In this document: piece by piece, positions 1 to 64,000 of the stretch | Layout of the letters: each line of letters begins with the position of its first letter | How positions within the stretch are numbered: the stretch's first letter is position 1 | NCBI RefSeq assembly: GCF_007066085.1 | Contig: NZ_CP041405.1 | Span: 4,791,001-4,855,000 of the forward strand | Length of the DNA stretch: 64,000 nt | Source of the DNA: Paenibacillus thiaminolyticus | GTDB lineage: Bacteria; Bacillota; Bacilli; Paenibacillales; Paenibacillaceae | Direction: 5' to 3' | The notes under the pieces: model-generated | What the model saw: only the letters and a program-made list of their open reading frames with translations | Told to the model about the DNA's origin: nothing | The model's database searches: none | Position numbers and translations under genes: made by a program

Positions 1-720
1 GAGTTGTTCGCGATTATGGTCGGCGGACTGGCGTGCGTCTCCGGTTCTGTTCTAGGCGGATACGCGATGCTTGGCGTTCCGATTGAATATTTGCTTGCAG
101 CGGCATTCATGGGAGCGCCGGGCGGCTTGCTGCTGGCCAAAATTATTATGCCGGAAACCGATCATCAGCTCAGAGCGGAACGCGTCGAGATGGTGAAGGA
201 TACAGAGTCCCGAAATGTCATCGATGCCGCGGCTCGCGGAGCTTCGGACGGGCTCAAGATCGCTGCCGGCGTAGGCGCGATGCTGCTGGCATTCATATCG
301 CTTATTTTCTTGGTGAACATGATTATTGGCTGGGTTGGCGGCGTGTTCGGAATCGAAGCGCTGACGCTCGAGCAAATTCTAGGCTACCTGTTCGCGCCGA
401 TTGCCTTCCTGATCGGTGTTCCATGGGGTGAAGCGCTGCAGGCAGGTTCCTTCATCGGTCAAAAATTCGTGCTGAACGAATTTGTAGCATACACTTCGTT
501 TGCGCCTGAGATTGCTCAGTTGTCGCCCAAAAGCGTCGTCATCATCAGCTTCGCGCTGTGCGGCTTCGCCAATCTGGCTGCGATTGCGCTCCTTATTGGC
601 GGCCTGGGCGGGATTGCGCCTTCTCGAAGACAGGATCTTGCCGAGATGGGCTTCCGTGCGGTCATTGCCGCAACCTTGGCTAATCTGATGAGCGCGGCGA
701 TTGCCGGGATGCTCGTGTAG
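1..720 (+). CDS. NupC-family nucleoside transporter, C-terminal part (5' end outside window)
   Basis: The reading frame is already open at base 1 and ends at a TAG, so only the last 239 or so residues of a concentrative nucleoside transporter are present. Several hydrophobic helices are visible. The signature [15 protein letters not shown], followed by a NEFVAY segment, matches the substrate/cation-binding C-terminal domain of the CNT family. The complete nupC at 38.8 kb carries the near-identical [15 protein letters not shown] and NEFVAM, so the two are paralogues. The expected role is proton- or sodium-coupled uptake of nucleosides across the cytoplasmic membrane. Which nucleosides it prefers cannot be read from this fragment. 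Confidence 0.9.
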
Positions 721-762
721 AAGCGATGATACCATACAAGTAACAACTAGGGAAATAAAACA

Positions 763-791
763 AACGCTTGGGCTATGATGGCCCAAGCGTT
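763..791. terminator. Bidirectional Rho-independent terminator
   Basis: A perfect 11-bp stem (763-773 with 781-791) closes a 7-nt loop. On the minus strand it is followed by a T-rich run (TTTGTTTTATTT), and on the plus strand by a weaker T-rich stretch. It sits between the convergent transporter and flavoprotein genes and can serve both. Confidence 0.85.
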
Positions 792-825
792 CGTTGTTAG
801 CTGAGAGAAAATGGAAGCTGTTATC

Positions 826-2358
826 TTATTGTGCTTGTACGAATTCAGCCGATTTAATGCCGGCTTGGCGGCCGAAGATGATGATCTCGGAAACGGAGTT
901 GCCGCCGATACGGTTTTGACCGTGGAGGCCGCCTGTAAGCTCGCCTGCTGCGAACAAGCCAGGAATAGGCTGGCCGTCTTTATTTAACACTTCGGTATTC
1001 GTATTGATTTTCACGCCGCCCATGGTGTAGTGAATTCCAGGGGCGATTTTGATTGCATAGTATGGCGCGCCGGACAAGTCGTTGTCCATCGCCGTTGTTC
1101 TGCCGAATTCGGCATCCTCTTTATTTTTCACTGCGTTGTTCCATGTATCCAGCGTAGCTGTTAGCTGATCTGCCGGAACACCAATTTCTTGAGCTAAAGC
1201 CTCGAGTGTATCGCCTTGAATGACAAAGCCCATTTTTTCATACTGCTCAATCGCTTTAGCGCGGGATTTCACGCCGGAATCCAATACAAGATAAGCCGAT
1301 TTCTCAGGCAGCTTATTGATTGCCGCCGTGACATTGTCACGCGTGTCCAGTTCGTTGGTGAACCGCTTGCCCTCGCTAGACACCAGGATCGCGCCTTCAC
1401 CGCGGACCGCTTCCCCGATGAGATAGGAGTTGTCCTGCTGTACCGTAGGGTGAACCTGGATTTGATCCATATCTACCGTTACACCGCCGAGTTTTTCAAT
1501 CATCTTAATGCCGTCGCCGGTGCTGCCTTCTTGGTTGGTTGTCACAAGACCTTTCAGATCGGAGCGAACCTCGGCAATCATATCCATGTTAGCGCCATAA
1601 CCGCCGCTTGTCACAACGACAGCATCTGCGGCAACTGTTTTCTCATCGTTGTTGTTGAAGAGGACCTTAACGCCGTTTACTTTGCCGTCCTTCTCCGTAA
1701 TTTCCGTTACATTCGCATTGACGAAAAGAGGAATTTCTTTCTCTTGAACATTTTTCACCAAGCCGTTGACGAGATATTGACCCACTGCGGAGCCGTCTTC
1801 AGGACGGTGGGTGCGCTTCTCGTTCATACCGCCCGTAATCGTGATATTGTTCAAGCGAATTCCGATGGAATCAAGCCATTCGATGGCACTTGCGGAATTG
1901 TCAACGAAGAAACGAAGCATCTCTTTGTCGTTCGTGCCATGACCGCCTTTTAATGTCTCTTCGTAAAATAGATCATTGTTATCCTCAATGCCTTGCTCTT
2001 TTTGGAACTTGGTCTGGGAAGCATTCATGCCGGAGGATGATTTCATCGTATTGCCGCCGGCAATCGGCATTTTTTCGAAAATAACCGGGTTCATGCCTTT
2101 TTCTTTGGCTTCAAGCGCGGCAGACATTCCGGCGCCGCCTGCACCGACAATGATGATGTCATATTTATCTTGTAATTGATCGATAGGTGTATAGTTGGCT
2201 TGAGAAGCACCCGACACGGCTTCCGTTTCTTGGGACTCCGCCGGTTTTTCATTGCCCTGACTCTCGTTTTGATTCTGGTTCCCGCCGCTACCGCATCCCG
2301 CGATCACGAGCATGAAAGAGAGAACGAGAATCAGCGTTGCTGCTGCTTTCTTTTTCAT
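826..2358 (-). CDS. Exported FAD-dependent fumarate-reductase-like flavoprotein (lipoprotein)
   Basis: 510 residues. The N-terminus is a lipoprotein signal (hydrophobic stretch then AGC at about residues 20-22) with an Asn/Gln/Glu-rich linker, so the enzyme should be anchored on the outer face of the membrane. A Rossmann FAD site follows (VGAGGAGMSAALEAKEKG, near residue 70) with FEKMPIAGGNT. The C-terminal YTMGGVKIN and GLHGQNRIGGNS segments are typical of the fumarate reductase/succinate dehydrogenase flavoprotein and flavocytochrome-c family. That family reduces fumarate, urocanate or other enoates. No FMN-binding domain or haem CxxCH motif is present, so its electron donor must be separate. 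The true acceptor is unknown. It stands alone and is transcribed convergently with the upstream transporter. Confidence 0.85.
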   Translation of the reverse strand: MKKKAAATLILVLSFMLVIAGCGSGGNQNQNESQGNEKPAESQETEAVSGASQANYTPIDQLQDKYDIIIVGAGGAGMSAALEAKEKGMNPVIFEKMPIAGGNTMKSSSGMNASQTKFQKEQGIEDNNDLFYEETLKGGHGTNDKEMLRFFVDNSASAIEWLDSIGIRLNNITITGGMNEKRTHRPEDGSAVGQYLVNGLVKNVQEKEIPLFVNANVTEITEKDGKVNGVKVLFNNNDEKTVAADAVVVTSGGYGANMDMIAEVRSDLKGLVTTNQEGSTGDGIKMIEKLGGVTVDMDQIQVHPTVQQDNSYLIGEAVRGEGAILVSSEGKRFTNELDTRDNVTAAINKLPEKSAYLVLDSGVKSRAKAIEQYEKMGFVIQGDTLEALAQEIGVPADQLTATLDTWNNAVKNKEDAEFGRTTAMDNDLSGAPYYAIKIAPGIHYTMGGVKINTNTEVLNKDGQPIPGLFAAGELTGGLHGQNRIGGNSVSEIIIFGRQAGIKSAEFVQAQ

Positions 2359-2644
2359 GATAACAACCCCCGTTTTTCTATGATGTTAAGTACACTTCAT
2401 TTTAATATAATATCGTCCCCATGCATAGTGATTCTTTTCACAATGTTTTGAATTTTCTGTGATCATGCATCGGGTTTCTAGGATGAGGCGAGTCTCGCAT
2501 CTTCCAAGTCCAGGAACTATATGCTATCATAATCATTTGCAAAGAATCGGAGGGGCCGTACGCCTGCCATTCCACATGGATTTCCCGAGCCGGAAGCTGC
2601 CAATGACTGAACACCCACATTGTCTTATAAGGAGGATATTGTTC

Positions 2645-3184
2645 ATGAAAAATGTATATGTTGTGCGGCATTGCCAGGCGGAAGGGCAAGCTCCGGGCGC
2701 GCAGTTAACCGCAGTCGGTGTAGAGCAAGCGGACAAGCTTGCGGAATTTTTGACGGACAAACATATCGAACATATCATTTCAAGTCCTTATGAGAGAGCC
2801 TATCGGACCATAGCGCCCTTCGCCGATCAACTTGGCATGGCCATCGCTCTGGATGACAGATTGACGGAGAGGGTGCTGTCAGGCAGCAATCATCCCGATT
2901 GGCGCGATATGCTTCGGAAGACATACGATGATTTAGATTTATGTTATGAGGGCGGGGAGTCGAGCAATACGGCGATGAAGCGTGCCAGCAGCGTAATCGC
3001 GGAAGCGCTGGAGAGCGGATACAACAACGTCGTCATCGTATCGCACGGCAACCTGATATCACTGCTGCTGAAGCATTTCGACGATCGGTTCGGCTTCAAG
3101 GAGTGGGAATCCTTGTCCAATCCGGATGTATATCATCTAATCTTCGAACAGGATGCGCCCATCATCCATCGAATATGGACATAA
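2645..3184 (+). CDS. Histidine phosphatase family protein (phosphoglycerate-mutase-like)
   Basis: 179 residues, about the size of a minimal branch-2-type histidine phosphatase. The catalytic RHC motif (VVRHCQAEG; usual form RHG or RHA) lies at residues 8-10, and the second histidine is in VIVSHGNL near the C-terminus. SSPYERAYRT supplies the usual phosphate-binding arginine. The ATG at 2645 is chosen because AAGGAGG ends 8-10 bases before it; the longer open frame upstream has no such site. Substrate cannot be predicted: relatives act on phosphosugars, nucleotides or small phosphate esters. Confidence 0.85.
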   Translation: MKNVYVVRHCQAEGQAPGAQLTAVGVEQADKLAEFLTDKHIEHIISSPYERAYRTIAPFADQLGMAIALDDRLTERVLSGSNHPDWRDMLRKTYDDLDLCYEGGESSNTAMKRASSVIAEALESGYNNVVIVSHGNLISLLLKHFDDRFGFKEWESLSNPDVYHLIFEQDAPIIHRIWT

Positions 3185-3240
3185 TGATGGTAAATGACCT
3201 GGCTTATGGCGTGTTATAATGGATTTATGAGGGAAAAGCG

Positions 3241-3417
3241 GTGCTCTCTGTGGGCGTAAATCGTAAAGAATTAAAGCGATTGATTGATCATATCACCGAG
3301 CAAGATGCAGCACTGACCTCCAGTAACCATGCCGTTGGAAAACCCCTGTTTTTTACGAAGGGGTGGAGATGTCCATTTACACAATTAGAACTTGGCACTC
3401 AGAATTTTTTCTACTGA
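3241..3417 (+). CDS. Possible small protein of about 58 residues
   Basis: A GTG-started frame (GTG at 3241 or 3250) begins with VNRKELKRLIDHITEQDAA, a charged helical start resembling many short Firmicutes proteins, and ends at 3417 after an unrelated-looking tail. AGGGAAAAG lies before the first GTG. The helical N-terminus followed by a poor tail suggests a truncated remnant rather than an intact gene. No family is recognised. Confidence 0.3.
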   Translation: MLSVGVNRKELKRLIDHITEQDAALTSSNHAVGKPLFFTKGWRCPFTQLELGTQNFFY

Positions 3418-3509
3418 GAGACGAGCTCCACTATATAAAAAATGAAGTGGCGAAAATTCATATATACTTCTCAACGGCTGTTTTTACGGGATCCAAGAGA
3501 CCGCGTCGG

Positions 3510-3600
3510 ATCCTGGGGGCATCCTCGCCTTCAGGGGGGCATAATTGCCTTCAGGAAGCACCATTGCCTTCTGGAGGCATCGTTGCCTCCTGGGGCTTGC
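3510..3600 (+). repeat. Degenerate 19-20-bp tandem repeat
   Basis: About four to five units starting GCCTTCAGG/GCCTCCTGG and ending near CATAATT/CACCATT/CATCGTT follow one another at 3527, 3547, 3566 and 3585, with a related part-copy just before. The units differ at several positions, as in an old minisatellite. No open frame of known type covers it. Confidence 0.65.
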
Positions 3601-3610
3601 ACATGTAGAG

Positions 3611-3895
3611 GGAATTGCTGCTATTTTACAGGAATTTCGGCTCACTGAGTCCACATCCCGAGGAATTGCTGCAAATCTACATCATTTAAGGCCCTTTTGC
3701 TTCAAGCCGAAGCGAAACGGGTGAAATTCCTGCAGTTTTGCAGGATTCCCTTTCTGGTAAAGCCGTCCATATCGAATTGCTGTATTTACGCAGGATTTCG
3801 CTTACCGAATAGGCGTGTCTGGAGAAATCGTGCAGTTTTGCGGATTTCGCCTGCCGGATAGACGTGTCTAGGGAAATGGTGCAGTTTGTAAAGGA
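3611..3895 (+). repeat. Array of about 50-bp imperfect repeats (GCAGTTTTGCAGGAATT family)
   Basis: Units beginning GAATTGCTGC or GAAATNNTGCAG recur near 3612, 3661, 3724, 3774, 3826 and 3876, a period of about 50 bp. The core reads TGCAGTTTTGCAGGATTTCGC, and two neighbouring units share the tail ATAG(G/A)CGTGTCT. The same core recurs in another gap at 34.94-35.08 kb. The internal TGCAGTTTTGCA is a near-palindrome. No coding capacity is apparent. Confidence 0.7.
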
Positions 3896-3939
3896 GTTTT
3901 TTTCAATGGGCGTGTTTTAAAAAGAAGGGAGCCAGAATC

Positions 3940-4464
3940 ATGATGATTCCATTGGGCCAATTTGAGATTACATCCGGTAAAGTGGTTGTGTCCGATCCTT
4001 GCTACGAATTGAATGAGAATACGATAATCATGGGTGTGCTGGACAATGTACGCAACGGTACGTGGGCCGCTCAGGTATATAAAACAGAGGTTCGGGATTG
4101 GGGCGAAGCTTGTGCTAAGCTCATAGCGCTCCACAGTTCGGTTGCCGATAAGCCAGATGAACCCGAATGGGTAAGATGTAATTTCATTGTCGGCGTGGAC
4201 AGCGGTCAAGCGGGCATCTTTGATGTCAGCAAGTATCGAATTCCGGATTCCGAAGCGCAAGGGACGGATTCCGATACGGATAGCGCCTGGTATTTAACCT
4301 GCTGCGACATTACGGAAAGCGATGAGGAAGCCGGTGTCATGGAAGGTGGCGCAGTCTCGCATTCTGGCTTCGGGGATGGGGGTTATGCGGCGTATTATGC
4401 TGCCAATGAACAGAATCAAATTATTGGAGTCAAGATTATTTTCATCAAAGATGCAGATCTGTAA
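3940..4464 (+). CDS. DUF4241-like protein of unknown function
   Basis: 174 residues, soluble, no signal peptide. It starts with PLGQFEITSGKVVVSDPCYE and ends with GFGDGGYAAYYAANEQNQIIGVKIIFI. That layout (a strand defining a target property, then a GDGGY loop and a final hydrophobic strand) resembles DUF4241 proteins. The start follows an AAGAAGGGAG ribosome site; the second Met at 3943 is equally possible. It stands alone after the repeat-filled gap. The biochemical role is unknown. Confidence 0.6.
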   Translation: MMIPLGQFEITSGKVVVSDPCYELNENTIIMGVLDNVRNGTWAAQVYKTEVRDWGEACAKLIALHSSVADKPDEPEWVRCNFIVGVDSGQAGIFDVSKYRIPDSEAQGTDSDTDSAWYLTCCDITESDEEAGVMEGGAVSHSGFGDGGYAAYYAANEQNQIIGVKIIFIKDADL

Positions 4465-4676
4465 GAGGCGGCAATGCATATGACGGGAGTACCGTCCAAT
4501 GATTGCTGCAGATGTTCAAGTTATCCGGTCAAAGCCCAAGCATAATGATGTCCTAAAGGTAAATGGACGTTATTATGCTTTTTTGTCATGTCTCAAGTTT
4601 AGTTTATAAGTTTCCATTCTGGAACATAGAATCGAAGTGTACCTGGGTCCTACATTATACATGGGAGGAAATGAAC

Positions 4677-5525
4677 ATGACGAATGTGATGAAAGCCCGT
4701 CCGAAGCTGTATGTCATGGATAACGGCCGCATGAACATGGACAAAAACTGGTTGATCGGCATGCATAATCCGGCTACGATTCTGAATCCGAATGCGGCGG
4801 CGGAGTTCGTGGAAGTTCCGGTCTATACCGTATTGATCGATCACCCGGAAGGGAAGATTTTGTTCGATACGGCCTGCAATCCGAACGGGATGGGCAAGGA
4901 AGGGCGATGGCCCGAAATGATGCAGCTTGCGTTCCCTTGGGCAGCAAGTGAGGAATGTTATCTGCATAACCGGCTGGAGCAGTTGAATGTCTCGCCTCGG
5001 GACATCAAGTATGTCGTTGCCTCCCATTTGCATCTCGATCATGCCGGATGCTTGGAACTGTTCACGAACGCGACGATTATCGTTCACGAGGATGAGCTGA
5101 ATGGCGCGCTGCAATCTTATGCCCGTAACAAAAAATTAGGATCCTACATATGGGCGGACATCGATGCCTGGATCAAAAATCATTTGCAATGGAAAACGAT
5201 TAAGCGCACCGAGGATGAGTTGGAGCTGGCCGAAGGCATTACCCTGCTGAACTTCGGAAGCGGCCATGCTTGGGGCATGCTGGGCTTGCGTATCGAAATG
5301 CCGGAAACGGGCGGGATCATCCTCGCTTCCGATACCATCTATACGGCGGAGAGCTACGGCCCTCCGGTCAGGCCCCCGGGCATTATATACGATTCGATCG
5401 GGTACCGGAATACGGTGGAAAGGATCCGCACTCTTGCCGCCCGAACGAAATCCCAAGTGTGGTTCGGACACGATGCGAATCAATTCAAGGAGCTCCGCAA
5501 ATCAACGGAAGGATACTATGAATAA
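4677..5525 (+). CDS. Metallo-beta-lactamase-fold hydrolase, N-acyl-homoserine-lactonase-like
   Basis: 282 residues from the ATG at 4677, which has GGAGG 8 bases upstream; the longer frame from 4563 lacks such a site. The zinc motif ASHLHLDHAG (HxHxDH) lies at about residues 116-125, followed by a later Asp in LASDTIY and a terminal VWFGHD, completing the usual dinuclear zinc ligand set. Size and the opening YVMDNGRM resemble the AiiA/AttM quorum-quenching lactonase family, which opens the lactone ring of acyl-homoserine signals. Other lactone or ester substrates are possible. It is monocistronic as far as can be seen. Confidence 0.8.
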   Translation: MTNVMKARPKLYVMDNGRMNMDKNWLIGMHNPATILNPNAAAEFVEVPVYTVLIDHPEGKILFDTACNPNGMGKEGRWPEMMQLAFPWAASEECYLHNRLEQLNVSPRDIKYVVASHLHLDHAGCLELFTNATIIVHEDELNGALQSYARNKKLGSYIWADIDAWIKNHLQWKTIKRTEDELELAEGITLLNFGSGHAWGMLGLRIEMPETGGIILASDTIYTAESYGPPVRPPGIIYDSIGYRNTVERIRTLAARTKSQVWFGHDANQFKELRKSTEGYYE

Positions 5526-5864
5526 GAAGGCAAAGGAAGGCATGATCATACTGTGAGCAGGTTTTAGCAGACGATCTTCCACTCTGATGACAACTGAGGA
5601 CCTCCCCCATACGGTAACAGTGAAAAGGAGTTCATATTGTGATGAATTCCAAACTGCAGACCGGAGGGGGTTTTTGTGTATTCCAGGGGGCTGACCCGTT
5701 CTCTTACTACAGTACGGGCATCCTGCTTTACAAAATTGAACAACTTGGTTCATAGGGTGGATATTCTGACAAGTGCTGCATATTATATAATCCCTTTATG
5801 CGACATTCATTCAATGTTACAGAGAAGAAATCCGAACCGATCGGAGAAGTTGAGGTAGGATCAT
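5526..5864 (+). other. 339-base gap with a possible transcription stop
   Basis: No convincing gene. A C5 run near 5605 can pair with the G5 run just before a T5 tract near 5670-5677 (GGAGGGGGTTTTTG), which may act as a terminator for the lactonase gene, although the stem is interrupted and the loop is long. The last part carries the GAGGTAGGA ribosome site of the next gene. Confidence 0.4.
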
Positions 5865-7100
5865 ATGAGTTGTTTGAGAAAATTGTTTTTTGGCATGTTA
5901 GCAATCGTTTTAAGTATCGGAATCGGTCTCCCCAATGTGAGTGCTTCCCCGATCCGAGTCACCGTGGACGGGCATGATGTGGCGTTCCCGGATGAACCTC
6001 CGTATGTGGATAAGAAATCCAACCGCTCGATGGTTCCTGCCAAATTCGTATCCGAAAAGCTGGGCGCAAACGTAAAGTGGAACGAGGCATTGAAGCAAAT
6101 CACTTTTTCGTATAAAAATGACACCGTCACTTTGGGGATTGGAGACAATCATGCGCAGGTGAATGGTAACACGGTAACCTTCGGCGGGGGAGCGACGGTC
6201 CAAAACGGCCGCACGATGGTTCCGCTTCGCTTCATCAGCGAAGTCTTTCATGCGGATGTAGATTGGAATTCGGAGCGCAATCAGGTCATCATCACCACTT
6301 CTGTACATAATGTTCCGAAGGGCACGTGGATCTGGGATAGCCGCATCATCGAGAGGGATCCGGACAAGCTGATCAACTTTGCAAGCGATAATCATGTGAC
6401 CTCCGTGTATCTTCAGATTGATGCCGATATCGCTCCGACGATATATCAAGACTTCATTCGCAGCGCCACAGAGAAGCGTATTAACGTGGAAGCCCTGGCG
6501 GGTCGTCCCGATTGGGCCTCCAAGTCAGAGCAGGATCAAATCAAGAAGTTTATTGCATGGGTCCAAAACTATAATGCCACCGTTAAACCCGAAGAGAGGT
6601 TTGACGGTCTGCACTTTGATATTGAACCTTATCTGCTGCCGGAATGGAAGACCGACAATAAGGCGATCCTGGCAAGCTGGATGGACAATATGCGGCTGAT
6701 TGAGCAGGAAGCCAAAGGGAGCGGCATGAAAATTACGTTGGATGTTCCTTTTTGGCTGAATACCGTAAAGGTTCCCGGCACGGAATACAGCTTCAGCGCA
6801 TGGTTATTGGAGAAGTTCGATTGCCTGGTGATTATGGATTACCGCAATTTTGCCTTAGGCAAGAATGGGATTGTGGAAAACGCAAACGCGATGATGAGAG
6901 AAGCAGCGACGTTGAACAAGCAAGTCATCGTTGCCGTGGAGACCGCTAAAAACATGGAGAGCGATCGGACATCATTCTATGCCAAGAGTATCGAAGCGAT
7001 GGAAAAAGAGCTGCAAGCCGCTCATCAAAAGCTGACTCGACATTCAAGCTATGCCGGCTTTGCGATTCATGAATACAAGAGCTGGGCCGCGATGAAATAA
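5865..7100 (+). CDS. Secreted protein: copper-amine-oxidase-N stalk domain plus TIM-barrel-like domain
   Basis: 411 residues. A signal peptide (KLFFGMLAIVLSIGIGLPNVSA) leads into a CuAO-N stalk domain at about residues 28-145, seen in the paired phrases SMVPAKFVSEKLGANVKWN and TMVPLRFISEVFHADVDWN. The C-terminal 260 residues contain YLQIDAD, LHFDIEPYLLPEW, LDVPFWL and CLVIMDYRNF, strand ends typical of glycoside-hydrolase-like TIM barrels. The D-I-E of HFDIEP could supply acids, but no named family is certain. Stalk domains are common in Paenibacillus exoproteins, where they probably attach to the envelope. Its substrate is unknown. Confidence 0.75.
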   Translation: MSCLRKLFFGMLAIVLSIGIGLPNVSASPIRVTVDGHDVAFPDEPPYVDKKSNRSMVPAKFVSEKLGANVKWNEALKQITFSYKNDTVTLGIGDNHAQVNGNTVTFGGGATVQNGRTMVPLRFISEVFHADVDWNSERNQVIITTSVHNVPKGTWIWDSRIIERDPDKLINFASDNHVTSVYLQIDADIAPTIYQDFIRSATEKRINVEALAGRPDWASKSEQDQIKKFIAWVQNYNATVKPEERFDGLHFDIEPYLLPEWKTDNKAILASWMDNMRLIEQEAKGSGMKITLDVPFWLNTVKVPGTEYSFSAWLLEKFDCLVIMDYRNFALGKNGIVENANAMMREAATLNKQVIVAVETAKNMESDRTSFYAKSIEAMEKELQAAHQKLTRHSSYAGFAIHEYKSWAAMK

Positions 7101-7121
7101 AGCAAATTCGCGTAGTAGAAA

Positions 7122-7184
7122 AACACCTCTTCATTACCTAAAGCGGAAGCGTCAAGCACTAGCCGCCTGGCAGGAAGAGGTGTT
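7122..7184 (-). terminator. Terminator of the sensor/regulator unit
   Basis: A perfect 11-bp inverted repeat (7122-7132 with 7174-7184) encloses 41 bases. Read on the minus strand it ends in TTTTCTAC, so it probably stops the yesN-like transcript. The plus-strand exit is poor in T. Confidence 0.7.
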
Positions 7185-7203
7185 CTCTGCATGAGTTGCG
7201 ATG

Positions 7204-7995
7204 TTACGCGTTCTTATCTCTGAAATATTCTTGATACTGGCTTGGCGTGACGTGGGCGTACTTTTTGAAAATGCTGATAAAGTACTTGTAATCGCTAAAT
7301 CCGATATCCTGCGCGATCGTATAGACTTTGTTATCGCCAGATTTCAATAACTCCATCGACTTGTGGATACGATAGCGGTTGAGGAACTCATTGAACGTGT
7401 AGCTTGTCTCTGCCTTGAATTTCTGATTCAAGTAATAGGCGCTTAAGTCAAGCTGGTCCACGAGGTCATGAATGCTGATTTTTTTCGCATAGTTCTCCTG
7501 TACATAGGCGATCATTTGGGATACATACTTCGATGTCTTCGTTTCTTTCTCCAAAAATTTGCTGTGCAGAATCTCTTCGGTTTCTTGCGGATGATTGGAA
7601 ATGACTTCGTATTTGCGCAGAAGATCGACTTTTGCTTTGGCAGATTCCAGCGCTGCAATCAATTGGTCATCCTCTAATGGCTTCACGAGGAACTCGGTCA
7701 CGCCTAATTGTAAGGCTTGCTTGGCGAGATGAAATTCATTATAGCCGGAAATGATAATGCTGCTAAAGGTATGCTTCTGCAGTCCTTCCCGAATCATGGC
7801 AATGCCATCCATAATCGGCATGTTGATATCCGTAATGACAATATCCGGCTCAAGCTCACAGATCTTGTCATAGCCGTCCTGTCCGTTAAGCGCTTCTTCA
7901 ATCACGATACAATCGTATTCCAGCCAATCAATGCTGAAGCGTATTCCCCTGCGGATCATATCTTCATCTTCAACCAGCAGAACTTTAAACATCAT
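7204..7995 (-). CDS. YesN-type response regulator, CheY receiver plus AraC DNA-binding domain
   Basis: 263 residues. The receiver domain covers about residues 1-120: acidic pair EDED near the start, phospho-acceptor Asp in VITDINMP, and Lys in LVKPL. The C-terminal 100 residues are two AraC-type helix-turn-helices (ISIHDLVDQLDLSAYYLNQKFK and VYTIAQDIGFSDYKYFISIFKKY). It is shorter than many YesN proteins because the middle linker is brief. Its start overlaps the end of the histidine kinase gene, so the two are translationally coupled. Its likely target is the iron-type ABC operon just upstream; this is inferred from position. Confidence 0.9.
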   Translation of the reverse strand: MMFKVLLVEDEDMIRRGIRFSIDWLEYDCIVIEEALNGQDGYDKICELEPDIVITDINMPIMDGIAMIREGLQKHTFSSIIISGYNEFHLAKQALQLGVTEFLVKPLEDDQLIAALESAKAKVDLLRKYEVISNHPQETEEILHSKFLEKETKTSKYVSQMIAYVQENYAKKISIHDLVDQLDLSAYYLNQKFKAETSYTFNEFLNRYRIHKSMELLKSGDNKVYTIAQDIGFSDYKYFISIFKKYAHVTPSQYQEYFRDKNA

Positions 7996-9685
7996 TGTCC
8001 CTCCATTCGTAAGGAATTGTCAGCGTCACACAGGTGCCTTTTCCTTGCCTGCTGTCGATGTGGATGCCGGAGTCATCGCCATAGAGAAGCACCAGACGGC
8101 GATGAACGTTATACAGCCCGATATGCTGCGTCGTGTTATTTTGGCTTTGCAGGAGTTGATTTACCTTCTGCAGGGTCTCTTCATCCATGCCTTGACCGTT
8201 GTCGCAGACCTCCAGCATCAGCTTGCCGGCAGAAGGGTAGATCCGAATGTCAATGAGCACATTGGTTTGGTTCCGATAGCCATATTTGATAGCGTTTTCA
8301 ATGATGGGCTGAAGCACAAGCTTGGGGACATATACATCCTGGGCTTCCTCCGCTACGGAGATTCGGTACTCCAGCCGTTCATTGAACCGAATCTGCTGCA
8401 GCTTCAAATAATCCCGCACATAATTCATATCATCCTTCAGCTGGACGCTGCGATCAGGTCCGATGCTGTATCGAAGCAATCTGGATAGCAGCATAACGAT
8501 TTCCTGCGCTTGCTTGGCGTCAATCTTAATCGCATAGCGCAACGTCTCCAGGACGTTGAATATAAAATGCGGATGGAATTGGGATTGCAGCTGCTTCACT
8601 TCAATAATGGTGCGGAGCTCGGACAGCTCTTTATTTTTCTCCATCAAATCCTTTAACCGATCCAGCATCGCGTTATACTCATCGCCGAGAATTTCGAACT
8701 CGTCATTCGTCTGGATATCGACATAGCCATTGAAGTTCCCCTCGCGCAGCTGCGCCAAAGCCAGAATTAATTTCTCGATCGACTCGGAATTGCGGGCAGA
8801 CATTTTGTTCGACAAGAAATGAATGATCACCCATAACAGCAGGCTGGCCGCAAGGACAAAGACAGACACCGTATAGTAGGTGTAATGCTCGGATTTGTAG
8901 GAGTTGAGCGTGAGCACTTGAATGGGCGTGTCTGGTATCCGTTTGGAATACATATAGTACTTGCCGCCGTGCAGCAGAACATGTCCTTGATTGTCGAGCT
9001 TAGGACTGAATTTGTTCAGGACGCCTTTGGTGACATTGCTGGTTGTGGCAATGATCGTGTTATGCTCGTCGGTGATCATCGCAATTTCATTATTTTGTTC
9101 AAAAATAAGCTTCTGCATGTCGGACTCATACAGTTGATAGACGATATAGCCTATCGTTTGCTCGTCCTTGACGATGGCTTTGCCGAACGTATAGCTCGTA
9201 TCGCGATCATGCGAGTAACGGAAGCTGTTCATCTCGGTCAGCGTGTCATCCGGTCTCTGATGAATCCGGTTAATGAGATTGCCGAAGGCAAAGCTGGCGT
9301 ACAGTGCATCCGGCGACTCGGTGCTGGCCCGGAAGATGCCATTCGTATCGACGATATGGAAAATACTCTTCACCTTCTGGTGACTGTTGAATTCATAAAA
9401 TTCGGAGTACACATGTTCACTGCCCAAATGGGTGGTCATATAGTTCATCACAGCAGGCGAGGCGGCCATCCGGTTGATTTCTTCGTAGTACTGTTGAAAT
9501 ACCTCTGCCATGGACTGGCTGATGGATTGGGCAGCCTCCGTTGTTTTTTGCGTCAAGTTCATTCTTCCATTAATGATGGTGAAAATGAAAAACAAGACGA
9601 TTAAAATGACAAACGGAATAATCGTATAGAGTCGAAATAAGTGACGGGTTGACTCTTTGAAGTTACGAATCTTTTTCTGTTCCAT
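7985..9685 (-). CDS. YesM-type sensor histidine kinase
   Basis: 566 residues from the ATG at 9685, which has GGAGGGGG 8 bases upstream; a start 15 bases earlier lacks correct spacing. A transmembrane helix near residues 20-40, an extracellular sensor of about 240 residues and a second helix are followed by HAMP (LREGNFNGYVDIQTNDEFEIL). The His_kinase domain has the H-box SQFHPHFIFN, and the HATPase has IIENAIKYGY and DNGQGM. This is the LytS/YesM class. It sits directly downstream of the ABC importer genes on the same strand, so it probably senses the importer's substrate or its loaded binding protein. The ligand is not known. Confidence 0.92.
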   Translation of the reverse strand: MEQKKIRNFKESTRHLFRLYTIIPFVILIVLFFIFTIINGRMNLTQKTTEAAQSISQSMAEVFQQYYEEINRMAASPAVMNYMTTHLGSEHVYSEFYEFNSHQKVKSIFHIVDTNGIFRASTESPDALYASFAFGNLINRIHQRPDDTLTEMNSFRYSHDRDTSYTFGKAIVKDEQTIGYIVYQLYESDMQKLIFEQNNEIAMITDEHNTIIATTSNVTKGVLNKFSPKLDNQGHVLLHGGKYYMYSKRIPDTPIQVLTLNSYKSEHYTYYTVSVFVLAASLLLWVIIHFLSNKMSARNSESIEKLILALAQLREGNFNGYVDIQTNDEFEILGDEYNAMLDRLKDLMEKNKELSELRTIIEVKQLQSQFHPHFIFNVLETLRYAIKIDAKQAQEIVMLLSRLLRYSIGPDRSVQLKDDMNYVRDYLKLQQIRFNERLEYRISVAEEAQDVYVPKLVLQPIIENAIKYGYRNQTNVLIDIRIYPSAGKLMLEVCDNGQGMDEETLQKVNQLLQSQNNTTQHIGLYNVHRRLVLLYGDDSGIHIDSRQGKGTCVTLTIPYEWRDNDV

Positions 9686-9810
9686 GTCATCCCCCTCCAC
9701 CTATGATAAGCCCTTCACTTCTTATTATAAGGACTCGCCGTTCATAGCTGATCATCCAAATACAACCAAGCCGGCCCTTAATGCAGGTACCGACTTGGAT
9801 GTACATATTC

Positions 9811-9860
9811 AGATTCGATGCCGAGTTACTTTCGGTATCACCTCGTGATCAAAAGCGGAC
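9811..9860 (-). repeat. Dispersed intergenic repeat, short copy
   Basis: Read on the minus strand this starts GTCCGCTTTTGATCACGAGG and ends CTCGGCATCGAATCT. It matches 12658-12706 on the plus strand at about 44 of 50 positions, including the whole GCTTTTGATCACGA block. The two copies lie in opposite orientation in the two gaps that flank the ATPase-permease pair. It is non-coding. Confidence 0.8.
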
Positions 9861-9878
9861 TTTTTGAACTAACCTCTC

Positions 9879-11534
9879 TTAGAGCGAGAGTTCTTTTTGT
9901 CCTGAGAGCCTCAGGAAGATAAGCAGCGATACGACCGTAATGATGGTAAGGATCGTGGACAGCGCTGCGGCCACGCCATAGTTCCCGCGTATGACCTCGG
10001 TATAGATAGCCACCGTAACGGTCTTCGTCTTGCCTGTATATAAGATGATAGAGGTGCTTAATTCGGTAATGATCGTAATCCAGCTCAATATCGCTCCGGA
10101 CACGACGCCTGCCAGCATCATCGGCAGCGTAATCTTGAAGAACGTTTTCATCTTGGAAGCGCCCAAGCTGATCGCGGCTTCTTCAATCCCGTCGCTAATC
10201 TGATGCAGAATGGCTGCACTCGATCGAATCGTATAAGGCAGGCGCCGAATGACGAATGAGATAATCATGATTAGTGCGGTTCCGCTTAATATCAGCGGCT
10301 TATTGTTGAATGTAATCAACAAGGCAATCCCGAGAATCGAGCCAGGTACGATATAAGGGAACATCGTGAAAATATCAAGTGTGTTCGTCAACGCATTCTT
10401 CCGGCGAACAGTTACATAAGCGATGAGAATCGCCAGCAGGATAATGACGACCAGCGATATGATGGCCAGGAAGAACGTGTTCGTAATGACGCTGCCAATA
10501 TTATTGAAGGCATCCCGATAGCTTTGCAGCGAGTATCCGTCAACGAAGATTCGGCCGTTCGATTTCTGGAAAGAAGTATAGATGACGTACAGCTGCGGCA
10601 ACAGCGCGATAAACGTATACAGATAGATGACGGCATGTGCCGCAATATTGCCGATTCCTTTTTTCTTCTTGGCTTCAATCGGATGCAACGCACTCATCGT
10701 GAACGAGTTCCGATGGGAGATATATTTTTGCATCAGGAAGATAGCGGTTGCGAACAATACGACAATGACGCTGATTGCGGCTGCAAAGCCGTCGTCGCCG
10801 CCGACCTCACTGATGAATTCATTAAAGATTAAGACAGGAACGGTCTTGTAGCCTTCTCCAATCAGCATCGGCGTACCGAAATCGGCAAGCGCCCGCATGA
10901 ACACGAGCAGACCGCCGGCGAGCAAGGTTGGCGTAATGAGCGGAAGCAGCACCTTGCGCATTTTGCTGAAGCCATTATATCCCATGCTCTCGGCAGCTTC
11001 CATCAGCGATTGGTCGACATTTTTCAGCGCCCCGGATACATACATGAAGATGAGAGGCACCATTTGCAAAGTCAACACTACTAAAATCCCCGTAAATCCA
11101 TATATGTCAGGCATCGTAATCCCAAATGTGTTGCTGACGAAGCGGGTAATGACGCCGTTTCTCCCAAGCAGCAAGATCCAGGAGTAAGCTCCAATGAATG
11201 GGGCCGACATCGACGAGATCAGAATTAAAATCCGTATGGTTGAATTCCCTTTAATCTTAACGGTGGCCATGATATAGGCCAGCGGTGTTGCAATAATGGC
11301 CGCAAGGGCGGTTACACAGACGGTTACTTTTATACTGTTGAATAGTGCATTTAGATAGTAAGGCTTACTGAAAAACTTCACAAAATAAGCGAATGAAAAG
11401 TCGCCTGTCGTGCCGTTGTACACGCTCTTGATCAGCATCGTAAATAATGGCAGGGCCAGAAAAAGAATATAGAACAGAAAGATCAGGAACGAGATGTTAG
11501 TCCAGACGTCAAATCGTTTGTGCGTCCCCTTCAT
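9879..11534 (-). CDS. Fe3+-type ABC transporter permease (two fused permease domains)
   Basis: 551 residues, about twelve hydrophobic helices. Two BPD_transp domains lie in one chain, each with its EAA loop (MEAAESMGYNGFSKMRKVLLP and IEEAAISLGASKMKTFFKITLP) that docks on the ATPase. This fused form is the FutB/SfuB/FbpB class, which passes ferric iron through the membrane. The gene overlaps the ATPase gene upstream by ATGA, so the subunits are coupled in translation. Substrate class is inferred from the binding protein and this fusion; related systems also carry thiamine or other small ligands. Confidence 0.88.
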   Translation of the reverse strand: MKGTHKRFDVWTNISFLIFLFYILFLALPLFTMLIKSVYNGTTGDFSFAYFVKFFSKPYYLNALFNSIKVTVCVTALAAIIATPLAYIMATVKIKGNSTIRILILISSMSAPFIGAYSWILLLGRNGVITRFVSNTFGITMPDIYGFTGILVVLTLQMVPLIFMYVSGALKNVDQSLMEAAESMGYNGFSKMRKVLLPLITPTLLAGGLLVFMRALADFGTPMLIGEGYKTVPVLIFNEFISEVGGDDGFAAAISVIVVLFATAIFLMQKYISHRNSFTMSALHPIEAKKKKGIGNIAAHAVIYLYTFIALLPQLYVIYTSFQKSNGRIFVDGYSLQSYRDAFNNIGSVITNTFFLAIISLVVIILLAILIAYVTVRRKNALTNTLDIFTMFPYIVPGSILGIALLITFNNKPLILSGTALIMIISFVIRRLPYTIRSSAAILHQISDGIEEAAISLGASKMKTFFKITLPMMLAGVVSGAILSWITIITELSTSIILYTGKTKTVTVAIYTEVIRGNYGVAAALSTILTIITVVSLLIFLRLSGQKELSL

Positions 11535-12637
11535 AGCTGACCGCCCCTTGTATAATTCAATTCGCCAGTAGCATCGTACACATTGATTTTATCCGTCTTC
11601 ACTTTCAAATAAATGATTTGGCCAGGCTCCAGGATTTGTGAAGTTTTCGATTCCTGCGTAATCTCTACGCGCTGACCGGATTCCAGATCGACGAAGTAAT
11701 GCGTGTTCTGTCCGAGGAATACGCTGTGCACAATGGTCGCCTTCAAGCCGGATTGATCCTCGGTCATGATGAATTCTTCCGGCCGAACCGAGATTTGGAC
11801 GTTAAGCTCGGCTTGCTTATTCGATGCCGGCACTTGAATGTTAGAGAGCTCTTCCGCATAACTTGAACCGATATGCAGTTGATAGCTGCCTGCTTCTCGC
11901 GACAAGCTTCCTTGGATAATATTCGTGCGTCCGATGAAGGTAGCAACGAATACGTTCGCAGGACGTTGATAGATTTCTTGAGGCGTGCCCAGGTGCTGAA
12001 TGATGCCTGATTTCATTACCGCAATGCGATCGGATACGGCCATCGCTTCTTCCTGATCATGCGTAACGTAGACGGTGGTAATGCCGACTTCCCGTTGAAT
12101 GTCTTTGATCGCGTTCCGCATATCGACCCGCAGCTTCGCATCCAGATTGGACAGCGGCTCATCCATCAGCAGCACATCCGGCCGGATAACGATCGCTCTG
12201 GCGAGCGCAACGCGCTGCTGCTGGCCGCCGGACAGGTTCTTCGGCATGCGGTCCTTGTATTGTTCGATTTGCACGACCTTCAAGATTTCATCCACTTTGG
12301 AGCTAATCTCCGCTTTGGATAACTTTCGATTCTCCAGCCCGAATGCGATATTTCCTTTGACCGTGAGGTGAGGGAAGATGGCATAGTTCTGGAAGACCAT
12401 CCCGATATTCCGCTTGCCCGGTTCGACCTGATTAATGACCCGCTCGTTAAAGTTAATCGTTCCGCCTTCAATGCTGTTGAAGCCGGCAATCATGCGCAGC
12501 AGTGTAGTCTTGCCGCATCCCGAAGGACCAAGAAGGGTGAAGAATTCACCCTTCTTAATCTCCAGGGACAACTCAGGAATGACGGTGGTATCGCCATATT
12601 TTTTTATTAGGTCTTTGATTGTTATTGTCACGCTCAT
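11531..12637 (-). CDS. Fe3+-type ABC transporter ATP-binding protein
   Basis: 368 residues from the ATG at 12637 (AGGTG 6 bases before); a GTG three codons earlier is the alternative. Walker A GPSGCGKTT, signature LSGGQQQRVALARA, Walker B VLLMDEPLSNLDA and the switch His in YVTHDQ are all intact. A C-terminal TOBE/OB region of about 120 residues is present, as in FbpC/PotA-type subunits. It drives import through the fused permease downstream. A gap of 264 bases with a structured repeat separates it from the binding-protein gene, which may lower its expression relative to that gene. Confidence 0.92.
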   Translation of the reverse strand: MSVTITIKDLIKKYGDTTVIPELSLEIKKGEFFTLLGPSGCGKTTLLRMIAGFNSIEGGTINFNERVINQVEPGKRNIGMVFQNYAIFPHLTVKGNIAFGLENRKLSKAEISSKVDEILKVVQIEQYKDRMPKNLSGGQQQRVALARAIVIRPDVLLMDEPLSNLDAKLRVDMRNAIKDIQREVGITTVYVTHDQEEAMAVSDRIAVMKSGIIQHLGTPQEIYQRPANVFVATFIGRTNIIQGSLSREAGSYQLHIGSSYAEELSNIQVPASNKQAELNVQISVRPEEFIMTEDQSGLKATIVHSVFLGQNTHYFVDLESGQRVEITQESKTSQILEPGQIIYLKVKTDKINVYDATGELNYTRGGQL

Positions 12638-12657
12638 TGTTGTCACCTAACCTTTTA

Positions 12658-12839
12658 GTCGCTTTTGATCACGAAGTAATACTGAAAGTAGTTCGGCATC
12701 GAATCTTGCATTCACTCTCGAAGAGCGTATGCTTTCGAAGCATGTTTCCTGCGGAAACATTTGAGCTGCTCATGTAGTCTTGCCTACATTCCGCTGCTCC
12801 TTACAAGTTTTGCTGAGCAAAACTCGCTTCGAAAGCATA
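12658..12839 (+). repeat. Dispersed repeat with cloverleaf-shaped structured core
   Basis: The first part (12658-12706) is the same repeat as at 9811-9860. The second part folds as a four-way junction. The outer 14-bp stem is perfect (12728-12741 with 12826-12839). Inside are three hairpins: 12742-12749/12753-12760 (8 bp, 3-nt loop), 12772-12777/12784-12789 (6 bp) and 12806-12813/12817-12824 (8 bp, 3-nt loop). All stems are perfect. Beyond it, 12840-12895 looks like a divergent inverted copy of the left end. It is transcribed, in minus sense, between the binding-protein and ATPase genes. It is non-coding and resembles a MITE or REP-like element. Confidence 0.75.
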
Positions 12840-12901
12840 GGCTTCGAGTTCTTGCAACCTTCTCGGTGCTGAAAACCGCCTCTTTAAACATGTTCTTTCG
12901 T

Positions 12902-13924
12902 TTATCTGATGCTTGTGAACAGATTGATATACTGCTCGATGATTTCGGATTTATGCTCGCTTACATAGTCCGTATCTTCATCGATCATGTGGATGTCGGC
13001 AAGCGGCGTCATGTAGTCTCCAAGCTGCGTGTCGATACGAAGCGGCCGGTTCGTCAGCTGCGTGCCGAATGCGTCTTGCGCTTCTTTGGACAGAATGAAG
13101 TCGATGAACTTCTTGGCATTGTCCATGTGCGGCGCGTCTTTAATAATAGCGGATGCCGCATCCAGGAATACGGCGCCTTCCTTTGGATACACGACTTCTA
13201 CAGGTGCACCGTTGCGGACATAGGTGCTGGACGGATCTTCATATGTTAAGCCGACAACATATTCACCGTCAGCCACGCTCTTATGAACGGCGCCGGAACC
13301 GCTTGCAACTTTACCATCCAGGTTCATGATCAATTTGGCAACATAGTCCCAGCCTTCTTGACTCTCATAATCGCCGCCCATCGCTTTCAGCATATTGGTG
13401 AGTTGGGCGAAGGCGGAGCTGGAGCTTGCCGGGTCGGCAGATGCAATTTTCCCTTTCAGCTGCGGATTCAGCAAATCTTCATAGCTTTCGATTTTGATAT
13501 CGCCGATGAGGTTCTTATTTACGAGCAGCACGCTTCCGTCTGAAATGTAAGGCGTGGCGAAGCCTGTCGTATTACGGTGGCCTTCAATTAAATACTGATC
13601 TTCCGGCGATACGTAAGGCTCGTAGAGGTCGGCATTTTCGCGGTAACCTGCCATCGAGCCGCCGAACATCACGTCTGCGTACGGGTTATTCTTTTCCGAT
13701 TGTAAGCGCTTAATAATTTCGCCTGTTCCAGCCGTTACAAGCTCAACCGTAATCCCCGTTTTCTTTTCGAACATCGGAATGATGGTTTTGATGATCTCTT
13801 CGCTATTCGGACTGTAGATGACGAGTTTATTGGATGATGCTGCATCCGACTCGCTATTTCCACAACCACTAAGCGCCCCGACAACCAGTATGCAAGCTAA
13901 CAGCAACATAGAAAACCTTTTCAT
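12902..13924 (-). CDS. Fe3+-type ABC transporter substrate-binding lipoprotein
   Basis: 340 residues from the ATG at 13924, which follows a GGGGGG ribosome site; the open frame extends upstream without support. The signal peptide ends LSGCGNSES, a lipobox, so the protein is anchored outside the membrane. The mature domain opens KLVIYSPNSEEIIKTIIPMFEKKTGI and contains KNNPYADVMFGGS and FLSKEAQDAFG, the pattern of the FutA/IdiA/AfuA class (SBP_bac_6/11). Family members bind ferric iron through Tyr residues, but some bind other ligands, so iron is probable and not proven. It is the first gene of the importer and two-component run on the minus strand. Confidence 0.88.
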   Translation of the reverse strand: MKRFSMLLLACILVVGALSGCGNSESDAASSNKLVIYSPNSEEIIKTIIPMFEKKTGITVELVTAGTGEIIKRLQSEKNNPYADVMFGGSMAGYRENADLYEPYVSPEDQYLIEGHRNTTGFATPYISDGSVLLVNKNLIGDIKIESYEDLLNPQLKGKIASADPASSSSAFAQLTNMLKAMGGDYESQEGWDYVAKLIMNLDGKVASGSGAVHKSVADGEYVVGLTYEDPSSTYVRNGAPVEVVYPKEGAVFLDAASAIIKDAPHMDNAKKFIDFILSKEAQDAFGTQLTNRPLRIDTQLGDYMTPLADIHMIDEDTDYVSEHKSEIIEQYINLFTSIR

Positions 13925-14106
13925 ATTTATTCCCCCCGAACGAAAATCGTTTAGTTGCAACTTCATTGTAGCAAGACTGGTACCGCTTACAGAATCCCAC
14001 GATTCGAAAACATTGTCTAAAATTCGCAAGTGAATTTGGAGAAAGGATGATAGGGTTGTTTGGTAGCGGGAATTATTGGAGGATAGCACATATCTTTTTG
14101 CAAAGA

Positions 14107-15279
14107 TTAATAAATAAGTGGAAAATAATCTTTTATGATATAAATCGCTTTATATTCGCTTAATTCTCGTTTCTTCCTGATGAGGAGTAATTGGCGCATT
14201 TGAAACATGGTGGAGGAACAAAGAAGGATGCTAATTAATTGTCCATACAAGTGACATTCTAGTCGTTCTAATTTTACAGAATTACAGTGATGAATACGAA
14301 AAAATGATTTCCATGTTTTAAAGATAAGTTCAATTTGCCATCGTAAGGAGTAAAAATCGTATACTTGTTCTTTTGGCAGATATTCCAAAGGAATATTTGT
14401 AATGTAAAAGTTAATTGCACTAAGCCGCTTACTGCGTTCTTTATAGGTAATTTGCTTCTTATGTTCTTTAGATGCTAAATCCTTTTGTCTACGTTTCATT
14501 TGTGTCAATAAATTGCTCCATATCTAATTGGATGTACTCAGAGTGCTTTTTTATGGTTCCATTTTGAAAGTATTCAGGATCTTTATTCTTCTGATATATA
14601 CGTGTATTAAGCTTTAATCGTGAAATAAAATAAGCACCACACTCGCTTATAGTATGTAAATCTTTTAAATCGAAATATCCTAAATCACGTATGCATACAT
14701 CGTTCGGTTTAAGGGATGTTAAACAAGTAGAAGCATAAGTTTTATCATTATGCTTTCCTGATCCTTGATCCTACATGAACATGTAGAAACTGACCACTTA
14801 GTAAATCATACTCTAGTTGAATTTTTACGCCAGCATTTTGACCGCTACCACCTGAACCTTGGTATATAGATGTGAATTTATCAGGAATCTGAAAATGTGT
14901 AGAATCCAATATGCGGATACGTCGAAAATAGTTTGTATACAAAGTTGGAATTTTGCTAGAAGAACAAAATTATTGGTGAAGTAAATGTGCTAAGAGTTGT
15001 TGTAAAAACTGAACAGCCTGAGAATTAAAGCGTTGATTGAGTCCTTCTGGACTCAATGCCTGTGTTAGCTTCTAATCGACTGCATAAATGTGTCAATGAA
15101 GTGTGAGCTATATTTTGACTTAATCAAATACATAAAGCCACTAAATCTTGTGCGCGGTATTTACTTTTTCGTTTCACAAATCCTACATTTTTAGCTAATT
15201 GCTCTAAAGCATTAGGTGACATATATCGTTGCAACTCTTTAGAAAACAATTCTAGTTCATCAAAAATCGATAAGTTCAT
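14107..15279 (-). pseudogene. Decayed IS4-family transposase
   Basis: The minus strand can be read from an ATG at 15279 (NLSIFDELELFSKELQRYMS) through a stop after VALCI and several frame changes. It continues to [20 protein letters not shown] around 14.9 kb (DDE-region start) and [18 protein letters not shown] near 14.3 kb, which is the Y-(2)-R-(3)-E-(6)-K signature region of IS4-type DDE enzymes. At least three breaks interrupt it, so it cannot work. AT content is well above the flanking genes. Terminal repeats could not be identified with confidence. Confidence 0.85.
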
Positions 15280-15608
15280 ATCAAAAACGCCATCCTTTCC
15301 TATGATTCTACAGAAAGAATAGCGTATTTTTTCATTTTAAGGAAATTTAGTTTTGTTAGCTTGATAGCGATGCCGAGATACGTGTAATTTTGAGTCGTAA
15401 TTTTACTTTTATTTCCAAACATAATCAAATTGACGTTTTCTTTATTATTTTTGAACCTATTATCAGACATCCTAATCATACAATCGAAACGAAGTGTTTT
15501 TAGAAACTAACTAATGAATGATTAGGGTGTACCCATAATAGACAAATTCCTTAATAAAAATAGATGAAATGATATTTATAAGTTCAATAAATTTCATCAA
15601 TCATTCCC

Positions 15609-15641
15609 TTGACTCTCCATTTGTAGTACTGTATAGTACTA
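15609..15641 (+). promoter_or_regulatory. tetR promoter with overlapping TetR operator
   Basis: TTGACT at 15609-15614 and TATAGT at 15632-15637 are 17 bases apart. The inverted repeat TAGTACT-GTAT-AGTACTA (15624-15641) covers the -10 box. Expected transcription starts about 7 bases after the -10, on or beside the A of the tetR ATG at 15644, and no ribosome site precedes that ATG, so the mRNA is probably leaderless. The region 15280-15608 shows no gene. Confidence 0.8.
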
Positions 15642-15643
15642 AT

Positions 15644-16228
15644 ATGAAAAAAAATACACTTAGTAATAAAGATATTGCTCTGCAATCCGCTTTTACATTG
15701 TTTCTTACTAAAGGTTTTCTGGCAACAAGCATGGACGACATAGTCGCACGTAGCAAAGTTTCAAAAACGAACATTTATTATTATTTTAAGAGCAAGGAGG
15801 AGCTGCTGCTCGCTATTGTTAATCAGTTGATAGCACATTACGAGCAGCGAATTAATTATATTGTGTCTCAAACTGAGCTCACCGTTCAGGAGAAATTAGA
15901 AGCGGTACTCCACATTTTAAGCGATACTATTGAACAAAATAACTACCTTGGCGGTTGTCCTTTCCTGACTCTGTATACACAGACGCCTGTTGACGCGGTT
16001 GAAATTAGAGATAGAATCAAGAGTTTTTTTGAAAAACAGCTGCATGGTGTTGAATTGATTTTAGCCCAAGGGATTGCACGACAAGAACTAAAGGAAGAGC
16101 TGCCCGTTAAACAAACAGCTATGTTGATTGTCTCCTCTATTGAGGGTGCTCTCTTCTTGGCTCAAGCTTCTAACAACCAAAATATGATCAAAAATTTATT
16201 TCCTGCTTTAGCTTCCATGCTAAAGTAA
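15644..16228 (+). CDS. TetR-family transcriptional repressor
   Basis: 194 residues from the ATG at 15644. The N-terminal HTH reads ALQSAFTLFLTKGFLATSMDDIVARSKVSKTNIYYYFKSKEELL in order across about residues 11-54, a textbook TetR_N domain. The rest is a helical ligand-binding domain with YLGGCPFLTL, as in the AcrR/TetR_C_6-type regulators. Two identical half-site palindromes flank the gene, one over its own promoter and one before the next gene. It should therefore repress itself and the SDR-hydrolase fusion, and release them when a ligand binds. AT-rich composition and neighbouring IS debris suggest transfer. Confidence 0.92.
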   Translation: MKKNTLSNKDIALQSAFTLFLTKGFLATSMDDIVARSKVSKTNIYYYFKSKEELLLAIVNQLIAHYEQRINYIVSQTELTVQEKLEAVLHILSDTIEQNNYLGGCPFLTLYTQTPVDAVEIRDRIKSFFEKQLHGVELILAQGIARQELKEELPVKQTAMLIVSSIEGALFLAQASNNQNMIKNLFPALASMLK

Positions 16229-16243
16229 TATTTTTAGATATAT

Positions 16244-16261
16244 TAGTACTGGTTAGTACTA
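16244..16261 (+). promoter_or_regulatory. Second TetR operator, before the SDR-hydrolase gene
   Basis: TAGTACT-GGTT-AGTACTA repeats the exact 7-4-7 half-sites of the operator at 15624-15641; only the 4-base spacer differs. TATAAA at 16260-16265 is a likely -10 box touching its right half-site. AAAGGAGTG follows 10 bases before the ATG at 16288. Confidence 0.85.
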
Positions 16262-16287
16262 TAAAATAATAAAGGAGTGTTTTTATT

Positions 16288-18114
16288 ATGAATATCTTCA
16301 TGACCGGCGGAACTGGTTATATTGGACGTCATTTAATCGCTGAGTTAGCTTCTCAGCATCAGATTTATGCACTTGTACGTCAAAAAAATCGTCTTCTTAC
16401 CATCATCAATCAACTGGCACCCGATCAACAGAACAACATTGTTCCTGTTATCGGTGATCTAACGCAGCCTCGATTAGGTTTAAGTGATGACAGCTACAAG
16501 CAATTACTTGCAACTGATCTAATTATTCATGCAGGAGGTCCAATGAATATTGAGTTGAACCTCAGTGAAGCTGAGCAGTCTTTCCTCGCCCCTGCAAAAT
16601 CCCTTGCTCGGCTAGCACAGGATATCCACACTGCAAAAGAATTAAAGCATTTTATCCATGTCGTAGGCTTTATGAGTCCCTATCATGAACAAAATGCATT
16701 GTTGGATCTAGATCATTTGCTGGACAATCAACCGCCTTATGAAAAAATGAAGTTTTTAGCCGACTCTTATATACGAAAATCTCTTCATAACATGAGCATT
16801 CCCTTATCTACTGTTAATCCTAGTGTAATCGTCGGAGACTCCTTCTCAGGGAAAACAGAACAGATTGGAGGCCTTAGTATCTTAGTCGATGCCGTAAGGC
16901 GAAATCTTATGTTGCTTGTTCCAGGCGGCGACGATTATTGGTTACCAATGGTTCATATTGATCATGTGGCTTCGTTTATTTCAAAACTTGCTAATACAGA
17001 AGGGTTATCAAGCAATACCTACTATCTTTTAGATTCTAAGCAAGGGAGTCCGTCGATCCGAACTTTCATCAAACTCATGGCACACGAATTGCAGACAACA
17101 AAGCCGTTAGGAACTATACCGCTTCCGTTATTGAAAACTGTGCTTAGAATGGGTGCTGGTAAGATGCTTGGTATTCCTAAAGAATCCATGAGTTTTCTTG
17201 TTAAGTCGGAATTCCCTGTTTACAGTAAATTAGAAATAGAACAAAGGAACGGCAGAAATTCATTCGTAGTTCCGTCCACGCTCCCTTTTATCATTAGTGA
17301 TTTGGATTATCGGTTAAATCATTTAGGCCTGAATCAAAATGAGCAGAAAGATTTTAGTCAACGAAGAAGGGCTAACTTAGTTTCGCTAGAGAAAGATAGG
17401 AATGAAACGCCTATTATTTTTCTTCATGGGACGTTCAGCAATGCCGATGCCCTTTTGCCCCTCTCACAATTTTTAAGCAGTTTAAATACTTGGTTCGTAG
17501 ATTTACCTGGATTTGGGCGTACCCCTTATCACCATAATCCTTCTGTGCTAGAAGGCTATGTAGAGAGCATTTCCACTATGATCACTGAGTTGAACAGACC
17601 CGTTATATTAGTGGGGCATTCATTTGGCGGATTGATTGCGGCTCAAGTGATGGAACGGCTGCCCTCACTGATCAAACAACTCATTTTATTGCAGCCAGTA
17701 CTGCATCCTATCCAACCTAAATATAGATTTCGACGTATTACAAGTTTCGTTCTAAAATATATGGAGCCCGCCCGTTTGGAAAAAGAGCTACTTCAAGCCA
17801 ATAGCTTCAGAACATCCAGTCAGTTATTGAGTAATTACGCTCATTCTGTGGTCCGTGATTTAAAATCCCCCCGTATACGCAAAACTAACGCTACGGTCAT
17901 GTCTTGCTTAACTATATCAAAATCCATTCAGTTAAATCCCGAGACATGGGATAAGAGGAAAATTAAGATATTATGGGGAGCTTTGGACAAAGATCATCAT
18001 GTCCCAAAGCAGTTTGAACACTTGGATATTACACGTATTCAGTACGGTCATCAGTTTCCTGTTGAATCTCCTGAACTAACTGCTCAATGGATTTCTCAAG
18101 CTGTAACAGTATAA
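16288..18114 (+). CDS. Fusion of extended short-chain dehydrogenase and alpha/beta hydrolase
   Basis: 608 residues. Residues 1-360 are an extended SDR with an NAD(P)-binding start (MTGGTGYIGRHLIAEL), ALVRQ, VIGDLTQPRLGL and HIDHVASF; it resembles the reductase domains of fatty-acyl-CoA or thioester reductases. Residues 370-608 are an alpha/beta hydrolase: IIFLHGTFSNADAL (oxyanion region), VDLPGFGRTP, nucleophile elbow VGHSFGGLIAAQ, acid probably in LWGALDKDHH, and histidine in GHQFPVESPELTAQW. The two activities in one chain suggest reduction plus ester or thioester hydrolysis of one compound, perhaps detoxification. That is inference. It is under the adjacent TetR operator and is AT-rich like its regulator. 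Confidence 0.85.
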   Translation: MNIFMTGGTGYIGRHLIAELASQHQIYALVRQKNRLLTIINQLAPDQQNNIVPVIGDLTQPRLGLSDDSYKQLLATDLIIHAGGPMNIELNLSEAEQSFLAPAKSLARLAQDIHTAKELKHFIHVVGFMSPYHEQNALLDLDHLLDNQPPYEKMKFLADSYIRKSLHNMSIPLSTVNPSVIVGDSFSGKTEQIGGLSILVDAVRRNLMLLVPGGDDYWLPMVHIDHVASFISKLANTEGLSSNTYYLLDSKQGSPSIRTFIKLMAHELQTTKPLGTIPLPLLKTVLRMGAGKMLGIPKESMSFLVKSEFPVYSKLEIEQRNGRNSFVVPSTLPFIISDLDYRLNHLGLNQNEQKDFSQRRRANLVSLEKDRNETPIIFLHGTFSNADALLPLSQFLSSLNTWFVDLPGFGRTPYHHNPSVLEGYVESISTMITELNRPVILVGHSFGGLIAAQVMERLPSLIKQLILLQPVLHPIQPKYRFRRITSFVLKYMEPARLEKELLQANSFRTSSQLLSNYAHSVVRDLKSPRIRKTNATVMSCLTISKSIQLNPETWDKRKIKILWGALDKDHHVPKQFEHLDITRIQYGHQFPVESPELTAQWISQAVTV

Positions 18115-18148
18115 AGGTTCTTTTGATAGTATTGATGGAGGTGTGGAT

Positions 18149-18247
18149 TGTCAACACAAATTCAGACTGCTTTTTTAAGGGCTCGTTTTCTGAACTCAAC
18201 TGGACTTAAATAACCTAAAGTTCCATGAACATGATGATGGTTAAACT
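18149..18247 (-). pseudogene. 3' remnant of an IS3-family orfB transposase
   Basis: On the minus strand the bases 18247-18162 read FNHHHVHGTLGYLSPVEF then a basic tail and stop, the standard C-terminal end of IS3/IS150-type OrfB. TGTCAACACAAATT beyond the stop may be the terminal repeat. The rest of the transposase is missing; the IS6-type element begins at the break. Confidence 0.8.
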
Positions 18248-18684
18248 GGTTCTGTTGCAAAGTTTGAAAAAAGCATAAAACAGGTTGGTAAATGAAGAAC
18301 AATGTTTAGGAAGTAGCTAGTAATTGTTGAAGTTCATTGTACACGTTGAAAAGGCGGAGTCTCTTTGAAGACTTCACCTTTGTTTATATAGGGCATGAAT
18401 GGTTTCATAAGCGTGCAGATTTATTTTTTATTTTCCAAATTTGATAGATGGGATTGCCATATTCATGAATCCATCGCATGATGGTTGTTGGCTGAACTGA
18501 AATACCACGTTCTTTCAGGATTTCAGATACATCACGATACCTAAAGAAAAACGGCAGTAGTAGCCGACAGCTACTAAAATAATATCTTTCTTGAATTGTT
18601 TTCCTTTAAAATATCTCATGTCTGATTCTCCTAGATCCTGTTTTCTAGAGTGTAGCTTCATGTAGAAAATTTTGCAACAGAACC
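18248..18684 (-). mobile_element. Internally deleted IS6-family (IS257/IS240-like) element
   Basis: GGTTCTGTTGCAAAGTTT at 18248 and its near-complement ending TTTGCAACAGAACC at 18684 are the characteristic IS6 termini. Between them the minus strand encodes the transposase start MRYFKGKQFKKDIILVAV, a frame break, then SLGIVMYLKS-like and MRWIHEYG-like pieces, but the element is only 437 bp against about 800 for an intact one. The flanking 8-mers are not duplicated (GTTAAACT against AGTGCTCT), so it may be the scar of a deletion. Confidence 0.85.
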
Positions 18685-18767
18685 AGTGCTCTGATACTTA
18701 TTTTATTATACAAAAAAATGGATATTTTGGTGTAATTATCATACAGTAATAATTTAAGAGGAGCTTT

Positions 18768-18979
18768 ATGCCAATCATTACATCATTATTATCGTTGATT
18801 TTACAAGGTTTCTTTTCAAACTCTATATTTTTTATTATGAAAAAAAATAGAAAACTTTTCTAAACATACATAAGTTTCCTGAAGATAAGGTTGTTTATGG
18901 TGTTATTACGGTAAGTATCATTTATTATTTGTTTGGATTATTGCTGGTTTTCGCCGAGAAAGGGAAGAAACAATTTTAA
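18768..18979 (+). pseudogene. Small membrane protein gene with a frameshift
   Basis: AGAGGAGCTTT precedes the ATG at 18768. The first frame (MPIITSLLSLILQGFFSN then IFFIMKKNRKLF) stops at 18863. A shift of one base near 18855-18860 continues it smoothly as LNIHKFPEDKVVYGVITVS then IIYYLFGLLLVFAEKGKKQF to a stop at 18979. Joined, this is about 70 residues with two hydrophobic helices. No family is recognised. AT-rich, in the IS graveyard. Confidence 0.5.
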
Positions 18980-19045
18980 GAAAAAGTGGCTTACTTTATG
19001 CTGAAATTTGCTTAGTGTATATTTTCGTTAAAATGTTGAGCGGTA

Positions 19046-19180
19046 CCCCATGCCCATCAACCTAACAGAACAGGTTGCCCCCAAAACGAAAATTTCATCT
19101 TTTCATAGGTGTCCATGGGAATTTAGTTCATTTTTTTCGTTTTGGGGAACAATTAATTTCTTAAGTTGATGGGTATGGGG
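19046..19180. mobile_element. 135-bp palindromic element with IS231-like ends
   Basis: The ends CCCCATGCCCATCAACCTAA (19046-19065) and TTAAGTTGATGGGTATGGGG (19161-19180) are inverted copies matching at 18 of 20 positions, and they resemble IS231-type termini as I remember them. A second, perfect 14-bp inverted repeat (19079-19092 with 19134-19147) lies inside. There is no room for a transposase, so this is a deleted IS231 derivative or MITE. Confidence 0.65.
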
Positions 19181-19235
19181 CAGCCCCCTCTTTTCGAACT
19201 CCTTAATCTATGGATTGGCCCTTATTCGGCCGTCT

Positions 19236-21089
19236 TCATGCCTCCGCATCTGCAAACTTCTCGAATAGATTGTTCAGCAGAACAAAGGTCTGTTCGTAGG
19301 TAAGCACGCCGTCCGGATTGAATTTCTGTCCGTCCGCTCCCGACATCAGCGCTAAGCTGACCGCTTTGTACACATTCTCCTTCGCCCAGGACGCGATTAG
19401 GGCATCATCGGCAAACGCTGGCTTCGCGGCCTCCAGGGCGGAGGCGCTCTGTCCCGTCCGCTCCGACAACAGCGCATGTGCATTCATAAGCAGCGTTGCG
19501 GCCTGCTGGCGCGTAATGCTGCCGGATGGCGTGAACTTCGTCTTAGAGGTCCCGTTCATGAGCCCATTGGTGTACGCCTTGGCGATGTCTGCGTTCTTCG
19601 TATCCTGGAAGGGCGCTGTCCCTTGAGCAAGCGGCGTGCCCAACACATTTTCGCAGAGCTTCACCGTTAACTTGGCAAAATCGCTCCTTGTAATAGGCAA
19701 CTGGTAAGCATGATCAAGGTTCAGCGGAATGATGCCGTTGCTCTTCGCTTGTTGATAGCCAGGCAAGGCCCATGAACTGACGGCATCGCCCTTGGCGGAC
19801 TCCCGGACCTCCACCTCGATCCAACTGCCTTCCTGGAAGTAATTGCGGATGGCAAGCTGCGTTGTTCCCGGGTTCTTGCCTGTAATGTATCCTTCCTCAT
19901 CGATCGACGCTATCTTCGGATCGTCAACTGCAAATTGAACATTCGCCATCTTCGGGTCACCCGATGAACGGCGATAATTCAGTTTGGCTTTCTCCCCTGG
20001 CTGGAGAAGAAGCGAGGTGGCTCGCAGCGACACTTCCGGCACCATATCGAAAAAGATCGTATCGTATTCAATGACGGCGGCCTGCCCCGACTTGTCATAG
20101 ATCCCGTTAATTTTCACATGAAACCGATCATCGTCCTGGAACCGTTCAATTCCGTCCGGTCTGAACGTGATATTGTAGGGAATACCGTAATAATTGGTAT
20201 CCACGTGAAAATATTTTCCTTCCTTATCCGTATCCCGTTGATCAAAAACCCAGCGCTTGCCGTCCCGCTCTCGAATCAGCGTGACTTCAATCTCGTTCGT
20301 GCGCGAGTTATCATATTGCTCCACGTTAAGGGAGATCGACCACGGATCGTTCGGCGCGAATATTTCCTCGGGAAAATACCCCGATGCGGGCCAACTGATG
20401 TATTCATATTTCACCTGTTGCGTGCGGCCTTTATCCAACGCATACATCGCCGAATAGGGATATCCTTCTGAAGTGTAGGCGATGCCGAACATCGTTTTAC
20501 TCATGGCGGGATTCAGGATCCAGCGGCGGTGCCCCACCCGATCAATATTGCTCGTGCCGCTATCCGACATATATCCTTCGATCACGCTTTCATAGAAGGT
20601 AGAGCGCCCCGCCGATATATTGCTTGCGCGGGTTCCTTTTTCGCCAAGCTTGTACAGCGTCTCCTCCATGCCCGGAGGCTGAACCGGATAATGCGACAGC
20701 ATGTTATTCGCCGCATTGACCAGCGCAGCGGCCTGTTGCTGCGGCTGCAGTTCCCAATCCGGCTGGATATCGTCAGGCAGCCCGGCCAGATACCGGGCGA
20801 CATTCGTCGCGTTCACGCCGTCCGCGATATATTCCGGCTTCAGCTTGCCCGGAGCATAAGGAACGCTTGCCTTCGGCATCACCTCGTAGATGTCCTTCTG
20901 CTTCATATACTCATTATAGACACCCATTGGTTTATACTGCAGCCATCTGCTGCTTATCTCCTGCTTCGTGCGATTGGCCAGCGCTGCCTGCACATCATGC
21001 GAGGCGGCATACGCGTTGCCGCTGCTCATCCATACCCACGATGTCAATGCAGCCAACGCGGCCAGCATCGTTTTCCCAAGCCATTTCAT
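19236..21089 (-). CDS. Secreted CAP-domain protein with Ig-like domain and SLH repeats
   Basis: 617 residues from the Met at 21089 (GGGGG 7 bases before); a Met two codons earlier is possible. A signal peptide ends near SSGNAYA. Residues about 90-240 form a CAP/SCP domain (NATNVARYLAGLP, VGHRRWILNPAMSKTMFGIAY). Then comes a beta region, a bacterial Ig-like segment near residues 350-425 (TSLLLQPGEKAKLNYR, DPKIASIDEEGYITGKNPG) and three SLH motifs at the C-terminus (ITRSDFAKLTVKL, SITRQQAATLLMN, LTYEQTFVLLNNL). SLH repeats bind pyruvylated secondary wall polymer, so it is a cell-surface protein. CAP function in bacteria is poorly known. Confidence 0.88.
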   Translation of the reverse strand: MKWLGKTMLAALAALTSWVWMSSGNAYAASHDVQAALANRTKQEISSRWLQYKPMGVYNEYMKQKDIYEVMPKASVPYAPGKLKPEYIADGVNATNVARYLAGLPDDIQPDWELQPQQQAAALVNAANNMLSHYPVQPPGMEETLYKLGEKGTRASNISAGRSTFYESVIEGYMSDSGTSNIDRVGHRRWILNPAMSKTMFGIAYTSEGYPYSAMYALDKGRTQQVKYEYISWPASGYFPEEIFAPNDPWSISLNVEQYDNSRTNEIEVTLIRERDGKRWVFDQRDTDKEGKYFHVDTNYYGIPYNITFRPDGIERFQDDDRFHVKINGIYDKSGQAAVIEYDTIFFDMVPEVSLRATSLLLQPGEKAKLNYRRSSGDPKMANVQFAVDDPKIASIDEEGYITGKNPGTTQLAIRNYFQEGSWIEVEVRESAKGDAVSSWALPGYQQAKSNGIIPLNLDHAYQLPITRSDFAKLTVKLCENVLGTPLAQGTAPFQDTKNADIAKAYTNGLMNGTSKTKFTPSGSITRQQAATLLMNAHALLSERTGQSASALEAAKPAFADDALIASWAKENVYKAVSLALMSGADGQKFNPDGVLTYEQTFVLLNNLFEKFADAEA

Positions 21090-21202
21090 CTCCATGTCCC
21101 CCGTCTGTTCATAATAGGATTAGGATACAGGTACAAGAATTCGCTTGAATCCTGCATTTTCCTTTATTTTTCGACAAAGAATTTACGGCTTCCAACTCCC
21201 AG

Positions 21203-21331
21203 ATGGCAGAGACGCTATATTACGACAGGGAATATAGAATGGCGGAAGAACAATACCAGGTATGGATTCAGGAACAAGCTGTATCGTTATCGATGTACAT
21301 GTTCGCGGTGGAGGGAGTGAGACTGGGATGA
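21203..21331 (+). pseudogene. Possible C-terminal scrap of an oligopeptide-binding protein
   Basis: A 42-residue frame ETLYYDREYRMAEEQYQVW then IQEQAVSLSMYMFAVEGVRLG ends at TGA 21331. The helix followed by E-x-A-V-S-L-S-M-Y resembles the last part of family-5 peptide-binding lipoproteins. There is no ribosome site and no upstream continuation in frame. The match is from memory and weak. Confidence 0.3.
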
Positions 21332-21334
21332 TGT

Positions 21335-21901
21335 TCACTCATCGGGAAGAGCCCATTTTTGTAAAAAGTGGTGGAGCAGTTTTTTGCGGGCTCTCGCCAA
21401 ACGTTGGGTGAGGACGGGTTCGGTTAATTGCAGCTCATGGCAAATTTGCCGATAGGATTTGTTTTGGATATAGAACAGAATCAGTATGGTGCGGTAATCA
21501 TCTTTGAGTTCGGCTAGCGCTTGGTGAAGCAGCTCGTCTCTTACTTTGGTTTCTACGGCGCTTGCCACGCTTACCTCATGTGAAGCCTTGGCATCCATAT
21601 ACGCATGCGCTAACTTTATAATTTGGCGGTTTTTGTTTTTTTTTCGCAGCCAATCCAGTGCGGTAGTCCGTGCGACTTGCTTCACCCACCCCGGAATATT
21701 GATGTCGGATTGCAGGTGCGGACCTTGCATGGATGCCTTAAGGAAAGTCTCTTGAATAATATCTTCGGTAAGGGAACGATCATGTGTCTTGAAATATACG
21801 TCCTTGTACACGAACTGATAGAAGGAACGATATACCCATTGTTGCGTGGCAGGATCTAGGCTGGCAAATGGGCTTCGCAACAGATAATACCACTGTTCCA
21901 T
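21335..21901 (-). CDS. ECF-type RNA polymerase sigma factor
   Basis: 188 residues. Region 2 reads FYQFVYKDVYFKTHDRSLTEDIIQETFLKA, and region 2.4 includes VARTTALDWLRKKNKNR. Region 4 is LAELKDDYRTILILFYIQNKSYRQICHELQLTEPVLTQRLARARKKLLHH in order, the usual HTH for the -35 element. The ATG follows a run of seven G. No anti-sigma gene adjoins it: the neighbour downstream is the SLH protein, and the gene divergent to it encodes the metzincin. Regulation through a missing or distant partner is therefore likely. Confidence 0.9.
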   Translation of the reverse strand: MEQWYYLLRSPFASLDPATQQWVYRSFYQFVYKDVYFKTHDRSLTEDIIQETFLKASMQGPHLQSDINIPGWVKQVARTTALDWLRKKNKNRQIIKLAHAYMDAKASHEVSVASAVETKVRDELLHQALAELKDDYRTILILFYIQNKSYRQICHELQLTEPVLTQRLARARKKLLHHFLQKWALPDE

Positions 21902-22255
21902 AAAAACCCCCCCTTATTGCCAATTCTCCTTATTTTTCGAATTTTAGCTGCGGATAGACGCAGACAATCTAATCGCAGTATACAACAAAAAACGAAAAAA
22001 ATCATAATATTTACATAGTTTCTTTATTGTAGTCGATATTTATGTTTGATAAAAATAGTAGAAAATTTTGGAGATTCAGCGTTAGTTTTTGCTAAATTCC
22101 AACGTTATATAAGTAAGTTGTTGAACAATGGCTGGTCTGCGAGTGTACTGACGAGATAGGTCATTGATCGCAACACGCGTGCAAGGAAAGGGGGGGAAGC
22201 TCGATCCGAGTAGATTGGCCGAATCAAAATAGGAAAACAAAAGGAGGAATTTGTA
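21902..22255. promoter_or_regulatory. 354-base divergent spacer between sigma factor and metzincin genes
   Basis: No gene is visible. It is AT-rich in its first 200 bases and should hold the promoters of both divergent genes, but no single -35/-10 pair is convincing. AAAGGAGG precedes the metzincin ATG by 8 bases. Confidence 0.5.
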
Positions 22256-22993
22256 ATGAAGAAGAAGCTTGCTATTCTATTTGCGTCGCTCTTGCTCCTT
22301 GTGTCAGCCAGTCCGATGTATGCTGCAGGTCATAGCGGTCATGATCACGATAGAGCAGCAGTCAACAATAGCTTAGAAGTTAAGCTGAAGATACCTGGAC
22401 AGGCTGCGCCTTATGTCGGGGAGGCCATTTTTGAATATGATAGACCGGCTTTCAGAATGGCGAATATTACTGTCAATGTCACCTCTCCTGTCGATCAGAA
22501 ATGGCGCTCTACGTACCAAAACTATGCATATGAAGCCAATCGGGTGGTTGCTCGTGCCGGCACGGCCTTGAAGGAGCAATTCGGAATCAACTTCTTGTCC
22601 GTGGCTCAACCTCTATGGCAATCTTCTTCAACCACCAGTTCCGGATTATTGAACGATGCGCGGAACAAACACGGTTTGACTTACAACGGCAATCAAAAGG
22701 CGGATATTATGATTGCGTTCTCGGGCCTCAAACCTAGCGATAATTCCAATATTGCGGGGATCGCAACGCTTAGCAGTCCTTACTCCACTATTTTTGACAA
22801 CGGGTATAGTACCAATGCGGAGACGACACAGCATGAAGCTGGGCATATGTATGGTCTGCGCCACGATGAAGAAGAGAGAGGCTCGGATTATGACGGAAAA
22901 AATTGCGTGATGACGGCCGTTGGCTTTGGGTTTATCGATCGGTTCTGCAAAGGGCATCATGCCGATTGGTATGCTGCTAGGAACATGTATTAA
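22256..22993 (+). CDS. Secreted zinc metalloprotease of the metzincin type
   Basis: 245 residues. A signal peptide ends SPMYAA near residue 24. The zinc site HEAGHMYGLRHD (residues 193-204) is the extended HExxHxxGxxHD metzincin motif, with the Met-turn in NCVMT (Met219). Size and motif fit the M84 (Bacillus MpriBi-like) group or a snapalysin relative. A His-rich stretch GHSGHDHD follows the signal and may be part of the propeptide. It should be secreted and need proteolytic maturation. It lies divergent from the ECF sigma gene. The substrate is unknown. Confidence 0.85.
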   Translation: MKKKLAILFASLLLLVSASPMYAAGHSGHDHDRAAVNNSLEVKLKIPGQAAPYVGEAIFEYDRPAFRMANITVNVTSPVDQKWRSTYQNYAYEANRVVARAGTALKEQFGINFLSVAQPLWQSSSTTSSGLLNDARNKHGLTYNGNQKADIMIAFSGLKPSDNSNIAGIATLSSPYSTIFDNGYSTNAETTQHEAGHMYGLRHDEEERGSDYDGKNCVMTAVGFGFIDRFCKGHHADWYAARNMY

Positions 22994-23011
22994 TAGGAGG
23001 CGGTAACGATT

Positions 23012-23055
23012 CTTCCTTCTCAATTCATAGAATTGGGAAGGAAGTTCTTATCATT
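23012..23055 (+). terminator. Hairpin after the metzincin gene
   Basis: A 15-bp stem with one G-T pair (23012-23026 with 23030-23044) and a 3-nt loop is followed by TTCTTATCATT. The T-tract is imperfect, so some read-through to the next gene is possible. Confidence 0.65.
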
Positions 23056-23069
23056 AAGGGGGTGTCCTG

Positions 23070-23708
23070 ATGCGATTCACAGGAAAAAAGATCGTTTTTT
23101 GTATTTTTCTGTTTCTGTTCGGCTTTATGATCATCAGTTGTTCGGCCAAGTCTGACTTTTCGCTGATTCAGGTGAATGGCGAGATCATTTCCCATGAGGA
23201 GATTCAACATGTGTTACAGCGCTATGAAGATAAAGGGGAATTCATCAAGGTCTCCGAAGAAGACGTCGTGAAAAGCGCAATTGAAGAGGTTCTTGTGCTC
23301 CAGCAAGCCGGCAAATTGGGAATTACGGTGGATGAAGCCGAGTTAGATCATAAAATGGATGCTTTAAAAAACATGAATCAAAGCTTGTTCTACGATCTGG
23401 CCATCAAGCAATACGGGGATATCGGCAACTATAGAGAGGCATTAAAGCTGCGAATGCTGTATCAAGGGACGAGAGACAAAATCATGTCTGATTATGTAAA
23501 GGACAATCCTATTGATGTTGAGCTTGTTAAAGCGGAAATGGTATCCGAAGGGGTAATTCAAGATAAAAGCGAGTATGATAAAGAGGAAAATAGCGATTTA
23601 GTCAGTCAGTTTACTCACAGCTATGTCCTGAAGAAAGGAAAAGAGTACTTTGATGAATGGGTTCATTCCTTAGTGGAAAATGCGAATATTGAATATGTAT
23701 ATCGATGA
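23070..23708 (+). CDS. SurA-N-like lipoprotein without a foldase domain
   Basis: 212 residues. The lipobox MIISCSAKS is near residues 20-28. The mature part starts IQVNGEIISHEEIQHVLQRY and continues EEVLVLQQAGKLGITVDEAELDHKMDAL, the helical chaperone segment seen at the N-terminus of SurA/PrsA proteins. No parvulin (peptidyl-prolyl isomerase) motif follows, and the protein ends after a further helical stretch. Such short SurA_N lipoproteins are common in Bacillota and may chaperone exported proteins. Its nearness to the secreted protease suggests, without proof, help with folding. Confidence 0.75.
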   Translation: MRFTGKKIVFCIFLFLFGFMIISCSAKSDFSLIQVNGEIISHEEIQHVLQRYEDKGEFIKVSEEDVVKSAIEEVLVLQQAGKLGITVDEAELDHKMDALKNMNQSLFYDLAIKQYGDIGNYREALKLRMLYQGTRDKIMSDYVKDNPIDVELVKAEMVSEGVIQDKSEYDKEENSDLVSQFTHSYVLKKGKEYFDEWVHSLVENANIEYVYR

Positions 23709-23709
23709 T

Positions 23710-23733
23710 CCCCGTTTATTGCGGGGTATTTTT
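23710..23733 (+). terminator. Short terminator
   Basis: CCCCG pairs with CGGGG (23710-23714 with 23722-23726) and is followed by TATTTTT directly after the SurA-N-like gene. Confidence 0.6.
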
Positions 23734-23753
23734 ACGATGACAGGGGGATGTGA

Positions 23754-24248
23754 ATGGGGAAATTATGGGGTGCTTTCATGACGGGCATCGTCATTCTCAA
23801 CGGATGCTCCTATTCGCCATCGAATCATGATCTGCCAGGTCAGACGGGAACCGCTTCACGTCATGACACCGTTGGTGAGACAAAACAAGCGTCGAGCGAA
23901 CCGGAAGCTCACGAGGATGAGATTTTCTGGAGCCATAACGAAATTCGCAACCTGCAGCGGTTAGATAAGTTCGTGGAGAACGTGAACCACAAAATAAAGG
24001 ATGAAATCAAGGTTCTAGCGAGCACCAAAGAAGGCGGAGTCATCCACATGAATCTCGCATTCGATGGCAATGCCATTCAAGTCACCGTGAACGGCACGCA
24101 AGAACCTTATGATCGGATATCGGTTGAGGAACGGTTCAGTGCACATTATAACGGGACTTTCATTGAATACTGGGTTAGCCGAAAAGACGATGAGAGCAAG
24201 AAAAAGCTCATTCTCCAAAATCATCCCGACCTGCAGCGCCGCCCATAG
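23754..24248 (+). CDS. DUF4362-like lipoprotein
   Basis: 164 residues. A short signal with the lipobox VILNGCSYS is followed by a Ser/Gly/His/Glu linker, and then a domain NLQRLDKFVENVNHKIKDEIKVLASTKEGGVIHMNLAFDGNAIQVTV in order. That arrangement (helix, then EI-x-x-LA-x-T-EG) fits DUF4362 lipoproteins of Bacillus and Paenibacillus. GACAGGGGGATGTG precedes the ATG. Function is unknown. Confidence 0.65.
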   Translation: MGKLWGAFMTGIVILNGCSYSPSNHDLPGQTGTASRHDTVGETKQASSEPEAHEDEIFWSHNEIRNLQRLDKFVENVNHKIKDEIKVLASTKEGGVIHMNLAFDGNAIQVTVNGTQEPYDRISVEERFSAHYNGTFIEYWVSRKDDESKKKLILQNHPDLQRRP

Positions 24249-24346
24249 TCCCCTTTACATCGCCGGCATTTTCCAACATACTGAGAATAGAAGGAAGCGA
24301 GATGTGCTTGCTTCTCATCCAGACAAGCTATTTAGGGAGTGATCCG

Positions 24347-24859
24347 ATGTTAAGCGACAAGCTGCTTGCGAAGTTGAACGATCAGATGAATTATGAATTT
24401 TATTCTTCCCAGGTGTACCTGGCGATGGCGGCTTATTGTTCGTCGGAGAGCTTTGACGGGTTCGCGAACTTTTTCATCGTGCAGTCGGAGGAAGAGAAAT
24501 TCCACGGGATGAAAATTTACCACTTTATCAATGCATTGGGCAAACGGGCCATTGTCAGCGGCATGGACCATCCGCAGAATGAGTACGGCTCCTTGCTGGA
24601 CGCCTTCGAGCATTCCTATGAGCATGAGCAGACGGTAACCAAGCGAATCTATGAATTGTCGGATATCGCGTGGGATGAGCGGGAGCATGCGACGATCAAC
24701 TTCCTCAAGTGGTTCATTGACGAGCAGGTAGAGGAAGAAGCGACCTTCGACAGCATCATTCAGAAGCTACGCCGCATTGATAATGACAGCAATGCCTTCT
24801 ATATGCTCGATGCCGAGCTCGCCAAGCGCACCTTTACGCCGCCGGCCGGCGAAGCGTAA
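24347..24859 (+). CDS. Ferritin
   Basis: 170 residues from the ATG at 24347, which has AGGGAGTG before it; the longer frame has no site. The sequence NDQMNYEFYSSQVYLAMAAYC, then EEEKFHGMKIYHFINALG, EHEQTVTKRIYEL and FLKWFIDEQVEEEATF shows the ferroxidase ligands (Glu in the first helix, E-x-x-H in the second, Glu and Gln later). This is the FtnA-type bacterial ferritin that oxidises and stores iron in 24-mer shells. It is monocistronic with its own terminator. Confidence 0.95.
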   Translation: MLSDKLLAKLNDQMNYEFYSSQVYLAMAAYCSSESFDGFANFFIVQSEEEKFHGMKIYHFINALGKRAIVSGMDHPQNEYGSLLDAFEHSYEHEQTVTKRIYELSDIAWDEREHATINFLKWFIDEQVEEEATFDSIIQKLRRIDNDSNAFYMLDAELAKRTFTPPAGEA

Positions 24860-24877
24860 GTTGCATCCGCCAACAAG

Positions 24878-24920
24878 AAGCTGCTTTCCCTGAACAAGTT
24901 CGTGGGAAAGCGGCTTTATT
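24878..24920. terminator. Terminator between ferritin and histidine kinase genes
   Basis: AAGCTGCTTTCCC pairs with GGGAAAGCGGCTT across a 13-base loop and is followed by TATTGCTG. It lies between convergent genes. Confidence 0.75.
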
Positions 24921-24934
24921 GCTGTGTCCGCCTG

Positions 24935-26365
24935 TTATTTTCTTGGCAGCGCAATTCGGAATCTCGTGCCATGCCCGCCGGCTGCGCGCTCCAGTCCGCC
25001 ATCCAACACATCTAAGTGAATCCGGCCCCGGTGCTTCTCGACGATATGCTTGGCAATCGTCAAGCCGAGCCCGCTCCCGCCATCGCTTCTCCGGGCTTGA
25101 TCGCCGCGGACGAAGGCATCGAATATCTTGTCCCGCAGCTCCTCCGCGATACCGCTCCCGTTATCGGCGATGATAATGTCGATCTCTTCCTTCCTCTCCG
25201 CCAATTCAAGGGATACACGGGTACCTGCCGGATTATATTTCAGCGCATTGTGCAGCAGATTGGAGATGGCCCGGTTTACCAATTTTGCGTTGAACGGGAT
25301 GTTCACTTCATGCGCGGGAATGGCATATTCGAAGATGAACCGCTTATCCTCGAACGGACCGTACCATTCGGCGGCGATCTCGCGCAGACATTCGGCTATG
25401 TCCGACACTTCGGTCGTAAGCGGATAGTCCGGGAGCTCCAGCTTGGACAGCTCGAACACATCCTCGATCAAGGCCGCCACGAGCTGTGTTTTATCTTGAA
25501 TCAGGTCCAACGTTTTTTGCTTCTTGTCTTCATCATGAATCAGCCCCAACTGTAAAGCCTCAACGTAGCCTTGAATCGTGGTAATCGGCGTTTTCAGATC
25601 ATGGGAAATATCGACAAGCATCCGCTGCTTGTTGGCCTCGAGCCTTTTCTTCTCCTGCTCGGCCTTCTCCAGCCGCTCAGCCATGACGTTAAAATGATCC
25701 TGAATTTGCGCGATCTCGTGGTTCGCTTTCATATTCAGTCTTTTATAGTAACGGCCGTTCGCCACGTTTTTGATGGCCTCTGCGACAGCACTTAGCGGAT
25801 TCGTAATTTTGCGCGCGGTCCATCGGCTGTAGAAATACGTGTTAAGGCTGAATAATACGATAAATAACGCCAATGTTTGCAGCATGATTTTGATAAATAT
25901 CTTATTTTGAGCGTCGTTCAATTCCTTAAGCTCATATTTTTGGGACACATATTGCGCGGGAATTTTGACAAGAACATAGCCGGTCTGTCCATCCTGCGCA
26001 GTAAAGGGAGCAAGCGAGACCATGTACGGTTTGTCCTTTTGATCGGATAGCAGGGTGTTGAGATCCTTTTCCGTATAGGCTGTCATCGGATCCTGCTTTG
26101 TACCTTTGACGTGCACGACCTGCAGCTGATCATTCAAGATTTCCACCCAGCCGTCGAACGACTGGATCGCCTGGGATGGAATCTCCTCGTAGTTCGGCCG
26201 GACAATCTCGCTTGCCGCCAGATTCGCGAGCCGCGCGCCGTACATGTCGCGCTCCAATTGATAAGCCAGCCAGCCAAGCAACCCGAACATAATCAGCCCC
26301 AACGTCAACGAGAAGAAAATATAATTTTTGATCAAAAGATTAAATAGCTTATTTCGGTTGCTCAC
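24935..26365 (-). CDS. Sensor histidine kinase of an OmpR-type pair
   Basis: 476 residues from the GTG at 26365, preceded by GAGGAAGAG. It overlaps the regulator's last codons by 17 bases, so the two are coupled. A helix near residues 10-30, an extracellular sensor of about 130 residues and a second helix precede HAMP (KITNPLSAVAEAIKNVANG). The H-box is ISHDLKTPITTIQGY, the N-box NLLHNALKYN, and the glycine boxes are ADNGSGI and GGSGLGLTIAKHI. All catalytic elements are intact. The signal is unknown. It runs convergently with ferritin, but no functional link is implied. Confidence 0.92.
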   Translation of the reverse strand: MSNRNKLFNLLIKNYIFFSLTLGLIMFGLLGWLAYQLERDMYGARLANLAASEIVRPNYEEIPSQAIQSFDGWVEILNDQLQVVHVKGTKQDPMTAYTEKDLNTLLSDQKDKPYMVSLAPFTAQDGQTGYVLVKIPAQYVSQKYELKELNDAQNKIFIKIMLQTLALFIVLFSLNTYFYSRWTARKITNPLSAVAEAIKNVANGRYYKRLNMKANHEIAQIQDHFNVMAERLEKAEQEKKRLEANKQRMLVDISHDLKTPITTIQGYVEALQLGLIHDEDKKQKTLDLIQDKTQLVAALIEDVFELSKLELPDYPLTTEVSDIAECLREIAAEWYGPFEDKRFIFEYAIPAHEVNIPFNAKLVNRAISNLLHNALKYNPAGTRVSLELAERKEEIDIIIADNGSGIAEELRDKIFDAFVRGDQARRSDGGSGLGLTIAKHIVEKHRGRIHLDVLDGGLERAAGGHGTRFRIALPRK

Positions 26366-27071
26366 GGCACTCTTCCTCTTTCGCAAACCGGTAACCAAGT
26401 CCCCGGATCGTTTTGAGATAGACTGGATTTCTCGGCAGGTCCTCGATTTTTTCCCGCAACCGGCTGATTTGCACCATGATGGTGTTGTCATCGGCGATAT
26501 ACGGCTCGGACCATACCTTCTCGAAAATTTGCTTTTTCGTGAAAATGCGTCCAGGTGAACCCATCAGCAGCTTCATCAGCTTATATTCGTTCGCGCTAAG
26601 CGCAATAGGCTCGCCGTGTTTGTAGAGAGCGCAGGCGTGGTGATCCAGCACGAAGGCGCCGACGCGCGTGTGCGGGCTGTCCAGAACAGCCGGATGATCG
26701 TTGAATTCATACGTGCGGCGCAGTTGAGCCTGAACGCGCGCGACCACCTCCAGGGGACTGAACGGCTTCGTAATAAAATCATCCGCCCCCAGGCCCAGGC
26801 CGATAATTTTATCCGCGTCCCGATTTTTGGCGGAAATAATGATGATCGGCAGCTTATAGTCCTTCCGGACACTCTTGATCAATTGGTACCCGTCCAGTTC
26901 CGGCATCATAATATCAACGATCGCCAGATCAATAGGCTCTTGGCGCAGCATATCCATAGCCGCCGCGCCATCCCCCGCTTCCAGGACGGACAAGCCTTCC
27001 GCTTCCAAATAGAGCTTGAGCAGACTTACGATGTCCGGCTCGTCATCGGCAATCAATACCGTGGAATGCAT
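26349..27071 (-). CDS. OmpR-family response regulator
   Basis: 240 residues. The receiver has DDEPD acidic residues, phospho-Asp in LAIVDIMMPELDG and Lys in DDFITKPF; the winged helix covers about residues 135-235 (LSANEYKLMKLLMGSPGRIFTKKQIFEKVW, TIMVQISRLREKI, IRGLGYRFA). It resembles VanR/PhoP-like regulators. It is the first gene of the pair, with AGGGGAG before its ATG. Confidence 0.92.
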   Translation of the reverse strand: MHSTVLIADDEPDIVSLLKLYLEAEGLSVLEAGDGAAAMDMLRQEPIDLAIVDIMMPELDGYQLIKSVRKDYKLPIIIISAKNRDADKIIGLGLGADDFITKPFSPLEVVARVQAQLRRTYEFNDHPAVLDSPHTRVGAFVLDHHACALYKHGEPIALSANEYKLMKLLMGSPGRIFTKKQIFEKVWSEPYIADDNTIMVQISRLREKIEDLPRNPVYLKTIRGLGYRFAKEEECREQPK

Positions 27072-27236
27072 TAGTCATCTCCCCTGTCTGCCTGATGTTA
27101 GGGATCATTCGCTCCCGGCGTGCGAACTCCTTCTCTCTGAACCCGCCGTAAGGTTATTGTAAGAATAGCCACAGTCCGGGGAAAAAACAGCTGCATTTTT
27201 TTGGGAAAGAATGCGAGGGAGGCTTTTCAATTCCCC

Positions 27237-28508
27237 TTACAAGTCATTCAACTCCGCCACATCCCCGTTAGCGGCCTTCACGCCATAGTGGCAATCCAGC
27301 TTGCCGCACAGCAGATACTTCTTCCGCCCCGCCTCATACACATAGACAGGCGTTAATTCGAGCCGTCCCTTGAGCTTGTCATAGGCCTCCTCGTGGCTGA
27401 CGGCAACCTTTTCTTCGTGCTGGAATTCATCGAACATGGAGAGCAGCGGCGCGTTATCCATATAATTGATGATCTTGCAGCGATGAGGATCGATGAACAG
27501 GAGCAGCTTCCGCTGAAAGACCCGCTTGCTTGGCGCGCTCTGTCTCAAGATGGCTTGGATGTATCCTCTTTCCCGCTGCAAGCTCTTGAGCACCCACTGT
27601 CCAGAATCCTGCGGATAGAGCTGGCGCAATCCGGCTTCGGCAGCGTCAATGCACTTGGCTTGTTCCGCCTCCGTAATTGGCAAGGAATCGGGATGCGGCT
27701 CACGGGATTCCGCTTGGTCCAGCGTGACGGTCTCGTGCAGAACGATCTCGCTTCTTTTCAAAGGATCCGGTTCCGTCGTCGGCTGCTCCCAAGTCATAAG
27801 CTTCTCGATATTCACGCTCATTCCTGCACCTCTGTTGATCTCGAACGGGATGGCGGTTACGCCGTCATTGGCAATATAGATTTCCTCCAGACCGTACACC
27901 GGAATGATCCGCTGCTCCTCCAGCAAGGGAAGCTCCAGCAGCTTCAATTGCTTCCTTGCCAGCGGCTCCACCGCTTCCAGCGTAAGCGTATAGTCCGCTT
28001 CTTGCAGAAGGGAACGGTCCGGGAATGTTCCGTACACACTGTAAAAGGTGAGCTTGCCCTCCGTGTCGAACTGAAGCTCGGCCCGCCCGCCGGGAGAGAG
28101 GGGCATGCCGTCGATGCATTCGGCAAAGTGATATTCCCCTTCCTGTTCCTTATCCAGGCAGAACTGCTTGCCATACGCGATCCCGGCTTCCGCTTCAATC
28201 CACTGGATGACCTCATTCAAGCCGGCCTGGTGGAACGGCTTCCCCGTTGCAAATGACTTCCCGCCCACAAAAATAACGCTTGTATATTGGCGGGTATGCC
28301 AATTTACCGTAATGACTGCCGTCCCTTCCGGATTGCAATCTTCCTCCCATTCCGTGATATGAGAAGGGAACCATTCCATGCTGAGAAAATAGTTGGTCTC
28401 GTTCAGCAGCGTGACCTCGCGGTACAATTGATGGGAGTGCAAGTCATAGTTGTCCAATCCGAATGTCAATTGCGCGGCATCTATCCATTCCTTGATTCGC
28501 TTATCCAT
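27237..28508 (-). CDS. Conserved protein of unknown function, 423 residues
   Basis: Soluble, no signal peptide, no transmembrane helix. Beta-rich with repeated short strands such as TAVITVNWHTRQYTSVIFVGG and AELQFDTEGKLTFYSVYGT, which resemble the strand pairs of YcdB/YcdC-like repeats; that is a weak guess. The C-terminal half contains KRVFQRKLLLFIDPHRCKIINYMDN and VYVYEAGRKKYLLCGKLDCHYG. CGGAGGG precedes the ATG. It stands between two two-component systems and is divergent from the second. No function can be given. Confidence 0.7.
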   Translation of the reverse strand: MDKRIKEWIDAAQLTFGLDNYDLHSHQLYREVTLLNETNYFLSMEWFPSHITEWEEDCNPEGTAVITVNWHTRQYTSVIFVGGKSFATGKPFHQAGLNEVIQWIEAEAGIAYGKQFCLDKEQEGEYHFAECIDGMPLSPGGRAELQFDTEGKLTFYSVYGTFPDRSLLQEADYTLTLEAVEPLARKQLKLLELPLLEEQRIIPVYGLEEIYIANDGVTAIPFEINRGAGMSVNIEKLMTWEQPTTEPDPLKRSEIVLHETVTLDQAESREPHPDSLPITEAEQAKCIDAAEAGLRQLYPQDSGQWVLKSLQRERGYIQAILRQSAPSKRVFQRKLLLFIDPHRCKIINYMDNAPLLSMFDEFQHEEKVAVSHEEAYDKLKGRLELTPVYVYEAGRKKYLLCGKLDCHYGVKAANGDVAELNDL

Positions 28509-28716
28509 TGCGGGGCCCTCCGATAATCTGTGTTGCTTTCATCATACCATTCCGAATCGGTGAACATGAAGCAGCGGCAGACGAGGGAGCCCGCTTGTTA
28601 TGACGGAGTTCCTATTTTCCGGGAAATGATGGCTTCGTGTTAGACGGAATACAGGGCACGGTTTATACTAAATTCGAAAGCCAAGAACCCATTCGCGGAG
28701 GAGAAACGAGGCCGAT

Positions 28717-29415
28717 ATGGACAAGCCTAAAATATTGATCGTCGAAGATGAAGAGAAAATTGCCCGCGTGCTGGAGCTGGAGCTGACGTATGAAGGGTAT
28801 GAGGTAGGCAAGGCACTGGACGGCCTGGAGGGATTCCGGCTGTTCCAGGAGCAGTCCTGGGACCTGATACTGCTGGATGTGATGCTGCCCGGCATAAGCG
28901 GAATCGAGCTGCTGCGCCGCATCCGTTCTCATGATCCGCATACGATGGTCGTGATGCTGACCGCGAAGGACTCCGTTGAAGATAAAGTATCAGGCCTTGA
29001 TCTCGGGGCCAATGACTATGTGACGAAGCCGTTTCAGATGGAGGAGCTGCTGGCGCGCATTCGCGCCTCGCTGCGAATGAGACGGCTGTCCCCGGCCGCC
29101 GAGGTCCAGCCCGAATGGATGACGGTCGCCGATCTGAGCTTGAGCGAGCTGACGCATGAAGTGAAGCGCGGGAAGGACCGCATTGAACTGACGCCCCGCG
29201 AATTCGACCTGCTCGCGTATCTGATGAAGCATGGCCGGCAGGTCCTGAGCAGGGAGCAGCTCTTGGATGGAGTGTGGGGATACGACTATTACGGGGATAC
29301 GAATATCGTGGATGTCTATATTCGCTACCTGCGTCACAAGGTAGACAAGCCGTATGAGACGGCGCTGATTCATACCGTGCGCGGAGTAGGCTATGTGCTG
29401 AGGGATACGAGATGA
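28717..29415 (+). CDS. OmpR-family response regulator (ArlR-like)
   Basis: 232 residues. Receiver: VEDEEKI, phospho-Asp in [10 protein letters not shown], Lys in NDYVTKPFQ. Winged helix: [53 protein letters not shown] in order, then VRGVGYVL. The [13 protein letters not shown] block is typical of ArlR/MprA-type regulators. GGAGGAGAAAC precedes the ATG. It overlaps the kinase by ATGA, and the PepSY genes lie downstream and are probable targets or members of the same operon. Confidence 0.92.
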
Positions 29416-30785
29416 AGCTTCGAAATAAAATCAATCTGTACACATCAGTCTTGTTCATCGCGCTCATCCTGATAGTCAACGCGGCCATTTATTATATTTT
29501 CAGCAGCATGATCCTGGACCGCGAAGCGGACAGAGTGGCCGCCGAAGCGCAGCAGGCGCTGGCGGGGATCAATCAGGCCGGCACGTCGATACCACCCGAT
29601 GAGCTGCTGCGGGCCTATGCGCCGCTCCATGGCATTCTCCAGATCGTCAATGCGGACGGAAGCCGGGGCGCGGCGGTTGCGCCGCCGGAGCTGAAGGAGC
29701 TTCGCGATCTCCCCGTTGCTTATTATCGGCAGGAAGAGCGTAACATTGTCACCTACGAGGGCATCCCGCATGTCTTCGTGACGATTCCGATCGTATGGCA
29801 TGGCGGCGAGGTAGCCAATCTGCAAGTAACGGAAAGCCTGAAGCCTACCGCCGACATGCTCAGTATGTTGCGGGTTGTCCTGATTCTGGTGTCGGGACTC
29901 GCCATCCTCCCAGTCCTGATCTCGGCCAAGCTGCTGAGCAACTTCATCACCCGGCCGATCTCATCGATGATTGCGACGATGCGCGATATCCAGCGAAGCG
30001 GGCAATTCAAGCGGATTCCGCTGCCGAAGAAGTCCAAGGATGAGCTCTACCAGATGGGCGACACGTTCAATCATATGATGGATCTGCTCGAAGTCAACTA
30101 CGAGAAGCAGGGCCAATTCATTTCCAATGCATCCCATGAGCTGAAGACGCCGCTTACGATTATCGAATCCTATGCATCCCTGTTGAAAAGAAGAGGGAGG
30201 GAGCAGCCCGAGCTCTTCGACGAGTCGGTCGAGGCGATACATTCGGAAGCGATTCGGATGAAAGATCTGACCCAGCAGTTACTGCTGCTGGCGAAGCATG
30301 ATGAGATGTGGAAGGTCGCGATGGAGCCTGTGGATCTGGGGCAAATGGTTGAAGACTGGGTCCGCGCCTTTCAGAAGGCGTACCACCGTGACATTACGCT
30401 CCAGCAAGATGCAGATGTGATCATCGACACGGATGTTCAAAAGTGCAAACAATTGTTTTATATCGTGATGGATAATGCGCGCAAATATAGCGAGGAAGCG
30501 ATTGGGGTCCGCATCAAAAAAGAAGGCCCAACGGCGGTGGTGGAGGTTAGCGACAGGGGTATCGGCATCCCGGCGGATTCATTGGACAAAGTTTTCGACC
30601 GGTTCTACCGGGTCGATAAGGCCAGGACAAGAGCGAAGGGCGGCTTCGGCCTGGGCCTGGCGCTTGCCAAGGAGATTGCCGGGGTGCTGGAAGCTGATAT
30701 TCGCATGGAGAGTATTGAAGGCCATGGCACTATGGTTCGAATCACCTTTAAAAAGACTCGTTCACGCAATCTTCTCGATGCTTAA
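29412..30785 (+). CDS. Sensor histidine kinase (ArlS-like)
   Basis: 457 residues, starting in the ATGA overlap with its regulator. Two helices (residues about 10-30 and 150-175) bracket an extracellular sensor of about 120 residues. HAMP follows ([19 protein letters not shown]), then the H-box [21 protein letters not shown], the N-box [10 protein letters not shown] and glycine boxes SDRGIGIP and [13 protein letters not shown]. The architecture matches ArlS/BaeS. All catalytic residues are present. Confidence 0.92.
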
Positions 30786-30909
30786 GGCCGATTTGTTTGA
30801 ACTCGCCCATATCGAGCACCGCAAGCTCATCGATTTCTCATGTTGCTCATGTATACTGAAGTACGGAAGCAAAGCCGGTGAGGGAGTCTGGAAATAGGGA
30901 GGCGCAAAC

Positions 30910-31449
30910 ATGAAAAAAGCATGGCTAGGCGCAGCCGTAATCGCGTTCTTCGCCATTGTGGTCTGGCAGCTTGTTCGCCTGATCACCTTTGCCGAGCCTT
31001 TGTCCGCGGCCGAAGCGGCCAGCAAAGTGAAGGAAATGTACAGGGGCGAAGTCGTGGAAGTCAGCGAGCTTCCGCACGCCTACCGGGTTACGATGGAGCT
31101 GGCTACGGGAACGTATGAAGTTGATATTGAGAAGGATAAAGGAAACATCGGCGGGATGATCCGAACACAGGGGGCCGCACCAGAGCCGGAAGCGCAGCCG
31201 CCAGCGATACAGCCGGATAAACAGAAGCCGCCCGCGGCATCGAAGCCCCGGCAGCAACGGATTACGGAAGAGGAAGCAGCGGCTATTGCGCTCAAGACCG
31301 TGAGCGGAGAAGTGGATGACATCGACCTGATCCAGTCGGACGGCGTCGCTTATTACCTGGTCGAAATCGATCGGGAAGACGGCGAGGATGGAACGGTTCA
31401 GATCAATGCGATAACCGGAGAAGTCAAGTCGGTAACCTGGGATGACTGA
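30910..31449 (+). CDS. PepSY-domain membrane protein
   Basis: 179 residues with one N-terminal membrane helix (AWLGAAVIAFFAIVVWQLVRLI). Two PepSY-like units follow: LSAAEAASKVKEMYRGEVVEVSEL and, after a Pro/Gln-rich linker, ITEEEAAAIALKTVSGEVDDIDL with a final NAITGEVKSVTWDD. Many PepSY domains sit outside the membrane and are thought to modulate peptidases or bind metals. It is about 125 bases behind the ArlRS-like pair, so it is probably co-regulated. GGGAGGCGC precedes the ATG. Confidence 0.82.
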   Translation: MKKAWLGAAVIAFFAIVVWQLVRLITFAEPLSAAEAASKVKEMYRGEVVEVSELPHAYRVTMELATGTYEVDIEKDKGNIGGMIRTQGAAPEPEAQPPAIQPDKQKPPAASKPRQQRITEEEAAAIALKTVSGEVDDIDLIQSDGVAYYLVEIDREDGEDGTVQINAITGEVKSVTWDD

Positions 31450-31563
31450 GGCTGCTCGGCAAGGTCGGCTGTTTCTCAGCAAATTCTCATTTTTCTATCC
31501 GCGTATCCTCATTTTCGTTGTCTATAGTAAGGGTAACACCTTACATGAAGGAGGCAGCAGGAT

Positions 31564-32142
31564 ATGAAGCGTACATTTATTGCTGGTATCGCAGGCTTAT
31601 TATTGCTTGGAGGGGCCGTAGGGGGAGTCGCGGCTGCAGACAAGGCGAACGGGGCCGTCAAGAGCTCATCGTACGGGAGCGAACTGCTAACATCGAAGCA
31701 GGCAGAAGAGATAGCTCTTCGGGAAGTGAACGGCGATATCCGAAGCGTCGAGTTGAAAAAGGAAAACGGCCGCATGGTCTTCGAGGTCGAAATTAGAACG
31801 GCAGACGGCCGTGACGACAATGAAGTGACATTGGATGCCGTGTCCGGCAAGGTGCTCCAGGTTGAATGGGACGATGACGATGATGCGGATGAGCGTCACC
31901 GTGAGCGCCGCCAGGGCCAAGCGCAGGATCGCACAGCGGCCATTTCGAAGAAGCAAGCGATCGCCATCGCACTTCAGGATACGCCGGGAAGAGTGATTGA
32001 GGCCGATTCCGGCAAACACGTCTACGAAATCGAAATTCGCAACGGAAATCGCGAAGTTGAATACAAAATTGACAAGTTTACGGGCAAAATTGTGGAGAAA
32101 GATGTAGATGACGACGACGATGATGAGTGGGACAATGATTAA
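31564..32142 (+). CDS. Secreted double-PepSY protein with acidic tail
   Basis: 192 residues. A signal peptide ends GGVAAA near residue 24. Two PepSY domains: LTSKQAEEIALREVNGDIRSVEL to DAVSGKVLQVEW, and ISKKQAIAIALQDTPGRVIEA to DKFTGKIVEKD. Each domain is followed by an Asp-rich run (WDDDDDADE; DVDDDDDDEWDND), which could bind divalent metals; that is an inference. GAAGGAGGCAG precedes the ATG. It is the last gene of the ArlRS/PepSY group. Confidence 0.85.
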   Translation: MKRTFIAGIAGLLLLGGAVGGVAAADKANGAVKSSSYGSELLTSKQAEEIALREVNGDIRSVELKKENGRMVFEVEIRTADGRDDNEVTLDAVSGKVLQVEWDDDDDADERHRERRQGQAQDRTAAISKKQAIAIALQDTPGRVIEADSGKHVYEIEIRNGNREVEYKIDKFTGKIVEKDVDDDDDDEWDND

Positions 32143-32145
32143 GAA

Positions 32146-32214
32146 GGCAGCATAGGAAGCGCAGGCAGCATATGCAGCATAGGCAGCTTAGTAAGCACTA
32201 GGCAGAATAGGCGG
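32146..32214 (+). repeat. Short GCAGCATAGG-type tandem repeat
   Basis: About six imperfect units of 10-14 bases (GGCAGCATAGGAAGC, AGGCAGCATAT, GCAGCATAGGCAGC, and so on) follow the stop codon of the PepSY gene and precede its terminator, so they lie in the 3' untranslated region. Confidence 0.55.
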
Positions 32215-32215
32215 C

Positions 32216-32240
32216 AGAGGGGACAGGCTCCCCTCTTTTT
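32216..32240 (+). terminator. Rho-independent terminator of the PepSY group
   Basis: AGAGGGG (32216-32222) pairs with CCCCTCT (32230-32236) across a 7-base loop and runs into TTTT. Confidence 0.85.
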
Positions 32241-32257
32241 GCATGGCCGGACCTGCA

Positions 32258-33286
32258 TCAATCCAACTTCCGGGAAGTTCGGGTCATCGATATGCTGGAT
32301 TCCCTCACGATAAGGCGCGGCTCGAATTGAACCCGCTCATACACGCCCTGCTTCTGCTCGATAATCCGGTTCAGCAGCAGCTCCGCGGCCACTCTTGCGA
32401 CCTCAGCGCCCATGATCGAGACGGAGGTCAGCTTCGGCGTCGTGATTGTGCCCCAGAAAATATTATCGATTCCGACGATGGCGATATCTTCAGGCACGCG
32501 GACGCCTAATTCCTTGAACCGGTTCAGCAGTCCGATCGCAATCATGTCGTTGCCGGCATACACGGCGTCCGGCATATGCGCCAGTCCGGCGAAGTAATCC
32601 GCGGCTTTCATTCCGGTCTGCAGCGAGAAGTCGTCGCCGAAATAGACGAGGGAGATATCGACTTGATGCAAAGCGTCTTCATAAGCGAAGAAGCGCTCCT
32701 CGATAATATCCTTGGGCGCGCCCGCGTACGCGATTCGTGTGCGGCCGATGTTGAGGAGATGCTCCATCGCAAGCCGGCCCTCCTGGGCGGACATGCTCAC
32801 GATGTCGGCTTTGATATCGGCATCCAATTTTTTGCCATAGTTCATGATTGCAATCGGAAGTCCGGATTTATTGATCCAGTCCTTCAATGTTTTCGGATAG
32901 GCGAGCGGCAGCAGAATCAGGCCATCGACATGAAGCTTTTTGGCCTCTTTCAATAGTTCCAGCTCCGCGCGCGCGTTGCCCAGCGTATTGATTTGAACGA
33001 CGCGGTAATCGTAATGCTTGGCCGCCTGCTCGACCGCATAGGCGATTTCCGGAACGAACGCATTCCGAATATCCGGCACGGCGAGCGCGATTTGCTTCGT
33101 CTGGCGCACCTTCAAGCTTTGGGCAGAAGTGTTGGGAATGAATCCAAGCTCCTCGACGGCGGCCATCACCTTCGCCTTCGTCTTCGCGCTAATGCCTTCC
33201 GCATCGTTAATCGCCCGCGAGACGGTCGCGATTCCGACCCCCGCCTTTGCGGCTACGTCCTCTATCGTTACTTTGTTGCGGCCCAT
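32258..33286 (-). CDS. LacI-family repressor
   Basis: 342 residues. The HTH and hinge read VTIEDVAAKAGVGIATVSRAIND at about residues 6-28. The ligand domain (periplasmic-binding fold) follows: IALAVPDIRNAFVPEIA, PDAVYAGNDMIAIGLLNRF, IVGIDNIFWGTITTPKLTSVSI. The usual sugar-contact region is present, but the ligand cannot be read off. AGGAGG precedes the ATG. It is divergent from the butanediol-dehydrogenase-like gene, with a perfect LacI-type palindrome in the gap, so it most likely represses that gene and possibly itself. Confidence 0.9.
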   Translation of the reverse strand: MGRNKVTIEDVAAKAGVGIATVSRAINDAEGISAKTKAKVMAAVEELGFIPNTSAQSLKVRQTKQIALAVPDIRNAFVPEIAYAVEQAAKHYDYRVVQINTLGNARAELELLKEAKKLHVDGLILLPLAYPKTLKDWINKSGLPIAIMNYGKKLDADIKADIVSMSAQEGRLAMEHLLNIGRTRIAYAGAPKDIIEERFFAYEDALHQVDISLVYFGDDFSLQTGMKAADYFAGLAHMPDAVYAGNDMIAIGLLNRFKELGVRVPEDIAIVGIDNIFWGTITTPKLTSVSIMGAEVARVAAELLLNRIIEQKQGVYERVQFEPRLIVRESSISMTRTSRKLD

Positions 33287-33405
33287 TCCACTATCCTCCT
33301 GCCTTCTCTGGAATTGCTTCCATCTTCATCATGTGAACAAATCAAGAACATCATACCATAGAATCGGTATTCTTCATTATTATTTCACAAAAACAAGGAA
33401 TAGAT

Positions 33406-33455
33406 TTGACATTAGCGTGACGGTGTGACATATTTAATATCGGAAACGTTTCCGA
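33406..33455 (+). promoter_or_regulatory. Promoter and LacI-type operator of the dehydrogenase gene
   Basis: TTGACA at 33406-33411, then CATATT or TATTTA 17-19 bases on. The perfect 16-bp palindrome TCGGAAACGTTTCCGA (33440-33455) with GAAACGTTTC at its centre lies where transcription should start. A repressor bound here would block the polymerase. It also resembles a catabolite-responsive element only loosely. Confidence 0.8.
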
Positions 33456-33528
33456 AATGACTATTCATTTTCCAAACATTTAATCAATCGAACCACTCAT
33501 TATCTACACGTCCAGGGAGATGATCGCA

Positions 33529-34578
33529 GTGAAAGCTTTGAGATGGCATGGCGTGAAGGATTTGCGCCTGGAGAACATCGAGGAACCGAAGGCTCTCAAA
33601 GGCAAAGTGAAAATAAAAGTCGAATGGTGCGGAATCTGCGGCAGCGACTTACATGAATATACTGCAGGACCTATTTTCATTCCGGAAGCCGCTCCTCATC
33701 CCATCACGGGAGAGAAGGCGCCTATCGTTATGGGCCATGAATTCTCGGGACAGGTCGTCGAAGTCGGGGAAGGCGTGACCAAGGTGCAAGCGGGAGACCG
33801 CGTCGTCGTCGAGCCGATCTACGCTTGCGGCGAATGCGAAGCCTGCAGACAAGGAAAATACAATCTGTGCAGCACGATGGGCTTCCTTGGCCTTGCCGGA
33901 GGCGGCGGAGGCTTCTCGGAATACGTGGCGGCGGAAGAGTATATGGTCCACAAGATTCCGGACAGCGTATCTTATGAGCAAGGCGCGCTGGTCGAGCCAT
34001 CGGCGGTGGCCCTGCATGCCGTCCGCCAGAGCAAGCTGAAGGTCGGGGATCGGGCCGCCGTATTCGGAACCGGGCCGATCGGATTGCTCGTCATCGAGGC
34101 GTTGAAAGCATCGGGAGCGGCGGAAATCTATGCCGTGGAGCTGTCCGAGCAGCGCCGCAACAAAGCCGAGGAATTGGGCGCCATCGGAATCGATCCATCC
34201 CAAGTGGATGTCGTCAAAGAGCTTCACAAGCGGACCAATGGCGGCGTAGACGTCGCGTATGAGGTGACCGGCGTTCCCCCTGTATTGACGAACGCGATTC
34301 ATTCCACCTGTCTCGGCGGCGAAGTCATGATAGTAAGCATCTTCGAGCGCGAAGCTCCGGTGATGCCGAACGATATCGTCATGAAGGAGCGGACGATGAA
34401 GGGAATTATCGGGTACCGCGACGTCTTCCCGGCCGTCATCAGCTTGATGGAAAAAGGCTATTTCCCTGCCGACAAGCTCGTGACGAAGCGAATCAAGCTG
34501 GACGAAGTCGTAACCGAGGGCTTCGATACCCTCCTGGCCGAGAAGAACCAGGTCAAAATTTTGGTCAAAGCGGAATAA
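33529..34578 (+). CDS. Zinc-dependent alcohol dehydrogenase, 2,3-butanediol dehydrogenase-like
   Basis: 349 residues from the GTG at 33529, which has GGGAG 9 bases upstream; an ATG three codons earlier abuts that site. KALRWHGVKDLRLE opens the chain. The catalytic zinc ligands are in CGICGSDLHEY and GHEFSGQVVEVGEGV (Cys, His-Glu). The structural zinc cysteines are in ACGECEACRQGKYNLC, and the NAD site is AVFGTGPIGLLVIEALKASGA. The layout and the YTAGPIFIP segment match (R,R)-butanediol/L-threonine-type medium-chain dehydrogenases. It probably interconverts acetoin and butanediol using NAD. It is controlled by the divergent LacI repressor. Confidence 0.88.
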   Translation: MKALRWHGVKDLRLENIEEPKALKGKVKIKVEWCGICGSDLHEYTAGPIFIPEAAPHPITGEKAPIVMGHEFSGQVVEVGEGVTKVQAGDRVVVEPIYACGECEACRQGKYNLCSTMGFLGLAGGGGGFSEYVAAEEYMVHKIPDSVSYEQGALVEPSAVALHAVRQSKLKVGDRAAVFGTGPIGLLVIEALKASGAAEIYAVELSEQRRNKAEELGAIGIDPSQVDVVKELHKRTNGGVDVAYEVTGVPPVLTNAIHSTCLGGEVMIVSIFEREAPVMPNDIVMKERTMKGIIGYRDVFPAVISLMEKGYFPADKLVTKRIKLDEVVTEGFDTLLAEKNQVKILVKAE

Positions 34579-34582
34579 TAAA

Positions 34583-34735
34583 TATAGACCGGATACAGGC
34601 TGGATAATGGCCGGATATAGGTCGATATAGGCTAGATATAGGTCGGATACAGACCGGATGCAGGTCCGATATAGGTTGGATATAGTCGGATATAGACCGG
34701 ATATAGTCGGATATCGACCGGATATAGGCTGGATC
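34583..34735 (+). repeat. Tandem array of 10-11-bp GGATATAG(G/A)CC units
   Basis: About fourteen head-to-tail units, nearly all GGATA-T/C-AG followed by GCC/GTC/ACC/TC, alternate 11 and 10 bases. They lie between the stop codon and the terminator of the dehydrogenase gene, so they are part of its 3' untranslated region. The unequal units resemble slipped-strand products. In one minus-strand frame it reads as I-R-S-I-S-D-Y-like repeats, which is a by-product. Confidence 0.9.
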
Positions 34736-34763
34736 TCTGCGTGAGCGGGGATCCGGTTTTTTT
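34731..34763 (+). terminator. Likely terminator of the dehydrogenase transcript
   Basis: GGATC near 34731 pairs with GATCC at 34750-34754, followed by GG and seven T (34757-34763). The upstream repeat also offers CCGGAT, which could extend the stem. Confidence 0.65.
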
Positions 34764-34938
34764 GCGCGCACTCAGCTTGAACGATATATACGAGCCTATG
34801 TTCAGTGTTATAGGAAAGATAAGCGTGTGGAATGCCAGGGCGGCTGGTGCCAGAGCCGGGCGAAGCGGAGGAAGATGGAGCTGGCAGCGAAATCCTGCGA
34901 TAATTCATCAATTTATACCATTTTAACCGATATTTGAT

Positions 34939-35076
34939 GAAATTCCTGCAAAAGTACATTATTTTCGCTAATTTTTACTTTCTTTCTGCTGCACAGGCTG
35001 AAATTGATGCAGTTTTGCAGGAATCCATACAACGGAGTAAACGCCGTAATGAAAAGCTGCATTTTAGCAGTTTCTC
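34939..35076 (+). repeat. Second site of the GCAGTTTTGCAGGAATT repeat family
   Basis: Three units of about 50-59 bp begin GAAATTCCTGCAAAA (34939), GAAATTGATGCAGTTTTGCAGGAAT (34998) and GAAAAGCTGCATTTTAGCAG (35049). The middle one shares the TGCAGTTTTGCAGGA core of the array at 3.61-3.90 kb, and the first shares its GAAATTCCTGCA start. Non-coding. Confidence 0.65.
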
Positions 35077-35191
35077 GGCAAGTCGAGCATTGACCCATTG
35101 AGAAGCAGAGGGCTATCTCACTGCAGCAGGCTAGAAACTGCTGTGAGCGAGCCCCTTCATATGGGTGGATATCACAGGCACAACATAGACA

Positions 35192-35216
35192 GAGGGGCGA
35201 CAATGCCCCTCTTTTT
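35192..35216 (+). terminator. Plus-strand terminator
   Basis: GAGGGGC (35192-35198) pairs with GCCCCTC (35205-35211) and runs into five T. No plus-strand gene lies just upstream, so it stops read-through toward the convergent SDR gene or belongs to a lost transcript. Confidence 0.75.
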
Positions 35217-35236
35217 CATAGCAATGGCCGGAGACC

Positions 35237-35965
35237 TTACTGCGGATTCGTCGTCCAGATGCCGGCGGTCTTGACGAAGACGCGCTGCGGAAGCTTCAAG
35301 GCGGCGAGCGCGAGCTCGGCGACATCCTCCGGCTGCATCATCCGGTCTTCTTCGCCGATTTTGAGCCCGGCGTTGACGGCCAATTCCGTATTGACGGTGC
35401 TCGGCGTGAGCGCCGTCACGCGAATGTTGTGCTTGCGCACCTCCTGCATCAGCGCCTCGGTCAAGCCCATGACCGCGAACTTGGACGCGTTATAGGCGGA
35501 GCCGGTCGCGAAGCCGCGCTCGCCCGCCGTCGAAGAAATATTGATAATGCTGCCTTCGTTCTGGGCGATGAGGCCCGGCAGCACGGCGCGCGTAACATAG
35601 TAGGTGCCCATCAGGTTCACCTGAATGATGCGCTCCCATTCCTGCACAGGCATGTCGGCGAGCGTGCCGAACGACGCGATGCCCGCGTTGTTGATGACGA
35701 TATGAATCGGGCCGAGCTGCTCTTGAATAGAAGCGACTGCATGGTCCACTTCGGCTTGCAAGCCGACATCGGCTGCGGCGATCGCAACCTTAACATCATA
35801 TTGCCCGTCCAACTCGGCCTTGAGCGACTCCAGATCAGACTGGGTGCGGGCAATGAGCCCGAGGTGCGTGCCTTCCTTGGCAAGCGCGACGGCTAATGCT
35901 TTGCCGATTCCTTTTCCGGCGCCGGTAATGAGGGCTGTCTTGTTCGCGAGATTGTTCAGTTCCAT
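35237..35965 (-). CDS. Short-chain dehydrogenase/reductase (FabG-like)
   Basis: 242 residues from the ATG at 35965, with AAGGAGAGACG before it; the longer frame has no site. The NAD(P) site is TALITGAGKGIGKALAVALAKEG, then NNAGI, the catalytic Ser in INISSTAGERG and the YNASK pair. This is a complete classical SDR. It resembles 3-oxoacyl-ACP reductases, but there is no fatty-acid gene nearby, so the substrate is open. It is a single gene on the minus strand. Confidence 0.88.
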   Translation of the reverse strand: MELNNLANKTALITGAGKGIGKALAVALAKEGTHLGLIARTQSDLESLKAELDGQYDVKVAIAAADVGLQAEVDHAVASIQEQLGPIHIVINNAGIASFGTLADMPVQEWERIIQVNLMGTYYVTRAVLPGLIAQNEGSIINISSTAGERGFATGSAYNASKFAVMGLTEALMQEVRKHNIRVTALTPSTVNTELAVNAGLKIGEEDRMMQPEDVAELALAALKLPQRVFVKTAGIWTTNPQ

Positions 35966-36362
35966 AGGTACGTCTCTCCTTTTTGGGTTCATCATTTGCG
36001 CCAATAGCGCATGGTACATGCCAATTCACTCCGATCCTGCAGATCCCGCGTTAGCGCTGCGCATGCAGGGTCCGCCGTCTTCGGATGATGTAGGTTCACA
36101 AGGAGTGTGCTCTCTTTATTATAGGTGACCTAGCGGACAAGATCATATCCATCGTTCAGCCTAATGCATCTTATCGGTAATACGGCATCATATGTGGCGG
36201 CATCATGCGGCGCGGCAGGGTGCAAGGGCTGGTTCCACTCTTGGGGCAGGGTTCGTTTAAATCTCCGAATTTGTATGGTAGTATATTGCTAGCTGCACTT
36301 TCGTTCATTTTTGACAGGCAAGAAGCCAGGATGAGAGAATAATTCCACAGAAGCGGGTTGTC
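35966..36362. other. 397-base divergent gap
   Basis: No gene is supported. It holds the 5' ends of the SDR and deoR transcripts. TATGGTAGTATATTGC near 36.28 kb offers candidate -10 boxes for deoR, but no -35 partner is clear. Confidence 0.5.
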
Positions 36363-37301
36363 ATGATGGATCAGGATAAACGTCGGCTAAGCATCGAAGC
36401 CGCAAGAATGTACTACATGTCAGATTATAGTCAAATCGAGATCGCATCCATGCTCGGCGTCTCCCGTCCGACGGTATCGAGGCTGCTGCAATATGCCAAA
36501 GACCAGGGCTATGTCCGCATCAACATCGTCGATCCGCTCGAGGATCTGGATGAATTGGGAGATCGCGTCAAGCAGAAGTATGAACTGGATACGGCGCTCG
36601 TATGCTATTCCCCTGTGAATGAGTACCACGAAATTCAGAAAAATATTAGCCAAAAAGCGGCCGATTATTTAGTGGAGACGGTCCAGGACACGGACATTAT
36701 CGGCGTTACCTGGGGGAGAACGATGCATGCCGTGGCGGTTCGGCTGCAGGAGAAGCAGGTGCGGGGCGTCGAGGTTGTTCAACTCAAAGGCGGCATCAGC
36801 TACTCCCATGTCAATACCTATGCGGCGGAGACGGTCAATTTATTCGCATCGGCATTCCAGACGATTGCCCGCTATTTGCCGCTGCCCGTTATATTCGACA
36901 GCATTGCCCTGAAGCAGATGGTGGAGGAGGATCGGCATATCCACCGGATTATTCAATTGGGGAAGCAAGCGAACATCGCGGTCTTTACCGTAGGCACCGT
37001 GAATGATGATGCGCTGCTGTTCCAGTTGGGATATTTGAGCAAGGAAGAGAAGAAGCTGCTGCAGCGTACCGGTGTCGGCGACATTTGTTCGCGCTTTTTC
37101 GACAAGGATGGGAATATATGCAGCGAAGATATTAACAACCGGACCGTCGGAATCGATTTGCCGGATCTGCGGAAGAAGGAGAAATCGATTCTCATCGCCG
37201 GCGGCCAGCATAAGATCGAAGCGATTCGGGCCGCGCTTATTGGCAAATACGCCAATATTATCGTAACGGACCAATTCACGGCGCAAGCGCTGCTGCAATA
37301 A
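36363..37301 (+). CDS. deoR: DeoR (SorC-family) regulator of deoxyribonucleoside catabolism
   Basis: 312 residues, SorC-type. The HTH is IEAARMYYMSDYSQIEIASMLGVSRPTVSRLLQYA near residues 10-45, followed by the sugar-binding domain with IIGVTWGRTMHAVA and the C-terminal DLPDLRKKEKSILIAGG. This matches B. subtilis DeoR, whose inducer is deoxyribose-5-phosphate and whose targets are dra-nupC-pdp. Those same genes follow directly here, separated only by a terminator and promoter. The Met at 36366 is an equally likely start. Confidence 0.88.
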   Translation: MMDQDKRRLSIEAARMYYMSDYSQIEIASMLGVSRPTVSRLLQYAKDQGYVRINIVDPLEDLDELGDRVKQKYELDTALVCYSPVNEYHEIQKNISQKAADYLVETVQDTDIIGVTWGRTMHAVAVRLQEKQVRGVEVVQLKGGISYSHVNTYAAETVNLFASAFQTIARYLPLPVIFDSIALKQMVEEDRHIHRIIQLGKQANIAVFTVGTVNDDALLFQLGYLSKEEKKLLQRTGVGDICSRFFDKDGNICSEDINNRTVGIDLPDLRKKEKSILIAGGQHKIEAIRAALIGKYANIIVTDQFTAQALLQ

Positions 37302-37322
37302 TGCATGATTCGGTAAACCTAT

Positions 37323-37379
37323 GCCCCTTGTAAAGGTGCGGGAGAACAAGACTCCACGCCTTCTCCGAGGGGCTTTTTT
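37323..37379 (+). terminator. Terminator of deoR
   Basis: GCCCCT (37323-37328) pairs with AGGGGC (37368-37373), directly followed by six T. The interior can pair further, but imperfectly. Confidence 0.75.
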
Positions 37380-37466
37380 GTATGTCCACGGCCCCAATAT
37401 AACAAACTACTGTTTGTCGGCATGGCAAGTTCACGAAGTTGGCATGAACATAATTTCTGTGAAGTG

Positions 37467-37496
37467 TTTACATTGGTTCAAGAGGCGTGTTATGAT
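37467..37496 (+). promoter_or_regulatory. Promoter of the deoC operon
   Basis: TTTACA (37467-37472) and TATGAT (37491-37496) are 18 bases apart. This fits a sigma-A promoter about 78 bases before the deoC ATG. A DeoR operator is expected here, but no clear palindrome was identified. Confidence 0.7.
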
Positions 37497-37574
37497 ACCT
37501 GTGAAATCAATATGGTTAATCTATAACTATAATGCCTAAAAGTATGATGACTAAATTTTCAAGGGGTGTACCGC

Positions 37575-38698
<1,124 letters not shown>

Positions 38699-38779
38699 GC
38701 TTTCTTGTCCTGGACCCTTTGTAAGCGGTAACAGGAATCCGGATCTGTTTTGCATGCTTGAGCTTGGGAGGAACTTGAG

Positions 38780-39970
38780 ATGAAATATGTGATTGCTATT
38801 ATCGGATTGCTGGCCGTTTTCGGACTGACCTACATGGCGAGCAAGGATCGTAGCCGCATCCGCTATCGGCCGCTGGCGCAAATGATTGTGCTTCAGATCA
38901 TCCTTGCGTTTGTATTATTGAACACGACGGTGGGCGAGACGCTGATTCGGGGATTTGCCTCCGTGTTCGAAGCGCTGTTGGCCTATGCGGCGGAAGGCGT
39001 TAATTTTGTGTTCGGCGGCATCGTGAACGAAGGACAGGGCACGCAATTTTTCCTGATGGTTCTGCTGCCGATTGTATTCATATCCGCGCTGATAGGCATT
39101 TTGCAATATACCAAGATTTTGCCGTTCATTATTAAATATATCGGCCTTGCACTCAGCAAGGTGAACGGAATGGGCAAGCTGGAATCTTATAATGCGGTTG
39201 CTTCCGCCATACTGGGGCAATCAGAAGTGTTTATTTCAGTCAAGAAGCAGATCGGCATGCTGCCGGAGCGCCGTCTGTATACGCTCTGTGCTTCCGCCAT
39301 GTCGACGGTCTCCATGTCCATTGTCGGGGCGTACATGACGATGATCGAGCCGAAATATGTCGTCACGGCGCTCGTGCTGAACCTGTTCGGCGGCTTCATT
39401 ATCGCATCGATTCTGAATCCGTATACGGTGTCGAAGGAAGAGGACATTCTTGAGGTTCAGGAAGAGCACAAGCAATCCTTTTTTGAAATGCTGGGCGAAT
39501 ACATTATGGACGGGTTCAAGGTGGCGATTACCGTCGCTGCGATGCTGATCGGCTTCGTCGCCTTGATTGCGTTGATTAACGGCCTGTTCGGAACCCTCTT
39601 CGGCATTACGTTCCAGCAAATTTTGGGTTATATTTTTGCGCCGATCGCGTTCCTTATGGGCGTGCCTTGGAAGGAGACGGTCGATGCAGGCAGCATCATG
39701 GCGACGAAAATGGTCGCCAATGAATTCGTGGCGATGCTCGATCTGTCCGCCATGACGAAGGATAGCGTAATGTCTTCACGGACGATTGGCATCGTATCCG
39801 TTTTCCTGGTCTCGTTCGCGAATTTTTCGTCTATCGGCATTATTTCCGGGGCCGTGAAGGGGCTGCATGAGAAGCAGGGCAACACGGTCGCCCGCTTCGG
39901 CCTGCGCTTGCTGTACGGCGCCACGATGGTCAGTGTGCTGTCGGCCACGGTTGCCGGTCTGTTCCTGTAA
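38780..39970 (+). CDS. nupC: Nucleoside transporter NupC
   Basis: 396 residues, about nine to ten membrane helices. The CNT domain covers the chain: [29 protein letters not shown] and [10 protein letters not shown] are the substrate-gate motifs. It imports nucleosides with proton motive force. GGGAGGAAC precedes the ATG. It is the same family as the truncated gene at the left edge, but a separate paralogue. Its place between cdd and deoD matches the drm/dra-nupC-pdp logic of B. subtilis. Confidence 0.94.
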
Positions 39971-40046
39971 GGAATCGCAACCAACATATATAGTCGCGAT
40001 GCCGAGGTTCCCTTGCGGAACGCGGCTCGCTGGCTGACGGAGGAGG

Positions 40047-40763
40047 ATGAACGGGTTGAGCGTTCACATTGGAGCGAAGCAAGGCGAGATTGCAGAGTCG
40101 ATACTGCTTCCGGGCGATCCGCTGCGAGCGAAGCATATTGCGGAGACATATATGGAGGATATCGTGTGCTATAACGAGGTGAGGGGCATGCTGGGCTTCA
40201 CCGGCACCTATCGCGGGAAGCGGATATCGGTTCAAGGCACGGGCATGGGCATCCCGACGACGAGCATATATGTCAATGAACTGATTTCGGATTACGGCGT
40301 CAAAAATTTGATCCGGGTCGGCACCTGCGGCGCGATGCAGGTGCATGTGCATGTGCGCGACGTTGTTCTGGCCCAGGCATCCTGCACCGATTCCAGCATG
40401 AACCGCCATGAATTCAGCGGGTACGATTACTCGCCGATTGCCAGCTTCCCCTTGCTGCAATTGGCCCATGAACGGGGAATGGCCAAGGGATTGAAGCTGC
40501 ATGTCGGCAACGTATTCAGCTCGGATATGTTCTATCGCGGCGACAAATCCGTCGTGAAGAAGCTGATGGATTACGGCGTGCTTGGAGTCGAAATGGAAAC
40601 GACGGCGCTGTACACGCTCGCGGCGAAGTACGGCGTCAAGGCGTTGACGATCTTGACGGTAAGCGATCATTTGCTGACCGGGGAGGAGACGTCGGCCGCC
40701 GAGCGCCAGACGACCTTCCATGACATGATGGAGGTTGCGCTGGATACGGCGATCTCGATCTAG
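40047..40763 (+). CDS. deoD: Purine nucleoside phosphorylase, DeoD type
   Basis: 238 residues, the hexameric class. It splits purine (deoxy)nucleosides with phosphate to base and (deoxy)ribose-1-phosphate. Motifs: [37 protein letters not shown] and [10 protein letters not shown] with the catalytic Asp. Some opening residues (GLSVHIGAK) match B. subtilis DeoD. GGAGGAGG precedes the ATG. Confidence 0.96.
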
Positions 40764-40845
40764 CGGTTCGAGAGCGGTTAGGCAAGCAGTCCGCCTCAGA
40801 CGGGGCAGCGCATCAATCAACGGGAGACAGGGAGGAGCATCAACG

Positions 40846-42147
40846 ATGAGAATGGTGGATTTGATTGCGAAGAAGCGGGATGGCAAGGAGCTGACGACGG
40901 AGGAGATCAACTTCGTCATCGAAGGATACACGAAGGGGGACATTCCCGATTATCAGGTGAGCGCCTGGGCCATGGCCATTTATTTTCAGGATATGTCGGA
41001 GCGGGAACGGGCCGATCTGACGATGGCGATGGTGAACTCCGGGGACACGATCGATCTGTCGGCCATTGAAGGCATCAAGGTGGATAAGCATTCGACCGGG
41101 GGCGTCGGGGATACGACGACGCTCGTGCTGGCGCCGCTCGTCGCGGCATTGGATATTCCGGTGGCGAAGATGTCAGGGCGCGGGCTCGGCCATACGGGCG
41201 GCACGATCGACAAGCTGGAATCGATCGAAGGGTTCCATGTCGAGATTAGCAAGGACGAGTTCGTGAATCTCGTCAATACGCATAAGATTGCCGTCATCGG
41301 ACAGACGGGCAACCTGACGCCGGCGGACAAGAAGCTGTATGCGCTGCGCGATGTGACCGGCACGGTGAATTCGATTCCGCTTATCGCGAGCTCGATCATG
41401 AGCAAGAAGATCGCGGCAGGATCCGATGCGATCGTGCTTGACGTGAAGACAGGTGCCGGCGCCTTCATGAAGACGGCAGAGGATGCCAAAGAGCTGGCGC
41501 ACGCGATGGTCAGCATCGGTAACAACATCGGCCGCAAGACGATGGCCGTCATCTCGGACATGAGCCAGCCGCTTGGGCGCGCGATCGGCAACTCCCTAGA
41601 GGTCCAGGAAGCGATCGATACGCTGCGCGGGCACGGGCCGGCCGATCTGGAAGAGCTGTGCCTGGCGCTGGGCCGGCAGATGGTCTATCTTGCGGGCAAG
41701 GCCGCAACCTTGGAAGAAGCGGAGCAGCAATTGAAGGAAGTTATCCGCAACGGCAAGGCCTTGGAGAAGTTCAAGGAATTCATCGCGAATCAGGGCGGCA
41801 ATCCAGCTGTGGCCGACGATCCGAGTCTGCTTCCGCAAGCGTCCTGCCTGATCGAAGTCCCGGCACGCCAGGACGGCGTCGTCGCCGAGATCGTCGCGGA
41901 CGAGATTGGAACGGCAGCCATGCTGCTCGGCGCGGGACGCGCGACGAAGGATTCCGAGATTGATCTGGCGGTCGGCCTGATGCTGAACAAGAAGATCGGG
42001 GACCGGGTTCAGGCAGGAGAGTCCCTCGTAACGATTTATGCGAATCGCGAGAACGTCGACGATGTCATCGAGAAGATTTACGCGAACATCCGCATCGGCG
42101 ACCATGCGGAAGCACCGGTGCTCGTACATGATATTGTAATGGAATAA
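40846..42147 (+). CDS. pdp: Pyrimidine-nucleoside phosphorylase
   Basis: 433 residues from the ATG at 40846 (GGAGG 10 bases before). It phosphorolyses uridine, deoxyuridine and thymidine. Signature [22 protein letters not shown] with the phosphate-binding glycines, then [19 protein letters not shown] and [11 protein letters not shown]. Size equals B. subtilis Pdp. Last gene before a strong stem-loop. The deoxyribose-1-phosphate it makes needs a phosphopentomutase (drm), which is not in this window. Confidence 0.96.
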
Positions 42148-42161
42148 GCCAGCCATTGTGC

Positions 42162-42190
42162 AGCCCCCGTCTTGCTATAAGACGGGGGCT
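42162..42190 (+). terminator. Terminator of the deo operon
   Basis: A perfect 12-bp GC-rich stem (42162-42173 with 42179-42190) with a 5-base loop follows the pdp stop by 14 bases. The T-tract (GTTGTCC) is weak. Confidence 0.8.
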
Positions 42191-42278
42191 GTTGTCCATA
42201 ATGATATATGCGAACCATAGCAGCGGGACAGACCATCGCGACGTTCAAATATATCGCAAGAGGGGCAATGAAGCCCCT

Positions 42279-42941
42279 CTACTGGAATAACGCCTCTATT
42301 TTTTCCCGGTCATAGTCCAATATCCAATCGTTGAACTCTTCATAGAGCGGCCGCAGCGGATCTACGTCAGCGCAGATGACGTCGCACCCCCGATCATCAT
42401 AGAGATGGTAAATCATTTTTTTCGTCTTGTTGATGAAATAAATGTCGATGCCGCTGCGGGGGAAGCGTTTTAAGATTTGCATAGGATGCCGGAAATCCTC
42501 GTGGCTGATTGCCGTCAGAAGCGGGATGTAGCGCAGGTCGCTTTTGCGGCAGAGCAGCACAAAGCGGTGGGTGACCTCATTATTCTCCTCTTGCCCCTCG
42601 CCATCCTCTCCAAAAAGGTTGGGCAGCACTTGATGCCGCAGCGTTCGTATCCGCTTTTTGTTCTTTACATATTTGGGATAGACTCTGGCCGGCCGGCGCT
42701 GCAGCCGGGTGTCGCTCGCATCGCAATGAATGTCGGTGACGAAGAAAATATCGTCGGAATCATCAAATACAAACTCAAAAATTCCAATGCTTCTGTCTCG
42801 GATCTGGCGTAGATTGCAGGGCTCTTCATGATCTGCCCACGGGATCGCGATTTCGAAGCGAATGCCGCAGTTCCAGCGGTACGGTACTAACGTCATGCTC
42901 CCGAAATGCTCTTCCATAAATTGATTTAACAAATCGCTCAC
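42279..42941 (-). CDS. DUF3885-domain protein
   Basis: 220 residues, soluble. The C-terminal YHLYDDRGCDVICADVDPLRPLYEEFNDWILDYDRE is the DUF3885 signature. The N-terminus (WNCGIRFEIAIPW) and IFEFVFDDSDDIFFVTD also fit. These proteins are frequent in Bacillota and of unknown role. A GAGGGGC-GCCCCTC hairpin just beyond its stop (about 42261-42282) may end the transcript. Confidence 0.85.
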   Translation of the reverse strand: MSDLLNQFMEEHFGSMTLVPYRWNCGIRFEIAIPWADHEEPCNLRQIRDRSIGIFEFVFDDSDDIFFVTDIHCDASDTRLQRRPARVYPKYVKNKKRIRTLRHQVLPNLFGEDGEGQEENNEVTHRFVLLCRKSDLRYIPLLTAISHEDFRHPMQILKRFPRSGIDIYFINKTKKMIYHLYDDRGCDVICADVDPLRPLYEEFNDWILDYDREKIEALFQ

Positions 42942-43091
42942 GTTTGTCCTCCCTAGACGGGTATTTGATCAGCCTTTCCTCCATTAATTATAAAAGATAA
43001 CGGAGAAATCCGCGAAGCAGTAGCAAGTAAGGAGAACCGGCATACGATATAACAGGATATCCGCCTATTAATTGCCGGGAAGGTGTTGTGA

Positions 43092-43592
43092 TTGAGACAA
43101 AATGAGATGTGGCAGCCTGTATTAACTGAATTATACAACAGTCTATATGGCCAACAGATGGTCTGTTCCATGAGCACGGAGTTGTTTCATATACCTGAAA
43201 CGCAAAATTTACAAGGGAATTCAGAAATGCATGCCAGTCTTGTCCCTGCGTCTTATCATCGGGTGACGGCGGCCGGTTCAGCCCAACGATTGGTGAACGG
43301 AGAGAGTGCCCCGACCATTATTGCCACACTGGTCGCCTGCATACAGAATGCCGAGCGGCTGGATCGCGGCGTACATTCCGGTTTATTGGTCATGAGAGAT
43401 GCCGCTCCAGCGGCCTACAAGCCCGTAATCGAAATCATCATCCGCTGGCAGGAGCACGCTGAATCGCATCTGCAAAAGGCAAAGGAATTGACGAATCAAA
43501 ATATTGGCGCAGCCCCTCGGTTTGGATATTATACCGGCCTTCGACACGGAAAAAGCTGCTCATGTCAGCGAAATAGGGCTGTTTACTATTGA
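43092..43592 (+). CDS. Hypothetical protein, 166 residues
   Basis: The TTG at 43092 has GGGAAGG before it at good spacing; the ATG at 43107 is the alternative. No signal or membrane helix. The middle (ATLVACIQNAERLDRGVHSGLLVMRDAAPAAYKPVIEIIIRWQEHAESHLQKAKEL) is helical with conserved-looking acids and histidines. The C-terminus is Cys/Arg-rich (KSCSCQRNR). No family recognised. Confidence 0.55.
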   Translation: MRQNEMWQPVLTELYNSLYGQQMVCSMSTELFHIPETQNLQGNSEMHASLVPASYHRVTAAGSAQRLVNGESAPTIIATLVACIQNAERLDRGVHSGLLVMRDAAPAAYKPVIEIIIRWQEHAESHLQKAKELTNQNIGAAPRFGYYTGLRHGKSCSCQRNRAVYY

Positions 43593-43647
43593 AATAGATG
43601 CTTGGGTGATTTGACCGCGTAATTCTCCATATGAATGTGTGTGACGA

Positions 43648-43687
43648 ACCTGCAGATATGGGAACTGCTCCCGCTGCAGGTTTTTTT
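43648..43687 (+). terminator. Strong two-part hairpin terminator
   Basis: ACCTGCAG (43648-43655) pairs with CTGCAGGT (43674-43681), an inner GGGA/TCCC adds four pairs, and the run of T begins immediately. Confidence 0.88.
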
Positions 43688-43716
43688 GATGAAAATATGA
43701 TATAGGGGAGTCAACA

Positions 43717-44451
43717 ATGCTACAATATTCGACAGACATACTGCCGCATGCGAATGGGGGATACAGCAGGATGAACAACACCGAGAAGACCATTATTGAC
43801 AAATTGAATCTCCGCCAATATTCGACGAAGCTGATATTGGGCAAGCCGGATGATATCTCCGATTTCGATGAACTGGAGTACGACACGTCGGCGGTCAAAG
43901 CAAAATACAGCCTCATTTTTACGTTCATCTTCAACTTGGAGGAGTTCGTTAGCCAGTTGAATGAGGTGATTGAACGGCACCTGCTCGAAGAGGGCGGATA
44001 TCTGTTCTTCGCCTATCCGAAGAAAAATAATCCGAAGTACGCGGAATATATTGAGCGGGACAGCTTCTTCGCCCAAGTCCCTATGGATGAGGATGGATAT
44101 GTGCAGGGCAGCGCGATTAAGTTCGCCCGCATGGTGAGCCTGAACGACGTATTTACCGTCATCGGGCTGAAATCCCAGGCGAAGAAGGCGGCAAGCTCAG
44201 CCACAGCGAAATCGAGCCAATGCGTGGATGATTATATCGGACGTGTGGAAGATATCAAGGCCTATTTGCAGCATGACGAGGAAATCGGGAAACGCTATAA
44301 TCAACTGACCCCCGGCTACCAGAAAGACTGGGCGCGGTATGTATACAGCGCGAAGAAAAAGGAAACGCAGGACAAGAGACTGGCGGAAATGAAAACCGTG
44401 CTGGCCGAAGGCTGCAAATCCATGGATCTATATAGAAGAAACAAGAAATAA
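43717..44451 (+). CDS. YdeI/OmpD-associated family protein with N-terminal DUF3052-like part
   Basis: 244 residues from the ATG at 43717 (GGGGAG 7 bases before); 43771 is an alternative. The C-terminal block NQLTPGYQKDWARYVYSAKKKETQDKRLAEMKTVLAEG is the YdeI/OmdA signature of bacteriocin-protection-like proteins. The N-terminal half (AKYSLIFTFIFNLEEFVSQLNE, EGGYLFFAYPKK) resembles DUF3052. Cytoplasmic, role unknown; YdeI is linked to stress and antimicrobial-peptide tolerance in enterobacteria. Confidence 0.75.
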   Translation: MLQYSTDILPHANGGYSRMNNTEKTIIDKLNLRQYSTKLILGKPDDISDFDELEYDTSAVKAKYSLIFTFIFNLEEFVSQLNEVIERHLLEEGGYLFFAYPKKNNPKYAEYIERDSFFAQVPMDEDGYVQGSAIKFARMVSLNDVFTVIGLKSQAKKAASSATAKSSQCVDDYIGRVEDIKAYLQHDEEIGKRYNQLTPGYQKDWARYVYSAKKKETQDKRLAEMKTVLAEGCKSMDLYRRNKK

Positions 44452-44529
44452 GAATGCGAAGGCGGCCAACCCGCCGCCTCCGATGAACCAAAGCGATGTC
44501 AAGCCGTTTGCCTAGGAGTTCAATCCCCG

Positions 44530-45312
44530 CTATTCCAAACAATATCCTTGCAGTTCAGCACGTTTTTCCACGGTTAAGCCGAATTCGCGCTCCAGAAACG
44601 ATTCGGCGCCTCCGTAATTCTCGTCAATCGACGAGAACACGGCCTCCATGAACTCCCTGCGCAGCGTAAGCTTGGCGATAGCATCGGCAGCTTCCTCCGG
44701 AGGCAGGACCTGAGCAAGCTGTTCTTTGATTTGTTCATTCATTGGAAGGAGCGTCTGATTCGAGAGCAGATAGTCCTCGATAATCGTGTCTCTGGGAACG
44801 CCAAGAGCCAGCAGGATGAACGCAGCCCCGATCCCGGTCCGGTCCCGGCCCGCCGCGCAATGATGGAGAATCCCCAGATTGTCCGGATTCATGATAAGGC
44901 TCATGAGCCGCTGGAAGGACGGATTGTTGATGGCCATCTGCACGTACATCGCCGCGAACGACTCAACGGTCAACTTTTTGAAGAAATTTCCTCGAACGAG
45001 CTCCCGCATGTCAGCAGGAACTTCTTGCCGCATGGCAGGGACGCGAATGTTATTGACTCCCGGAATTACAGGGTCCGGCTTCTGCTCGGCTTCTCTATCG
45101 TCACGATAGTCAAAAATCGTTCGAATTCCTAACGAATGCAGCAAGTTCAGATCCCGTTCCGTCATTCCTGCCAGCTCGGCGGAGCGGAACAAGATACCGT
45201 ATTTCACCTTGCGCCCGTCTGCGGCCTCATAGCCGCCCATATCGCGGAAATTGAACACCCCTTCAAAAGGAAGTACGCGAGTCTGAAGATGTTCGGTAAG
45301 TTGCATTGTCAT
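44530..45312 (-). CDS. Tyrosine-protein-phosphatase family protein
   Basis: 260 residues from the ATG at 45312 (GAGGTG about 10 bases before). The P-loop HHCAAGRDRTGIG (CX5R) and the opening FNFRDMGGYEAADGRKVKYGILFRSAEL place it in the Y_phosphatase3 group (dual-specific or lipid-phosphate acting). It starts only 35 bases after phnC on the same strand, so it is the last gene of the phn operon. It could release phosphate from an imported phosphorus compound; that is inferred from position. Confidence 0.85.
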   Translation of the reverse strand: MTMQLTEHLQTRVLPFEGVFNFRDMGGYEAADGRKVKYGILFRSAELAGMTERDLNLLHSLGIRTIFDYRDDREAEQKPDPVIPGVNNIRVPAMRQEVPADMRELVRGNFFKKLTVESFAAMYVQMAINNPSFQRLMSLIMNPDNLGILHHCAAGRDRTGIGAAFILLALGVPRDTIIEDYLLSNQTLLPMNEQIKEQLAQVLPPEEAADAIAKLTLRREFMEAVFSSIDENYGGAESFLEREFGLTVEKRAELQGYCLE

Positions 45313-45347
45313 AGGGAACGACACCTCTTTTTCTATGTGTTTTTAAG

Positions 45348-46130
45348 CTACATGGCTTCTTGGGTTTGATGGAACATTTCATGCTCTTTGCCTTCGTAAA
45401 TCAACGAAGTATGATAATCGGTCAATGCTTGCGGAGGGCCGTCAAATACAATCTTGCCGCCCTTAATGCCGACAATTCGGCTGGCATACTGCTTGGCCGT
45501 CTCCACCTGATGGAGATTAACGAGGCAGGCGATGCCTTGCTCGGTACAGTTGCGGTGAATCGCGTCCATGACGACAGCCGACGAGCGCGGGTCCAGGGAA
45601 GCAATCGGTTCATCCGCCAGGATCAGCTTCGGCTTCTGAGCAAGCGCGCGGCAGACGCCAACACGCTGCTTTTGACCGCCAGACAGTTCATCTGCACGCT
45701 TGTACACTTCCTTGTCCAGGCCGACCTTCTGCAGCAGAGCAATCGCGTCCTGCTTATCCGCTTCGCTATACCGGTTGAATACCCCGGCCAGGGAGCTCAT
45801 ATAGCCAAGTCTTCCATGCAGGACATTCTCCAGCACGCTGAGCCGGTTCACCAGATTATAATGCTGAAATATCATCCCGATGCGGGAACGCGCCTGCCGC
45901 AGTTCCTTGGCCTTCATCTGATCAATGCGCTGCCCTTGAAAGGAAATGCTTCCTTCCGATGGTTCGATGAGCCGGTTAATACAGCGCAGCAGGGTCGATT
46001 TCCCGGCTCCGCTCGGGCCAATGACGGCGATGAATTCGGCAGTCTTGACTTCCAGATTGATGCCATCGAGCGCAATGGTTCCGCCGTTATACCGTTTTTT
46101 TAAATTTTGTATCGTTAAGAGTGTCGTCAT
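45348..46130 (-). CDS. phnC: Phosphonate-type ABC transporter ATP-binding protein
   Basis: 260 residues from the ATG at 46130 (GGAGG before it). Walker A GPSGAGKST, signature LSGGQKQRVGVCRAL, Walker B LILADEPIASLDP, H-loop NLHQVE. The GRLGYMSSLAGVFNRYSEADKQDA stretch between Q-loop and signature is typical of PhnC. It powers uptake of phosphonates, phosphite or related anions. Confidence 0.92.
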   Translation of the reverse strand: MTTLLTIQNLKKRYNGGTIALDGINLEVKTAEFIAVIGPSGAGKSTLLRCINRLIEPSEGSISFQGQRIDQMKAKELRQARSRIGMIFQHYNLVNRLSVLENVLHGRLGYMSSLAGVFNRYSEADKQDAIALLQKVGLDKEVYKRADELSGGQKQRVGVCRALAQKPKLILADEPIASLDPRSSAVVMDAIHRNCTEQGIACLVNLHQVETAKQYASRIVGIKGGKIVFDGPPQALTDYHTSLIYEGKEHEMFHQTQEAM

Positions 46131-46152
46131 ATGCGTGCGGCCTCCTTCACGT

Positions 46153-46944
46153 TCATCGTCCACGCCCGACAAGGCGGATACGTATTTGATTGGTAAGCAT
46201 CTCCAACAGGAACAGTGTCGTGAATACGACCAGAACGCCCAGCATAAGCGGTGCAAATTCATAGTAGCTGATGTACTCCTGGAGCAGCACGCCAATTCCT
46301 CCTGCGCCGACCATTCCCAAAATGACGGTCTCCGCGACGGTCATCTCAAACTTAAAGGCGATCAAAGCCAAGAAAGCAGTAAGCAGATTGGGAAGAACTC
46401 CATTGAACACGACATGCCACCAAGTGCCGCCCGTTGCCCGAATCGCCTCCACCGTATCTTTGCCAGCTTCGTCTATTTTGTCGGCGAACACTTTGATCAG
46501 GAAGGACACGGTAGGGAAAAGCAGCCCGAGCACGCCGGCCATCGGTCCGAATCCCATGCTGGCGACGGCTAGCAGCACCCAAATCGTCGTAGGAATCGTA
46601 CGGATGACGACGACGCAAGCACGCAATAGTTGCGCAAATAGCTGATTCGGAGCGGTGTTGTCCGCCATAAAAAAGGCAAGAAATAAAGCAAAGACGACGC
46701 TAATGCTGACGCAAAGAAAAGCGACGACCACCGAGGTCAGCAATTCGGCAAGCAGTGCCGGCAGCTCGGCGAAGGAAAACTGCAGGAACTGACGGGCAAT
46801 ATCCGGTACTCGGCTGACTCCGTCCATCAATTGCGGCCAGCTAAGCTTCAAATAAAGCAGGCATGGGATAAAGAATACGAGCATGCCCAGGAAGAACAAC
46901 TGTTGTTTGCGTTGCGTAGGTTTATGGGCGATTGGAATTTTCAT
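46153..46944 (-). CDS. phnE: Phosphonate-type ABC transporter permease
   Basis: 263 residues, about six helices, with the EAA-like loop DTVEAIRATGGTWWHVVFNGVLP. ELLTSVVVAFLCVSISVVFAL and AETVILGMVGAGGIGVLL are PhnE hallmarks. It nearly abuts the second permease gene, so the channel is a heterodimer. Confidence 0.9.
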   Translation of the reverse strand: MKIPIAHKPTQRKQQLFFLGMLVFFIPCLLYLKLSWPQLMDGVSRVPDIARQFLQFSFAELPALLAELLTSVVVAFLCVSISVVFALFLAFFMADNTAPNQLFAQLLRACVVVIRTIPTTIWVLLAVASMGFGPMAGVLGLLFPTVSFLIKVFADKIDEAGKDTVEAIRATGGTWWHVVFNGVLPNLLTAFLALIAFKFEMTVAETVILGMVGAGGIGVLLQEYISYYEFAPLMLGVLVVFTTLFLLEMLTNQIRIRLVGRGR

Positions 46945-46945
46945 G

Positions 46946-47728
46946 TTAAATTAAACGCTCCCTTATCCGCTTCGTCAGAAATTCAACCGCCAAAATCATC
47001 AAAATTAATATCGTGATGACGGTAGCCGTTTTGCTGTATTGGAACAAATCCATGGTCAGCTTGATCTGGCTCCCGATTCCGCCTGCGCCCACAAGTCCGA
47101 GCACGGCAGATGCACGTATCGTAATCTCGAACATGAACAATGTCCAGGAAATATAGCCAGGCATGAACTGGGGAATGACCGCTTGCCTCAGCCTTTGGAA
47201 ATAGGTCGCGCCGCATGCGTCAACGGCTTCCACGGCATGGCGGTCGATCTCTTCAATCGCCTCCGCGTACACGCGGGCAAGAAATCCGAACCCGAACAGA
47301 ATGAGTGAGAATACGCCTGGCATCGTGCCGACTCCGAACAGAACGACGAGTATGGACGCCCACACCAGAAACGGAACGTTGCGCAGAAAGGAGACCACGC
47401 CGCGCAGCGCCATTCGTACAGCGGGATGAGGCGACGTATTGTGCGCCATAAGAAAAGCCGCGGCCAACCCGAGAAAGGATGAAATGAAGGTTGCCACGAT
47501 CCCGAAAGCAAGCGTATCCAGTACCGGTTTCAAATATCGGGAGATATCCGACACATTCGGCGGCATGAAGTCCACGAACAGAAAGCGAAGAAAAATCGGA
47601 ATGCCGGTGACAAACGTCAATATATCAAACTTGATATACCATATGGAAAAGACCAGGGCGGCAGCAAGGAGGAGAAGCGAGAGACGCCGCTTGATCTTCC
47701 TTTGCCTTATCCCTATTTCAGCGCGCAT
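46946..47728 (-). CDS. phnE: Phosphonate-type ABC transporter permease, second copy
   Basis: 260 residues from the ATG at 47728 (AGGAG 9 bases before); the frame is open upstream without a site. PhnE-like: PVLDTLAFGIVATFISSFLGLAAA, RHAVEAVDACGATYFQRLRQAVIPQFMP and SAVLGLVGAGGIGSQI. It pairs with the following permease. Two PhnE subunits are usual in Gram-positive phn systems. Confidence 0.9.
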   Translation of the reverse strand: MRAEIGIRQRKIKRRLSLLLLAAALVFSIWYIKFDILTFVTGIPIFLRFLFVDFMPPNVSDISRYLKPVLDTLAFGIVATFISSFLGLAAAFLMAHNTSPHPAVRMALRGVVSFLRNVPFLVWASILVVLFGVGTMPGVFSLILFGFGFLARVYAEAIEEIDRHAVEAVDACGATYFQRLRQAVIPQFMPGYISWTLFMFEITIRASAVLGLVGAGGIGSQIKLTMDLFQYSKTATVITILILMILAVEFLTKRIRERLI

Positions 47729-47765
47729 GCGGGCACTTCTCCTTTTGCGTTCATATTTTTGCGTA

Positions 47766-48665
47766 TTAGTTGGCAAGCAAATCCTCCGGGCTCAGATTGA
47801 GCATTTTGGCCGTTTCGCGCAGTTTGTCATAGTTTTTGTCGTTGGCCTCAATAAACTTGGCATCCGGCGATCCGCCGATGTTTTGAAAGAACTCCGGATC
47901 GTTGTAGCTTAGCAAAAATTCCTTCACCTTGTCTTTGATCTCCTGCGGAAGATCGCTGCGGATGCCAATTGCGGTGCCCGGTAAGGACTCGGATGCCGCG
48001 ATCACACGATAGGAGTCTTTCTCGATAACTCCCTTGCCTTCCAGCATGGCAGGCATGATGGAAGCCGTTCCGGCCGCATCATATTGCCCTCGAAGAACCC
48101 CCAGGACAGCCTTGTCATGACCGCCCGCGAACTGAATATCTTTAAAAAATCCGTTCTCCAGCTCCTCCGGCGTAATGCCCAATTCCTTCACCATCGTCGC
48201 TTTTGGCAGCAGATGCCCTGTTGTGGACACCGGATCGACAAATCCGAATGTTTTCCCTTTCAGATCGGCGACGCTCTGGATCGGGGAGTCTTTTGGCACA
48301 ATAATAATCGACGCCGGCTTGTCGGCCATGCTCGGCAGGGTCATTTCGGCGATCGGCTCGACTTTGGCCCGTTCCGCGGCAACAATATAAGAGAACGGAC
48401 CGAACAGCGCGTAATCGGCTTTGCCGTTCTTCATGGCTTCAATGGCTGCGTTATAGCTTGTAGCCTTATAGGATTCGACCGGGATACCCAGCTTCTCGGA
48501 CAGCTTTGTCTCAAAATCTTTATTGATCTTCTGCCCTTTCTCATCATGCTCTTGCGGCAAATAGGCGATGACAAATTTGGTCGGTGCGCTGCCGCCGGCG
48601 CTGCAGCCTGCCAGTAAGGAAATGGAGAATACGGTAGCAGCAATGACTGAAAAGATCTTTTTCAT
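47766..48665 (-). CDS. phnD: Phosphonate/phosphite-binding lipoprotein
   Basis: 299 residues. Lipobox SLLAGCSAGG near residue 20. KFVIAYLPQEHDEKGQKINKDFE, then ALFGPFSYIVAAERAKVEPIAEM and FVDPVSTTGHLLPKA form the PhnD fold with the usual S-T-S/T-G anion pocket. It delivers the ligand to PhnE/PhnC. First gene of the operon, divergent from a GntR regulator whose binding probably controls both. The exact ligand (phosphonate, phosphite or phosphate ester) is open. Confidence 0.9.
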   Translation of the reverse strand: MKKIFSVIAATVFSISLLAGCSAGGSAPTKFVIAYLPQEHDEKGQKINKDFETKLSEKLGIPVESYKATSYNAAIEAMKNGKADYALFGPFSYIVAAERAKVEPIAEMTLPSMADKPASIIIVPKDSPIQSVADLKGKTFGFVDPVSTTGHLLPKATMVKELGITPEELENGFFKDIQFAGGHDKAVLGVLRGQYDAAGTASIMPAMLEGKGVIEKDSYRVIAASESLPGTAIGIRSDLPQEIKDKVKEFLLSYNDPEFFQNIGGSPDAKFIEANDKNYDKLRETAKMLNLSPEDLLAN

Positions 48666-48849
48666 TCGAGCCCTCCTATGAGTTCATGCAAGTTGTATGC
48701 AAGTTGCATTCTACGATACAAATGTCGCCGGAATGTTTTCGCAATATGAATGTTTTGCAAATCGCTCTCTTGTTGCGTGGACGCAGCCATTTGTCATAAG
48801 ATACATGGTAGAATGGCCGGATAGCGAACGATTACAGAGTGAGAGGATT

Positions 48850-49506
48850 ATGGAATTTATGGCTTCTACTTCGTTAATACAGACCGCTTACGACTATATC
48901 CGGGGACAAATTATGTTGGGGGAGTTTATGCCCGGCACCTTGTTGTCCGAGAATGAGCTTGCGGAGACGTTGAATATGAGCCGGACGCCGGTCCGGGCAG
49001 CGGTCGCTCAGCTTGAATATGAGGGCTTGGCCGTGTCACTGAAAAATCGGGGCATCCTTGTTAAGGAACTGTCGATGAAGGAAGCGCTGGACATGATCGA
49101 GATTATGTATACGTTCCAGCTCTATGCGCTGAACCATATCGAGTCGCAAGGGGATCGGCCGGACTTGAAGAAATTGAAGGAATATCTGGACTTGCAGCTG
49201 GAGGCGACCCGACAAGGGGCTTATCACCTCTATGTGGACAATACATTGCGGTTCACCCAGTGCTTTATATCGGTTACGAATAATAATACAATGTTAAAAA
49301 TTATGGAAGCTCATACAAGCAAGCTGGTGCTTTATTCAACCATCAATTATAAAATTACGCCGCATGAACCGCACTATTCCGGGAACAAGGTCAATCAATC
49401 CGTCTATGATGCCCTGCTTGCGGAGGACTACGATCGAATCCGGGCGATTTTTACAGAAGCGCATAGCTATAACAGGGAGCGTATGCTCCGTTCGGGCAGA
49501 ATATAG
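48850..49506 (+). CDS. GntR-family regulator (FCD subgroup)
   Basis: 218 residues from the ATG at 48850 (GAGAGG before it); the upstream open frame has no site. The winged HTH covers residues 12-70 (YDYIRGQIMLGEFMPGTLLSENELAETLNMSRTPVRAAVAQLEYEGL). The helical C-terminal domain has R/H/D-type positions of FCD ligand sites, but they are not fully conserved. Divergent from phnD across 184 bases, so it probably regulates the phn operon. Confidence 0.87.
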   Translation: MEFMASTSLIQTAYDYIRGQIMLGEFMPGTLLSENELAETLNMSRTPVRAAVAQLEYEGLAVSLKNRGILVKELSMKEALDMIEIMYTFQLYALNHIESQGDRPDLKKLKEYLDLQLEATRQGAYHLYVDNTLRFTQCFISVTNNNTMLKIMEAHTSKLVLYSTINYKITPHEPHYSGNKVNQSVYDALLAEDYDRIRAIFTEAHSYNRERMLRSGRI

Positions 49507-49531
49507 AATGGAAATTCATAAAACCTGATGA

Positions 49532-49566
49532 CTGCTTTCCTTGATGCCGAAGGAGGGCAGTTTTTT
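49532..49566 (+). terminator. Terminator of the GntR gene
   Basis: CTGCTTTCCTT pairs with AAGGAGGGCAG (with G-T pairs) across a 7-base loop and is followed by six T. Confidence 0.8.
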
Positions 49567-49681
49567 GTTCTAGAAGCTCCGGCAACGGCGAGGAGGAATG
49601 AGCCTTCCGACTTCCCGCCGGAGGGTGAAAGACCCTCCAACCTTTTCCTTCTTGTTGTCCGGAGCGTTGTTTTCTGTCCGA

Positions 49682-50782
49682 TTACGAGACGGTGGCGTTT
49701 TTTATCCATTTTGCGTTGCGTCCCCGGGAGAGGAGTTTTATGGCGTTTTCTTTCTGGAGACATTCAAACACTTTGTTAATCGTACTTTGCGACACATCGG
49801 CAAATACGGTTCGTATATCTTCTTTTGTAAAAGGGGCTTCCTGCTTCATAATATAAACTTTAATTTTATCACTTTTATTTTTTTTCATTTGATAGTCGGC
49901 ATCCAGCAATGTATAGGCTTCTAAAATGATACTCAACAGACAATGTAAGATGAAGGTTATATTGTACTCTTGAAAATCCCAGTTGGCAGAGGATTTTTTA
50001 AGCGATTCAAAGTAATCGGTTTCGTATTTTTTTATTAATTTATCTAATGAAATGTATTTCACCAAGGAATGTTTACTTTTCAAGAGCAAAAAATAAAGAA
50101 GCAGGCGTGCAATTCTTTCATTTCCATATTCAAAGGGGGAGATACAAATAAAATGGAAAATAAAATGAGCACTTAATATTAAGGGATCAATCACTCCCTC
50201 CTCTATTAACTCATTATATTCCCGGCAAAGCTGTTCCATGTATGCTGGTATTTGTGCAGACGCTACGGGCGGATGACAACAAAAAATAGGTAATTTTAGT
50301 TCCAGATTATCGGGATTTACTTTTTCGTTCTTTCTCCATGTTCCGCTATCCGATGAAGCATATTTGAAGAGTTGAAAGTGAGTTTCCAGAATAAAACTTG
50401 GGTCAATAGTACTGTATTTACACTTATTATGGATAAAGGTTAATGTATCATAGCAACACGATATTTCATTTTCTATCGTACTTTTTGGCGCTTTGTTATA
50501 AATTAATAGTTCTTTTAACCGTTTGCTGGTTACTTTCAGGTCTTTGTGCATCGAAAAAAAGTCCTGCGCCTGTTGAACTTTCATTGCTTTATGCAGATTT
50601 CCCAAAATGCATGGAAATTCTTTTTCATAAACTTCCAGCCATCCTTTGTAATAGTTAATTTTTCCTATTAAGCTTACCGTTTCTAGATCGAGTGATAATT
50701 TTTTGAACTTTTCATCAAAAAAAGACATTATTCCGCCTTTATTTTCCATTGAATTATACAATAACTCCGTTGTTTGTACCAT
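49682..50782 (-). CDS. Fic-fold protein with a degenerate catalytic motif
   Basis: 366 residues; GGAGG stands 7 bases before the ATG. The Fic fold is seen in the flap GTWRKNEKV (about 147-155), CCHPPVASAQIPAYMEQL and the motif region AHFIFHFICISPFEYGNERIARLL (about 205-228). Canonical Fic is HPFxDGNGRxxR; here it is SPFEYGNERIAR, so the catalytic His is Ser215 and the metal-binding Asp and a Gly are changed. AMPylation by the usual mechanism is unlikely. A C-terminal winged-helix-like part (EDIRTVFADVSQSTINKVFECLQKEN) ends the chain. AT-rich, in an islet with the C3-like toxin. Alternatives: a pseudoenzyme, or a regulator using the helix-turn-helix. Confidence 0.75.
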   Translation of the reverse strand: MVQTTELLYNSMENKGGIMSFFDEKFKKLSLDLETVSLIGKINYYKGWLEVYEKEFPCILGNLHKAMKVQQAQDFFSMHKDLKVTSKRLKELLIYNKAPKSTIENEISCCYDTLTFIHNKCKYSTIDPSFILETHFQLFKYASSDSGTWRKNEKVNPDNLELKLPIFCCHPPVASAQIPAYMEQLCREYNELIEEGVIDPLILSAHFIFHFICISPFEYGNERIARLLLYFLLLKSKHSLVKYISLDKLIKKYETDYFESLKKSSANWDFQEYNITFILHCLLSIILEAYTLLDADYQMKKNKSDKIKVYIMKQEAPFTKEDIRTVFADVSQSTINKVFECLQKENAIKLLSRGRNAKWIKNATVS

Positions 50783-50899
50783 TTTTTTACCTCCAGACTA
50801 ATTCAAGCAAAGATTTATATACGTGATATTCAAGAAAAAAAGTGTAATTTTACGTTTTTTTGGCTTATTTTCTGCGATTGTGTATGATAACGGTAGAAA

Positions 50900-51169
50900 G
50901 TGATTAGAAGAAGTTTCCAAGACATATATGAAGGAGAAGTTATCGGGTTATTAGGACCGAATGGAGCAGGAAAAATAACCCTTATATCTATATTATCGAC
51001 ACTGCTGCTCCCTGATGAAGGGGAAGGAGTAATTTGCGGGCGCAATTTGGTCAAAGAGCGGCACGAAATAAAAAAGTTGTCGGCCTATGACAATCTATCC
51101 TTCTACGATCAAGGCTATCACGCGAGAGCTAGTTCTCTTGTTGGGTTATGGGGAAACCTGCTTAGATAG
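50900..51169 (+). pseudogene. Truncated ABC transporter ATPase
   Basis: An 89-residue frame contains YEGEVIGLLGPNGAGKITLISILST, a near-complete Walker A region but with Ile at the usual Thr/Ser after the Lys. After HEIKKLSAYDNLSFY it jumps to the YDNLSF part that normally follows the Q-loop, then ends. Signature and Walker B are missing. It is a deletion remnant. Confidence 0.75.
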
Positions 51170-51212
51170 CGGTTTTTTAACCATAAATAATAATTAATAA
51201 GGAGAGAGAGAA

Positions 51213-51962
51213 ATGAAGAAAAAGTTTTATTGCAGTCTTGTTTTAAGTTTGGCTTTAGCATCAGCAGCAATTGGTGGCAATGCAGCGTATGCGATTGGCG
51301 GTGCGGGATCAAGCAACTACTATCGTTATGAAGTGATAGATTCCCGTTCAGCCAAAGATTTTAATGAAGACAGAAAAGCAGCAGAAAAGTGGGGGAATAA
51401 AGAATACAAAGCCTGGAACAAAAAACTGAACGCAAGCGAAAAGGAACTCGTTAAAGAGTATACGGGGAATGCCAAGCCCTTTAATACTTATCTGCGGGCT
51501 AATGAAGGCAAATTAGGTTTTAAACCGGACATCGATAAAAAGATTGTGAAATTAGATGAAGCATTAAAGAAATCAACTGTAAGTGAAACGGTACTGGTAT
51601 ACAGAGGCGATGACACTTCTATTTTCGGTAAAGAGTTTCAAAATTCTCTATATCAGGGAAATAAAGTGGATAGAGAGTTGTTTAGAAAGTTAAGGGATCA
51701 ATACCAGGGAAAAACAAAAACAGAGTACGGATACTTGAGTACATCCCTTGTTTCTAATCAGCAGTTTGCAATGAGACCTATTTTAACCACATTAAAAGTA
51801 CCCAAGGGAGCCCATGCCGGTTATGTGGATAACATTAGCCTCTATAAGGGGCAATATGAGCTCTTGTTGCCGAGAAATACAAAGATCAGAATAGATAAAA
51901 TGTATATTATAGTAAATAAAGGCAGCGAAACTATAAAAATTGAGGCTACTGTACTGCCCTAA
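51213..51962 (+). CDS. Secreted C3-like mono-ADP-ribosyltransferase toxin
   Basis: 249 residues, single-domain. The signal peptide ends NAAYA at residue 27. The fold markers are in order: a helical N-terminal region with FNEDRKAAEKWGNKEYKAW, the NAD-binding Arg region VYRGDDTSIFG (about 129-139), the STS motif YGYLSTSLV (residues 173-180) and the catalytic loop KGQYELLLPRNTKI with Q-x-E (Gln214, Glu216). Q-x-E is the mark of C3 exoenzymes, which modify an Asn of Rho GTPases. There is no binding or translocation domain, as in C3bot and C3larvin. GGAGAGAGAG precedes the ATG. AT-rich islet. Whether it is active or which host it targets is unknown. Confidence 0.88.
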   Translation: MKKKFYCSLVLSLALASAAIGGNAAYAIGGAGSSNYYRYEVIDSRSAKDFNEDRKAAEKWGNKEYKAWNKKLNASEKELVKEYTGNAKPFNTYLRANEGKLGFKPDIDKKIVKLDEALKKSTVSETVLVYRGDDTSIFGKEFQNSLYQGNKVDRELFRKLRDQYQGKTKTEYGYLSTSLVSNQQFAMRPILTTLKVPKGAHAGYVDNISLYKGQYELLLPRNTKIRIDKMYIIVNKGSETIKIEATVLP

Positions 51963-52060
51963 GGGCAACTTTTGAAAAAAGTAAAGTTTTATCTATGCAG
52001 TTGGCGCTAGATAGCTCCGTTTTCTAGGATTCCTCCCGGCGTGCCTAGCTGCAATACAAA

Positions 52061-52088
52061 GCGCATGGCCCGCTGTCGAGCCATGCGC
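52061..52088 (-). terminator. Terminator of the ABC/DeoR operon
   Basis: A perfect 9-bp stem (52061-52069 with 52080-52088) with a 10-base loop; on the minus strand it exits into TTTGTATTG. It lies 45 bases past the DeoR-type stop. Confidence 0.8.
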
Positions 52089-52132
52089 GATTTCTGCTTC
52101 ACGATCCGAGAGCGATGTATCCGTCCCCCGAA

Positions 52133-52930
52133 TCATGCGCTTCGTTCGCTTCCTCTTTCCGCCTTTATCCATCCGAGGTCAGCGCCTGAACGCGCCCATT
52201 CCTCCGGCATCGGCGCGCTGCAGATGACGGCGTTGACTTGCTCCATTCCACAAATGCGATATAGCTGCGTCACTCCCAACTTCGTATGATCGCCAAGCAC
52301 GTACACATCGTCTGACTGCTGGATCATGGTCGTCGAGCAAATGGATTCTTCCATATCGTAGTCGGTGATGGCTGTGCGCGTCATCCCGCCGCAGGAGATG
52401 AACGCTTTATCGAAATGGAACCGCGTCAGCAGCTCGCAGGTTAAAGCGCCGGTGATCGATTTTTGTTCCGGGTGGGTGACGCCTCCGAGGAGGATGACCT
52501 TGCCGGCAAATAATCCGGATTCGAGCCGCTCCATCAGCACCTCTGCCGCAGGCAGCGAATTCGTCACGATCGTAATGCCGATGACGCCCCGAATGGCTCG
52601 GGCCAGCTCGGCCGTGGTCGTACCGACGTCGATGGCGATCGTGTCCCCGTCCTGAATGAGCGCGGCTGCCGCTTCTCCGATCGCTTGCTTCGCCGCATGC
52701 TCCATGCTTCTCTTGCTGTCGAAATGGGGCTCCCGCTTCTCATGAGAGTAGGCGACGGCTCCACCGTACACCCGCTTGAGCATATGCTTCGCCTCCAATT
52801 CGTCCAGGTCGCGGCGAATCGTCTCCGGCGTGACCGCCAACGCGGCGGCGAGGGCGGTCACCTGGATTTTGCCATGCCGATGCATTTGCTCCAAAATATA
52901 CTGTCTTCGTTCCTCAGGCAGTAGCATCAT
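52133..52930 (-). CDS. DeoR-family transcriptional regulator
   Basis: 265 residues. HTH: RRQYILEQMHRHGKIQVTALAAALAVTPETIRRDLDELEAKHMLKRVYGGA. The sugar-phosphate sensor domain (DeoRC) has DGDTIAIDVGTTTAELARAI, ILLGG and FISCGGM. It overlaps the upstream ATPase gene by 17 bases, so it is the last gene of the importer operon. It probably senses a phosphorylated product of the imported substrate. Confidence 0.9.
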   Translation of the reverse strand: MMLLPEERRQYILEQMHRHGKIQVTALAAALAVTPETIRRDLDELEAKHMLKRVYGGAVAYSHEKREPHFDSKRSMEHAAKQAIGEAAAALIQDGDTIAIDVGTTTAELARAIRGVIGITIVTNSLPAAEVLMERLESGLFAGKVILLGGVTHPEQKSITGALTCELLTRFHFDKAFISCGGMTRTAITDYDMEESICSTTMIQQSDDVYVLGDHTKLGVTQLYRICGMEQVNAVICSAPMPEEWARSGADLGWIKAERGSERSA

Positions 52931-53930
52931 GAAGCGGAATCACGTCCTTCGGATCCAGATATACCGTCGTCGTGGCGCCGGTGTTCAACCATGCCGAATC
53001 CCGGTGGATATGATCCGCGACGATAAGCTGGCCCTGCACGTCCAATTCCAGGCGCATCATGCTGCCAAGCATCGTCATGCGGCTGACGGTGCCGGTCAGC
53101 GCGATGCCGCCGGCAAGCGGATCGGCGCAGAGCGTCTCTGGCCGAATGGCATACAGCCTATTATCCGGCCGGAGGCATTCCGGTGCCAGGCAGCGGAGCG
53201 TATCGGCGCTCCAGACGTTATAGCTGCCGATGAAGCGGGCCACGAACTCGCTGCGCGGCCGGGTATAGATCTCTTGCGGCGTGCCGTGCTGGACGATACG
53301 GCCGGCATTCATGATGTAAATATGGTCGCTGACCGTCATCGCCTCCTCCTGATCATGCGTCACGAGCACGGTCGTCATATTTAATTCCTGCTGTATGGTG
53401 CGCAGCTGGCGCTGGAGGTTTTTGCGAATCTGGGCATCAAGAGCGCTGAGCGGCTCATCCAGCAGCAGCACCTTCGGCTTCGTCACGAGCGAGCGGGCGA
53501 GGGCGACACGCTGCTGCTGTCCGCCGGACAGCTCGCGCGGGAATGACTTCTCCTTGCCCTGCAGGCCGGTAAGCTCAATCATCTCGTCGACGGCGCGGCG
53601 GATGGCGTCACGGGGCAGCTTCTTCATGGCCAACCCGAAGCCGATATTGTCGGCTACCGTCAAGTTCGGGAACAGGGCATACGACTGGAATACCATGCCT
53701 ATCTCCCGATGCTTGGGCTCCACTGCGGTCACCTCCTTGCCGTCGATATGAATCGTCCCGCTGTCGAGCGCGGTCAAGCCCGACAAGATGCGGAGCAAGG
53801 TGCTTTTACCGCAGCCGCTTGGGCCGAGCAAGGTGACCAATTCTCCTTTTTTCATATGCAATTCGATGCCGTCCAGCACCTTCTGCTTGGCAAACGTCTT
53901 AGTCACTTGGTGGATTTGTACAAAACTCAT
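52914..53930 (-). CDS. ABC transporter ATP-binding protein (PotA/FbpC/PhnT type)
   Basis: 338 residues from the ATG at 53930, overlapping the permease stop by one base. Walker A GPSGCGKST, signature LSGGQQQRVALARSL, Walker B VLLLDEPLSALDA, TOBE domain at the C-terminus (YAIRPETLCADPLAGG). This type serves polyamine, iron, 2-aminoethylphosphonate or related importers. The substrate is set by the binding protein at the head of the operon. Confidence 0.9.
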   Translation of the reverse strand: MSFVQIHQVTKTFAKQKVLDGIELHMKKGELVTLLGPSGCGKSTLLRILSGLTALDSGTIHIDGKEVTAVEPKHREIGMVFQSYALFPNLTVADNIGFGLAMKKLPRDAIRRAVDEMIELTGLQGKEKSFPRELSGGQQQRVALARSLVTKPKVLLLDEPLSALDAQIRKNLQRQLRTIQQELNMTTVLVTHDQEEAMTVSDHIYIMNAGRIVQHGTPQEIYTRPRSEFVARFIGSYNVWSADTLRCLAPECLRPDNRLYAIRPETLCADPLAGGIALTGTVSRMTMLGSMMRLELDVQGQLIVADHIHRDSAWLNTGATTTVYLDPKDVIPLHDATA

Positions 53931-54790
53931 TACGAAGCCTCCTTGCTCATTATGGCTTTCGCCGTTGGAACGGCTGCAGTTGTCGTCTCGACATCGCGCG
54001 GCTCCGCCATGGGCTTGGATGCGCGCGCGGTCAGCTTCACAATCCATGCGCTAAGCATTCCCATCAGGATGAAGTACGTGACCGAAATGGCGCTTGCGAT
54101 ATGCCCGCTTGTGTTCAGTTGGGCGTACAAGTATAGCTGCATTGTCTCGAACCGGCCTCCGACGAGTATATTGATGAGTACGAACTCCCCGAACAGTAGT
54201 GAGAAGGAGAGCAGCGCCGAGACGAGAATGCCGGGCATGATGTTCGGCACGATAACGCGCAGGAAGGCGGTCATGCGGCTAGCGCCAAGCAACTCGGCCG
54301 CTTCCATGAGCGAACCGGCCTGCACCGCGCGCAGGCTGTTCCGTGTGCCTTGATACATGAAGGGGAGCATGCCGATGACATAGGCCCCGAACACAATGAT
54401 AATCATCGAGAGGCCCTTGCCCGAATAGGCCCGAATCAATCCAACGGCCATGATGACTCCAGGAACGGCATACGTCAGCATGACGAGCGATTGCATCCAG
54501 CGCTCCAGCCTTGGCGCATAGAGCGCAATGGCGAACGTAGCCGGTACAATGACGAGAACAGCGGTGAAGGTGGCGGCCCCGCTAAGCAGCAGAGAACGTC
54601 CGAATGCCTGCACGAAGCGTGTATCCTGGAACAATTGGCCGAACCAGTGCAGCGTCAACCCTTCGGGCAAAATCGTCTTGTTCCATGAGGTGGCCATCGA
54701 GTAGAGCAGGGTTGCGCATACCGGAACGAACAAATAGAGAAGCACCGCGGCGAAGGCGATGAACGGCAGTGAATGGGCCCATCGCTTCAT
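53930..54790 (-). CDS. ABC transporter permease
   Basis: 286 residues from the ATG at 54790 (GGAGGGATC before it), in an ATGA overlap with the other permease. About six helices, EAA loop LMEAAELLGASRMTAFLRVIVPNIMP. PotC/FbpB-like class. Confidence 0.88.
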   Translation of the reverse strand: MKRWAHSLPFIAFAAVLLYLFVPVCATLLYSMATSWNKTILPEGLTLHWFGQLFQDTRFVQAFGRSLLLSGAATFTAVLVIVPATFAIALYAPRLERWMQSLVMLTYAVPGVIMAVGLIRAYSGKGLSMIIIVFGAYVIGMLPFMYQGTRNSLRAVQAGSLMEAAELLGASRMTAFLRVIVPNIMPGILVSALLSFSLLFGEFVLINILVGGRFETMQLYLYAQLNTSGHIASAISVTYFILMGMLSAWIVKLTARASKPMAEPRDVETTTAAVPTAKAIMSKEAS

Positions 54791-55632
54791 GGCAGATCCC
54801 TCCGAACCTGGCGTGTCAGCCATTCATTGACGAGCATCGCGCCAAGCAGCGTCAGGCCGAGCAGTACGCCGAGGGCGCTTCCCAGTTCCGGGCGGGCGAA
54901 GATATCCCCGGAGACGAGCGCGCCGATGCGCACCGGGACGAGATTGTAATTGCTGCCGGTTAGCGCATAAGCCGAAGCATACGCGCCCATCGCATTGGCG
55001 AATAGGATGCTGAATGTCCCGGCGAGGCCCGGAAGCAGCACCGGCAGACCGACGCGTCTCCAGAATTGGAACGGGATAGCCCCGAGCAGCGCCGCAGCTT
55101 CCTTCCAGCTGTCCTGAATCGCGTGGAACAGAGGATATAGCAGCATAATGGCCAGCGGAAGCTGGAAGTACACGTAGATGACCGTCAGGCCCGACCATGA
55201 ATACAAATTAAAGGCTCCTGCCATATCGATGCCGAATTGGCGGAACAACAAGGTGAACAGGCCGCTGTTGCCGAGCAGCACGATGAAGGCGAACGCGAGC
55301 GGAATACCGGCGAAGTTCGACGTCAGGTTCGTGATGACCAGCATGCGCTCCTGAATAGGCTTCGGGAAGCGGGTGATCGCATAAGCGGCGAACACGGCGG
55401 CCGCAATGCCAGCCAAGCTTGACAACAAGGAGATGAGAATACTGTTCTCGAAGGCTTTCCCATAATACGGGTTCGTAAATATTTCTTTGTATTGATCGAA
55501 CGTGAATCCGCCGCCGCCGTCTGCTTGGAGGCTGCCCGATATCATCGTGAAGAGCGGGACGATGAGGAACAGCGCCACAAAAATGAGCAGCGGGATGACG
55601 GTGATGCATACCATGCTGTTGAACCGTTTCAT
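54787..55632 (-). CDS. ABC transporter permease
   Basis: 281 residues from the ATG at 55632 (AAGGAG 7 bases before). EAA-like loop SWKEAAALLGAIPFQFWRRVGLPVLLP; PotB-like class. The 148-base gap to the binding-protein gene has no supported gene; an overlapping 35-residue frame there (from 55791) is unconvincing. Confidence 0.88.
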   Translation of the reverse strand: MKRFNSMVCITVIPLLIFVALFLIVPLFTMISGSLQADGGGGFTFDQYKEIFTNPYYGKAFENSILISLLSSLAGIAAAVFAAYAITRFPKPIQERMLVITNLTSNFAGIPLAFAFIVLLGNSGLFTLLFRQFGIDMAGAFNLYSWSGLTVIYVYFQLPLAIMLLYPLFHAIQDSWKEAAALLGAIPFQFWRRVGLPVLLPGLAGTFSILFANAMGAYASAYALTGSNYNLVPVRIGALVSGDIFARPELGSALGVLLGLTLLGAMLVNEWLTRQVRRDLP

Positions 55633-55780
55633 CGGCATACTCCTTTCGGATATGATCTATCCAGGGAACTCCAAAGCGTCCCCTCACGGAGACGCCGGTT
55701 CCCGTTCCAGCAAGGCAAGCAGCCGCATCGTCACTAGCGGAAGCGCGATGTCGGGCAGCAGACGGAGCGTGAACTCGCCC

Positions 55781-56875
55781 CTATTGGACATGGATAAGCA
55801 CCTGCTCCTGCCATAATTGAGGGAGCTTCTTCGTCGTGTCTTCCCATGCGTTCAGATCTTTGACCGGCAAGGCGTTCCGGTACATGTCGTCCGGCAGCAG
55901 CATCGCCTTCGCATCGTCGGCCAGCTTCGCGTTCGTCCGGATAGGGCGGGCGTAGCCGCGGGCCAGATTCGACTGCCCTTCATCGGACAGAATATATTCG
56001 CGGGCCAGCATGGCGGCATGCGGATGCTTGGCGTACTTATTGATAACCGTTGCATATCCGCTGATGACGGAAGCTTCCTGCGGAATAACGACATCGAAGC
56101 GGTTCTTGTCGATTTTGTCACGATAGCCAAGCGCATTGAAATCCCAGAGGAAGCCAACCTCTACCTCCCCTTTTTCCAAGTTCGCCAATCCGGCGTCATT
56201 GGAAGCGAGGCGCTTGTTCTTCGCCAGCTCTGCGAAGAAATCGATGCCGGGCTGAATATTCTTCTCGTCGCCGCCGAAGGCGTACGCAGCTGCGAGCACC
56301 GCGAATTGCGCCTGGTTGGCCTTCATCACGTCGCCGACGGAGACCTTGAAGTCGCCGTTCTTGATGTCTGCCCATGTCTTGGGCGGATTCTTCACCTTGT
56401 TCTTGTCCGTGATGATGGCCAGCGTGCCGGTATAGCCGAGCATCCAGTGGCCCTCCTTATCCTTGGCCCAGTCCGGAATATCGCCCCAATAGGACGTCTT
56501 GTAGGGAAGAGTCAATCCCTTTTGCTTCGCCAGTGGTCCGAATGCAATGCCGACGTCGCCGATGTCGGCTGTGGCATCTTCTTTTTCCGCTTCGAACTTC
56601 GCAAGCTCTTCGGCACTCGACATGTCGGTATCCGTATGCTTCAAGTTATATTTCGTTCCTAAATCGTTCCATGTCTGCACCCAGTTGGCCCAGGTGTCCG
56701 GCATGCCGACCGAATTGACTTCTCCTTCTTGCTTGGCCTTGTCCACAATTTGCTCCAGCGTTAGCTTGGAGGCATCAACGGCCTCGGTACCGCCTTGTCC
56801 CGAAGAGCAGCCTGCCAGCATGAATACGGATGCGAGCGCGGCGGCTGTCCATTTCATGAAACGATGAGTACGCAT
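55781..56875 (-). CDS. ABC transporter substrate-binding lipoprotein
   Basis: 364 residues from the ATG at 56875 (AGGAG 8 bases before). Lipobox FMLAGCSSG. Mature domain TLEQIVDKAKQEGEVNSVGMPDTWANWVQTWNDL and FEAEKEDATADIGDVGIAFGPLAKQKGL fits the SBP_bac_6/8 class used for iron, polyamines, 2-aminoethylphosphonate and others. The operon has a DeoR-type regulator but no catabolic enzyme, so the ligand cannot be named. It is the first gene. Confidence 0.85.
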   Translation of the reverse strand: MRTHRFMKWTAAALASVFMLAGCSSGQGGTEAVDASKLTLEQIVDKAKQEGEVNSVGMPDTWANWVQTWNDLGTKYNLKHTDTDMSSAEELAKFEAEKEDATADIGDVGIAFGPLAKQKGLTLPYKTSYWGDIPDWAKDKEGHWMLGYTGTLAIITDKNKVKNPPKTWADIKNGDFKVSVGDVMKANQAQFAVLAAAYAFGGDEKNIQPGIDFFAELAKNKRLASNDAGLANLEKGEVEVGFLWDFNALGYRDKIDKNRFDVVIPQEASVISGYATVINKYAKHPHAAMLAREYILSDEGQSNLARGYARPIRTNAKLADDAKAMLLPDDMYRNALPVKDLNAWEDTTKKLPQLWQEQVLIHVQ

Positions 56876-57152
56876 AGTCATGACTCCTTTTTTCATTTAG
56901 TTTTCAGTTTGTTTTTCACCTGTTTACGCGTCTAATCATAAACAAATAAAGTTAAACCAACATCAAGCGGAAGATAAGCTTTTGTAAAGCAATGGCCGCT
57001 TAATGCAAACATTACGCGAAAAGGCTGGATTCCATCGGATAAAAAGCCGGTTGTTTTCTGGTACGGCGGGTCTATTGTGTTGCGGCCGGCGGGTGTCATA
57101 TACTTTTTCTGTATATACGGTCGGCAACCGTTCGGAAGGAGGGAGGCCAGCA

Positions 57153-57759
57153 ATGGAACGTTTCCGGGATGAACCGGGATACAAATACGCCTTCGGCGCC
57201 GTGCTATATCGCGGAGAGCAAGCGGCAGTGAAATGTCCGCAATGCGGTAGGCTCGCCTTCATCTATCAGGGAGATGAGCGGATAGAGGCAAGATGCACGG
57301 CATGCTTCTACCATGAGAAGGAGTCTGAAGCATACCGGTGGGGCCAGCGGAGTATGCGAAGCGTGCGCGAGATGGTTCAACGAGGACATGAAGGACAGGA
57401 AGCAGCATGCCCAGCGCATGATACATATCCGATGTCCTCACTGCTTTGCCATGAATCAGGTGCCGCTGCGCAGGACGCTGACTCGCAGAGGTTATTATTT
57501 CGATATCCGGCAGGGGCGCGATCCGGTATTCCATTTGGAGCTGTATTATCTCGACATGTTCCGCGGCAAGCCGGTATGGGCGCTGAACCGGGACCACCTC
57601 AACTATCTGATCGCCTACATATCGGCGGATCTGCGCGAGAAGCCGGACAACGGCATGATGCGGACGGCTTCGCATACGCTGCCTGCCTATATGAAGGAGG
57701 CCAAAAACAGAGCGGCGATGGTCAAGACGCTGCGCGGACTGCTGCATAAGGAAACTTGA
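57153..57759 (+). CDS. Zinc-ribbon-type protein, interrupted by an apparent frameshift
   Basis: The ATG at 57153 has GGAGGGAGG before it. Frame 1 gives FRDEPGYKYAFGAVLYRG then KCPQCGRLAFIYQGDERIEARCTACFYHE, a CxxC-CxxC zinc ribbon, to about 57340. Frame 2, one base on, gives GVCEACARWFNEDMKDRKQ and IHIRCPHCFAMNQVPL with two more CxxC pairs, and runs to a stop at 57759. The switch falls in CGGTGGGGCC (57335-57344); removing one G joins them as YRW-ASGVCEAC. The total is about 200 residues. Either an assembly error, a mutation or slippage. Function unknown. Confidence 0.7.
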
Positions 57760-57782
57760 CAGACAGCGATGGAGGAATCGAT

Positions 57783-58418
57783 ATGAAAAAGAGCGCCAAA
57801 CTGGGGATTGTGCTGGGTATCATCGCGGTGCTGCTTCTTCCCGCTTATTTCATTGGACGTACCTTCGGCCTGTTCCAGGGGGAGGTTGTGTTGACCCGTT
57901 ATGCGCTTGCGATAGAAGTTGATGGGCGGAAATACGATGTCTGGCCTCTTATCAGCAGCTTCTCCGCCATGGATAAGCAGGGAGAGGACCGGCAGCTCTA
58001 TTATCAGGCGGAGAGAAGCGACATCAACTATTTGTTCCAGCTTGCCTTTCGGGAGTTCGAGCCGAAGCCCTCCGATGACAATCCGTATCTAGCTGGAAGG
58101 ATTGAATACGGAGAGGAACGGGACAAGTATGCAACGGCGGTCCGTCAGTACGAAAATGCGAGAGATTCGAAGCAGATCTATCAATTCTATGACGAGAAGG
58201 GCCGTCTTATCTATACCTATGATCCGGAAGCCCCCATCGATCGCGGTTATATGAAGGAGATTATTGCCGCAGGCATGACCCGGCATACGGGAGGCGGCCA
58301 AAGCGAGGTCATAGATCCGTATCTCAATATTACGAAGCTGTTCAAGGATAAGCTGGACATCCGCGTGAAGCTGGATGTGGATGCGGAAGCCAAGCTGGTC
58401 ACGATATCCATGGACTAA
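57783..58418 (+). CDS. Membrane-anchored protein of unknown function
   Basis: 211 residues from the ATG at 57783 (GGAGG 7 bases before). One N-terminal helix (LGIVLGIIAVLLLPAYFIGRTFG), then a soluble domain facing out with YALAIEVDGRKYDVWPLIS and KLFKDKLDIRVKLDVDAEAKLVTISMD. No family recognised. It sits 23 bases after the zinc-ribbon gene and 17 before the next one, so the three probably form an operon. Confidence 0.65.
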   Translation: MKKSAKLGIVLGIIAVLLLPAYFIGRTFGLFQGEVVLTRYALAIEVDGRKYDVWPLISSFSAMDKQGEDRQLYYQAERSDINYLFQLAFREFEPKPSDDNPYLAGRIEYGEERDKYATAVRQYENARDSKQIYQFYDEKGRLIYTYDPEAPIDRGYMKEIIAAGMTRHTGGGQSEVIDPYLNITKLFKDKLDIRVKLDVDAEAKLVTISMD

Positions 58419-58435
58419 GGAGAGGAGGTGCTCCC

Positions 58436-58996
58436 ATGACGATTCAGCATCAACACAGATCGGGACCGGCCTATCTCGAAGGAGTTACCGTACCGGTGAA
58501 CCCGGAAGCATGGAGGGAGGAGGAATGGACGGGCAAGCTTCAGACTCCGGAAGGCCATACGAGATTTTATTTGTTCTACTATGGGGAACTAATGGATGAG
58601 CTGATTGCGGCAACCGAGTTCGCACCTCAGCTGATCGTCGCCGAAGATGCCGTAACCGGCCAACGGTACGTCCTGTTCGACGGCTGCAAGCACGGGTATG
58701 ACGCAATGCTGTGCGACATGTATTCGGACGAGCAGCGGAATGGCCGAACGCCGCTCCTCCCGTATATCGATCCCGATGGGGAGGATACGTTCGAGATTCG
58801 CATCACCGTCTTTTATAATGTAGATTGGAACGAGGAATTTTCGGAAGATGTGAATGAGGAAGGGCAACTGGAGCTGATCAGCGGAGAACTGTGCAGCTTC
58901 GCGGAAGCGAAGCGCAACGGATTCGATGCGCTTAGCATCTCTGTCGTGAACACCTCGGGACTGGAGACGGAGGCCGCTCAGGAAGAACTGGCTTGA
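58436..58996 (+). CDS. Hypothetical protein, 186 residues
   Basis: Soluble, acidic, no signal. It opens HRSGPAYLEGVTVPVNPEAW and contains FYLFYYGELMDELIAATEFAPQLIVAEDAVTGQRYVLFDGCKHGYDAM and ITVFYNVDWNEEFSE. AGGAGGTG precedes the ATG. No family recognised. Confidence 0.65.
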   Translation: MTIQHQHRSGPAYLEGVTVPVNPEAWREEEWTGKLQTPEGHTRFYLFYYGELMDELIAATEFAPQLIVAEDAVTGQRYVLFDGCKHGYDAMLCDMYSDEQRNGRTPLLPYIDPDGEDTFEIRITVFYNVDWNEEFSEDVNEEGQLELISGELCSFAEAKRNGFDALSISVVNTSGLETEAAQEELA

Positions 58997-59102
58997 CGAA
59001 CGCGTTGTGAACGCCTGCGGGGCCGGAGACAGCCGCCTGAAGCGTCCGCCTATGAGCCGCAGCATAGCGAGTGCCGTATGTAAGCTGCCTGCACGACAAG
59101 CA

Positions 59103-59144
59103 ACGCCCCATCGAGCACAGGCAACCCTGTGTTCGACGGGGCGT
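59103..59144. terminator. Bidirectional terminator
   Basis: A 19-bp stem with two G-T type mismatches (59103-59121 with 59126-59144) and a 4-base loop sits between two convergent genes. It exits into TTTGCG on the plus strand. Confidence 0.75.
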
Positions 59145-59150
59145 TTGCGA

Positions 59151-60236
59151 TCATATACAGAATTTGACTCTCCCGTCGAAAATCCATTCCTCCGGGGCGG
59201 ACGGGCGCTCGAACAAGCGCTCCGTGCCTTGTTCCTCAGCATAGTGCCGCTCTTCCTCCGTAATCGGAATCATCCAGAGCAGATTGACCGGATCGCCGCC
59301 GATCTTCGGCAGAGCGATAGCCGGCGCATACGGCGGCTGGGCAAGGGCCACCGCGGTGAAGCGCTCGTGACTGAGGGCGATCTCGCTGCACGGAATCGTA
59401 TGGCCCTTGGCGACGAACGTAAGATAAGTCCAGGGCAGATTGGCCTGCCCGCTTATGTACTGCAGCATCGGCTTCCCATGCTCGGCCAGCCAACGCGAAT
59501 CGCAGGCGAAGGCGAACTCGAACCTCCGCAGCAGCTCCGGCGTCTCCGTATATTGCTCTACCTTCGGCTGCGGCAGAATGGATACCCCCAGCGTCACCAC
59601 ATACGTGATATCGCCTCGTTCGACCGTCACCATGGCCCGCGGAGGCCAATGGCCGCCGTCTATGGCATAGTAGTTGGCCACGGGACCAAGTCCGGATTCA
59701 ATAGCCTCTAGATACTGCTGCTGTATCCCTTCCCATGAATGCTCGTCCCAGCTCTGCCAGAACTGATTGGCGAGCTCGATGCGCCGGAACAATGCGTTGG
59801 AATCCGGCGTTCCCAGCGGGAAGCACAGGTCCGACTCCTTGATGCAGTCCCTCGCATAGCCGGGATAACTGTGTTCGTCGGTGGACGAACCGGCCCATCC
59901 GGGGATGACGCTCACGATCTCATCCCGATAGAGCAGGGCGGCGGCATCGCCTTCCTCGAACCAGACGACAGCCAATTGCTCGGGAGCGAGCCGCTCCGCC
60001 CCTTCGGGATGGGCGCAGCAGTCTCTCGGCAGCATCGGAGCCCGGCCATGGCCCATCGTTTCCACGTCGAGCGCCTCCGGCGCTGGCCCGTAGTTCCTGA
60101 CCCAGCAAGCGCGAACGCTCGCGTATTCCTCGCCCGGGCAGTTCCATAAATAAAAATAAACGCAATCCTCATATTCCTCCACAAACGCTTGAATCGGGCA
60201 GATGGGCGAGAACTCTTCCAAAATGATATTTTTCAT
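59151..60236 (-). CDS. Suppressor-of-fused (SUFU) domain protein
   Basis: 361 residues. The C-terminal part PYAPAIALPKIGGDPVNLLWMIPITEEERHYAEEQGTERLFER is typical of the bacterial SUFU domain, and YVVTLGVSILPQ with LPWTYLTFVAKGHTIPC matches its core. Bacterial SUFU proteins are often immunity proteins for polymorphic toxins, but no toxin adjoins here. The N-terminal 150 residues (FVEEYEDCVYFYLWNCPGEEY) are a second domain of unknown type. GAGGTG precedes the ATG. Confidence 0.75.
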   Translation of the reverse strand: MKNIILEEFSPICPIQAFVEEYEDCVYFYLWNCPGEEYASVRACWVRNYGPAPEALDVETMGHGRAPMLPRDCCAHPEGAERLAPEQLAVVWFEEGDAAALLYRDEIVSVIPGWAGSSTDEHSYPGYARDCIKESDLCFPLGTPDSNALFRRIELANQFWQSWDEHSWEGIQQQYLEAIESGLGPVANYYAIDGGHWPPRAMVTVERGDITYVVTLGVSILPQPKVEQYTETPELLRRFEFAFACDSRWLAEHGKPMLQYISGQANLPWTYLTFVAKGHTIPCSEIALSHERFTAVALAQPPYAPAIALPKIGGDPVNLLWMIPITEEERHYAEEQGTERLFERPSAPEEWIFDGRVKFCI

Positions 60237-60478
60237 GTCTTCACCTCACAACGCGTATGCAATCCATTTGTTGCCGCCAAGTGGATATGGAGATAGGATA
60301 GCATCCGGCCGGCGAGGATACAATCAAGCTCGATATTATTTTATAGCTCTCCTTTTGGCAGCCCCTTTCCTTTGGAGTTCATAAGATTTGCATGGTCACA
60401 TTTCTTCCATAATTTGATTGACTAGAGTGGATACTTATGGTAATTTAATTAATGATAATGATTATCATTATCATTAAT
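60237..60478 (+). promoter_or_regulatory. Promoter with perfect Fur box
   Basis: TTGACT (60418-60423) and TAATTT (60441-60446), 17 bases apart, precede a perfect 31-bp palindrome at 60448-60478 (15 bases, one central T, 15 bases) built of GATAATGATTATCATTATC-type Fur repeats. Transcription should start inside the palindrome, so iron-loaded Fur would block it. The rest of this gap (60237-60417) holds no gene. Confidence 0.93.
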
Positions 60479-60545
60479 AGCGCAGGAAGGCAACCACCAT
60501 CCTATGCTTCATGCTTATCTTATATTAGCAAAAAGGAGGTTCCCC

Positions 60546-61763
60546 GTGGTTTCAAAAAAAGAGCTGCCGATAGACAGAAGCTTGCGGTCGCCTGACCGGA
60601 GCCGGAAAACCAACCTGAATGGGATCAAAGAATTTATGGATCAGCATTATGACGAATCGCTGTCGATCGGGCAACTGGCGCGGATGGCCAATATCAGCCC
60701 CAAATATTTTGTCGATCTCTTCAAGAAAACCTATGGCCTAAGCGCTATGGATTACTTGACGGCCGTGCGTATGAACCACGCGAAGCGATATTTGGCGGAA
60801 TCCGGAGAGCGTCTGCGCGATATTGCTCTGAAGGTTGGGTATAAGGACGAATTCTACTTTAGCCGCAAATTCAAGAAAGAAATCGGTGTGTCTCCGTCCG
60901 ACTTCGCGAAGAACGCGAGACGGCATATCGCCGCCTGCTCCTCTGCGTTGATAGGGCAATTGCTTGCGCTGGATGTCATGCCGGTGGCGGCGCCGCTCGA
61001 TCCGAAGTGGACGCCTCATTATTACCACGCTTTGCGGACGGAGATTCGATTCCATCTGATGCTTACCGCTCCTTATGCCTATCGCCCGTTCGAAGTGAAT
61101 CTGAACCGGCTGGTGCAGGCTCGTCCCGATGCGATTATTGGCACCGATGATCTCACATCCCTGGAGGAGACGAAAGTGAAGGAGATTGCTCCCTCTCTCA
61201 TAGTGTCGGCGCAAGACGGGTGGCGGGATCAACTGCAGAAGATTGGCCATTTTTTAAATAGAGAAGATAAAGCGGCGCAATGGATAGGCCGTTATGAACA
61301 GAGGGTTCAGTCCGCCCGGAAGCAGATTGGCGAAGTGTTGGGACAGGACAAGATACTCGCTCTGCGCATCTATGGACACCGCATCCATATCTATGGGAAC
61401 CGCGGGCTAGAGGAGGTGCTCTATCACGACCTCAAGTTGGAATCCGCATGCCAGAACGAAGCGTCCAGCGGTCCGCCGTTGACAATAGAGCGATTGGCGG
61501 AGATTGCCCCCGACCGAATTCTGGTCTTGATATGTCCCGAAGCGTCGTCCCGCGCCTTCTGGCTGGCGCTGCAGCACTCAGCCGAATGGCGGAAGCTGAC
61601 AGCGGTAAAGAACCGGTATGTCTATCCCATTACCTCCGATCCGTGGTGCGAATATTCCGCCGTCGCTATTACGCGTATGCTTGATGAAGCCTTGCTGCTG
61701 TTTACCGGAAATTGTCCAAATGGTTTTCTGGATAATGGCTATGGTGAATCCTTCGCCACCTGA
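60546..61763 (+). CDS. AraC-type activator fused to a siderophore-binding domain (Btr-like)
   Basis: 405 residues from the GTG at 60546, which has AAAGGAGG 6 bases before; the ATG at 60504 lacks one. N-terminal HTH pair IGQLARMANISPKYFVDLFKKTYG and LRDIALKVGYKDEFYFSRKFKKEIG, then a periplasmic-binding-type domain (PDAIIGTDDLTSLEETKVKEIAPSLI, LRIYGHRIHIYGNRG, LAEIAPDRILVLI). B. subtilis Btr has the same design: it binds bacillibactin and activates uptake genes. Here it is Fur-regulated and precedes a binding-lipoprotein gene, so it likely does the same. Confidence 0.9.
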   Translation: MVSKKELPIDRSLRSPDRSRKTNLNGIKEFMDQHYDESLSIGQLARMANISPKYFVDLFKKTYGLSAMDYLTAVRMNHAKRYLAESGERLRDIALKVGYKDEFYFSRKFKKEIGVSPSDFAKNARRHIAACSSALIGQLLALDVMPVAAPLDPKWTPHYYHALRTEIRFHLMLTAPYAYRPFEVNLNRLVQARPDAIIGTDDLTSLEETKVKEIAPSLIVSAQDGWRDQLQKIGHFLNREDKAAQWIGRYEQRVQSARKQIGEVLGQDKILALRIYGHRIHIYGNRGLEEVLYHDLKLESACQNEASSGPPLTIERLAEIAPDRILVLICPEASSRAFWLALQHSAEWRKLTAVKNRYVYPITSDPWCEYSAVAITRMLDEALLLFTGNCPNGFLDNGYGESFAT

Positions 61764-61775
61764 TCTATACTCAGT

Positions 61776-61794
61776 TCGAATGAGAATCATTATC
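61776..61794 (+). promoter_or_regulatory. Fur box before the siderophore-receptor gene
   Basis: TCGAATGAGAATCATTATC matches the 19-bp Fur consensus at 15 of 19 positions. It lies 20 bases before the GTG at 61814 and just downstream of a TATACT that could serve as a -10 box. Confidence 0.85.
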
Positions 61795-61813
61795 ACTTAG
61801 GGGGAGATATACC

Positions 61814-62842
61814 GTGTCAAAATCTCAAATTCATGCCAAGTCCAGCTTCATGGCCCGCATGTCGGGATTGCTGTGCTGCGTGCTTCTGGGAAGCGTGCTG
61901 ACGGCCTGCTCGATGGCAGAGAGCGAAGCCGCGCCGACCGGCCAACCAAGCTCTGTAACCGCCTCGGAAGTGTCTGCCGCAGCGGCGGACAGCGGCGCGA
62001 AGCCTTCCGGCGGCGAGCGGACGGTAACGGACGAGCTTGGCCATGAAATCAGAATTCCCGCCGAGCCCAAGAACATTTTCGCTCCCAACATGGAAGATTC
62101 CTTGCTCAAGCTGGGCGTCAAGCCGATAGCGCAATGGTCCAACGGGAACATGGGGCATGATTACCTGCAAGAGGAATTGAAGGACGTGCCGAAGCTTGAT
62201 CTCTCGGGAGGACTGCCATCGCCGGAGACGTTAATGGCTTACAATCCTGACTTGATTATTTTGCATACGGACACCTATGCCCAGAACGGGAACTATGAAA
62301 GCTACTCCAAGATTGCGCCAACCTATGTATTCAAAAATGCTTCCGGAAATATTGAGAAATCCCTCACTGCCATTGGAGATCTGCTTGGCAAAACCGAGGA
62401 GGCCAATAAGGCGCTGGAGGCTTATCAGCAAAAAGTGAAGGAAGGCCGGGAAAAGCTGAAGGAAGCGGTCGGAGACAAAAAGGTGGCGATTATCCGCTTT
62501 GCCCATAAAGGCGTCAGCCTGATGGGCGGCCAATACTTGTGCGGTTATGTCGTGCACCGCGATCTGGAGCTCGGGATATCCAATCTGGTAGGGAATGAGA
62601 ATAGCGCCAGCATATCTATGGAGATTCTCCCGGAATTGGACGCGGACTATATTTTTGTTCTCAATGCCTATAACCAGGGGACGGAGCGCATGACAGAAAT
62701 GATGGAAAGTCCAATCTGGAAGAGCATGCCTGCCGTCAAGGAGGGCCATGTATACGAAGTCAGCAATAAATATTGGCTTGGCAGCGGGCTCATCGCTTAC
62801 GAAAAAATTGTAGACGACACGGTTCGGCTGCTGACGGAATGA
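61814..62842 (+). CDS. Ferric-siderophore-binding lipoprotein
   Basis: 342 residues. GTG start with AGGGGGAG before it. Lipobox GSVLTACSMAE at about residues 27-37. The FepB-type fold shows RTVTDELGHEIRIPAEPKNIFAPNMEDSLLKLGVKPIAQW, YNPDLIILH and IYDVEV-like VYEVSNKYWLGSGLIAYE. It receives ferric siderophore at the cell surface and passes it to a FecCD-type permease not in this window. The dhb gene nearby suggests a catecholate ligand such as bacillibactin. Confidence 0.9.
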   Translation: MSKSQIHAKSSFMARMSGLLCCVLLGSVLTACSMAESEAAPTGQPSSVTASEVSAAAADSGAKPSGGERTVTDELGHEIRIPAEPKNIFAPNMEDSLLKLGVKPIAQWSNGNMGHDYLQEELKDVPKLDLSGGLPSPETLMAYNPDLIILHTDTYAQNGNYESYSKIAPTYVFKNASGNIEKSLTAIGDLLGKTEEANKALEAYQQKVKEGREKLKEAVGDKKVAIIRFAHKGVSLMGGQYLCGYVVHRDLELGISNLVGNENSASISMEILPELDADYIFVLNAYNQGTERMTEMMESPIWKSMPAVKEGHVYEVSNKYWLGSGLIAYEKIVDDTVRLLTE

Positions 62843-62855
62843 GCGGGGGGATAAC

Positions 62856-63704
62856 ATGACACGGAACATCATTACGCTTGATCAGCTTGCGCGCCGCCAG
62901 GTCGGCATTCCCCGCGCGGAGCAGTGGACGCTGCGCTCGCGGGCCGAGAACCGCACCTACCGGATTATTGTGGCGCAGCCGGAGGGGGAGCCCCCTGCTT
63001 CGGGATATCCGGTGATCTATTTGCTGGACGGCAACTCGGTATTCGGAACGATGGTCGAGGCGGTGCGCCTGCAGAGCCGCCGTCCTGACAAGACGGGAGT
63101 GGCTCCGGCAATCATTGTAGGAATTGGCTATGAGACGGAGGCTTCCTATGCGCCGAATCGCTTTTACGATTACACGCCGGTTCCGAATACGGAGTACAGG
63201 CGCAGATCCGATGGAGCAGAGCTGCCTGAACAAGGCGGGGCAGTTGCGTTCCTCCAATTCATCGAGGAGGAGCTGAAGCCGCAGATCGCAAGCGAGTTCC
63301 GGATTGACCGGAACAGGCAGACGATATTCGGGCACTCTCTCGGCGGTCTGTTCGTGCTGTATGCGTTATTAACGAAGCCGGATGCGTTCCGGCACTATAT
63401 TGCAGGCAGTCCGTCCATCCATTGGAGCAAGGAATATTTGCTGGAGCAGGAGGAGACATTCACGGCCCGTGTGCGGGAGGAGCCCGTCAACGTCCGGCTG
63501 CTGCTCGGAGTCGGGGAGCAGGAGAAAAGCCATGTCGCCCGCAATTGCGACAGCGCCAGGGAGCTCGCAGAGCGACTGTCTTCTCTCTCCGACTGGGGAG
63601 TGAGCGCCGTATATCAAGAATTTGAAGATGAAGGGCATGTCTCGGTGCTGCCGATTCTGATCAGCCGGGCATTGCGGTTTGCCCTGCATCCGGAACAACA
63701 ATGA
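62856..63704 (+). CDS. Alpha/beta hydrolase, siderophore-esterase-like (BesA/IroE type)
   Basis: 282 residues, 13 bases after the receptor gene. Esterase-D-like: RIIVAQPEGEPP, VIYLLDGNSVFGTMVEAVRLQ, nucleophile elbow IFGHSLGGLFVLYALL, and a terminal DEGHVSVLP. This matches BesA, which opens the trilactone ring of ferric bacillibactin in the cytoplasm to release iron. Its place in a Fur-regulated catecholate locus supports that role. Confidence 0.88.
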   Translation: MTRNIITLDQLARRQVGIPRAEQWTLRSRAENRTYRIIVAQPEGEPPASGYPVIYLLDGNSVFGTMVEAVRLQSRRPDKTGVAPAIIVGIGYETEASYAPNRFYDYTPVPNTEYRRRSDGAELPEQGGAVAFLQFIEEELKPQIASEFRIDRNRQTIFGHSLGGLFVLYALLTKPDAFRHYIAGSPSIHWSKEYLLEQEETFTARVREEPVNVRLLLGVGEQEKSHVARNCDSARELAERLSSLSDWGVSAVYQEFEDEGHVSVLPILISRALRFALHPEQQ

Positions 63705-63717
63705 GGGGTTGACTAAG

Positions 63718-64000
63718 GTGGAGTATCCAGGAATCAAGGGAAAAGTCGCATTGGTTACCGGCGCTGCCCAAGGCATCGGGGAAGCGGTGGCGCGGTCGCT
63801 TGCCGGACTCGGGGCGATCGTCGCGGCCGTCGATCAGAACGCCGCGGGCGTCGAGAAGCTCGCAGCCGAACTGCGCGGCGCGGGGAATTACCGTGCCGCA
63901 GCATACCCGGCAGACGTGGGAGACCGGGCGGCCGTGGAAGAAGCGGTGGAGCGAATCGAACAGGAGCTGGGTCCGATTGAGATTGTCGTCAATGTGGCGG
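63718..64000 (+). CDS. dhbA: 2,3-dihydro-2,3-dihydroxybenzoate dehydrogenase, 5' part (gene continues beyond window)
   Basis: GTG start with GAGGGG before it; 94 codons are present, open at the right edge. GIKGKVALVTGAAQGIGEAVARSLAGLG is the NAD site, then AYPADVGDRAAVEE and GPIEIVVNVA, closely like B. subtilis DhbA/EntA. It makes 2,3-dihydroxybenzoate, the catechol of bacillibactin-type siderophores. The rest of a dhbACEBF-like cluster probably follows. Confidence 0.88.
   Translation, partial: MEYPGIKGKVALVTGAAQGIGEAVARSLAGLGAIVAAVDQNAAGVEKLAAELRGAGNYRAAAYPADVGDRAAVEEAVERIEQELGPIEIVVNVA

Follow-up and report, generated by a model that had tools for sequence, protein, structure and literature searches.

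A probable new MITE family with exchangeable hairpin modules, rather than an operon-specific stabiliser, in a Paenibacillus transport operon

A cloverleaf-shaped repeat separates two genes of an ABC transport operon in the window, the 64-kb (64,000-nt) stretch of the Paenibacillus thiaminolyticus genome analysed here, and raises the question of whether it serves that operon or belongs to something wider. In the malE-malF system, a REP-like element is reported to give an excess of binding protein over the products of the downstream transporter genes. A first-pass annotation, made from the sequence alone, had proposed such a role for the present repeat, with insertion of a MITE, a non-autonomous DNA transposable element, as the alternative. 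The cloverleaf that it described was confirmed in full: the outer stem (12728-12741 with 12826-12839) is 14 bp long, perfect, and spans 112 bases, and the three inner hairpins are all perfect (12742-12760, 8 bp; 12773-12788, 5 bp; 12806-12824, 8 bp). Beyond that description, the element was found to run from about 12653 to 12889, the cloverleaf being an optional insertion within a larger hairpin element. The features of the locus are as follows.

9811..9876, minus strand: truncated copy with only the left end and its terminal repeat, reading from 9876 to 9811
9879..11534, minus strand: permease gene, with two matched permease-domain stretches (PF00528)
11531..12646, minus strand: ABC transporter ATPase gene, downstream (PF00005 and PF08402)
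12653..12889, plus strand: whole element, left to right end, from matches to genome sites and the 26-copy alignment A1
12653..12662, plus strand: remnant of the left terminal repeat (consensus GAGGTWGTTCAAAAAGTC), mostly lost in the window copy
12660..12723, plus strand: left subterminal region, CGCTTTTGATCACGAAG...CGGCATCGAATCTTGCATTCACTCTCGAAG (alignment A1)
12724..12764, plus strand: left module, arm 12728-12741 and hairpin ATGTTTCC/GGAAACAT at 12742-12760
12728..12741, plus strand: 5' arm of the 14-bp outer stem, TATGCTTTCGAAGC
12765..12800, plus strand: centre with the hairpin TGTAG/CTACA at 12773-12788, also found in basal copies
12801..12841, plus strand: right module, hairpin AGTTTTGC/GCAAAACT at 12806-12824 and arm 12826-12839
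12826..12839, plus strand: 3' arm of the 14-bp outer stem, GCTTCGAAAGCATA
12842..12889, plus strand: right subterminal region, CTTCGAGTTCTTGCAACCTTCTCGGTGCTGAAAAC, with the worn right terminal repeat at 12877-12889
12902..14089, minus strand: gene for an extracellular solute-binding protein, upstream in the transcript (PF13531; likely start 13927, by eye)

The cloverleaf arises because two hairpin modules of about 38 nt, mutually inverted, flank the central hairpin. The right module is an inverted relative of the left: its reverse complement has the same arm, TATGCTTTCGAAGC, and a different hairpin. The left module is missing in many copies of the element. The stretch folded more stably than its dinucleotide shuffles, both as RNA (-84.3 versus -62.4 kcal/mol, z -4.9) and as DNA (z -6.2), with none of 200 shuffles as good in either case. 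Nor is the fold a product of chance, as further copies are scattered through the genome. The window copy is full-length apart from its two terminal repeats, both of which are worn. Its longest stop-free stretch is 66 codons, and each of the six frames contains 2-4 stops. The inverted recurrence of the left segment, pointed out earlier, proved real (a 47-nt match at 9811-9857, 89% identity) and extends into the family's terminal repeat, with an end at 9876; this truncated copy has a full-length ortholog in genome G017 (L105). The suggestion that the right end is a divergent inverted copy of the left held only in part, since 12842-12889 pairs with the left end over some of its length. A DDE_Tnp_1 (PF01609) transposase fragment lies upstream of the binding-protein gene (14107-14508, minus strand), and no end of the element was found beside it.

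A search of the window's own genome, G000 (6.6 Mb, one contig; other G numbers denote the genomes compared with it), returned 44 matching rows, 31 of them at E ≤ 1e-3. Merged by hand, these 31 rows fall at 20 places, namely 19 element sites, the window copy included, and one lone module; searching for the terminal repeats brought further, collapsed copies to light. Of 60 genomes, G000 included, 29 had a match to the element or to its module. When a sample of 392 genomes of the order Paenibacillales was scanned for an end signature, an exact pattern fitting either end, 86 carried it. They represent 13 of 49 genera and three families, and the richest genome has 85 ends; the reversed control pattern gave zero matches in the same 392 genomes. 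Copies in relatives, on which the first-pass annotation had made its readings depend, are therefore present. Carriers include Paenibacillus sp. MSJ-34, P. profundus YoMME and P. sp. 2.1. Plasmid matches came from three records in two Paenibacillus species, among the carriers being replicons of P. cellulosilyticus and P. urinalis. There was one phage match, a partial one in the P. dendritiformis phage Pd_22F, and one exact pattern had 0 matches in viral contigs. By rough ORF calling, most copies with a readable setting fall between predicted ORFs, and the 26 loci classed out of 30 were 13 tandem, 7 divergent and 6 convergent.

Two further settings were recorded. On the P. urinalis plasmid CP118102, a copy (L211) is flanked by genes for a permease and a solute-binding protein, and its resemblance to the window operon is probably a coincidence. 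The 16S-23S rRNA spacers of G000 also contain the element, close in front of the 23S rRNA gene: a full basal copy at L021, and copies collapsed to a terminal-repeat hairpin at L048 and L051.

The ends of these copies were informative as to how they had arrived. The element bears terminal inverted repeats, GAGGTWGTTCAAAAAG; intact copies begin with GAGGTWGTTCAAAAAGTC and close with the inverse of its inner part plus about five bases. The left terminal repeat GTTCAAAAAG, with at most 2 mismatches, was found in 50 of the 66 copies having both end cores, and under a looser rule both ends were readable in 48 of the 66. Flanking duplications of at least 5 bp occurred at 12 of these 48 copies, a set that includes orthologous sites and one copy (L169) whose left flank is the end of an adjacent copy, against a shuffled mean of 2.1 (maximum 8; 3000 shuffles). 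The other 36 had fewer than 5 matching flanking bases, and duplication length was uneven, mostly 5-6 bp and up to 9-10 bp. Targets were AT-rich, with a preference for TWWWA (T at -5 in 36 of 48, A at -1 in 43 of 48). At one site, S11, G000 and G011 carry the element between two CTATTA sequences, and G001, G007 and G014 have an empty site with a single CTATTA.

Terminal inverted repeats, AT-rich target duplications and empty sites together indicate a MITE, and with the wide copy number they bear out the alternative that had been suggested at the outset. Measured copies range from 87 to about 260 bp, below the roughly 600 bp taken as the upper size of a MITE, and have no coding capacity. Three internally deleted 87-bp copies in P. 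cellulosilyticus share an identical junction and lie at three places (L215, L218, L219); because the same form sits at three places, the ends alone suffice for spread. In head-to-tail arrays of G120 (L372), one AT-rich, target-like stretch separates the copies. The cloverleaf of the window is thus very probably a copy of such a non-autonomous element.

The family is probably a new one whose hairpin modules are exchangeable, and is unlikely to be an operon-specific stabiliser. In copies from other genera the basal form, of about 175 nt, comprises the left end, the central hairpin and the right end; the window copy is a long form, with one module of about 38 nt on either side of the centre. Among 116 distinct copies, sorted by regular expression with at least one (L156) misfiled as lacking both, 60 had neither module, 33 both, 13 the left only and 10 the right only. 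In G378, the ends listed (65 of 67) formed 19 adjacent opposite-end pairs, spaced by 141-142 bases (10 pairs), 179-180 (6), 213 (1), 832 (1) and 98 (1); the main spacings are steps of about 38 bases.

To follow individual insertions, 20 orthologous sites were compared in G000, G001, G007, G011 and G014, module states being read by eye from alignments. A readable centre was kept by at least two of the five genomes at 11 sites. Module states agreed at 8 of the 11 (S02, S03, S05, S09, S11, S14, S19 and S20) and differed at 3 (S01, S06 and S07), at each of which G001 has the two modules and G011 has neither. At S01, G014 also carries both modules, and the centre motif CCGTTGCTCC occurs, among the 116 copies, only in the G001, G014 and G011 orthologs. 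As this motif is confined to long and short orthologs of a single site, the modules there changed while the centre was retained. At S06, in the same way, the right-end motif CTTCGAATTCGAG is found in the two orthologs alone. The tree of the flanks pairs G000 with G011 and G001 with G014, and the module difference fits either gain in G001/G014 or loss in G011. Internal collapse with retention of the ends is recurrent, seen as four distinct deletions at S04 and two at S02, with further collapsed copies at S05, S10, S17 and S20. Orthologous insertions in five close species provide a record of palindromic mobile DNA gaining and losing parts.

A rule by which both modules change or neither does was considered and rejected: it holds for the five-genome set only, and is contradicted by S10, outside that set, where G013 has the right module only and G017 has both.

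Compensatory change in the stems was assessed on alignment A2, made of 21 diverse basal copies. The basal form is one long, imperfect hairpin running from end to end, with 90.4% of cells paired. Double compensatory changes were found in 26 of 49 pairs, against 10.7 ± 1.9 in shuffles (0 of 500); as kinship of the sequences inflates shuffle tests, the safer control is to slide the pairing partner by 1-3 columns, which gave at most 10 pairs. The covariation that the first-pass annotation had named as a check is accordingly present in the diverse set, but hardly at all among 26 mostly same-genus long copies (2 of 57 pairs). Just outside the end cores, pairing of the arms within each copy exceeded pairing between copies. 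Copy-specific arm matches numbered 83, versus 54 ± 4.7, in the 16 copies whose left terminal repeat is not recognised, and 264, versus 238 ± 4.3, in the 50 copies where it is (0 of 5000 shuffles in each case).

The balance of mismatches suggests the molecule in which this pairing is maintained. In the stems of 88 dereplicated copies, G-U and A-C stood at 93:109 on one strand and 107:84 on the other. The first count on A2 had been 11:48, or 11:23 without four ill-paired columns; because these columns skew it, the 88-copy set and both strands were relied upon, A2 alone giving 11:20 and 19:11 on the two strands. In the single small RNA control on which the argument rests, SAM riboswitches from related genomes (30 of 55 matches, 28 distinct, start motif in place in 29 of 30), the ratio was 11:3 when the riboswitch strand itself was read, and 3:3 for the opposite strand and a structure predicted on it. 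The absence of a preference for G-U over A-C indicates that the stems of the element are probably maintained as DNA; the double-compensated pairs could instead mark selection on an RNA that tolerates little wobble. Counting G-U against A-C offers a simple means of asking in which form, RNA or DNA, such hairpins are maintained. The covariation had at first given the impression of RNA, against which this count argued.

Two readings in which the repeat acts as RNA were weighed against the MITE. Under one, a REP-like mRNA stabiliser or partial processing barrier would leave the binding protein in excess over the ATPase and permease. Its attractions are that the element begins 12 bp past the binding-protein stop, inside the likely transcript, that the fold is very stable, and that bcr3 repeats in Bacillus cereus transcripts are described as correlating with mRNA half-life (PMC3446304). 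The position between the binding-protein and downstream transporter genes is not conserved, however, as it would be for such a stabiliser. Thirty genomes were searched, and 10 relatives have the binding-protein gene at E ≤ 1e-60. In G001 and G011, with a binding protein 96% identical, the gap is short and lacks the element, and it is also element-free in G003 and G008. In G013, G018, G016 and G017 it holds only short, collapsed terminal-repeat hairpins, and in G010 and G002 other sequence, with a left-end-like stretch in G010. Since the element is absent from this gap in the relatives with the most similar binding protein, any role that requires it is not conserved. Orientation relative to the genes shows no preference either (5 same and 7 opposite among 12 oriented copies of the tandem set, by rough ORF calling), no terminator-like site is present, and the stems, with G-U no commoner than A-C, bear the mark of DNA pairing. 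The stabiliser first proposed for this gap is thus unlikely, and a local side effect on mRNA in the window strain is possible.

The strong compensatory covariation, and the location of most read copies between predicted ORFs, would also suit a conserved cis-acting RNA, such as a riboswitch-like leader, spread by vertical descent. Target duplications and empty sites largely refute this, and the varied gene settings (13 tandem, 7 divergent, 6 convergent) and DNA-like G-U:A-C ratio tell against it as well. No covariance model of Rfam 15 matched in the 64-kb window at the gathering score, the best permissive hit in the element region had E 2.8, and 17 loci with modules or copies yielded nothing except rRNA and tRNA. 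Such an RNA family is highly improbable. A different objection concerns the type of mobile element. An end-to-end hairpin with compensated stems, DNA-type pairing and tandem copies could belong to a single-strand (HUH/Y1, REP-RAYT-like) element rather than a DDE-type MITE. Double-strand cut-and-paste elements, but not Y1 elements, would be expected to have terminal inverted repeats and target duplications, and a single-strand origin is accordingly rather improbable.

If the element is a MITE, a transposase supplied in trans would recognise its ends. Hairpin pairing might be kept because transposition uses a cruciform or single-strand form, or alternatively because one arm templates the repair of the other during replication. 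Individual copies differ in the modules that they have, modules can change in place, whatever the mechanism, and old copies collapse through internal deletion, often keeping their ends, a behaviour to be expected of deletion-prone palindromes. The copy in the transport operon would be one such passenger.

An autonomous parent was not found in searches that mostly covered exact or near-exact ends. The terminal-repeat search of G000 revealed none, nor did the end pairs listed in relatives, in the P. cellulosilyticus replicons, in G023 and in G051, and none of the six matches to IS1182-type transposase (PF13751) in G000 had the element's ends in the surrounding DNA examined. The exact ends listed for G120 (85 of 85) and G378 (65 of 67) likewise included no autonomous element; the one pair set widely apart (about 864 bp, L370) encloses no complete ORF of at least 60 codons. 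The nested stretch of L370 (G378:C3:257139-257994) starts GAGGGTGTCCCAAAAGTGATC and is perhaps another inverted-repeat element. A different nested insertion, of about 60 nt with two hairpins by eye, was seen at L236 and L232 in G051, a genome from another family of bacteria, between CTTTTG and the remainder of the left end.

Several known repeats resemble the element in part. ERIC and other long-hairpin MITEs of enterobacteria are each, as a whole, one imperfect hairpin; the end-to-end hairpin is shared here, while sequence, host and modules differ. BOX of Streptococcus pneumoniae is a hairpin element of modules variable in number. The present element is modular like BOX, but its modules occupy two fixed, mutually inverted positions on either side of a constant centre, and it combines target duplication with terminal inverted repeats. 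Pneumococcal BOX, RUP and SPRITE elements are described as inserting into each other (PMC10969869). The bcr1-bcr3 repeats of the B. cereus group are reported to be intergenic, gene-less, MITE-like and often in transcripts; bcr1 averages 39 copies per strain, its mobility tied to a 5-bp AT-rich motif, TTTAT (PMC6542083, PMC3446304). Compared by description, they are alike in behaviour. Their hosts are of a different family, and the portions of these accounts drawn on here mention no modules taken from a second repeat, such as the present element has. The flanks of the present element show the TWWWA preference given above rather than a fixed TTTAT. REP/BIME elements with RAYT are short palindromic units between genes (PMC3733652), to which the tandem arrays of the solo module are comparable; the present element differs in its terminal repeats and target duplication. 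REP is defined, in part after the same source, by a palindrome of 20-40 bp, a GTAG or CGTC tag and a Y1 transposase (PMC3733652), in whose main text a word search returned no mention of Paenibacillus. Literature searches by subject and by sequence stretches retrieved no description of element or module, those by sequence yielding unrelated papers only, and the family is apparently undescribed. Among the small mobile elements of Paenibacillus and its relatives it makes up a large family, and apparently a long-lived one.

The modules also occur on their own. A pattern for the arm gave 51 rows in 8 genomes, and of the 24 examined as loci, 19 are not part of the element and occupy 17 distinct sites. 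At 10 of the 17 (a raw count, with three start codons read by eye and two TTG starts), the unit, often in tandem, directly precedes AGGAG or GGGAGG and a start codon. The genes behind these solo modules are unrelated to one another: ribosomal protein L17, adenosylhomocysteinase, MsrA/B, EutM-like and SafA-like (above the curated cut-off), MnmE-like and a sugar-binding protein (below the curated cut-off), and one without a match. A further solo module lies before an ATP synthase epsilon gene. Within the element, the right module likewise adjoins AAGGAG. These observations would tentatively allow the modules to be a second mobile hairpin that lands immediately 5' of Shine-Dalgarno-like sites, with the AAGGAG of the centre as its target. 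If so, a mobile element would seed ready-made 5' leader hairpins at ribosome-binding sites across Paenibacillaceae, and the link between module and repeat could explain the recurrence of such hairpins there.

As a separate repeat, the hairpin reads AAGCRTATGCTTnCGAAGC-hairpin-TTTTAGGAGG and occurs in up to four tandem units directly before the start codons of unrelated genes. Rfam matched nothing at its loci except rRNA and tRNA in one of them. The loci are L199 (G000:C1:570870), L190, L197, L188, L180, L195, L201, L182, L184, L088 and L086.
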